This document shows, one piece after another, positions 1-29,463 of a stretch of DNA of 29,463 bases (position 1 is the stretch's first letter; every line of letters starts with the position of its first letter). Made by a program: the position numbers and the translations under genes. The notes below the pieces were generated by a model. It saw nothing but the letters and a program-made list of their open reading frames with translations. It was not told the origin of the DNA and made no database searches. The stretch is from a virus: positions 1 to 29,463 of IMG/VR virus record IMGVR_UViG_3300020420_001367; one strand, given 5' to 3'.

Positions 1-590
1 TATTTTGCACCTTTAATTTTTGCGTTTCTTTTTCTGTGACCGTTCCATGCCACAAATCCACCTACTCTCAAAGAGTAGTATGCAAGTCTGTTCATTACAT
101 AAAAACCATTTACGATTACATTGATGTCTCTGAATATTTCATCTGCTCTCTTTTGTGTTATTTCACCCATTGTATCTTTCTTGTTTACTTTCAACAATGT
201 TTTATATTTGTATGCGTAGTCATGCACCAGTCCACCTATCAGTAATACCCCGACCGGTGAGAAAAAAGTTCTTAGGAACTTTGGAATACTCGCGCCGTCG
301 AATTGGAAGCCTTTTGGTATCACATATTCGGTACCATCAATGTTGTATTTCCAATCATCAGTCAATACCCAGTTTCTTGTGGCCAATAACCAACAAACTA
401 CACCGCCCCAGAATCCTTTGCCTTTTGTCGGAATTGGTATAGGTTGCAACTTAGGCATACCTTTGAAATTGAATTTCATTTTTGTTTTTGCTCTTTTATC
501 TGTAAAATTTATTATCGCGGCTATAATAACAACAGCGATTAATATTGTCCACTGCCAAAATTTAATTGCTAATGATAAAATAAGTTCCAT
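1..590 (-). CDS. Membrane-anchored DUF1353 phage protein (may be cut by the window edge)
   Basis: An open frame begins at the ATG at 590 and is still open at position 1 (196 codons; the two leftover bases read TA, so a stop may fall exactly at the edge). Residues about 4-26 form a hydrophobic, probably membrane-spanning segment (LILSLAIKF..., ILIAVVIIAAII). The rest carries the DUF1353 hallmarks: VIPKGFQFDGASIPKFLR near residue 95 and GGLVHDYAYKYK near residue 122. DUF1353 is a small phage family of unknown function. The start is supported by GAGGAAAAAATT before the ATG and a late promoter octamer 28 nt upstream. It is the last gene seen after the lysis cassette and nuclease, so it is probably a late gene. 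The N-terminal anchor puts it at the inner membrane (inference). Confidence 0.85.
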   Translation of the reverse strand, partial: MELILSLAIKFWQWTILIAVVIIAAIINFTDKRAKTKMKFNFKGMPKLQPIPIPTKGKGFWGGVVCWLLATRNWVLTDDWKYNIDGTEYVIPKGFQFDGASIPKFLRTFFSPVGVLLIGGLVHDYAYKYKTLLKVNKKDTMGEITQKRADEIFRDINVIVNGFYVMNRLAYYSLRVGGFVAWNGHRKRNAKIKGAK

Positions 591-618
591 AATTTTTTCC
601 TCTAATTAATAATATACG

Positions 619-626
619 TATTTATT
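619..626 (-). promoter_or_regulatory. T4-type late promoter octamer for the DUF1353 gene
   Basis: On the minus strand the octamer reads AATAAATA followed by CGTA. It overlaps the TAA stop of the nuclease gene and ends 28 nt before the ATG at 590. That leaves room for a short leader with the ribosome site GAGGA. T4 late promoters are a single TATAAATA-like -10 element with no -35 box. Confidence 0.6.
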
Positions 627-1056
627 CGATGGCACCTTTCACAATGCCCTGTGCCACTAATTTCTTTCTATTTTTAAGATGTTGCTTCTGAATATCCGCT
701 TTTGCACCGCCAAAATAAGCAACTGCGTGTCCTGTCTCACACATAATTTTAGATACTGATTTGTCCTTATACAAGAAGTCTCCCAGTACCCTACCAAACT
801 TACCCTTCATGTCAACGCCTTTTTTGTTTATGGTAGTCTTTAACACTGTGGTTTTACCAAGCAACGATTTAAGTTTTGCCTTCGCGGCAAGTCCAAATTT
901 CTTTTCTATTTTATTCCTTGTTCTAGATTCCGGTGTATCTATGCCCATTATTCTCACACGTTCGTTCTTTTGCCATATGCCAAAACCTAAGTCTATGTCA
1001 ACATCGACTGTGTCTCCATCTATCACTCTAATTACTTTTGCTCTATAGGTCCACAT
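622..1056 (-). CDS. Staphylococcal (thermo)nuclease homolog
   Basis: A 144-aa SNase-fold protein that should cut DNA or RNA phosphodiester bonds in a Ca-dependent way. The catalytic set is intact: IDGDTVDVD (residues 12-20, Ca ligands), R35, D40, T41 and E43 in VRIMGIDTPES, and the second arginine in GRVLGDF (R89). No signal peptide is visible, so the enzyme is probably cytoplasmic, or released at lysis. It may break down host nucleic acid to feed phage DNA synthesis (inference). It starts 1 nt after the stop of the upstream 69-aa gene and ends inside a late promoter. SNase genes are common in marine T4-like phages. The family call is secure; the role is not. Confidence 0.92.
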   Translation of the reverse strand: MWTYRAKVIRVIDGDTVDVDIDLGFGIWQKNERVRIMGIDTPESRTRNKIEKKFGLAAKAKLKSLLGKTTVLKTTINKKGVDMKGKFGRVLGDFLYKDKSVSKIMCETGHAVAYFGGAKADIQKQHLKNRKKLVAQGIVKGAIE

Positions 1057-1057
1057 A

Positions 1058-1267
1058 TTAATCTAATATTATTGCCTTAATTGATTTTTCACCCATATAA
1101 ACTTCTGTTTCGCCTTTGCCTTTCCAACACTGGTACTTCACACTTTCCGAGTATTGTCTTTCTGCAACACGTTTACCTCTTAAACACTGTGCCATGTTTT
1201 CTTGTATACGGTGTTCTTTAATTTCACCATTCACAAACATCAATAAGGCTACGACTGTCTCAATCAT
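1058..1267 (-). CDS. Small protein with hydrophobic N-terminus and two Cys, unknown function
   Basis: A 69-aa product that I do not recognise. The first 13 residues (MIETVVALLMFVN) are hydrophobic but are followed at once by charged residues, so they make a weak export signal or a short anchor. Two cysteines (C28, C47) flank a basic segment (RGKRVAERQ) and could pair if the protein is periplasmic. The start overlaps the stop of the 146-aa gene upstream (TAATG), with GGGGAA as ribosome site. Its position inside the spanin/nuclease run suggests late expression with the lysis genes. Confidence 0.6.
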   Translation of the reverse strand: MIETVVALLMFVNGEIKEHRIQENMAQCLRGKRVAERQYSESVKYQCWKGKGETEVYMGEKSIKAIILD

Positions 1268-1707
1268 TATTCCCCGTTTCCGTTTTTATAAACAATGTCT
1301 CTGTCGGCATCTTTCAACTTATCAATATTTTGCTGTGCTTTTTCCATCTGCTTTTGTAAGAATTCTATATTGATTTTGTTGTCAGCCATGTTTTCGATAT
1401 GTTCTTGCATCTTATCTACATTTTTATATAACTCTTCAATAAGCATGAATTGTTCAAGGTCATTCTGTGATTGACCTAACTCACCTCTAGGATATCTAAT
1501 TCTGAAGTCTGTATTTTTTGTAACTTCGTTGTGTAATCTTTCATCTTCTGCAGTCATGTCCTTTTCTAATAGAACTGCCTGTGTTTCCAATTTGTTTATT
1601 CTTTCAACAACTCCAAAGTATGCCCATACTCCTAATCCAACCGCTACCACAATACTGATAAGATTCCTCATCGGCATTGATATTGCTGTGCTATCACTGA
1701 TCTTCAT
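1267..1707 (-). CDS. Inner-membrane coiled-coil protein of the lysis region, unknown function
   Basis: A 146-aa protein with one N-terminal membrane segment (residues about 14-31, NLISIVVAVGLGVWAYFG). A long, charged, heptad-rich region of coiled-coil type follows to the C-terminus (RINKLETQAVLLEKDM..., FLQKQMEKAQQNIDKLKD). Topology predicts a short cytoplasmic N-terminus and a periplasmic rod. The layout resembles an i-spanin, but a better Rz-like candidate lies two genes upstream, so this may be an accessory envelope protein. A strong ribosome site (GAGGAG) precedes the ATG. It overlaps the upstream lipoprotein gene by 14 nt. Confidence 0.7.
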   Translation of the reverse strand: MKISDSTAISMPMRNLISIVVAVGLGVWAYFGVVERINKLETQAVLLEKDMTAEDERLHNEVTKNTDFRIRYPRGELGQSQNDLEQFMLIEELYKNVDKMQEHIENMADNKINIEFLQKQMEKAQQNIDKLKDADRDIVYKNGNGE

Positions 1708-2155
1708 TGTTTGTCTCCTCGTAGTATTTTTTGTATTCTTCCAATAGGTTATTTGTTTCCTGTAATTTTTGTCTTATTCTTGCAAAGTTTTTAGATAGTA
1801 ACTGATAATCTTTATCTGTTATGCCAAATAAAACTGGATCTATGCCTGCCGCTTCCAGTTTAGCAAATACTTCTTCTGCGTTTTCACTCGTAATTATAAT
1901 CCATTTTATTTCTTCTAACTCTAATGGTGTTGGCATTGGGTAGTTTAGATCTTGCCTTGGTTCTTCAACCTGTAGTATTTTAATACGTTTTTCTCCACCT
2001 ATACTGCACCCGGTCAACAGCATTATTACCAAAACTAACAAGGCACCCTTGATGAACGATATCCAGGACACGGTATACCAACTAACTCCTAACTTGGCCT
2101 TCCACCAATCTATTTGGCTGTTATGCCATTCTAAAAATTTATTAATAAGGGACAT
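1694..2155 (-). CDS. Candidate o-spanin lipoprotein (Rz1-like role)
   Basis: A 153-aa protein with a hydrophobic stretch (residues 36-48) ending in a lipobox, MLLTGC, with the lipidated cysteine at residue 50. Residues after it form a Pro-containing linker and a C-terminal coiled-coil-like region (LQETNNLLEEYKKYYEE). It starts inside the 3' end of the Rz-like gene (14-nt overlap), the usual i-spanin/o-spanin arrangement. Outer-membrane lipoprotein and i-spanin together would span the periplasm and fuse the membranes at lysis. Oddly, 35 residues precede the hydrophobic core, long for a lipoprotein signal. An in-frame GTG at 2071 would give a normal 22-residue signal but lacks a good ribosome site. 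Confidence 0.6.
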   Translation of the reverse strand: MSLINKFLEWHNSQIDWWKAKLGVSWYTVSWISFIKGALLVLVIMLLTGCSIGGEKRIKILQVEEPRQDLNYPMPTPLELEEIKWIIITSENAEEVFAKLEAAGIDPVLFGITDKDYQLLSKNFARIRQKLQETNNLLEEYKKYYEETNNEDQ

Positions 2156-2612
2156 AACTTGGGTTTGCTAACGCCGGGCATTCCGGGTTTATCTCCGATT
2201 TTTTTGTTGCTTTTAATTCTGCTTCTGTGTGTTCTGCACCAGAGGCCAGTTCAATACATCTAGCGGCATTCTTGCCACCTTTGTTTATAATTCTTTCTAT
2301 TGCTTTTGTTTTGTCAATTGCCAGTTTACCAATATCCCTATCTTTTTTAGTGAACCTTTTGTCTAGATCATCTAGATCCTGTTTGAAAGTTTGTATCAAT
2401 TCGTTCAATTTTTTGTTGCTTTCTAAGATTGCTTCGAAGTCTGCTTTTTGTTGTTCAAGGACTTTACTTTGATCTTTTATCGCTGACTCTAATTTAGTTT
2501 GATTTGCTTTAAGTGTGGCGTTGTCTGCCTTCAATTTAAAGACATACATACCTGCACCTGCAATTCCCAGTACCACAATTAGGGTAAAGATCATTCTTAT
2601 TTGTGTAAACAT
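2142..2612 (-). CDS. Rz-like i-spanin (inner-membrane spanin subunit)
   Basis: A 156-aa protein with a single N-terminal membrane anchor (residues about 8-26, IFTLIVVLGIAGAGMYVF). A long coiled coil follows (LKADNATLKANQTKLESAIK through DLDDLDKRFTKKDRDIG). The C-terminal tail has two Cys and several Pro (NPECPALANPSYVPY), as in Rz-type i-spanins. It lies directly downstream of the endolysin gene and overlaps the lipoprotein gene, so the order is endolysin, i-spanin, o-spanin. A late octamer stands 8 nt before the ATG. It should act in the last step of lysis, disrupting the outer membrane. The call rests on architecture and context, not on sequence identity to Rz. Confidence 0.72.
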   Translation of the reverse strand: MFTQIRMIFTLIVVLGIAGAGMYVFKLKADNATLKANQTKLESAIKDQSKVLEQQKADFEAILESNKKLNELIQTFKQDLDDLDKRFTKKDRDIGKLAIDKTKAIERIINKGGKNAARCIELASGAEHTEAELKATKKSEINPECPALANPSYVPY

Positions 2613-2620
2613 AATGTACG

Positions 2621-2628
2621 TATTTATT
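2621..2628 (-). promoter_or_regulatory. Late promoter octamer before the i-spanin gene
   Basis: The minus strand reads AATAAATACGTACATT followed directly by the ATG at 2612. The octamer overlaps the stop codon of the endolysin gene. Only 8 nt separate it from the ATG, so the predicted transcript would have almost no leader. The extended match to the element at 619-626 (AATAAATACGTA in both) supports a real signal. Confidence 0.5.
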
Positions 2629-3088
2629 GGATAAGTCCAGGCTTGTATACAGTCTTGCCGTTTTCTTTCATTGCCGTAAGGACCGATTTACGGTTTCCTT
2701 CGGATTTGTAGGACACGTGTACCCATCCTGAATCCGGAATCCCTGGAGTGTAGAATTCTAATATCAATTGATCGAAATCTAGATTATCTTCAATCCATTT
2801 GGCAACATCATAGTTTGGTATGCCTGGACACTCTATGTCTACTGCCTCTCCTTTGCAGTGTTGGGATTTGGATGAACCACCTACTGCTTCGTTAAGTGCT
2901 GGTCCTCTGTATCCAGAGTTGATGACTGTTACGCCAAAATTATCTCTAACCTTTTGTACAACATTTTCAAAAAGCATTTGGGCCTTTGCGAGATGTTCTT
3001 CATTAGGAGTATTGTCGAGACCTTTCCTAGTTGCAGTCTGACTTTTTGTATATTCTGCTAGTGAGAAGTTTTGAGATAGTCTTACCAT
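2624..3088 (-). CDS. Peptidase M15-type endolysin (D-Ala carboxypeptidase fold)
   Basis: A 154-aa zinc peptidase of the M15_3 type that should cleave the peptide part of peptidoglycan at the end of infection. The zinc site is complete: SQHCKGEAVD (H77, D84, the SxHxxGxAxD motif) and GWVHVSY (H124), with E111 in LILEF as probable catalytic base. The family's N-terminal LAEYTKSQTA and NSGYRGPALN segments are also present. No signal peptide is visible, so it needs a holin to reach the wall. It is followed by the spanin pair and overlaps the upstream conserved gene by 7 nt. It is about full length for a single-domain phage M15 enzyme. Confidence 0.92.
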   Translation of the reverse strand: MVRLSQNFSLAEYTKSQTATRKGLDNTPNEEHLAKAQMLFENVVQKVRDNFGVTVINSGYRGPALNEAVGGSSKSQHCKGEAVDIECPGIPNYDVAKWIEDNLDFDQLILEFYTPGIPDSGWVHVSYKSEGNRKSVLTAMKENGKTVYKPGLIQ

Positions 3089-3819
3089 TTGTACTTACTG
3101 ACTAAGGCTGATTCTCCGTTTTTACTAAACACAAATCTGTCCTCGTAAGTTTTTGTGATGTTGTATGGACCAAAATATTTTGTTAGGAACATACACTCGC
3201 TCATTGATGATTCATCTATTTTGAATGCTTTGACTTCATTCATTACCATTTTAGTGTCGCCAAATGCATGTAATTCAAATTTTAATGACTCACCGTCTTG
3301 TTTCTTGCAAGTAATTATATTGTTATCTAACTTAAATTCGAACATGTTAAATTTATCGAAGTAGTCCTTTACTTCGCCTAACTTCAAGCCGTTAATTTTT
3401 TGATTGTATGAGATTGGAGTAAGAGGTAAGACATCTGCTAAATTTTTTGCTGATGCTTCAAATGGCACACCTCTTTTATGATAAGTGAATTCAAATGTCT
3501 CGATGTTTGTTAGTTTTTTTAAGTCTTCTAAAAATTTATGTATTTCTTTGTCAACACCTTCTTTTCTTTCGAATTCGATAAAAACTTTGTGTTTACCATC
3601 CGCCATTGTTCCTGGTGTTGCATCGGCATCTAGTATTGTTTTGTATCCTGTTTCTGCAAATCTTTCTAAGTCCTTTGCAGGAGCAAGGCTGTCAACGGTA
3701 AAAGCCAAGACCATTATGTTGGAGTCTTTGCCCATTTTTGACTTGAATTGATCAACTGAAAAACGTTTTGAAACAACGCCTTCTAAATCACCAGCCTTTA
3801 GTCCTTCTTGTAATTTCAT
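3082..3819 (-). CDS. Conserved T4-like marine phage protein, function unknown
   Basis: A 245-aa soluble, acidic/lysine-rich protein with no membrane segment and no catalytic motif that I recognise. The segment VLAFTVDSLAPAKDLERF followed by YKTILDADATPGTMADGK and KVFIEFER resembles a conserved hypothetical protein I associate with marine T4-like phages. That is from memory and was not checked. It sits one nucleotide after the stop of the 155-aa gene, another protein of the same kind, and the two look co-transcribed. It overlaps the start of the endolysin gene. A structural or assembly role is possible but not shown. Confidence 0.75.
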   Translation of the reverse strand: MKLQEGLKAGDLEGVVSKRFSVDQFKSKMGKDSNIMVLAFTVDSLAPAKDLERFAETGYKTILDADATPGTMADGKHKVFIEFERKEGVDKEIHKFLEDLKKLTNIETFEFTYHKRGVPFEASAKNLADVLPLTPISYNQKINGLKLGEVKDYFDKFNMFEFKLDNNIITCKKQDGESLKFELHAFGDTKMVMNEVKAFKIDESSMSECMFLTKYFGPYNITKTYEDRFVFSKNGESALVSKYKW

Positions 3820-3820
3820 T

Positions 3821-4288
3821 TTATATATTTAGGTCGTTTGTTGGTTGTTCCATTTCATCCTGGTATTCTATTTCGGTTTGTCCATGTTTGAAATTTCCAA
3901 TTAATTCTTTAGGCATTTTAATACTAACTACCCAAATATCATGAGCGTCAATTTTTCCTTTAGTAGTGCCTGGTCTATAATCTGCAGGTGATTTAATTTG
4001 TCTTGGTTTCATTAGTTCATCTTTCTTGTAAGTCACTTTACATCCTCTGTCAAGCAGTCTTTTTCCTCCTGCGGGGTCTGGCATTTTTTCTGCTGGCCAC
4101 ATAAATGAACATTCAACAAAGTGTCTTGAGTCGATGGGACCTTCTAGCAGTTCACCTTCTTCCCAATTAGTGAATACATAAACGTCTAATTCGTCTAGTA
4201 CTCTCTCAAAATCTTTCAATATTCCTAATGTAGGGCCTACTGCGTATAACGACTGTACGTTTCTAATTATATCTAATACATCATGCAT
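3821..4288 (-). CDS. Conserved T4-like marine phage protein, function unknown
   Basis: A 155-aa soluble protein. Recognisable conserved patches are LKDFERVLDELDVYVFTNW, GPIDSRHFVECSFMWP, MPDPAGGKRLLDRGCKVTY and KMPKELIG. I associate this pattern with a conserved marine T4-like phage protein of unknown function (memory only). It contains many aromatic and acidic residues and no known catalytic motif. A late octamer (CATAAATA) ends 6 nt before the ATG. It forms a two-gene unit with the 245-aa gene (1-nt gap). Confidence 0.75.
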   Translation of the reverse strand: MHDVLDIIRNVQSLYAVGPTLGILKDFERVLDELDVYVFTNWEEGELLEGPIDSRHFVECSFMWPAEKMPDPAGGKRLLDRGCKVTYKKDELMKPRQIKSPADYRPGTTKGKIDAHDIWVVSIKMPKELIGNFKHGQTEIEYQDEMEQPTNDLNI

Positions 4289-4289
4289 A

Positions 4290-4641
4290 ACTCTTATTTA
4301 TGAATTTTTAACTGCTATAAAAATATGCTGTTATATCTCATAGTATTTGCTCTTAAATATTTGTACATGAGTCTACAATCAAGACACATCTATCAACAAG
4401 CCAACATAATCGAGGTATCAAATGCTACAAATCAACAGTCTACAAATGCGACCTTTGTATCAAAGGAAACTATGGAAACAAATGCGGAAAAAGAATGTAT
4501 ACGACAAAAGGATCAGATTGTATATGCTCAATCAAAATTGGCTGAAGATTCGAAAGCAAAAGGATAGACGCAGACGTAGAGTGATTGCAAGATTATGGAA
4601 GGCAAGACAGTTGGCAATTTTGAGGCGTAGGTATAGTAACC
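4290..4641 (+). other. 350-nt stretch with weak plus-strand coding potential in two frames
   Basis: No minus-strand gene fits here, in a genome that otherwise wastes no space. On the plus strand, 4367-4567 encodes a 66-aa polar, Gln/Lys/Glu-rich peptide, preceded by CTTAAATA and 7 nt. In the +1 frame, 4422-4649 encodes a 75-aa very basic peptide with an RRRRR run. Its stop overlaps the stop of the minus gene at 4642, like the convergent overlap at 17939-17944. One, both (with a frameshift) or neither could be real. No Shine-Dalgarno site, tRNA or clear terminator hairpin is seen. Confidence 0.35.
4295..4302 (-). promoter_or_regulatory. Late promoter octamer before the 155-aa gene
   Basis: The minus strand reads CATAAATA, then AGAGTT, then the ATG at 4288. 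T4 late promoters start transcription about 6 nt after the octamer, so this one predicts a transcript that begins at the start codon. AGAG could act as a weak ribosome site if transcription starts further upstream. Confidence 0.45.
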
Positions 4642-4926
4642 TTATTTGATGAATTCGTCGATTGCCTCGGCGTACCACTGTCTATAATGATTCTCTATTC
4701 TTTCATAGGGAACGTCATCTCTTTGTGCGACAGGAATTCCGGGCAGTTCATTTTTAATAACTTCTTTGTTTACTAGGTCAAGTACGACTGTATACTCTTG
4801 CATTTTTCCGGGACCTATTTTTTTCTTAGATAATTCAACAAATTCGTCAAATTTTTTGTCTGGCTTAATATTATATTTTACACAAAAAAACCTTTTCTTT
4901 CTGTGTTTTGCTGATTTATGTCCCAT
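4642..4926 (-). CDS. Unknown 94-aa protein overlapping the end of the clamp-loader gene
   Basis: A 94-aa soluble protein with a basic N-terminus (MGHKSAKHRKKRFF), a Lys/Gly segment (SKKKIGPGKMQEYTVVLDL) and an acidic, aromatic C-terminus (YERIENHYRQWYAEAIDEFI). It starts 11 nt inside the 3' end of gene 44, so the two are translationally coupled. In T4-like phages this slot usually holds gp62, the small clamp-loader subunit, but I see no resemblance and the protein is much shorter than T4 gp62 (187 aa). It could be a diverged partner of gp44 or an unrelated replication-linked protein. Confidence 0.65.
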   Translation of the reverse strand: MGHKSAKHRKKRFFCVKYNIKPDKKFDEFVELSKKKIGPGKMQEYTVVLDLVNKEVIKNELPGIPVAQRDDVPYERIENHYRQWYAEAIDEFIK

Positions 4927-5845
4927 TCGATAACCTTGCTAGTTTGATCATTGTTGCCGCCAAATTAATTTCTGGATCTGCCATTGCAGGATGATCTACC
5001 AATCCTTGCTTAATAATTAGTACTGCTTTGTCCTGTTGATCTTCATCTTTCGAAATCAGGTCTAAGTTGTTATACAACCATCTGTAAATACTTTCACATT
5101 CTTGCGGATTTGCTTTTGACACGACTAGTTTTCTTGCTTCGTTTACTTTGCCCTGTTTAAACAATTCAACCATTTGTGACATCCAATCCAATTGCATACT
5201 TTCCTGGGCCGCTGGTGGAAATAATTTACTATCCTTTACATTTTGTTGAACAGCATTAATACATTTTCTCAAGTCTGGATAACAAGATCTGACGTATGTG
5301 TCTACAGTGTCTATATCTATATCCACTTTTTCGGAGACTAATATTTCTGCAACTCTTGCCGTGTATTCGGTTTTGTCTAGTGAATCCATTTTAAATCCTT
5401 GACACCTGCTTTTAATTGCTTCAATGATCTTATGTACGTAGTTACAAGTCAATATAAACCTAGCACTGCTGGCATATTCTTCCATTACACCACGCAAGGC
5501 CGCCTGTGCATTCACACTCATATAATCTGCTTCGTCTAGTAGCACATATTTGAATTCACCAAATGGCATTATTTGTATGAACCTTGTAATTTTTTCTCTT
5601 ACTTCATCGACACCTGTTTCTCTTGCCGCGTTTATGTGTAATATATCATAACTGCTGACTTCTAACTCATTTAGTAACACTTTCGCAAGTGTAGTTTTTC
5701 CAGTGCCTGGAGAACCATGAAATAGCAAATGCGGAATAGATTTTTCTACTACCCAATTTTCTATTTGCTTTTTTTGTGTTTCGTCCCGGACAACATATTC
5801 TTTTACTGTCTTAGGTCTATACTTTTCTACCCAAAGTTCTTTCAT
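4916..5845 (-). CDS. 44: Sliding-clamp loader large subunit (T4 gp44-like AAA+ ATPase)
   Basis: A 309-aa AAA+ ATPase (T4 gp44 is 319 aa) that uses ATP to open and load the sliding clamp on primer ends for the replicative polymerase. It starts with the RFC/gp44 signature LWVEKYRPKTVKEYV. It has Walker A (HGSPGTGKTTLA, residues 43-54), Walker B (KYVLLDEADYMS, about 99-110), sensor 1 (FILTCNY) and the SRC motif (IKSRCQGF) that reaches the neighbouring subunit's ATP. A C-terminal helical collar domain follows. The start at 5845 is chosen over an in-frame ATG further upstream because MKELW begins the conserved domain, AACGGTGG precedes it, and it overlaps a tiny upstream gene by ATGA. Confidence 0.95.
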   Translation of the reverse strand: MKELWVEKYRPKTVKEYVVRDETQKKQIENWVVEKSIPHLLFHGSPGTGKTTLAKVLLNELEVSSYDILHINAARETGVDEVREKITRFIQIMPFGEFKYVLLDEADYMSVNAQAALRGVMEEYASSARFILTCNYVHKIIEAIKSRCQGFKMDSLDKTEYTARVAEILVSEKVDIDIDTVDTYVRSCYPDLRKCINAVQQNVKDSKLFPPAAQESMQLDWMSQMVELFKQGKVNEARKLVVSKANPQECESIYRWLYNNLDLISKDEDQQDKAVLIIKQGLVDHPAMADPEINLAATMIKLARLSNGT

Positions 5846-5949
5846 AGTACCACCGTTAAAATTATTAATATCACGCCAACCAATCCTAGGAAGTATCCCG
5901 GGGCATGTAATAAAGGAATTAAACTGACCCACCTTATAAATTTTTTCAT
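5842..5949 (-). CDS. Hidden 35-aa membrane microprotein between two coupled genes
   Basis: A 35-codon frame starts at the ATG at 5949, which overlaps the stop of the 72-aa gene (ATGA). It ends with a TGA at 5844-5842 that overlaps the gene 44 start (ATGA). Both junctions are therefore perfect translational-coupling overlaps, which is strong evidence of selection for this frame. The peptide begins MKKFIRWVSLIPLLHAPGYF and ends in a strongly hydrophobic helix (GLVGVILIILTVVL): a basic N-terminus and one long or two short membrane segments. No known family. It may be an inner-membrane peptide, or it may only carry ribosomes into gene 44. Confidence 0.6.
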   Translation of the reverse strand: MKKFIRWVSLIPLLHAPGYFLGLVGVILIILTVVL

Positions 5950-6164
5950 TTTCTTTTTTCCATTAGTATTTGTTTGGGTGTTTTACTGCCTGGATGTAGT
6001 TTTGATAGTCTACAACTTAATAGTTTTTTTGCACCCTTGCTTGTTATTATAACAGGTTGTCCGTGTTCATCCAACTCTATTTTTTTAATTGCTGTGGTCA
6101 CATTTCTAAATCTACCAACCTCTACCTTATCACCAACCCTAATAGAAAGTTTGTATTCTTTCAT
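5946..6164 (-). CDS. Small conserved phage protein, unknown function
   Basis: A 72-aa basic soluble protein. A beta-rich N-terminus (LSIRVGDKVEVGRFRNVTT) leads to DEHGQPVIITSKGAKKLLSCR and a Lys-rich tail. The pattern looks like a small barrel- or KOW-like fold, perhaps nucleic-acid binding, but this is inference from composition. The start at 6164 is chosen because the upstream 46-aa gene ends there by TAATG, with GGGTTGG just before. An in-frame ATG at 6212 would lie inside that gene. It is followed by the 35-aa microprotein and gene 44 through ATGA overlaps. Confidence 0.7.
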   Translation of the reverse strand: MKEYKLSIRVGDKVEVGRFRNVTTAIKKIELDEHGQPVIITSKGAKKLLSCRLSKLHPGSKTPKQILMEKRK

Positions 6165-6304
6165 TACCAACCCATTATACCTTTGAATATGCAACCAACT
6201 ATAACCATACAACCTATGAACATACCAGGAATAAGCACTGCTGGGTGCATACGTTCCATTACATATTTGTTATGCTTTTCGATCTCTTCAATGTCTTTAT
6301 TCAT
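6164..6304 (-). CDS. 46-aa single-span membrane protein
   Basis: A 46-codon frame from the ATG at 6304 to the TAA at 6164, whose last base is the first base of the next ATG. The N-terminal half is charged (MNKDIEEIEKHNKYVMERMH). The C-terminal half is a membrane helix (AVLIPGMFIGCMVIVGCIF) ending GIMGW. This gives a likely cytoplasmic acidic head with a single anchor. It begins 7 nt after the UvdE stop, and TATAAT lies 5 nt before its ATG without a convincing -35 box. No family recognised. It starts the chain 46 aa - 72 aa - 35 aa - gp44. Confidence 0.6.
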   Translation of the reverse strand: MNKDIEEIEKHNKYVMERMHPAVLIPGMFIGCMVIVGCIFKGIMGW

Positions 6305-6310
6305 TTTATA

Positions 6311-7348
6311 TTATAATACAGAATTTTCTAATGCTTGTCTATATAATTGTTCTGCGGCCATGTTTTTACCTTTGGCTTCAGTTTGGATGTCGAAGTGATC
6401 AGAGAAACTCAATGCCCAGTCGTTTACCTTCCTGTTTGGTAACAGGTCAGAGTGTGCTCTCAGTTTTTGTTTTTTGCAACCACGTTCAAGCAACATCTTG
6501 ATATCGTGCATCTCTGTGTGTGTTTTATCACCTAGATTGGCAACAGCCAAGTGTTCGTCTCTAGAATAGGAATAATGCATGGTTGGCCTTTGTCCTCGCC
6601 ACGAATCGATCACTCTTTTTACTCTGTCGTCATTAGCGTCAATGTATTCTTCATCTCGTATCCAATGATGATGTATGTCCATAACAAGTGCAAGATGTTT
6701 TTCTAGTTCTAAACTTGCATCTAGACCCCACCCCATCTCGTCATTTTCGATAGTGATCAAATTACGTGCTTCGGGAGATAATTTGGGAAGTGCATCTATA
6801 ATTCCTTGAGGACCCAATCTACCCGATATGTGGACATTAATCTTGCAACCATCTTGGAAACTTTTTCCGAAACCCATCCAACGTGCCATGTCGGCGTGAT
6901 ATTCAAATTCCTCGATACTTCTTTTTCTTATGTCCTCTGTGACACTGCTCAAAACACAAAATTGTCCAGGGTGGAAACTAACTTTAACATCAAATTTCCT
7001 TGCCATTTCGCCAACCGGCGCAAATATATTTTCGCAATGATTTTGTATCTCTGGCTTTTGCCACCAGTCTATCCAATTTGCTTCGGTATAACCTTGCAAC
7101 ATCTCACTACCCAATCTAACCATTCTGCGTTCGGGTGGCAAAGAACCAACACGTTGAATTAACTTACGGGCCGCTGTGGCATTGTGATTCATTATATCCC
7201 ATTGCCTCTGTACTGCATCTTCAGGATGTTCCCTCAACCAACGCATTGTTGTTGATCGGCCATTAAGATCTCTATCTTTGGCATTTACTTTCATTCCGCC
7301 AAATTCAGACCTATCATTAAGCCATTTGCAACAAAAACCTATACGCAT
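6311..7348 (-). CDS. uvdE: UV damage endonuclease
   Basis: A 345-aa TIM-barrel, metal-dependent endonuclease that nicks DNA 5' of UV photoproducts and some other lesions, starting excision repair without UvrABC. Family motifs run in order: RIGFCCK at the N-terminus, VRLGSEM (77-83), SFHPGQF (124-130), KINVHISG with H173, ITIENDE (199-204), VMDIHHHW (222-229), MHYSYSR (257-263) and AHSDLL (298-303). These carry the His/Glu/Asp metal ligands. Length is close to the bacterial UvsE/UvdE norm. It has its own sigma70-type promoter with the -10 box 6 nt from the ATG, so it is likely made early, as suits repair of incoming DNA in sunlit water. Confidence 0.95.
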   Translation of the reverse strand: MRIGFCCKWLNDRSEFGGMKVNAKDRDLNGRSTTMRWLREHPEDAVQRQWDIMNHNATAARKLIQRVGSLPPERRMVRLGSEMLQGYTEANWIDWWQKPEIQNHCENIFAPVGEMARKFDVKVSFHPGQFCVLSSVTEDIRKRSIEEFEYHADMARWMGFGKSFQDGCKINVHISGRLGPQGIIDALPKLSPEARNLITIENDEMGWGLDASLELEKHLALVMDIHHHWIRDEEYIDANDDRVKRVIDSWRGQRPTMHYSYSRDEHLAVANLGDKTHTEMHDIKMLLERGCKKQKLRAHSDLLPNRKVNDWALSFSDHFDIQTEAKGKNMAAEQLYRQALENSVL

Positions 7349-7354
7349 ACTTGT

Positions 7355-7382
7355 ATTTTAACACATTTAACGATAGTGTCAA
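7355..7382 (-). promoter_or_regulatory. Sigma70-type promoter for uvdE
   Basis: On the minus strand, TTGACA (7382-7377), a 16-nt spacer and TAAAAT (7360-7355) match the -35 and -10 consensus at 6/6 and 5/6. The -10 ends 6 nt before the uvdE ATG. The expected start site therefore falls at or within about two bases of the start codon, leaving no room for a Shine-Dalgarno site. Confidence 0.7.
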
Positions 7383-7763
7383 TCACTTATAGAACGCCCA
7401 TTGTCCTATGATATCACTACACTTTAGTTTAAATCCATAATCACGATCTATATCTCGTAAAATTTTATTAGCCTTTGCCATACTCAAACCAACGTCTGCC
7501 GGTAAAGGCAGTGCTTCAATTTCTTTTTCTTTCATTGCTTTTGCGGCCTGTACCCTATGCCAACCATCGGTCAACAGATAGTATCCGGAGTCTTTTATAG
7601 GTGTAACAAGTATTGGATCAAAAGGTTCTGATTGTTTTTTAAGTTTGTTTATCCATCCTCTTTTTTCTTTGTTCAAAGGACGCACCGCACCAAGTCCCAA
7701 CTCTGCCATGGTAACAAGTTTATCTATTGGTACAAAAATCCTTTTAAGTTTAATTTTTTTCAT
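7383..7763 (-). CDS. ParB/sulfiredoxin-like domain protein
   Basis: A 126-aa protein with a ParB-N-like fold. The beta strand FDPILVTPIKDSGYYLL leads into TDGWHRVQAAKAM, the equivalent of the DGxHRxxAAK nucleotide-binding motif of ParB N-terminal and sulfiredoxin domains. A short helical tail follows. There is no helix-turn-helix domain, so it is a stand-alone catalytic or regulatory domain, not a partition protein. Such domains bind CTP or ATP in known members, and some phage versions are nucleases; which applies here cannot be told. It overlaps the upstream 170-aa gene by 14 nt. Confidence 0.75.
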   Translation of the reverse strand: MKKIKLKRIFVPIDKLVTMAELGLGAVRPLNKEKRGWINKLKKQSEPFDPILVTPIKDSGYYLLTDGWHRVQAAKAMKEKEIEALPLPADVGLSMAKANKILRDIDRDYGFKLKCSDIIGQWAFYK

Positions 7764-8262
7764 TTAGAGATCTCCATTTATCTAATATTTTTACACTCCT
7801 TGTATCATTAATTCCTAAATCCTTAAGAAATGATTTGTTGTAGATGTTTGCTAAATCTATTTGCCTTTTGTAAATTTTTTTGTTGACTTGTTGCCACGCA
7901 ATACTTTCCTCAAAAGTCATTGCCATGTTTTCTTTTTCTCTTTTTATCCTATGAAATAGGAATTTGGCCAATTGGATATCTGAACAGTGCAATAATATTG
8001 TATTCTTTCTCAACCTTAAAGATACTTCTAAATCATGACTGGTACAAACACCATAATGTTCTATGGACTTCAGGTATTCTAGTTTGTCTTCGTACGAATT
8101 AGATTTACGAAAATCAGCGATGCACAACCTTGAAATTTTTGGATTGGTCCTTATATGTGTTTCTGCAAAGTGAGTAATGAGATCCGGATTGTGTAGTGTA
8201 GCAATCAAGTCACCTGCAAATCCTCCATTAAACAAAATTATTTTGAATTCAGAATTAATCAT
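7750..8262 (-). CDS. Unknown 170-aa protein
   Basis: Not recognised. The N-terminus (FKIILFNGGFAGDLIATLHN) has a strand-glycine-loop-helix look, as in nucleotide- or sulfonucleotide-binding folds, but it lacks the GKT/S of a P-loop. The middle contains HYGVCTSHDLEVSLRLRKNT and a predicted strand (TILLHCSD), giving an alternating alpha/beta pattern. The C-terminal third is helical and basic. Overlaps with both neighbours (14 and 8 nt) show that it belongs to the co-chaperonin / ParB-like operon. No membrane segment. Confidence 0.65.
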   Translation of the reverse strand: MINSEFKIILFNGGFAGDLIATLHNPDLITHFAETHIRTNPKISRLCIADFRKSNSYEDKLEYLKSIEHYGVCTSHDLEVSLRLRKNTILLHCSDIQLAKFLFHRIKREKENMAMTFEESIAWQQVNKKIYKRQIDLANIYNKSFLKDLGINDTRSVKILDKWRSLNEKN

Positions 8263-8698
8263 TTCCCGGAAGTGAAGTCATCTGTTTCATTCCGCCTGTG
8301 TTGACGTATCCTGCTTGTTTAGTATTGAATTCTGGTTCCGTGTCGGATACAAGTAAGATATCATTCTCGTCTATCATTCTCACTTCCAGTTCAACACCCT
8401 CTTTTGCTACTTTGAATGCTCTGGACCAACGTCCATGTGCAATCATCAGCCATTGTCCAACTTTCACATCATCCTGATCCTTGCCAACTGCATAGACCTT
8501 TGCCCATCTAGGATGGATGCCCGATTGTGTTCCGTCATCATCAATTAAAATGATACCACCTTTGGACTTTGTTTCACCAAAGTGCATATGAGATACTAAT
8601 ACTCTTTTTTTCAGAGGAGTGATGTCGTGATCAACGGTATACTGCTTACCACCGTGTGATCCAAAACCTTTGTTCTGTAAGTCTTCTATTTGTCCCAT
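8255..8698 (-). CDS. 31: Co-chaperonin, GroES/T4 gp31-like
   Basis: A 147-aa protein with the GroES beta-barrel pattern: PLKKRVLVSHMHFG at the barrel start, a mobile-loop region with SKGGIILIDDDG, then VYAVGKDQDDVKVGQWLMIA and an ENDILLV strand near the end. T4 gp31 replaces host GroES on GroEL so that the major capsid protein gp23 can fold; the same role is expected here. The extra C-terminal tail (about 30 residues) and the insertion around GIHPRWAK make it longer than host GroES (about 97 aa), as for phage versions. A TATATAATA sequence lies upstream of the ATG. Divergence is high, but the motif order is convincing. Confidence 0.78.
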   Translation of the reverse strand: MGQIEDLQNKGFGSHGGKQYTVDHDITPLKKRVLVSHMHFGETKSKGGIILIDDDGTQSGIHPRWAKVYAVGKDQDDVKVGQWLMIAHGRWSRAFKVAKEGVELEVRMIDENDILLVSDTEPEFNTKQAGYVNTGGMKQMTSLPGND

Positions 8699-8718
8699 AT
8701 AGAAGTATTATATAAGAA

Positions 8719-9144
8719 TTATTCTAATCCGTCAAGAGCGGCGTCGATACCTTTTTTCTCTGCTGGTGTAGAACTAGTTTTAGGTTTGAAAGTTTCTACA
8801 GGCTTAGGTGTTACCACTTTTTTAGGTGCCGGTTTAGATTCGACTGGAGTCATTTTTTGCACGGGTTTTTGCGGTGCCGGTGTCACTGCTTTAGGATTTA
8901 CAACTGGTTTTGCCCTTGCAGGTGTGTCGTCGACCATTCCACGCGGCTGTTCATAATACTTGGCCACAACATCCTGTTTAGTTTTTACTATCGTACCAGA
9001 CGGACCTAAGATATCACCTCTTGCGTTCACGCCCATGTTACCAACTGCTCTAACATCTTCGTTGGCCGCTCGTAGTTTTTCTATGTCCACCATTCGGCCT
9101 TGCATAGTTCTGTACATTCTTTTTCTGGGTGCTCTTGCTACCAT
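8719..9144 (-). CDS. Conserved T4-like marine phage protein with Pro/Lys/Thr-rich tail
   Basis: A 141-aa protein. Residues 1-70 form a conserved basic module (RKRMYRTMQGRMVDIEKLRA, NMGVNARGDILGPSGTI, QDVVAKYYE) that I associate with a marine T4-like phage protein of unknown role (memory, unchecked). Residues about 75-130 are a low-complexity Pro/Lys/Val/Thr linker (repeated PKP, PAP, KPV units). The acidic end is IDAALDGLE. The layout suggests a binding module with a flexible tether. The ribosome site AGGAGC stands before the ATG. It is the first gene after the glycosyltransferase block and precedes the gp31-like gene. Confidence 0.72.
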   Translation of the reverse strand: MVARAPRKRMYRTMQGRMVDIEKLRAANEDVRAVGNMGVNARGDILGPSGTIVKTKQDVVAKYYEQPRGMVDDTPARAKPVVNPKAVTPAPQKPVQKMTPVESKPAPKKVVTPKPVETFKPKTSSTPAEKKGIDAALDGLE

Positions 9145-9184
9145 AATATGCTCCTATTACTTTGTATTACTTATCATCTAGGAA

Positions 9185-10006
9185 TCACGCCAAATAATCT
9201 TTAAATTTTTCCATATTTTGTTGCACATATTTTGGTAAAATTTTATTTGGAATGAGTGCTAATTCGGTACTTTGTTGTGCATAATTAAACCGTCCGCCAA
9301 AAATATCTTTCCTGTCTTTCACACATTGATCAATATGTTCTGTAGTAAAATTTATATTCAGACTTGCTTCCGACAATCTTTCATGATGACTATAAAATTT
9401 TAATTTTTCTAAAATTTTTTCGTTACTCATACAAAAACTAAAATGGAAACCGCCTGTGATTTGTTTTGCTACCAGTTGATCATATTTCTTTATTCCGTGA
9501 TGTTTTTCATTAAACATTCTAAATTCGCTAGGATATCCTAGATGTTTAAATTTGATAGCCTGCGATCCATAAAAAGGATCTAGTCCTGGATTTCGAAGAT
9601 TAAATTTAAACTGACAACCTATTTGTTTGAAAATAAAAACATCACTGTCATCGAAAGAGTCAAAAACGGGCAATTCGTCTATGTCAGACAAAATTATTAT
9701 ATCGTCTGGGTCAGAATCATATAAACCTTTAATGACGGAATCTCTCATTCCCCATTCTCTTTGCCAATGTAACTCTTCAAATGCACTGTGTCTTTTACTT
9801 CTAACATCACCAATTGGCACATATCTAATTTTATCTTTGAATGCAGTAAACCGGTCAGGATTGAACCTATAACTTTTTTTTATACCGGAAAATGATATAT
9901 CAGATTCTACTATTACAAAAAAATCTACTTTTGCAGATAGTTCATTTAAACGTATTTCAAGAAGATGATCCTCACCGTTATATATTACACAGTCATAAAT
10001 CTTCAT
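9185..10006 (-). CDS. Glycosyltransferase family 17-like protein
   Basis: A 273-aa GT-A type enzyme. The N-terminus (YDCVIYNGEDHLLEIRLNEL, then FFVIVESDISFSG) and the DxD region IIILSDIDELP are typical of GT17 (beta-1,4-mannosyl-glycoprotein GlcNAc-transferase-type) proteins, which bacteria and phages also carry. Further conserved pieces are REWGMRDSVIKGL and the late GGFHFSFC segment. The substrate is unknown; phage or host surface glycans, or virion proteins, are candidates. It is followed 3 nt on by no overlap with the Pol III-like fragment upstream, so the two may be co-transcribed. No membrane segment, so it acts in the cytoplasm. Confidence 0.85.
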   Translation of the reverse strand: MKIYDCVIYNGEDHLLEIRLNELSAKVDFFVIVESDISFSGIKKSYRFNPDRFTAFKDKIRYVPIGDVRSKRHSAFEELHWQREWGMRDSVIKGLYDSDPDDIIILSDIDELPVFDSFDDSDVFIFKQIGCQFKFNLRNPGLDPFYGSQAIKFKHLGYPSEFRMFNEKHHGIKKYDQLVAKQITGGFHFSFCMSNEKILEKLKFYSHHERLSEASLNINFTTEHIDQCVKDRKDIFGGRFNYAQQSTELALIPNKILPKYVQQNMEKFKDYLA

Positions 10007-10009
10007 ATG

Positions 10010-10531
10010 TCATCTTAAAAATTCTTTGTAATCAAGATTGTAAATCATTGGATTAATTTTATGTACACCTATCAAGAATAAACAAAAACTAGACACCGAA
10101 CTACCTCTGCCAACTCCCCATACAATATTATTTGCTCTTAATGTGTCAATAAAATAAATTAAAAATTGTAAAACCTTAATAAATTGCTTTTTTTCAAACA
10201 ATTTGTATTCTTCTCTAACTCTTTCTTTCTCTTCCTCAGTTTGGCATCTTTCGATCAACCATTCAAATACATCTAATTGTTTGTATTTGTCTGGCATATG
10301 CCAATTTTCTATATTCTGTTTGTCAAATTCTTGCGGAGATAATCTTTTCGGAACGGTATTAAGAAGTGTAAAGTCTAGGCCTAGTTCTTTTACAGATTGA
10401 TTAAATTGCGTTGGGTCATCAAAGAATAATTTTGCAATATCAAAATCTGGATTGGTATATAATAAATCTATTGTGTCTTGTTCAGTAAAGATGCAATCAC
10501 CAGTGTCATTAATTTTTATCTTTGCCACCAT
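10010..10531 (-). CDS. Fragment-like protein related to the palm start of DNA polymerase III alpha
   Basis: A 173-aa protein whose last 60 residues match the beginning of the C-family polymerase palm. FLIYFIDTLRANNIVWGVGR, then GSSVSSFCLFLIGVHKINPM and YNLDYKEFLR correspond to the bacterial ...[23 protein letters not shown]...FERFL segment. The protein stops just before the place where the catalytic PDxDxD aspartates would be. It therefore cannot be a polymerase by itself. The N-terminal 110 residues are acidic and helical. A proper ribosome site (GAGGT) and coupled overlap with the upstream gene show it is expressed as it stands. Function unknown. Confidence 0.7.
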   Translation of the reverse strand: MVAKIKINDTGDCIFTEQDTIDLLYTNPDFDIAKLFFDDPTQFNQSVKELGLDFTLLNTVPKRLSPQEFDKQNIENWHMPDKYKQLDVFEWLIERCQTEEEKERVREEYKLFEKKQFIKVLQFLIYFIDTLRANNIVWGVGRGSSVSSFCLFLIGVHKINPMIYNLDYKEFLR

Positions 10532-11144
10532 CTAAAACCTCTGGTCTGAATTCGAAGATTTTAGCATTTTGGTCATGCTTTTTGTTTTCTGCCTTGGGTT
10601 GTCTAACGTTCCAACTAAAATGCCCAGTGTATATGCCTTTGTCTGTTTCTCTATCATATGTTGCCGTGTCCGATCTTAACCACCATGGATCGAAACTTTT
10701 GTATGCTTCGGAAAACCAATCATCCACATCTAATAATAACAGTTCTTTTCCGTCTTTGTCAACCGCATAGGTAATACCGTCACCTTGCCAACTGCTTAAT
10801 TCCAATTTGTTTACCGTGATTTTTGAATCTAAAATTGCATTTGTTTTACAAAAACATACAGCCGCCATGATCTGATCATAAGGAGGTTTTGGTAATTCTA
10901 TAAATCTGTTATTTGATACTTTTGATAGTGTGGCATATAATTTTTCTTGTCTCCAGGTGGTAATTGTGTTATTCATTACCATTTCAAACAAGTTTTTTAG
11001 TCTTTCGAAATATATTGTTTGCTCACCGAGGTCTGCGGTATGAGGGGTGATGTATAATTTGACGTTGTACTCGTTTTGAAAAAGTTCGTTGTCGACTATG
11101 ATAATCGATTTAAATTTTGTGTCCCAGGTAAAACTATGTGCCAT
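10509..11144 (-). CDS. Conserved phage protein, function unknown
   Basis: A 211-aa soluble protein with no recognised catalytic motif. It starts with MAHSFTWDTKFKSIIIVDNE and contains VKLYITPHTADLGEQTIYFE, QIMAAVCFCKTNAILDSKI, an acidic LLLLDVDDWFSEAYKS and an aromatic stretch (DPWWLRSD). I associate similar proteins with marine T4-like phages, without a known role (memory). It overlaps the next gene by 23 nt and follows the 83-aa gene by 13 nt, so it is part of the run from the fibre genes. The sequence GTAAGTATTAG precedes its ATG. Confidence 0.7.
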   Translation of the reverse strand: MAHSFTWDTKFKSIIIVDNELFQNEYNVKLYITPHTADLGEQTIYFERLKNLFEMVMNNTITTWRQEKLYATLSKVSNNRFIELPKPPYDQIMAAVCFCKTNAILDSKITVNKLELSSWQGDGITYAVDKDGKELLLLDVDDWFSEAYKSFDPWWLRSDTATYDRETDKGIYTGHFSWNVRQPKAENKKHDQNAKIFEFRPEVLDGGKDKN

Positions 11145-11157
11145 TTGCTAATACTTA

Positions 11158-11409
11158 CTATTCCATATTAATCAAATCGCCTAGATCTGGTTCTCCTCTT
11201 GACTTCTTATAATTTTTATGCCATTCCTCTAAACGTCTTTGCCTAATGGCATTCTGATATGTAGCCAATGCTTTCTGAAGGTTCATAAGCATCTCTGGAT
11301 TACGCCCACGTCTAGCGATTGCAACTTTCCTTGAAAGTTCTTTTATTCTTTTAGAAATATCCTCGTCTGACAAATTTCCGATTTCTTCTTGTAATGGATG
11401 AAAGTACAT
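11158..11409 (-). CDS. Small helical phage protein, unknown function
   Basis: An 83-aa, highly charged, mostly helical protein (LSDEDISKRIKELSRKVAIA, ALATYQNAIRQRRLEEW) ending in an acidic tail (GDLINME). A perfect AGGAGG lies 5 nt upstream of the ATG at 11409, which fixes this start over the GTG codon just before it. The charge pattern suggests a coiled-coil or two-helix bundle that may bind other phage proteins. It lies between the fibre genes and the 211-aa gene. No family named. Confidence 0.7.
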   Translation of the reverse strand: MYFHPLQEEIGNLSDEDISKRIKELSRKVAIARRGRNPEMLMNLQKALATYQNAIRQRRLEEWHKNYKKSRGEPDLGDLINME

Positions 11410-11421
11410 CACTACCTCCTA

Positions 11422-11985
11422 TTAGATGTAGTTGTTGCCTAATTGATGCATCAATATTGTGGTGCCACCGTCCGGTGTCATGAACTCATACAGGTATCTA
11501 CCCGAGGTAGGTGCAGTTATTGTGTTTGACGACCCGTCGCCTCCACTTACGTTGCCACTAACAAGAACTGCTGTTGGTATGGTAATGGTATGTGCCGTGC
11601 TGACAAACGTTACATCAAAAATAATTCTTCCTAAACTGCCTGATGCAGGAAGATTTGTAAAAGATATAGTCATACTTGCATTTGTTGTGATTGTCTGGTA
11701 ATGACCATTTTCATGATTCAAAACAACATTACCACCAGTAGTACCATGCGGGTAAATTACTTCACTTGCATCTTTAAATTTTGGTCTGATTACTTCGTTA
11801 TCATTGAAATCACTTGTTGCATTAAGACTTGCCTTGTTTGTTTGTAAAGCCTCTATTTCTGCTTTTGCTTCAGTAAAATTTGTAAGGATAGCAGTAAAGT
11901 TATCCCTAAATCCTTGGCTACTATTATCTTTTCCTGCTGTGGGGAAAAGTCCGTCAACATTACCTGGTACTATTTTACTTGCCAT
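11422..11985 (-). CDS. Tail-fibre/structural protein with fibre-type N-terminal module
   Basis: A 187-aa protein beginning with a variant of the module shared by the neighbouring fibre genes: a short head, then GKDNSSQGFRDNFTAILTNF followed by a helix (TEAKAEIEALQTNKASL). After about residue 60 it becomes beta-rich and Thr/Ser/Gly-rich (HENGHYQTITTNASMTISF, SLGRIIFDVTFVSTAHTITI, ...NTITAPTSGRYLYEFMTPDG). This is the texture of a trimeric fibre or virion surface domain. The ribosome site AAAGGA stands 9 nt before the ATG. It is the last gene of the four-gene fibre block, and probably expressed late with the others. The exact virion position is unknown. Confidence 0.8.
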   Translation of the reverse strand: MASKIVPGNVDGLFPTAGKDNSSQGFRDNFTAILTNFTEAKAEIEALQTNKASLNATSDFNDNEVIRPKFKDASEVIYPHGTTGGNVVLNHENGHYQTITTNASMTISFTNLPASGSLGRIIFDVTFVSTAHTITIPTAVLVSGNVSGGDGSSNTITAPTSGRYLYEFMTPDGGTTILMHQLGNNYI

Positions 11986-11987
11986 TT

Positions 11988-14495
11988 TTAAATTCCTTTG
12001 TTTCTAAACACTAGATATTTATCCGTGCCTCTATCCACTCTTATAATTGTTCCGTTTGTAGGTGCATTTGTAAACACTACAGAAGTCTTTTTGTTTGTTG
12101 TATCATGAGACAGGCTTACCTCATTTTCGAAATCGGCAGATCTAAGTTGCGAATCTGCTCTAAGGTAAGTCGGACTGACATTATTATCAGCAGTAACATT
12201 ATCGCCAACAAAGACAGTTACCCCGGCACTTTTTACCAAAATATCGTCCTCGTGGACAATCTCATCCAACTCAAATGATGTGGTAGATCCATCTCCAGTG
12301 AAAGTATTTGGAGTAATGATGCTTTTGTTAATCTGATATCTATCTATGATAAAATGTATGTTTTTAAAATTCAATTTTTTATCTTCAATTCTTTTCTTTA
12401 TTAATGCAGATGTGCCAGGCTTACAATAGCATATTGGAATTGCCATCACATAACCTAAAGGTGCTAATCCACCTACCTGAGTTGTTCTCATCCATAGTGG
12501 TAAGTGTGTCCATTCCTTATGTCCTAAACCTTTCATTCTTGTCCGCATATTGGCAACGGCATTTGGATATAATGTTTCCATGAAATCTAAATCTGCAGAT
12601 AATTGATTAGCATACCGAACTTTTGATCCCGAAGTACTAAAACTTAATCCGCCATCTGTGGTAACTTCATAAACATCTCTATCTGCTGTTGTATTCGATG
12701 AAGATGCTCTAGGACCTATTAGAGGCTTTTTAATCCCTCTTCTTAATTTAACTGAACTGGATACTGGTATTCCTAAATTATTTACTAATCCATCTTTAAC
12801 ATCAATGTAGACAACCTCATATTTTACCACATTGTCTTCTTTTGCCTGTGCTGTTTTTATATCTCCAAGATATAATGTTTTTGGTGAGTGGTTTTGTTCC
12901 ATTTGCCTTTGAAATGCTGTTAGTGTTTGTGCTTGTAGACCTGCCATCAATAACATTTCCGGTTTTGCTCTCATACCAAAATTATTATCGTCTGATCTAT
13001 AGATGTATTCAGGACTATTAATATTTGGATCCTGTGAAAGATTGTAAAAAATATTTTGATCGATCAGAGACGTTGCCTTTCCATTCATATTTCCATATTC
13101 TATTGTTGTGAAAGGAATATCAATGTTAAGTGTAAAATCTTTTGATCTTGCTTGTTGTTGATATTGATCACTTACCGATACTGTGAAGTCAAAACTTCTT
13201 GTGCTATCAGTGAAATCACTAGGGTCAATTGTTCCAATTAAGTTACCTTGTGGAGATAATGTGATTCCCGACGGTAATGTTCCAGATGTCTTTACATATG
13301 ATAAAATTCTATCTTTATTTTCTGCGATAGCATTAATAGATAGCAAGGAAGGAATATCTGCCTTTAAAGTTCCAACCACTTTTGGGGTGGTGAACGTAAT
13401 TCCTAAATCTATACCACCAACAACTTTCATTATAAATTGTTGATCTGTAAAAACGTTGATTGCAGGACTACTTGTTACTACTCTGTTTGCTCTAACTGTG
13501 AAACTATAATTTTCCTCAATTGAATTTTGTCTAGCAAGTTTGCCTGATATTTCTCCTGATTGTAAATTTATCGATAAACCTGTTGGCAAGGCTCCGTCGA
13601 CAATAGAGTATTCCAAATCCGACTGAAGTGGATCAAAGTCTTCCACGTCTATTATTATCACAGCATTGTTATCATGTCTGAAAGTTCCTAAATCCGATGC
13701 AGTCTTAAATATCGGTCTTCTGTTAGAACTGAAATCCACAGTAAGAGCAGAACCTCCGATAGCATCCATATCGACTGTGATCTCTGAGTTGGATACTCTC
13801 CAATAATCTGCTGTATATACAAAAATTGAATTTGCCTGCTCAACAAAACTGGTACCATCCGAAACCCTTACTATAAAATCATAATTTACAGATCTAGATT
13901 TAGAAAATAATGTTCTATCAAATATTTCATTGTCGTATTTTTCTTGTCCGGCGTAACCACCCTGTGGACCAAATCTTTCGTCGTCTGTCAATTCAACAAT
14001 ACCCGATATATAACCAGTTGAACTCATTGTAATTCCGGGAGGTAAGTTGCCTTTTACTATTTCGAAAGTCAAATTTTGTCCTGCCCTTGTATCAGTATCA
14101 GTTGCCTCAATTTGATATGTCAAGGATGAACCATCCAGAATCCAATATAATCCAACTCTGGTTGAATCTTCCATTTCAAGTTGTCCTGCCGCCGTTGTGA
14201 AAGTAGGCGTATCTGCTCCCTCCACATCGAGGTGGAAAGATCTATCTGTAATTTTAGATCCGGCCGTGGCACGTACTACGAAGGTGTATCTTGTTCTTTT
14301 CGCAACCTCGGCCGGAATTCCTTGCAGTAAACCTGTTGAAGTAAGTTCCATTCCTGAAGGTAGGCTTCCTGCTATAATGGAGTAAGTGATGGCCGTAGAA
14401 TCGGCTGTGTTCGCCTCTAATTGAAGCGAATATGATACTTGCTCATCTATAGATGCAAGTTTACCTGCTGTGGTTGTCCACACTGGTGTTGACAT
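11988..14495 (-). CDS. Large tail-fibre/structural protein with four He_PIG-like Ig repeats
   Basis: An 835-aa virion-type protein. Residues 4-93, 97-228, 262-360 and 366-460 are Ig/cadherin-like He_PIG repeats. Each has the core 'ITYSIIAGSLPSGMELTSTG' pattern, with LPSG/LPPG/LPTG/LPSG at about residues 45, 151, 303 and 407, followed by a GxxSG/G-x-I loop and a 'YTFVVRA..' strand. The remaining 375 residues are different (GIKKPLIGPRASSS, a FTGDGSTTSFELDEIVHEDD motif near the C-terminus) and may bind the baseplate or receptor. A late promoter and GAAGGAG ribosome site precede it. Ig-like repeats on phage virions often give weak carbohydrate or surface adhesion, so a role in adsorption is likely but inferred. 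Confidence 0.88.
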   Translation of the reverse strand: MSTPVWTTTAGKLASIDEQVSYSLQLEANTADSTAITYSIIAGSLPSGMELTSTGLLQGIPAEVAKRTRYTFVVRATAGSKITDRSFHLDVEGADTPTFTTAAGQLEMEDSTRVGLYWILDGSSLTYQIEATDTDTRAGQNLTFEIVKGNLPPGITMSSTGYISGIVELTDDERFGPQGGYAGQEKYDNEIFDRTLFSKSRSVNYDFIVRVSDGTSFVEQANSIFVYTADYWRVSNSEITVDMDAIGGSALTVDFSSNRRPIFKTASDLGTFRHDNNAVIIIDVEDFDPLQSDLEYSIVDGALPTGLSINLQSGEISGKLARQNSIEENYSFTVRANRVVTSSPAINVFTDQQFIMKVVGGIDLGITFTTPKVVGTLKADIPSLLSINAIAENKDRILSYVKTSGTLPSGITLSPQGNLIGTIDPSDFTDSTRSFDFTVSVSDQYQQQARSKDFTLNIDIPFTTIEYGNMNGKATSLIDQNIFYNLSQDPNINSPEYIYRSDDNNFGMRAKPEMLLMAGLQAQTLTAFQRQMEQNHSPKTLYLGDIKTAQAKEDNVVKYEVVYIDVKDGLVNNLGIPVSSSVKLRRGIKKPLIGPRASSSNTTADRDVYEVTTDGGLSFSTSGSKVRYANQLSADLDFMETLYPNAVANMRTRMKGLGHKEWTHLPLWMRTTQVGGLAPLGYVMAIPICYCKPGTSALIKKRIEDKKLNFKNIHFIIDRYQINKSIITPNTFTGDGSTTSFELDEIVHEDDILVKSAGVTVFVGDNVTADNNVSPTYLRADSQLRSADFENEVSLSHDTTNKKTSVVFTNAPTNGTIIRVDRGTDKYLVFRNKGI

Positions 14496-14515
14496 TGAAC
14501 TTACTCCTTCACCAG

Positions 14516-14523
14516 TATTTATG
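14516..14523 (-). promoter_or_regulatory. Late promoter octamer for the 835-aa structural gene
   Basis: The minus strand reads CATAAATACTGG, in the 43-nt space between the 539-aa gene's stop and the ATG at 14495. The octamer ends 20 nt before the ATG, with GAAGGAG in between. This is the textbook late promoter plus ribosome site arrangement. Confidence 0.7.
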
Positions 14524-14538
14524 GAGTATTATGAACTA

Positions 14539-16158
14539 TTATGCTTGGTCGTAAAACGGAATTACCCTCAAAGTACCACCGATTTTTATCTTAATATATC
14601 CTGTTGGTTGTCCAGGTAAAGCACTTGCTCCACCGGCTGATCCAACTGTACTTTGTGTGTCTGTAAGGATATCTATGAATCCTGTGCCGTCAGTGTCTAT
14701 CTGTAAGTCGGCATTTGATACGTGGGTAGTAATTTTATTATCAGTTATGGAAACTTGATCAACAACAACCGATCCTGTTCCGTTAGATTCTATTACAACG
14801 TCTTCGTTAGTTACGTTAGCAGATATTTTTGCACCTGTTCCGATGAAAAAATCATTTTGCACCAATCCCGTAGTCATTGCTAATATACCCGGCACTTGGA
14901 TTGTTCCTGCGTTTAGGGTAATAGAACCTGTTCCATTTGGTTCTAAAGTTAAAGTTCCGTTGGAATTTGTTGTTGTAATTTTGTTGCCGTTAATTTGAAC
15001 ATTATCAATATCTGCCTTTCCGGTGATTGCAACATCTCCAGTAATTGTCTGACCTATTGTGGTCATTGCAGATGATATGTTTACAGTACCGGTACCAGAT
15101 GCTGTAATGTTTAAATTATCATTTGATCTTGTACCAGATATTGTATGATCCTTTAATCTTATTCCGTCCACATCCAATATACCGTTGATTGTTTGAGTGC
15201 CAGTAGTAGTGATGTCTGCTGTTGTAAGTGTACCAGTAACTCCTAGTGTTGTTGATACAGTCGCGGCTCCTGTGACAGCCAAAGTTGAACCATCAAATGT
15301 CAAATTTGCCTCGCCTTGGAATGCATTTGCGCCAGTTACGGTTGTAATTGTATTATTAGTTGAACCTGTTAGTACCGCTTTTGTATCTGCATACGCCTTA
15401 ATAGATTGTTGCGTTGCTAATTTCACAGCACTGTCTGATGCCATGTTATCTTCGTCTTTGATACCAGTGACAGTTGCCCCATCTCCTGCAATACTTAAAG
15501 ATGTATTTGCCGCCAATGCGCCTGATACATTGACCGCTTCATTAAGTTGAATTAATGTGCTGTCAGCGGCACTGATCGCAGTACCATTAATGGTCAAAGC
15601 ACCTGCAACTATATTGCCTGTACCACCAGGTGTTAAATTTATATCCGCATTTGATGCCGATGTAATTGAATTATCATTGAAAGTTAAATTATCTATGTTA
15701 ACACCACCAGATGCGTTACCTGTTATCGTAACAGATCCATTTGTGGTGTTGGTAGTGATTGTTGTTCCGTCTATCTGAATTTGATCTGCTTCGAATACAC
15801 CGATAACTTTTGTCTGATCACCTGATGCATTTCCTAGATTGATGTTTCCATTTGCAAAAATATCTCCTGTGGCTGTAATTGTTCCAGTGACATTTGTGTT
15901 TGCATTGAGTTCGATGGTTCCAGTACCTGCCGGATCAAGCACGATATTCTCATTTGACCTAGCAGTCGTAATCTTATTTCCATTTAAATCAAGATCTCCA
16001 CCTAGTTGTGGTGATGTGTCTTCAAGTATATCATTTGCTTCTGCCGAAGCACCATATAACTCATTAAAATTTGCGTTAATTTTGTTAAATGCAGTTCTTA
16101 ACGGATCACCTGTGCCGTCATTTGCATTTGAACCTATGTTTATTGATTGTTGTGCCAT
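14539..16158 (-). CDS. Tail-fibre-like structural protein with NGTGxI repeats
   Basis: A 539-aa protein beginning with the shared module (INIGSNANDGTGDPLRTAFN, then KINANFNELYG, residues 5-35). The body is built of degenerate beta repeats of roughly 45-55 residues. Each has an 'I-DN-x-ITT-x-x-SN-x-DL' strand pair followed by 'L-x-P-x-GTGSI-x-L', for example LEPNGTGSITL and ESNGTGSVVV. This is typical of a beta-helical or triple-stranded fibre shaft. The C-terminus (GYIKIKIGGTLRVIPFYDQ) is a compact end domain. Base composition is Thr/Asn/Gly-rich, unlike neighbours, as expected of fibres. It has a late promoter and GAGGAT ribosome site. It is a paralog of the next two genes upstream. Confidence 0.88.
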   Translation of the reverse strand: MAQQSINIGSNANDGTGDPLRTAFNKINANFNELYGASAEANDILEDTSPQLGGDLDLNGNKITTARSNENIVLDPAGTGTIELNANTNVTGTITATGDIFANGNINLGNASGDQTKVIGVFEADQIQIDGTTITTNTTNGSVTITGNASGGVNIDNLTFNDNSITSASNADINLTPGGTGNIVAGALTINGTAISAADSTLIQLNEAVNVSGALAANTSLSIAGDGATVTGIKDEDNMASDSAVKLATQQSIKAYADTKAVLTGSTNNTITTVTGANAFQGEANLTFDGSTLAVTGAATVSTTLGVTGTLTTADITTTGTQTINGILDVDGIRLKDHTISGTRSNDNLNITASGTGTVNISSAMTTIGQTITGDVAITGKADIDNVQINGNKITTTNSNGTLTLEPNGTGSITLNAGTIQVPGILAMTTGLVQNDFFIGTGAKISANVTNEDVVIESNGTGSVVVDQVSITDNKITTHVSNADLQIDTDGTGFIDILTDTQSTVGSAGGASALPGQPTGYIKIKIGGTLRVIPFYDQA

Positions 16159-16185
16159 ACTTTATATTATCCTCGTTAATACGAT

Positions 16186-16193
16186 TATTTATT
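16186..16193 (-). promoter_or_regulatory. Late promoter octamer for the 539-aa fibre gene
   Basis: The minus strand reads AATAAATAATCG in the 61-nt intergenic space. The octamer ends 27 nt before the ATG at 16158, and a GAGGAT ribosome site lies in the leader. Confidence 0.7.
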
Positions 16194-16219
16194 AAGAATT
16201 TTATAAACCGAATGTAATT

Positions 16220-17233
16220 TTAGACGTTGATAGCAGTTCTTACAAACTTGAAGATTGCGGCATCACTGCTGGTATTGGTAGTCAGGAGACGCACATTACC
16301 GTTGTTGATGTCTACGGTAAAAGTGGCTAAAGGTCCGGTATGATTAGAAGTCGAACCAAAGACAGTAAGGAATGCTTCTGTTGTACTGTCCGCAGAAGGT
16401 CCATGTGTGACCAAACATTCTACAATTTCGAATCTACTATTTGTTGCGTCTGAAATCGAAATAAGATATTTTGCACTTCTCGTAGCAGTGGAAGAAAAAC
16501 TATCAACCACACTTGTCGTTGAAGTGGCAACGGTGACTGTGCCATCACTTTGTGCAGAATGATTTAACACTGATAGTCCTGTTATTGCTGTTGCACTTAA
16601 AGTTCCGTTGACTTGTAAGTTATCGGATATTGTAACAGCAGAAGAATCTGTAGAGGAAATTGTATTTGTATCTATCGTGTCGGCACTTAAAGTTCCGGAA
16701 ACGTTCAATGCATCTGTGATTTGTATAGCGGTAGAATCATTGGATCCTATTGTGTTTGTATCGATGGTATCAACAGTCAAAGTTCCTGCCACGTTTAGTG
16801 AATCATTAATTAATACAGCAGTAGAATCATCACTTGCAATAGTAGTGACTCTTAACTCGTCATTAATTTTTATTCCTGTTGAATCATCCGAACTTATTGT
16901 CGAGCCTGAAATTCTAATTGCCCCTGCAATTATGTTTCCTGTTCCACTTGCACTTAAAATCAAATCATCATTAGTCCTTGTTGCTTCGATATGATTGTCT
17001 CTTATTTGGATTCCTTCCAATTCTACAACACCCGTTCCTGATGCTGTCAATTTTAAATTTGCATTTGATTGTGCCGTTGAAATTTCGTTGCCGTCTATTG
17101 TAATTTGGCTAGTCACAGGCGAGGCCGCATACAACTCTGTGAAGTTGGCATTGATTGAGATCATTGCTGATCTTAGATCATCACCTGTTCCGTCGTTTGC
17201 GTTACTACCTACGTTGATTACTGTTTGTGCCAT
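16220..17233 (-). CDS. Tail-fibre-like structural protein with DSTAV repeats
   Basis: A 337-aa paralog of the 539-aa fibre protein. It starts with the same module (INVGSNANDGTGDDLRSAMI, then SINANFTELYA). Two GTG-type repeats follow (LTASGTGVVELEG, LSASGTGNIIAG). Next come about four tandem units of roughly 33 residues with the core 'TI-x-S-x-DSTAV-x-I-x-D-x-LNV-x-GTL' (residues about 108-218). The C-terminal third is a distinct globular-looking domain (SRFEIVECLVTHGPSADSTT, ATFTVDINNGNVRLLTTNTS). A ribosome site AGGATAAT precedes the ATG. Recent internal duplication of the DSTAV unit is likely. The structural role is inferred from repeats and the module. Confidence 0.87.
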   Translation of the reverse strand: MAQTVINVGSNANDGTGDDLRSAMISINANFTELYAASPVTSQITIDGNEISTAQSNANLKLTASGTGVVELEGIQIRDNHIEATRTNDDLILSASGTGNIIAGAIRISGSTISSDDSTGIKINDELRVTTIASDDSTAVLINDSLNVAGTLTVDTIDTNTIGSNDSTAIQITDALNVSGTLSADTIDTNTISSTDSSAVTISDNLQVNGTLSATAITGLSVLNHSAQSDGTVTVATSTTSVVDSFSSTATRSAKYLISISDATNSRFEIVECLVTHGPSADSTTEAFLTVFGSTSNHTGPLATFTVDINNGNVRLLTTNTSSDAAIFKFVRTAINV

Positions 17234-17236
17234 TTA

Positions 17237-17632
17237 TTATCCTGTGCTTATTTTTAAATCTGTGCCATCTCTCCAAAGTTGTCCTGCCACTCCAGGATTA
17301 GATGTTGGCAAATTTGGCATCATAACTTTAATTGAATCCAAAGTAATTGCACCTGTGCCGTTTGCTGTCAATGTTAAATTGGCATTTGTTTCAATTGTTG
17401 TAATAGCGGAACTATCTATTTTTAATTTGTCTATTTCTATTGTTCCTGTACCATTTGGTTGTAATTTTAAATCACCATTTGTTAGTGTGGTTGTGATTAA
17501 ACCAGTGTCTGCATCGCCTACTAATTGGTATAATTCTTCAAAATTTGTGTTAACTTTGGCCATAGCGGTACGGATTGTATCGCCTGTTGAAGTATTTCCT
17601 TCTATTCCTGTGTCTATGTTTAATCGTGTCAT
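17237..17632 (-). CDS. Short tail-fibre-like protein with the shared N-terminal module
   Basis: A 131-aa shortest member of the fibre set. It has the module (NTSTGDTIRTAMAKVNTNFE, then ELYQLVGDADTG) and two GTG repeats (LQPNGTGTIEIDKLKIDS, LTANGTGAITLDSIKVM). It ends in a compact C-terminus (NPGVAGQLWRDGTDLKIST) that resembles the end domain of other phage fibre or head-decoration proteins. It is the first gene of the late structural run. Its promoter is one half of a palindromic late element shared with the plus-strand zinc-ribbon gene. The next fibre gene begins 3 nt after its stop on the minus strand. Confidence 0.85.
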   Translation of the reverse strand: MTRLNIDTGIEGNTSTGDTIRTAMAKVNTNFEELYQLVGDADTGLITTTLTNGDLKLQPNGTGTIEIDKLKIDSSAITTIETNANLTLTANGTGAITLDSIKVMMPNLPTSNPGVAGQLWRDGTDLKISTG

Positions 17633-17646
17633 ATTATGTTTAACTG

Positions 17647-17659
17647 TATTTATTAAATA
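17647..17659. promoter_or_regulatory. Palindromic bidirectional late promoter
   Basis: The 13-bp sequence TATTTATTAAATA is an odd-length palindrome. Read on the minus strand it gives AATAAATAC, 14 nt before the fibre ATG at 17632. Read on the plus strand it gives ATTAAATA, then six bases, then the ATG at 17666. It is the only sequence between these divergent genes, so one element could serve both. Confidence 0.55.
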
Positions 17660-17665
17660 GTTTTG

Positions 17666-17944
17666 ATGTTCATCGAGACTTTAAAAACGATGCGATTGTA
17701 CGAGCGCCAAAGCAAACTTGGCGTATATCACACCTTTCACCGTAAAAATACCATATTTGTTTTCAAATGTGATTGTTGTGGGGTGACCTTTTTAAGACCG
17801 AGAGCACAGGTTGATCCTGAACGTGCTTCAAATGATTACAAACACGTTTGTTCATTTTGTGACTCAAAACAATTTGCCCAAAAAGTTGGCGTTAAAATGC
17901 GTAAGATATATCAATTAGACGCCAGTAGTACAAAATCGCTATAA
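17666..17944 (+). CDS. Plus-strand zinc-ribbon protein, unknown function
   Basis: A 92-aa basic protein and the only confident plus-strand gene in the window. It has two CxxC pairs, FKCDCCGVTF and HVCSFCDSK, about 23 residues apart. This fits a zinc ribbon of the type seen in HNH-associated or nucleic-acid-binding phage proteins, but no HNH catalytic histidines are seen. The ATG at 17666 follows the shared late element; an alternative ATG is at 17690. The gene's TAA overlaps the stop of the convergent minus gene by 6 nt (CTATAA serves both), with no terminator between. It may be a small transcription factor or a lone insertion. Confidence 0.72.
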   Translation: MFIETLKTMRLYERQSKLGVYHTFHRKNTIFVFKCDCCGVTFLRPRAQVDPERASNDYKHVCSFCDSKQFAQKVGVKMRKIYQLDASSTKSL

Positions 17945-18721
17945 CTTAATCCAGTTAATACTGTCCTTCTGTCCTTCTAGCCATCTTTTCAAGTCAGCAT
18001 AGGTGCCCACTTTTATATTTTGCATTTGTCTTTTGGTTCCTCCTTCTGAAGAACCTACTGAAAAATAGTGTGGCAGAAAATGATTAGCAAATATGTTTTC
18101 TTTTCTGTTTATGAAATAAAAATTAGTGCTTGGAAACTTCCTTATAATTTGCCTCATTTGATACATCCATTCATATTTTAGATATGCCTTCATATTGATA
18201 CGAGATGGATAGTGTTGTGAATCTTTATAGATATTATTTTGCGTTCTACTTTGCGTTCCATCGTCGAATTCCCATTGCCGGGAACCTAGAATGTCAAATG
18301 CAACTATTACAACATTCTTTACATCCGACTCTGCGGCTAAAAGTATGGCACTCATTCCCGAACCTCTACAGGTACTGAAATCGATGGTGCGGATTTTGTT
18401 TCCGTTTTTGTCTCCACCACGCCATATCCTATAAAGTTTTAAACCATCCGGCGTTTCATTTTCGTTATTATCACTTGGCAAAATGTAGTTCCAGTCACTG
18501 ATGTCATCCGGTCCATGTATTTTTAAATTTGGTTTGGTTTGAACATACCAATTTTTTAATTCTTCGTACATTGGAGGATTAACTGCAACTATGTGATTAC
18601 AAATATCAGGAAGATCTCTATATATGGCATTACATCCATAAACTATACCGCTGTCTTTTAAACTTTCTATTGGAAAAATTGTTCTTGATTCACCGTTACC
18701 GATAATAAATGCTGTGTCCAT
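17939..18721 (-). CDS. GT42/DUF115-like protein with GNGESR motif
   Basis: A 260-aa cytoplasmic protein. The N-terminus AFIIGNGESR, followed by IVYGCNAIYRDLPD, resembles the nucleotide-sugar site of GT42 sialyltransferases (AGNGPSL...RCNQFYF) and of DUF115/MptE-like proteins. The later segment GSGMSAILLAAE and NVVIVAFDILGS matches the GT42 SGVYMCxxAxxxG...IYLSGIDFY region in order and spacing. Sugar transfer is therefore plausible but not proven. The start at 18721 is chosen because it overlaps the Fe-S carrier's stop (TAATG) and begins the conserved strand. It is a paralog of the 212-aa protein at 22207-22845. The C-terminal half is basic and aromatic. Confidence 0.7.
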   Translation of the reverse strand: MDTAFIIGNGESRTIFPIESLKDSGIVYGCNAIYRDLPDICNHIVAVNPPMYEELKNWYVQTKPNLKIHGPDDISDWNYILPSDNNENETPDGLKLYRIWRGGDKNGNKIRTIDFSTCRGSGMSAILLAAESDVKNVVIVAFDILGSRQWEFDDGTQSRTQNNIYKDSQHYPSRINMKAYLKYEWMYQMRQIIRKFPSTNFYFINRKENIFANHFLPHYFSVGSSEGGTKRQMQNIKVGTYADLKRWLEGQKDSINWIKL

Positions 18722-19056
18722 TACACACCAAATGATTCTCCACAACCACATCCTGATTGTGCATTTGGGTTTTCAATAGTAAACTGAGACCCAAATAATT
18801 CTTCTTTCCAATCAATTTTAGTGCCTGCAACATACATCATAGAAGTTTCATCAACAACAAATCTAGTATTGTCCCACTCTACTATTTCGTCGTCTTTACC
18901 AATATCTTCTTTTTTATCAACAAAAAACCAATCATATTTGAAACCAGCACATCCGCCACCTTTTACTGCAAGACTGATTGCATATTTGCCAGGATTTTTT
19001 TCCATCATCTTGGACATCTGATTTTTTGCTTCGTCTGTTATATCAAACCATTTCAT
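18721..19056 (-). CDS. IscA/ErpA/HesB-type iron-sulfur carrier
   Basis: A 111-aa A-type Fe-S scaffold/carrier. All three cluster-binding cysteines are present: C36 in KGGGCAGFKY and C103/C105 in the C-terminal SGCGCGESF. The fold's other landmarks also fit (ITDEAKNQMSKMM, FVVDETSMMYVAGTKIDW, FTIENPNA). It hands [2Fe-2S] or [4Fe-4S] clusters to apo-enzymes. In this window the radical SAM enzyme at 22930-23928 is an obvious possible client (inference). The host should already have such a carrier, so a phage copy suggests demand for Fe-S enzymes, or repair of damage, during infection. It is coupled to the GNGESR gene by TAATG. Confidence 0.93.
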   Translation of the reverse strand: MKWFDITDEAKNQMSKMMEKNPGKYAISLAVKGGGCAGFKYDWFFVDKKEDIGKDDEIVEWDNTRFVVDETSMMYVAGTKIDWKEELFGSQFTIENPNAQSGCGCGESFGV

Positions 19057-19067
19057 ACTAATACTTA

Positions 19068-19382
19068 TTAATCTTGCTTCCCCATATTAACAACTCCGAC
19101 TGAGATCCAAAATTTGGATGCTTCTGCTTCCTTTTCGAAACTCATATACGCATTCTGCTCCTCCCAATTATGGAGAAGTGGATTGTATAAATCTTTCTGT
19201 TCGAACCACCACCCCCATTTACCCTTGCAATTTTCCTGGCACCAATCTATGCACTCGCCGTTTATACCATTGCTGTTCATGTCAATGTTATACTTGAATT
19301 GTTTCATGTAGCCGCAATTATCGGGGATGTCTGCTTTGTCTGGCCTATTTCTTTTTACTTTTACTTTTCCGTAACTTTTCAT
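19068..19382 (-). CDS. Small Cys/Trp-rich protein, unknown function
   Basis: A 104-aa protein. The start at 19382 overlaps the stop of the glycosyltransferase gene by ATGA, with TGGAA before it; an in-frame ATG at 19415 would lie inside that gene. The middle contains C-rich CGYMKQ and GECIDWCQENCKGKWGWWFE. The four cysteines could bind a metal or make disulfides. YMSFEKEAEASKFWISV near the C-terminus looks like a strand-helix unit. Family not recognised. It lies between a glycosyltransferase and the Fe-S carrier. Confidence 0.68.
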   Translation of the reverse strand: MKSYGKVKVKRNRPDKADIPDNCGYMKQFKYNIDMNSNGINGECIDWCQENCKGKWGWWFEQKDLYNPLLHNWEEQNAYMSFEKEAEASKFWISVGVVNMGKQD

Positions 19383-20077
19383 TTCCAGTTGTCTACGACC
19401 CATTGGTCTGCACAATTAAAAGGTTTGGGTTCTCCATGGAACACAGCCACTTTATTCTCTTGTTGTATAGTTGCAGGTGTTCTAAAAAACTTTCTGCCAT
19501 CTTTTGTTAATAATTTTGTGTCTTTCAATCCTATCATTTCCCATTTGTAACTTCGGATCCAATCATCAGGCCAATGATTTATATCATTCTTTGCTCTTTT
19601 TGTTATCCAATCCTGATCACCATGGTTCTGTTGCATGATGCCGGATGGGTTCTGTTGGAACTCATTCCAAAGATAATCTAGTTTTCCTGGATTCCATCTC
19701 ATGACACTTGAATTAGATAGACTCCATTTAGGAACTCTGCATCTGTTAAAGTCTCTTATGATCATAAACTTGTCAGGGTCATAGGTGAACAGTCTATCTA
19801 TGTTATTAAACACTACAACATCTAGATCAAAAAACAAAACATTGCCTTTCAAAGGAAATTCCGGTGAAAACATCCATAGTTTGCTCCACCATGTTTTTAT
19901 AATAGGATTGTCTGGGAGATCTATGACGTTGATATGTGAGTCCAATTGATTTGTATCTTCAGTGATACAATGAAATTCATAAGGAACGGTCGTGTTCCTC
20001 TTTATCATTTGGTAAAGTACATTTGCATATTTAGAAATATACTTGTTTCCCCATTTAACGCATACTACGTGATTCAT
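19379..20077 (-). CDS. GT-A fold glycosyltransferase
   Basis: A 232-aa nucleotide-sugar transferase-like protein. The N-terminus (VVCVKWGNKYISKYANVLY) and the donor/metal site GNVLFFDLDVVVFNNIDRLF (DxD within FDLD) are typical of GT8-like enzymes. The rest is Trp-rich (KTWWSKLWMFSP, HGDQDWITKRAKND, AVFHGEPKPF), and the HGDQD / HGEPKP segments match the acceptor and second metal regions of such proteins. The substrate is unknown. It overlaps the 387-aa gene by 23 nt and the next gene by ATGA, so it belongs to the early sugar-related run together with the two GNGES proteins. Confidence 0.85.
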   Translation of the reverse strand: MNHVVCVKWGNKYISKYANVLYQMIKRNTTVPYEFHCITEDTNQLDSHINVIDLPDNPIIKTWWSKLWMFSPEFPLKGNVLFFDLDVVVFNNIDRLFTYDPDKFMIIRDFNRCRVPKWSLSNSSVMRWNPGKLDYLWNEFQQNPSGIMQQNHGDQDWITKRAKNDINHWPDDWIRSYKWEMIGLKDTKLLTKDGRKFFRTPATIQQENKVAVFHGEPKPFNCADQWVVDNWK

Positions 20078-21218
20078 AACCTTCTCTTAAATTTTTTATT
20101 TGTATATTCTTCCAATCTTCACTATCAAGAGTGTAAGGATATTCATTTTCATAACTTCTTGAACCTATGATATGAATACTCTTTATATTTAAATTATTTT
20201 TCATTTCATCATAAACTTGTAAAAATGGTTTATTTTGAAAACCTAACTTCATATCCACCTGTCCGATCTTAATATATCCTAAAGATAGTTTAGGATCTTC
20301 CCAATCGTAATTATTACTTTTAAGCCATGTTCTGAATCCTTCCATTTCCTTTTTTTTGAAAGGATGAGAATCTTCTGTGATAGTATCTCCCCATTCAATG
20401 TCGAATTCACCCGAGTAATATTTTTGATGATTGATTTCACTACACATAGTATCTGTCATTTTTGGTGCATGTTCGTCTCTATATACTTCCATCAAAGTTT
20501 TTCCTACTTGTGACCAATGCAGGTATACTCCTCCAAGTTCTCTGTTGTATCTATTTTGCTTAAAAAGTGCATAATCTTCTTCGTGCAAGTCGTATCTAGG
20601 TGCATTTAAAAAAGTGGTTATTTGAGATGGCCTCATCCATTCCGGTTCGATTATACTTTTACGATGACTTAATACCCAACTTTCGATCTCATGACATATG
20701 TTATTCAATTGTCTTATTGCATATTTGGTTTCGGTGTCGGCCTGTTTATAATACTCAGAAACTTTCCATGCCGTCCCCTGCAACTCCTCAAAATATCTGT
20801 GCAATAGATTGCAAGAGTCATGTTTTAATCTCAATCCGGGTTTTAGATTTTCATTACCGTCTGGACAAAGACCGGTTGGCAACCTACTAGAGTATTGAAA
20901 GTCATCTGATACAAAAGGATGTATCTTTTCATATGATGGATTGAATTGGAAATTATTAATTTGCTCTATACTATTATTCAATTCATCGACTAAAAATTTT
21001 AGATCCCTATTTGAATCTGCCCATCCTAAAAAACAAAAATTTTTTTCTAAAACTCTTTGTTTAGTTAGATTATCTTGAAGGGCCTTAAGGAAACGTTTCC
21101 CCAAAGGTGTATTGTATAGATGTATTCTTACTTGCTTGTTATTGTATTGGACAACAATGTTTTCGAATAGTGTATTATGTTCTTCTGTAGATGGCACTGT
21201 TTGCTCCGTGTTCGGCAC
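20055..21218 (-). CDS. Large unknown protein of the early cluster
   Basis: A 387-aa soluble protein that I cannot place in a family. It is rich in aromatic and acidic residues. Features include LYNTPLGKRFLKALQDN near the N-terminus, LPTGLCPDGNENLKPGLRLK, a central HHxx-poor helical region, a pattern GGVYLHWSQVGKTLMEVYRD near residue 240, EFDIEWGD at about 285, and a C-terminal LSLGYIKIGQVDMKLGF. The 43-nt overlap with the QueD-like gene is longer than usual, but no other ATG near the N-terminus offers a better start. It is probably expressed early with its neighbours. Confidence 0.68.
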   Translation of the reverse strand: MPNTEQTVPSTEEHNTLFENIVVQYNNKQVRIHLYNTPLGKRFLKALQDNLTKQRVLEKNFCFLGWADSNRDLKFLVDELNNSIEQINNFQFNPSYEKIHPFVSDDFQYSSRLPTGLCPDGNENLKPGLRLKHDSCNLLHRYFEELQGTAWKVSEYYKQADTETKYAIRQLNNICHEIESWVLSHRKSIIEPEWMRPSQITTFLNAPRYDLHEEDYALFKQNRYNRELGGVYLHWSQVGKTLMEVYRDEHAPKMTDTMCSEINHQKYYSGEFDIEWGDTITEDSHPFKKKEMEGFRTWLKSNNYDWEDPKLSLGYIKIGQVDMKLGFQNKPFLQVYDEMKNNLNIKSIHIIGSRSYENEYPYTLDSEDWKNIQIKNLREGYESRSMR

Positions 21219-21627
21219 ATTCTACTTCCACAACATAGCATCTGTTGTCAGTTTTTTCTCTTATCAATTTGTCTGCAAAATTAAAGGCGTGTTCGGCAAA
21301 CTTCTCTGCACCTACTCCGTCAAACATTCTTATTTCCGCTAAATCAAGACTTTCCAAATGCTTGAATGTTTCCAAGAATGGATCCGCCTTGTCAAGTGCA
21401 AGTTTGTGGTCAAACATATCTTCCAACCATGCTTTCAACGGCTTCAATCCTCCAAAGTCTACTGCCCAATTTTTGTTATCTAGTTCGTCACAACCAAATG
21501 TAAATTTAAATTGTAAACTATAACCATGCAATAAATGGCAGTGTGAATGATCTGCGTTTGGTTGTCTGAACACACAGGCTAATCCAATATTATGCCCATA
21601 TGTTTTAGTAGATAGATATTGTGCCAT
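21175..21627 (-). CDS. queD: QueD / 6-pyruvoyl-tetrahydropterin synthase-like enzyme, divergent metal site
   Basis: A 150-aa T-fold enzyme of the PTPS/QueD family, which makes 6-carboxy- or 6-pyruvoyl-tetrahydropterin from dihydroneopterin triphosphate. In the QueD role it leads to 7-deazaguanine bases (queuosine in tRNA or modified phage DNA). Visible motifs: the catalytic Cys region SHCHLLHGYS (C30), AVDFGGLK, the DHKLAL strand and EVECAEHGANSA with catalytic and substrate-binding Glu/His. Usual zinc ligands are changed: HGH reads HGY, and the first 'AAH' histidine is absent, while D26-H27-S-H29 adds other histidines. No queC, queE or folE is in the window. Confidence 0.85.
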   Translation of the reverse strand: MAQYLSTKTYGHNIGLACVFRQPNADHSHCHLLHGYSLQFKFTFGCDELDNKNWAVDFGGLKPLKAWLEDMFDHKLALDKADPFLETFKHLESLDLAEIRMFDGVGAEKFAEHAFNFADKLIREKTDNRCYVVEVECAEHGANSAIYRRT

Positions 21628-21884
21628 TAGTGTAACCTTTTTTTAATATCATTTATGTCAAACCCAAGGTCTTCTGACTTGTTTCTGATTGCATCTGTAA
21701 CATCGTTAGGTATGTCCAATTCACCATCTATGATGCTCTTTAAAAAATGTATGAACACTGTGAATTCAGGACGTTGAGTAACAGTTTCCGGATCTATGTT
21801 GTATTTCTCCATTTGATTTAACATTGCCTCGGTGACGTCGATCAAGGCTTTGATACTCGTACTGTGTTTTTCAAAATGTGCCAT
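21627..21884 (-). CDS. Small helical protein, unknown function
   Basis: An 85-aa acidic, mostly helical protein (SIKALIDVTEAMLNQMEKYN, FTVFIHFLKSIIDGELDIPN, DAIRNKSEDLGFDINDIKKR). No Cys pairs, membrane segment or known motif. It starts where the Sm-like gene stops and is followed at once by the QueD-like gene, so it is translated from the same mRNA that starts at the sigma70 promoter near 22200. It may be a partner of one of these two proteins, but nothing in the sequence proves it. Confidence 0.65.
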   Translation of the reverse strand: MAHFEKHSTSIKALIDVTEAMLNQMEKYNIDPETVTQRPEFTVFIHFLKSIIDGELDIPNDVTDAIRNKSEDLGFDINDIKKRLH

Positions 21885-22189
21885 TATGTTATTATTTTAG
21901 GTTTGTCAGGCGTTTTAATTGTAGAAAATACTCTTTTGTACTCTTCTTTTATTTTATCATTAATAAATGCAATGGATGTTATTTTATCTTTTGCTATATT
22001 GAAGGGTTTGTCCTGTTGTGCGGTTGAGAAAAATGTACCAAATGCCAATCCTTGTGGACCTTGCATTAGTACAAGTGCTTTCTCAATACTGATGTACGAG
22101 TCTGCTCCGCTTTTATAAAGTGCAATTACTTCTTCTCCCGAAGCAAGTTTTAAGGTTATATGATCTCCATCATTTATATTTTCAAACAT
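21884..22189 (-). CDS. Sm/Hfq-like small barrel protein (tentative)
   Basis: A 101-aa protein. The pattern DGDHITLKLASGEEVIALYK, then SGADSYISIEKALVLMQG and KDKITSIAFINDKI has the strand order of an Sm fold: bent strands 1-3 with a G-E-V turn, then a second motif ending in a hydrophobic strand. A long loop (GPQGLAFGTFFSTAQQDKPF) replaces the usual short Sm turn. If correct it would form a ring and bind A/U-rich RNA, affecting phage or host mRNA. This is inferred from pattern only. It has its own sigma70 promoter with a -10 box 6 nt from the ATG, so it is probably among the first proteins made. Confidence 0.6.
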   Translation of the reverse strand: MFENINDGDHITLKLASGEEVIALYKSGADSYISIEKALVLMQGPQGLAFGTFFSTAQQDKPFNIAKDKITSIAFINDKIKEEYKRVFSTIKTPDKPKIIT

Positions 22190-22195
22190 ATTACT

Positions 22196-22224
22196 AGTAT
22201 AAAATTTTATTTAGATTTTGTCAA
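22196..22224 (-). promoter_or_regulatory. Sigma70-type promoter for the Sm-like/QueD-like run
   Basis: On the minus strand, TTGACA (22224-22219), a 17-nt spacer and TATACT (22201-22196) match consensus at 6/6 and 5/6 with ideal spacing. The -10 ends 6 nt before the ATG at 22189, the same geometry as the promoters near 7360 and 26410. It lies over the 3' end of the 212-aa gene. Confidence 0.72.
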
Positions 22225-22845
22225 CTGCTTATTGATAAATCTTGCCATGCCTTCATAGGTCTCCTGGAAAACGTTTGCATGGGCCTTCCATTCTTTGGGC
22301 ATTTCCCACCTGTCATGGTTTACCACAATCCAACGGACATCTGGGTCTGACAATCCCATCAATTTATGAAACTGGTATATCCAGTAACTAGGATCCACAG
22401 GACGTTTTATATATGTGTAACCTTCTGTATTTTTGTACATATTGTTGACGGTGGTTTTATCTATACCATATAGGTCAAATCCGAGCAAAAATATTGCTTT
22501 TGGTTTGAAAGATAACGCAAGATTACCTGCATGTGGACCTGTACCCCAGTGGAATGGATCGTCTTTTCTTTCCTCACCTGAGTATGGCAAGTCAGGAATT
22601 TTTTTGACATTGGGCCACATGGCAAATAGAGGTGCCCATTTGTCTCTAGTGAAAATTGTGGTATGTTTGCTGACTGTATTCACAGCCTCTTGACACATGT
22701 GGCGGTCTACACAAACCAGGTATTCGGTAACATAATCTCTGAACACTGCGTTACAGCCAATTACCGTAGAAAACTGTTTCAGTGGAGAAATGTCAAATCC
22801 TCTCCTGCTCTCACCGTTGCCAATAATCGAAACATACTTGGTCAT
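22207..22845 (-). CDS. GT42/DUF115-like protein with GNGESR motif (second copy)
   Basis: A 212-aa paralog of the protein at 17939-18721. SIIGNGESRRGFDISPLKQF and TVIGCNAVFRDYVTEYLV match its paralog closely. The later segment HAGNLALSFKPKAIFLLGFD occupies the place of the GT42 'SGVYMC...IYLSGIDFY' region. It is shorter, lacking part of the middle and the C-terminal basic region. Likely role: a nucleotide-sugar (CMP-sugar-like) transferase or a related pterin-pyrophosphokinase fold; the sequence alone does not decide. It starts 4 nt after a 26-codon micro-ORF that is coupled to the radical SAM gene, so all three may be translated from one message. Confidence 0.7.
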   Translation of the reverse strand: MTKYVSIIGNGESRRGFDISPLKQFSTVIGCNAVFRDYVTEYLVCVDRHMCQEAVNTVSKHTTIFTRDKWAPLFAMWPNVKKIPDLPYSGEERKDDPFHWGTGPHAGNLALSFKPKAIFLLGFDLYGIDKTTVNNMYKNTEGYTYIKRPVDPSYWIYQFHKLMGLSDPDVRWIVVNHDRWEMPKEWKAHANVFQETYEGMARFINKQLTKSK

Positions 22846-22849
22846 AATA

Positions 22850-22930
22850 CTATTTAAACACCCCTTTAAACCGTTTTAGAGCGACGTACAGCACTGGTAA
22901 AATGCTTTTGCTTGTCTTTATACTCTGCAT
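22850..22930 (-). CDS. 26-aa micro-ORF coupled to the radical SAM/SPASM gene
   Basis: The ATG at 22930 uses the last base of the radical SAM stop codon (TAATG). The frame runs 26 codons to a TAG, 4 nt before the next ATG, and so fills the gap between two genes exactly. The peptide starts MQSIKTSKSILPVLYVALKR and ends in a Lys/Phe-rich tail: a short, basic, amphipathic sequence with no Cys. Its size and position recall peptide substrates of SPASM enzymes, but no precursor family is recognised. It may equally be a linker with no product. Confidence 0.4.
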   Translation of the reverse strand: MQSIKTSKSILPVLYVALKRFKGVFK

Positions 22931-23928
22931 TAAATTACCATTAAATTTGAGGCTTTTTCTTGCCGCTGTGTCATTTTATTTTGCATATCTTTTGTCCATT
23001 GTCCTTTGAATTTACCTCGGGAACAGGTGTTGCAGATTAAATTTTGTTTTTCATCCGAGTATTTTTTATCAAAAATTATACTATGTTCTTTTTGTAAATT
23101 TTTCCAAGCCTCTTCAATTCCTATTTCAAAAACATTACCGTAATTGGTTTTACCATCAGCGTCATCACAGCAAAGTACAGTTTGCCCGTCAACAAGGATT
23201 TCCATTTGTCTTAAAATTCTTCCACCTCCCATTGCACAACCTTGCATATAAGAATTTTTATCTATGGTTACATCATAAGGTTTTGTCCAATCACCATCTC
23301 CGTCTCCGATCCTATTTTCCATCCAGTTGCTTTTGCCTTTTACTTTACCTAAAATCACAGATTGATATTCGCTCATCAACGATGGAGGAGGTGATTTGGA
23401 TTGTACTTTATGTTTTATTCCCACTCTTAATCTTTTTGACAAGGAAGGATAATTTTCTTTAACAAATTTTAAACTTTGTAAGGTTTTATTTTTTTTTATC
23501 TTCATGAAGTCCCATAGTTCTTCTTCTGTATGCCCAATCACGCTCATGTGTATGGTGCCTAAAAGATGTTCGTATTTTGTTAATATATCACATTGTTTTT
23601 TTGTAAAAGAAACGCCATTTGTAGTAATACCAATTTTGATTTTGTGTTCATCACACAAACTCATGATATATTCTAAATCAGGTTGCACTAAAGGATCGCT
23701 GTACCGCCATGGTGAAACGCCACATGCGTAGTCTTTTACTTTGTATTTCTTTATTAGGCTTCCATAATCATTCAGCAGTTGTCCAAGTTGATCCTTGGTC
23801 ATACGTTTGCCATGATATGATTTGTCCTCGCTGAGGGTGGTGTATGGACAGCAATAGCATTTTGCATTACATAGATTTATTGGCTCAAATGCTATGTACA
23901 TCGGAAGTGGCAAAGGTCTATACGTCAT
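22930..23928 (-). CDS. Radical SAM enzyme with C-terminal SPASM-type domain
   Basis: A 332-aa enzyme. The N-terminal radical SAM signature is NLCNAKCYCCPYTT (CxxxCxxC, binding the SAM-cleaving [4Fe-4S] cluster). It is followed by GVSPWRYSDPLVQPD (in place of the usual GGEPLL) and an IGITTNGV strand. The C-terminal third holds further cysteines in SPASM order: GCAMGGGR, VLCCDDADGKTNYGNV, then ICNTCSRGKFKG, which would hold one or two auxiliary clusters. Such enzymes modify peptides, proteins or sugars by radical chemistry. It is not QueE by architecture. Its stop is coupled to a 26-codon micro-ORF. The phage IscA-like carrier could supply clusters. Confidence 0.9.
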   Translation of the reverse strand: MTYRPLPLPMYIAFEPINLCNAKCYCCPYTTLSEDKSYHGKRMTKDQLGQLLNDYGSLIKKYKVKDYACGVSPWRYSDPLVQPDLEYIMSLCDEHKIKIGITTNGVSFTKKQCDILTKYEHLLGTIHMSVIGHTEEELWDFMKIKKNKTLQSLKFVKENYPSLSKRLRVGIKHKVQSKSPPPSLMSEYQSVILGKVKGKSNWMENRIGDGDGDWTKPYDVTIDKNSYMQGCAMGGGRILRQMEILVDGQTVLCCDDADGKTNYGNVFEIGIEEAWKNLQKEHSIIFDKKYSDEKQNLICNTCSRGKFKGQWTKDMQNKMTQRQEKASNLMVI

Positions 23929-23942
23929 TGTATAGTATTTAA

Positions 23943-24197
23943 TTAAAGATTTTTTTCGTAATCCGTCAACCAGGCCTTAATTTGTATGCCATCTAACGGC
24001 TCTGGTGTTAACCATTCTTGAACACCATGTGTTGATTGCCATTTGCCGGAAGGCAATTGATGAGATTTTTTTGGCTCTTCTATATTTCTACCAACCATGT
24101 AACGTCTAGTGCCAGGCCCGTATGGTTTGATTTCTGTATGCACCACTATAAGTCCTAACCTATCAATCCATGCCAACATTTTATCTTTGCTATTCAT
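23943..24197 (-). CDS. Small protein, unknown function
   Basis: An 84-aa protein with a hydrophobic strand (RLGLIVVHTEIKPYGPGTRR), a basic middle (GRNIEEPKKSHQLPSGKWQS) and a Trp-containing C-terminus (IQIKAWLTDYEKN). No recognised motif. It starts 4 nt after the stop of the 93-aa gene and lies 14 nt before the radical SAM gene, so it is part of the same early message. Size and composition suggest a small alpha/beta binding protein. Confidence 0.62.
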   Translation of the reverse strand: MNSKDKMLAWIDRLGLIVVHTEIKPYGPGTRRYMVGRNIEEPKKSHQLPSGKWQSTHGVQEWLTPEPLDGIQIKAWLTDYEKNL

Positions 24198-24201
24198 ACT
24201 A

Positions 24202-24483
24202 TTAATTATCCTGATTCACTATGAGGTGCCATATGGTTTTATATTGTGTCCATGCCTTTTTCAATGCAGGGTATTTTCTTCTAAGTTCTATTGCCGCCGG
24301 GCCGATCATCTCTTCTTCTAATTGTGCCTCTTCGATATCGTTTGCCAATTGGCTTTTGCTAACTAGTCTTCCATGTGTGCCATCAGCATTTTGCTCATAC
24401 ACAGTTTCGCCACCGTCAGGAGAAACAAATATAGGACCAACACGTGTCTTCTTTTTTCTTTTTGTTTTATTTTTTGTAGCCAT
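24202..24483 (-). CDS. Small basic phage protein, unknown function
   Basis: A 93-aa protein with a very basic N-terminal tail (MATKNKTKRKKKTRVGPIFV), a short strand/turn (SPDGGETVYEQNADGTHGR) and a helical acidic segment (QLANDIEEAQLEEEMIG) before a Trp-containing end. The charge split suggests nucleic-acid contact by the N-terminus and protein contact by the helix. It overlaps the upstream 64-aa gene by 17 nt. No family named. Confidence 0.65.
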   Translation of the reverse strand: MATKNKTKRKKKTRVGPIFVSPDGGETVYEQNADGTHGRLVSKSQLANDIEEAQLEEEMIGPAAIELRRKYPALKKAWTQYKTIWHLIVNQDN

Positions 24484-24661
24484 TTGCTATTGCGTCATCA
24501 TATCTTTCATCTGCATCCGGAAGTCCGCAACTAATTGTTTCATCGGAGTTTCCATATTGATAATGATATGTGATTTCTGCCCAACGTCTCTTTCTATCAA
24601 TTTTAAATTTAATCCAATCCTTGCCATTTACTAAAGTTTTATTTTTTGCTTTCATAGACAT
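24467..24661 (-). CDS. Small basic protein, unknown function
   Basis: A 64-aa protein. The first plausible ATG is at 24661 (another at 24655); an upstream GTG at 24670 is also in frame. The sequence is basic and strand-rich (LVNGKDWIKFKIDRKRRWAE, ITYHYQYGNSDETISCGL) and ends DAIANGYKK. No motif recognised. It starts inside the 3' end of the HIT gene and overlaps the next gene, so translation is coupled on both sides. Confidence 0.55.
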   Translation of the reverse strand: MSMKAKNKTLVNGKDWIKFKIDRKRRWAEITYHYQYGNSDETISCGLPDADERYDDAIANGYKK

Positions 24662-25070
24662 TTGTGTCACTGTAATATTCGAAATGATCCGCGGCCGGGT
24701 GGGCGTGTCTCATACCACCTTTTTTTGGCGAATCACCATCATGTCGTGGAATAAAATGTATATGCGGCCACATAATAGTTTGTCCTGCACAGTTACCAAT
24801 ATTCATTCCAACGTTGAAGCCTTTCATCTTTCCTTCCTTTATCCATTCATTGCCACAATAGTAGGCCAACTTATATGATTCACCTATATATTCTGGATTG
24901 TCTTTTTTTGGAATAAAAAGTGTGTGACCTTTCACGCACGGGTATTTGTCTTTGAATACTCCTGTGTATTCATTTTCAAATATAGGGGTATCATTTCCAA
25001 GCCAAGTTGACTCTTCGTATCTGTCTATGTTTTCAAATGGCTTCTTGTAGGTAGGTTTTTGCGATGGCAT
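24639..25070 (-). CDS. HIT-family (histidine triad) hydrolase-like protein
   Basis: A 143-aa HIT-superfamily protein, likely a nucleotide hydrolase or transferase. The N-terminal strand VKGHTLFIPKK and the active-site block MNIGNCAGQTIMWPHIHFIP with R109 are clear. In the classical HxHxHxxPR motif the first His is replaced by Trp (W101), while the catalytic middle His (H103) and third His (H105) remain. A His-rich tail (MRHAHPAADHFEYY) follows. HIT enzymes split nucleoside phosphoramidates or dinucleotides; a phage copy could act on alarmone-like dinucleotides or AMP adducts (inference). It overlaps both neighbours. Confidence 0.85.
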   Translation of the reverse strand: MPSQKPTYKKPFENIDRYEESTWLGNDTPIFENEYTGVFKDKYPCVKGHTLFIPKKDNPEYIGESYKLAYYCGNEWIKEGKMKGFNVGMNIGNCAGQTIMWPHIHFIPRHDGDSPKKGGMRHAHPAADHFEYYSDTNVYESKK

Positions 25071-25431
25071 TTGTTTTAATTATTCCTATCCTAATATTAC
25101 TTGAATTTGGTCTATGTTGCAATCTAATTTTTTCCCAATACTTGGTTTTAGATACTGAAGTATTCTGTTGTAGAACATCCAAAAGATTTACTATGGCTTT
25201 TCTAACTTTTTCTGCACCACCATGTTTTTTACATGTGTCCGATCTACCCACGTGTACAACTTTTGAGTTTATTTTAATTTTGTACACACAAGGCAACCTG
25301 ATCCACTTGGTAACAGGATTCTTCTTATGTTTTATTTTATAATTTTTTTCGATGGTGTAAAGATCTTGTATCGGATACCACTTAATCACGGAAATCTCCG
25401 TACAATGAATATTTTGCAGTAAGTTCCTCAC
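25033..25431 (-). CDS. Unknown basic protein with a weak GIY-YIG-like pattern
   Basis: A 132-aa basic protein. The stretch LPCVYKIKINSKVVHVGRSD, followed by CKKHGGAEKVRKAIVNLL, resembles the first part of GIY-YIG nucleases (xxVYxI...xxVYVGxSxx...R). The Tyr pair is only partly kept (VYK and VHVG), and the expected catalytic Glu is not obvious. The long 50-nt overlap with the SET gene makes the first 15 residues doubtful; a shorter start could not be found because no other ATG or clear GTG/TTG lies in frame there. It may be a degenerate endonuclease or an unrelated protein. Confidence 0.5.
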   Translation of the reverse strand: MRNLLQNIHCTEISVIKWYPIQDLYTIEKNYKIKHKKNPVTKWIRLPCVYKIKINSKVVHVGRSDTCKKHGGAEKVRKAIVNLLDVLQQNTSVSKTKYWEKIRLQHRPNSSNIRIGIIKTNAIAKTYLQEAI

Positions 25432-25693
25432 CTGCTTTTATTTTCCTTGTGGTGATCAAATACTTTACAGGAAGTTGATGCCAGAAGCCTGCAACATTTC
25501 TACAATTAGGATCCTCGGAGTGATTATAAAATGCTCCTAAGGCAGTTCTAATAGAGCCATGTGGAAAGTTTTTATTCAAAATATGCACGATACCAAGCAC
25601 AACATCTTGGTCAAAGTCTTTAGTGGCAAAAAGTCCTAGTCCTTGGACGTTGGATTCTTTAATTGTCAGTCCGTCTGGTAAAGGTTTATACAT
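25382..25693 (-). CDS. SET-domain protein (putative protein lysine methyltransferase)
   Basis: A 103-aa minimal SET domain. SNVQGLGLFATKDF (SAM-binding GxG region, residues 14-27), LGAFYNHSEDPNC (the NHSxxPNC motif, 52-64) and KAGEELTAKYSLYG (ExxxxY, catalytic Tyr95) appear in the right order. The family methylates lysines in proteins (histones or ribosomal proteins in eukaryotes, a few bacterial effectors). Here the pre- and post-SET parts are absent, so it is near the smallest functional size. The target could be a host DNA-binding or ribosomal protein (inference). It starts 7 nt inside the exonuclease gene's 3' end and lies in the early cluster. Confidence 0.87.
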   Translation of the reverse strand: MYKPLPDGLTIKESNVQGLGLFATKDFDQDVVLGIVHILNKNFPHGSIRTALGAFYNHSEDPNCRNVAGFWHQLPVKYLITTRKIKAGEELTAKYSLYGDFRD

Positions 25694-26219
25694 TTTTTAT
25701 ATTTAAAACCTTGTATACTTTTTGTACTTTCTTCGCTTGGAAATAACAGTCTTCCAATGCGTTGTGCAAACCAGTCCTTTTTTCATTACGATCCCTTGGC
25801 ACAAGATTGAATAAAGTTCTGGAGTCACGTATCTGCCAATATTGCCATGGAACTGGATGTCCTAATTGATTATAAATGTTTTGTAATATGGCATAGTCAA
25901 ATAATGGACCTTGGCACCAAAACACATCCACGCCAACGGACCATTTATTAATTTTTTTTATCATTTCATCAAGTGAAATTCTATCTTGGTCACCTAATGC
26001 TTCTTCCATAATTTCTTTTGGTTGCGTGTTCCACCAGTCTAATGTATCCTGCATAACATCTCTGCCTTTTGAAGTTTGCGAATCTACATCAACTCTAAAA
26101 TACATGCCTTGAGATGGTTCGGCAGTTGTATATGGATCAAACTTTACTCCTCCCACTGTCAGTATCACGGCGTCAGGATTTGTGCTGAGTGTTTCAAGAT
26201 CTATCATTCCATGTATCAT
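25686..26219 (-). CDS. DEDD-type 3'-5' exonuclease (DnaQ/ExoVIII-like fold)
   Basis: A 177-aa RNase H-fold exonuclease. The metal-binding acidic residues appear in the usual blocks: MIDLETLS (D7, E9), CQGPLFDYAIL (Asp of ExoII) and LHNALEDCYFQA (ExoIII, His plus Asp, DEDDh type). VFWCQGPLFDY is typical of the phage/plasmid Rv2179c-like branch. It probably degrades single-stranded DNA or RNA 3' ends, in host RNA turnover or DNA processing. The ATG at 26219 overlaps the 61-aa gene's TGA. It is among the first genes behind the sigma70 promoter at 26408-26435. Confidence 0.88.
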   Translation of the reverse strand: MIHGMIDLETLSTNPDAVILTVGGVKFDPYTTAEPSQGMYFRVDVDSQTSKGRDVMQDTLDWWNTQPKEIMEEALGDQDRISLDEMIKKINKWSVGVDVFWCQGPLFDYAILQNIYNQLGHPVPWQYWQIRDSRTLFNLVPRDRNEKRTGLHNALEDCYFQAKKVQKVYKVLNIKNV

Positions 26220-26401
26220 ACATACTCTTCTTTTGATCGCGTGTTTGCCTTTGTGCCCGATAATGGATCATCTGTTTCTTTTATATTTGATACCTTAAAG
26301 TTTGGAAAACGTTTTTCTATATCTTTTCCGGTATCACTGTACACAAAAGTCGAGATTGTTTTATCAGACATTTGTAAATCAAACTTCCAACATTTAGTCA
26401 T
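26216..26401 (-). CDS. First gene of the early cluster, 61-aa protein of unknown function
   Basis: A 61-aa polar protein (begins MTKCWKFDLQMSDKTISTF; ends TRSKEEYV) with strand-like N-terminus and a charged disordered-looking C-terminus. No motif recognised. The ATG lies 6 nt after the -10 box of a consensus promoter, so the mRNA probably starts at or next to the start codon. A second in-frame ATG at 26371 would leave a 30-nt leader but has no ribosome site. Being first from a strong promoter, it may act on the host at once after DNA entry (inference). Confidence 0.62.
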   Translation of the reverse strand: MTKCWKFDLQMSDKTISTFVYSDTGKDIEKRFPNFKVSNIKETDDPLSGTKANTRSKEEYV

Positions 26402-26407
26402 AAGTGT

Positions 26408-26435
26408 ATTATACTAGAAAAATGGTATTTGTCAA
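26408..26435 (-). promoter_or_regulatory. Consensus sigma70 promoter of the early cluster
   Basis: On the minus strand, TTGACA (26435-26430), a 16-nt spacer and TATAAT (26413-26408) match consensus at 12 of 12 positions. The -10 ends 6 nt before the ATG at 26401. It is the only space between the secreted-protein gene and the 61-aa gene. The host RNA polymerase should read this without phage factors. Confidence 0.85.
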
Positions 26436-26693
26436 CTATGCGGAAATACTATCGCTTGGTAAATCGCTAGGGGCAGGAGTGCCGTTATTTTTTAAATCTT
26501 CTTTGAACAATTCAAATTGATCTTCATCCCAACAATACACCTTACCACTTGATGTTGGAAATGTTTGTTGCATATAATTACTCACGCCATGTGCTTCACT
26601 TATACATGCATCATAGGACTCGTAGTTAAACTCCTCATAAATTGCACGGCAATCTGCTCCAAAACATATAATTATAACCATGATAAATTTCAT
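26436..26693 (-). CDS. Small secreted cysteine-containing protein
   Basis: An 85-aa protein with a short export-type N-terminus (MKFIMVIIICFGADCRA), a likely signal peptide cleaved near residue 13-17 or a membrane anchor. Four Cys (C10, C15, C30, C54) lie in a polar, acidic body (FNYESYDACISEAHG, SGKVYCWDEDQFELF); at least one disulfide in the periplasm is likely. The C-terminus is Pro/Ser-rich (GTPAPSDLPSDSIS). A strong ribosome site (AGGAGAG) precedes it. It follows the two holin-like genes and may act in the periplasm with them. No family named. Confidence 0.68.
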   Translation of the reverse strand: MKFIMVIIICFGADCRAIYEEFNYESYDACISEAHGVSNYMQQTFPTSSGKVYCWDEDQFELFKEDLKNNGTPAPSDLPSDSISA

Positions 26694-26715
26694 AAACTCT
26701 CCTGACTAAAAGTAC

Positions 26716-26967
26716 TTACTTTTTCTTCTTGTGTTGCAAAGTACGTACTTTTGTCTGCAACCTAATCAAGTCGTTATCTAGCATACGTACTCGGTCGATG
26801 AGAGCAATGAGTGTGGTTGATGTTGATCCTAATTTGGGTTTGATTTGTTTCACAATATAATTGTATAGGTAAAAGATAAAATAAGCAAGGAAAAAAACTG
26901 CTACAATAGGAAATCCGTATTCTTGTATTACAGAGATAATAGTGTTTGTTGCGTTTACTGTTTGCAT
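26716..26967 (-). CDS. Small holin-like membrane protein (paralog B)
   Basis: An 83-aa protein. A short periplasm-type head (MQTVNATNTIISVIQEYGFP) leads into one membrane helix (IVAVFFLAYFIFYLYNYI), then a charged coiled-coil-like tail (IDRVRMLDNDLIRLQTKVR) ending in KKKK. It has the size and layout of BhlA/UviB-type holin-like proteins. It aligns with the preceding 93-aa gene through 'xGxPIVAxxxxxxFxxxxxxYI' followed by a D-rich helix, so the two are paralogs. The start overlaps the upstream stop (TAATG; GGAAAG site). A holin/antiholin pair is one reading; a membrane complex with the cyclase next door is another. Confidence 0.65.
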   Translation of the reverse strand: MQTVNATNTIISVIQEYGFPIVAVFFLAYFIFYLYNYIVKQIKPKLGSTSTTLIALIDRVRMLDNDLIRLQTKVRTLQHKKKK

Positions 26968-27248
26968 TAATCTTTCCTAGCATCTTTCTTGCCATCTGCT
27001 CTGGCTATTCTGTCAGTGTCTACGTTTAACCCTAACTGCTGTGACACTTCCTGATCTATTTTTAGTATATCGTTGTTCATTGTTTTAACTCTGTTGTCTA
27101 ATTGTGTGATTACATTTTGTATGAAAGTAATTGAACTTACAACAGAAGATAGTATATATTTTATGATAATCATTATAAAAAAACCCATTCCTATGGTAGC
27201 CACTATAGGTAGTCCTAATTCTGCAACTAATTTCCAAAATGTATTCAT
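26967..27248 (-). CDS. Small holin-like membrane protein (paralog A)
   Basis: A 93-aa protein with head MNTFWKLVAELGLP, one membrane segment (IVATIGMGFFIMIIIKYIL), then a heptad-like region (ITFIQNVITQLDNRVKTMNN, DILKIDQEVSQQL) and a basic tail (DGKKDARKD). It resembles its neighbour in order and in the GLPIVA core, so tandem duplication is likely. It starts 11 nt after the adenylyl cyclase stop; TTAAATA overlaps that stop 8 nt before the ATG. Function is inferred only from layout (BhlA/UviB-like holin). Confidence 0.65.
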   Translation of the reverse strand: MNTFWKLVAELGLPIVATIGMGFFIMIIIKYILSSVVSSITFIQNVITQLDNRVKTMNNDILKIDQEVSQQLGLNVDTDRIARADGKKDARKD

Positions 27249-27259
27249 TATATGTGTAT

Positions 27260-29185
27260 TTAATCTTTGATAGTGTAGACTTTAATTTCTTCTGTCTTGC
27301 CCTTAACCGTTATACTGTCTATGTATTCAAACGGATAAATTGTTTCGATAGTTTGCCTAGTGTCTTCACCTATTACTATTGTTTTTCCTAAAGTTTTACT
27401 TGAACTTTCTAATCGTGAAGCCAAATTGACTGCGTCACCAATCACTGAATAATCAAATCTCTGATCAGATCCCATATTGCCCACCAGTGCGTCGCCTGTG
27501 TTGATTCCTATACCTATGTTGATCTTTGGTAGTCCTTCTGCTTGTAGGTGCATATTTAATTCCGCCAGCGCCACTGTCATCTCGAGAGAACTTTTAACAG
27601 CCATTTCTCTGTGTTTTTTGTTTTCCAGAGGTGCATTCCAGAAAGCCATTATACAGTCACCCATGAACTTGTCTATTGTTCCACCATTTGCAATTATAAC
27701 ATCGGTCATGCGTGTTAAGAATCTATTGATCAATTTTGTAAGTCCTGCAGGGTTACCTTTGTATTTCTCGCTGATAGGAGTAAAGCCTCTGATGTCACAG
27801 AACAAGAAAGTCATGTTCCTTGTTTCACCCCCAAGTTTTAAAAGTGAGGGATCTTTCTGTAATTTTTTAACCATACCAGGATCTAGATAGTGTTCGAACT
27901 GTTTCTTGATCTGTTTACGTAATCTGCTTTGTGTAGCAAAATTATTGTATGTGCTGTGAGACCAGATTACGAATAAAAATAAAACTGCAAATGATGGATC
28001 AACTAAGAATCCTTTGTTGGCATAGGCCATGAATGACGCATAACTGATTCCACCAGTAACAAATAATAATAAAGGCACCGAAAATAAAACTGATACTCTA
28101 GGGATCAACATTATCATTAATAAACCAAGCAATCCTATGAAAATTACCTCATATGTATCTGCTTGTGGTATCCTTAATAAATGTTTATTTGTTAAGAGTG
28201 TATCCAATGCTTGGGCAGATATCATTTGATCAGTTGTCAGTCCATGTGGTGTGTATTTTAACACACTTAATCCAGCGGCATCTAAGCCTACTACAACTAT
28301 TCTTCCTTTGATTTTATTTTCATTAAAGTTGTTAGAAAAAATTTCTTTTGCAGACATCTGAATGTATTTTGTTGGATCGGCATAATTGATATACATTTCG
28401 GCATTATGATTAACTGGTATGCCCGCCTTCTTACTAACAAGCACTTCGTCGATCCCGTGTTCTTTCGCAATAACTTTTATTCTTTTAGAACCATTAAGTA
28501 ATCTAACATTTTCCAAAAGCATACTTGGATATATTTTGTTGCCTATTCTTATAAGCACAGGCATTTTCCTTACAACTGCGTCAGGCTCAGGTGAAGTTAC
28601 GTTCACACCCATACCCGATACTCCAGCACTTATTTTTTGTGTAGGCGATACTATGCCGGCATACTCATACAACCAAGGTTTTGCATCACCTTTCTCAATA
28701 ATTTGTGTGGTGCTTGGTAGTTCTATGCCTTTTTTATTTTTGACACTCATCAAAATTACTGCTCTTCCAGATTCTTTTAGAACTGTAGAAAATACTGCAT
28801 CTGTATCTAACAGAACTGTCCCTAATTGTTCACGCAGGTCATTTGACATAGGCATTGATTTTAAATATTCTACACCACTCATTCGATCAGCCTCTGCAAA
28901 TAAAATATTGTAGTTTATTAGAATAGCACCCGCGTCACCTATCTTGGCGTGAAGCATTGCCATTATGTGCCTTGGCCATGGCCATTGTCCGTATGTCTTA
29001 AGATCTTCTTCTGTGATGTTTACCACAGTTACAGAATCACTAATTACATCTCTTGGATGGATTTGTTGGAAGTAGTCCCAAGTTTTGTACCTTAATGTTT
29101 TGACCGCATCGTTGTTGTCTATTCTTATTCCCAACAACACAGCGGCAACAATAATTACCATCCATATGCTTGTAAATATTTTCAT
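27260..29185 (-). CDS. CHASE2-sensor class III adenylyl cyclase
   Basis: A 641-aa membrane receptor enzyme that should convert ATP to cAMP. Order of parts: TM helix (about 6-21); extracytoplasmic CHASE2 sensor (about 25-335) with its GQWPWPR signature (66-72); three TM helices (about 345-363, 365-385, 395-410); a short linker (SRLRKQIKKQFEHYLDPGMV); and a cyclase domain (about 455-635). All key catalytic residues are present: metal-binding D464 (FCDIRGFT) and D510 (FMGDCIMAFW), adenine-selecting K506 and D578 (RFDYSVIG), and transition-state N587 and R591 (DAVNLASRLE). It is complete, with no frameshift, and coupled (TAATG) to the holin candidate upstream. Such sensors are bacterial; finding one among phage genes is unusual. 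Confidence 0.93.
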   Translation of the reverse strand: MKIFTSIWMVIIVAAVLLGIRIDNNDAVKTLRYKTWDYFQQIHPRDVISDSVTVVNITEEDLKTYGQWPWPRHIMAMLHAKIGDAGAILINYNILFAEADRMSGVEYLKSMPMSNDLREQLGTVLLDTDAVFSTVLKESGRAVILMSVKNKKGIELPSTTQIIEKGDAKPWLYEYAGIVSPTQKISAGVSGMGVNVTSPEPDAVVRKMPVLIRIGNKIYPSMLLENVRLLNGSKRIKVIAKEHGIDEVLVSKKAGIPVNHNAEMYINYADPTKYIQMSAKEIFSNNFNENKIKGRIVVVGLDAAGLSVLKYTPHGLTTDQMISAQALDTLLTNKHLLRIPQADTYEVIFIGLLGLLMIMLIPRVSVLFSVPLLLFVTGGISYASFMAYANKGFLVDPSFAVLFLFVIWSHSTYNNFATQSRLRKQIKKQFEHYLDPGMVKKLQKDPSLLKLGGETRNMTFLFCDIRGFTPISEKYKGNPAGLTKLINRFLTRMTDVIIANGGTIDKFMGDCIMAFWNAPLENKKHREMAVKSSLEMTVALAELNMHLQAEGLPKINIGIGINTGDALVGNMGSDQRFDYSVIGDAVNLASRLESSSKTLGKTIVIGEDTRQTIETIYPFEYIDSITVKGKTEEIKVYTIKD

Positions 29186-29463
29186 TATTTTTTTAACCCA
29201 AATGCACTACCAGTTAGTAGGGCACCAAACGCCAAATGGAAAAGTCCACCCATCTGTAAAGTGTATGGTGAGTGGTGTGCTGTCAATTTTTTAAGCAGTT
29301 CCATTTGTACCATTGTGTCTTCGATTGCACGTACTTCATCCAAAAACATATGATAGTCAGGACGCATTATTCCAAACCATATTGGCACAATCATAAAATC
29401 AAATATACAAATTGCAAGGTAAACAATCAGTGCCGTCCATCTCCATTTCATTCCTGTTTCCAT
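29185..29463 (-). CDS. Probable phage holin (3-TM/GTA-holin-like), start at window edge
   Basis: A 92-aa protein. A first membrane helix (WTALIVYLAICIFDFMIVPI) is followed by WFGIMRPD, a soluble middle, and a second hydrophobic part (MGGLFHLAFGALLTGSAFGL). The DFMIVPIWFG... and LTAHHSPYTLQMGGLFHLAF pattern is that of phage/gene-transfer-agent holins ('DFxxxPxxxG... TLxxGGLFHxxxGAxL'). The first ATG is exactly at the edge (29463); a second is at 29451, so an earlier start outside the window cannot be excluded. It ends by TAATG into the cyclase gene. As holin it would set lysis timing and let the M15 endolysin through. Confidence 0.72.
   Translation of the reverse strand: METGMKWRWTALIVYLAICIFDFMIVPIWFGIMRPDYHMFLDEVRAIEDTMVQMELLKKLTAHHSPYTLQMGGLFHLAFGALLTGSAFGLKK

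Follow-up and report, generated by a model that had tools for sequence, protein, structure and literature searches.

Phage-encoded CHASE2 cyclases and their link to curli genes are already known. A curli-linked phage cyclase was published in 2022 within the T8SS clusters of pelagiphages (PMC9599517), and annotated homologues of the protein described here are found in Pelagibacter phage HTVC008M (adenylate/guanylyl cyclase AGE60353, 36% identity) and methylophage Melnitz EXVC044M (QZI94833, 32% identity). In HTVC008M, a marine phage, the cluster ends with a CHASE2-type cyclase, preceded by genes for a FecR-domain protein and for secretion, as in relatives of our locus. These secretion genes are of the curli type, whereas the relatives of our locus have type I secretion system (T1SS) genes, and HTVC008M belongs to a separate phage lineage, as judged by its terminase. 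The Melnitz cluster has the order csgF-csgG-curlin-FecR-curlin-AC, as in HTVC008M-type clusters, but its cyclase has S in place of N587 and D in place of S580.

Among bacteria, the CHASE2 adenylyl cyclases of Alphaproteobacteria (CyaD1 type of Sinorhizobium, PMC5498481) share the domain order, although the phage proteins form a clan of their own and the T1SS neighbours of bacterial cyclases retain an ATPase. In the BiofilmReg operon of Burkholderia, a LysM-FecR protein and a CHASE2 histidine kinase are encoded adjacently (PMC5192318), which resembles the pairing in the phage cassettes, but the output is a histidine kinase and export genes are lacking. The Lap/RTX T1SS (LapB, LapC and the TolC-like LapE, with LapA adhesins) combine TolC, HlyD and an ABC transmembrane domain (TMD) with a giant repeat protein, the N-terminal end of which might be retained. 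The phage set is comparable, but lacks a nucleotide-binding domain (NBD) and the HlyD hairpin, and has a cyclase in place of the c-di-GMP control protein.

The window analysed here is the whole 29,463-nucleotide stretch of IMG/VR record IMGVR_UViG_3300020420_001367. It encodes a complete CHASE2-class III receptor cyclase, with an N-terminal TM helix, a CHASE2 domain, three further TM helices and a Guanylate_cyc domain in a single protein (Table 1). The earlier note had claimed this domain order for an intact 641-aa protein, with exact coordinates, and Pfam, AlphaFold2 and hydropathy bear it out, both profile matches being far above cut-off. The uninterrupted frame is on the minus strand; a plus-strand reading of the same interval was rejected because it has stop codons all along. 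The PF05226 match takes in the N-terminal TM helix, and the helices after CHASE2 are at residues 342-363, 366-391 and 398-433. The AlphaFold2 alignment consisted of the window and locus proteins, with two database-record rows left out. In the resulting model, the CHASE2 domain has a pLDDT of mostly 80-93, and the catalytic domain of the full-length protein has a cyclase fold at low confidence. The cyclase domain model is nearest to CyaB (Z 22.6, VIA), which is also matched by sequence (PDB 3r5g, E 4.4e-34). The matches listed for the full model in the PDB comparison are cyclase domains, and they have no bearing on the CHASE2 fold.

Table 1. Features of the window around the receptor cyclase gene, with domains given by residue range.
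Feature	Position	Strand	Evidence or remark
CHASE2 receptor cyclase, 641 aa, intact	27260..29185	-	phrog_35576, full length, E 7.5e-147
CHASE2 periplasmic sensor domain, aa 14-355	28121..29146	-	PF05226, E 2e-38; 3.2e-41 on DNA
Three TM helices and coupling helix, aa 342-433	27887..28162	-	AlphaFold2, hydropathy
Class III nucleotidyl cyclase domain, aa 455-640	27266..27823	-	Guanylate_cyc PF00211, E 3.6e-22
92-aa membrane protein, directly upstream	29185..29463	-	Stop overlaps cyclase start (TAATG)
93-aa TM protein, immediately downstream	26967..27248	-	phrog_18771
83-aa TM protein, paralogue of the 93-aa TM protein	26716..26967	-	phrog_18771
Phage backbone genes after the cyclase	20055..26693	-	Same order in most related contigs, both cassette types
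Small SET-domain protein	25382..25693	-	PF00856, E 1.9e-11; in a subset of relatives
HIT-domain protein	24639..25070	-	
Radical SAM/SPASM protein	22930..23928	-	Few relatives have one

The active site is intact. Residues D464, K506, D510 and R591 do not vary among the 65 phage homologues aligned, and N587 is kept in all of them except Melnitz, so that the metal-binding aspartate pair (D464, D510) and the transition-state residues (N587, R591) are present. D578, which the earlier note also named as catalytic, is a nearby conserved aspartate, and alignment with CyaB (3r5g) and Cya2 places the substrate-specifying position at S580. The base-specifying pair is therefore K506 and S580, compared with K/T in CyaB. 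Class IIIb adenylyl cyclases are marked by K together with T or S, and K with D, T or S is an adenine-selecting pair. The window cyclase fits this class, and its K506/S580 pair and its close solved relative CyaB make cAMP the most likely product. In the Melnitz cyclase (L082 9917-11968), D578 is also replaced by S, and catalysis is possibly altered or lost.

The window extends only 278 bases beyond the cyclase start, and the gene for the 92-aa membrane protein is all that is in view there. In the relative L002, whose cyclase is 94% identical, the corresponding ORF (98% identical) is preceded by an HlyD gene and then by a T1SS-type TMD gene, with no CsgF or CsgG. Reading from L002, we infer that the window's own cassette, beyond the window end, would be of the T1SS type. 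About 700 bp or more can be seen upstream of the cyclase in 43 loci, and every one of them has cassette genes there; 38 of these (29 distinct lineages) are of the T1SS type and five of the curli type. A FecR gene is seen wherever the upstream stretch reaches that far. In longer relatives the full run comprises genes for a FecR/cadherin protein, TolC, the TMD, HlyD, a small membrane protein and, last, the cyclase, and in the cassette of relative L040 the gaps between genes are only -44 to +28 bases. The reverse search, starting from HlyD, found this cyclase type in 30 of 31 phage loci; the remaining locus carries a different CHASE2 protein beside a curli cassette. On one contig (L189, IMGVR_UViG_3300037674_000901), the end of a T1SS-type cassette is next to a csgF/csgG/FecR set on the opposite strand and to the gene for a second CHASE2 protein, which is divergent, so that both cassette types occur together.

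TolC, an MFP (HlyD) and a T1SS-type ABC transmembrane domain are all present in the relatives. NCBIfam matches identify TolC (TIGR01844, E 1.9e-31), HlyD (TIGR01843, E 4e-48) and an LssB/LapB-type TMD (TIGR03375, E 3e-19), and HlyB and PrtD are the top Foldseek matches of the TMD model. The FecR/cadherin protein has 1000-1700 aa and no signal peptide. Two parts are reduced: the ABC protein, at 247-251 aa, consists of the TMD only, without a Walker A motif or ATPase, and the phage HlyD is without its coiled-coil hairpin. A suitable NBD for the exporter was not found in the phage records searched. An NBD encoded elsewhere in the phage was considered and rejected, as the sole strong PF00005 match is SufC-like and has a SufE-like ORF and the gene for a TonB receptor next to it. 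Because an ABC nucleotide-binding domain is lacking, we describe the cassette as T1SS-like and not as a complete T1SS. The phage TolC proteins (L040 6432-8168 and L007 43-1887) carry a K/E-rich N-terminal extension of ~200 aa, which might substitute for the hairpin absent from HlyD. Among 50,697 phage records TolC had no match and HlyD no close one, and the open-licence literature searched held nothing relevant on phage-encoded type I secretion. Within that literature, the T1SS cassette, its reduced parts, the cassette exchange and the bacterial cNMP-HlyD parallel (both below) look new, and the loci supply candidates for a phage-encoded set of TolC-, HlyD- and HlyB-like proteins.

The five curli-type loci are L072, L075, L076, HTVC008M and Melnitz, and their set consists of CsgF, CsgG, curlin and a FecR-domain protein. 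Three of them (L072, L075 and L076) have a curli cassette yet carry window-type backbone genes downstream, mostly at 60-90% identity, and in the tree their cyclases fall with those of HTVC008M and Melnitz and apart from the T1SS-type cyclases found in the phage lineage to which they belong. We conclude that the cyclase is part of the cassette rather than of the backbone. The cyclase tree divides exactly along cassette type (SH-aLRT 99 and 100), and the cassettes exchange at one genomic slot, each bringing its own cyclase. Besides the cyclase, the shared element of the two cassettes is the FecR domain, at 36-39% identity across types. Judged by reading their N termini, the curli-type FecR proteins have a signal peptide and those of the T1SS type do not, a difference that matches the respective export routes. 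The exchange thus isolates FecR and the CHASE2 cyclase as the common factors, which makes the question of what CHASE2 senses directly testable.

Bacterial relatives of the cyclase, at best 40% identical and nearest mostly in Alphaproteobacteria, show a similar neighbourhood. A FecR gene lies within 8 kb of the cyclase in 28 of 80 bacterial loci, against an expectation of ~2% from a genome-wide count that provides a rough baseline from 20 of these genomes, and an HlyD gene in 21 of the 80. The T1SS neighbours keep their ATPase. In one clade (L111, L112, L113 and L130) a cNMP-binding domain is fused to HlyD directly before the cyclase. One operon of this clade (L113 4110-10796) encodes a TolC-like protein, a possible substrate, a C39-ABC protein, cNMP-HlyD, the CHASE2 cyclase and a small cNMP-binding-like ORF, the last assigned from sequence reading only. 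The fusion and this operon suggest that the cyclase product may act on type I secretion itself. The curli arrangement also has a bacterial counterpart, in a Caulobacteraceae MAG (L125, CANGEH010000001.1, 3992-10049) with the order csgF-csgG-curlin-curlin-FecR-CHASE2 cyclase, which is nearly that of the phages. The neighbouring genes on this contig, among them TonB-receptor and glycosyltransferase genes, are cellular. FecR and the cyclase have been stated to be absent from bacterial curli operons (PMC9599517); provided that the MAG is binned correctly, L125 is a counterexample, and a cluster of this type is a plausible donor type of the phage curli cassette.

We hypothesize that, within a phage-borne cassette for surface-protein export, the cyclase provides the signalling function, sensing export or retention of the FecR protein and reporting via cAMP, and we give this reading a probability of about 55%. 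The association, the joint exchange, the purifying selection (below) and the intact active site are seen in the data. From these we infer contact between FecR and CHASE2, cAMP as the signal, a receptor in the host and a benefit to the phage. The infected host would display a large FecR/cadherin adhesin, or curli, exported by the phage cassette. The FecR domain would be retained in the periplasm or pass through it, where CHASE2 could detect retained, completed or jammed export; FecR is the likeliest input because the two share a cassette and because the bacterial relatives have a FecR/T1SS neighbourhood. The signal would pass along the three TM helices to the dimeric cyclase, which would make a cyclic nucleotide, probably cAMP. 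A search of 14 phage records found no cyclic-nucleotide-binding protein (PF00027), so the output would depend on a host cAMP receptor, which may then adjust export or surface physiology. The purpose would probably lie in aggregation, in capturing new hosts or in keeping out other phages. Lytic phages may thus keep a bacterial receptor cyclase because, as the data suggest, it travels with FecR surface-protein export and not alone. A more tentative and rather doubtful proposal is that an ATPase-less T1SS, a giant FecR/cadherin protein and a CHASE2 cyclase reading the periplasmic state of this protein and reporting it by cAMP make up a virus-encoded export-and-feedback circuit, interchangeable with a curli cassette. 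If true, this circuit would be self-contained and would rebuild the infected cell's surface.

The export reading is weakest in that the ATPase is missing, and this keeps another explanation alive, namely that an ungated channel through the envelope, serving uptake, leakage or lysis, is built from the NBD-less TMD, the short HlyD and TolC (or CsgG), and that the cyclase times or reports its opening. This would account for an exporter without a Walker motif in phages with no matching NBD, where the one clear NBD is SufC-like, and for the small TM proteins on both sides of the cyclase. The curli sets, moreover, are without the gate CsgE, and an open pore has been proposed for them (PMC9599517). 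We nevertheless consider such a conduit unlikely, as every fully visible T1SS-type upstream region encodes a large FecR/cadherin protein without a signal peptide, which resembles a T1SS substrate.

Similarly improbable is a stand-alone auxiliary gene, in which the cyclase raises host cAMP and reprograms metabolism while the secretion genes are unrelated cargo. The intact catalytic residues are compatible with this, and the receptor would again come from the host, given the 14 phage records without PF00027. However, it leaves unexplained the co-occurrence with secretion cassettes in 43 of 43 loci, the exchange of the cyclase together with its cassette and the like neighbourhood in bacteria. The proposal in the earlier note of an isolated environmental sensor used to steer host metabolism, to signal superinfection or to time lysis is not supported in that form, since the cyclase sits in a FecR secretion cassette and its bacterial relatives have a comparable setting.

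A Pycsar-like anti-phage system, in which a cyclic pyrimidine or purine made on superinfection triggers an effector, was suggested by PADLOC PycC profiles (best E 6.5e-28). These match only the catalytic domain, and the base-specifying K/S pair is adenylyl cyclase-like. The 14 phage records searched for PF00027 also lack a cNMP-binding effector, and the TM proteins adjoining the cyclase have no match in Pfam or PADLOC. Membership in Pycsar was rejected because an adjacent cNMP-binding effector is missing and the neighbours tested have no PADLOC match, and we regard this explanation as very improbable.

Although CHASE2 cyclases are typically bacterial, contamination with host DNA or a chimeric assembly has a negligible chance of being correct, because tens of independent IMG/VR contigs share the gene order around the cyclase and the phage cyclases form one clan in the tree, apart from bacteria bar one curli-type bacterial row. 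The cyclase gene is resident in the phage. It is encoded by at least 307 relatives in IMG/VR, none of 62 extracted cyclase frames has a premature stop, and the window also carries genes for a clamp loader, an endolysin and tail-fibre-type proteins. Against the nearest relatives, dN/dS is ~0.02-0.1 in most comparisons and in all three domains, with several pairs in which dS is saturated or nearly so; for other pairs, each of the three domains has a median of 0.07-0.08. The earlier note had named a chimeric join of host and phage DNA and a decayed cyclase copy as findings that would undo its claim. The recurring gene order contradicts the first and the purifying selection the second, and together they uphold an intact phage-borne gene.

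The window phage is probably an uncultivated large relative in the T4 superfamily, not a pelagimyophage. This placement follows from two identities, the DNA polymerase of a 148-kb relative being 44-50% identical to those of the jumbo phages Phosso, 2.275.O and 121Q and the window clamp loader 50% identical to that of PA5oct, and from the HTVC008M terminase, which has no match in the window's relatives. On the last ground, kinship with T4-like pelagiphages was rejected. A Terminase_6N search gave no match, the control of a Gp23 search was itself silent, so that this search carries no weight on kinship, and DNA comparison found no close isolate. The same phage lineage carries GroEL, DnaK-like and Clp-protease-like genes (L206 6547-10195 and L202 1061-3307; G001, the 148-kb relative), with DnaK assigned by sequence reading, and a class I ribonucleotide reductase is encoded elsewhere. 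On a 138-kb phage contig (G002, IMGVR_UViG_3300007512_001547), genes for a SufE-like protein, a SufC-like protein and a TonB-dependent receptor (BtuB-like) are consecutive (L085 1056-3460), as assigned by sequence reading together with the PF00005 match.
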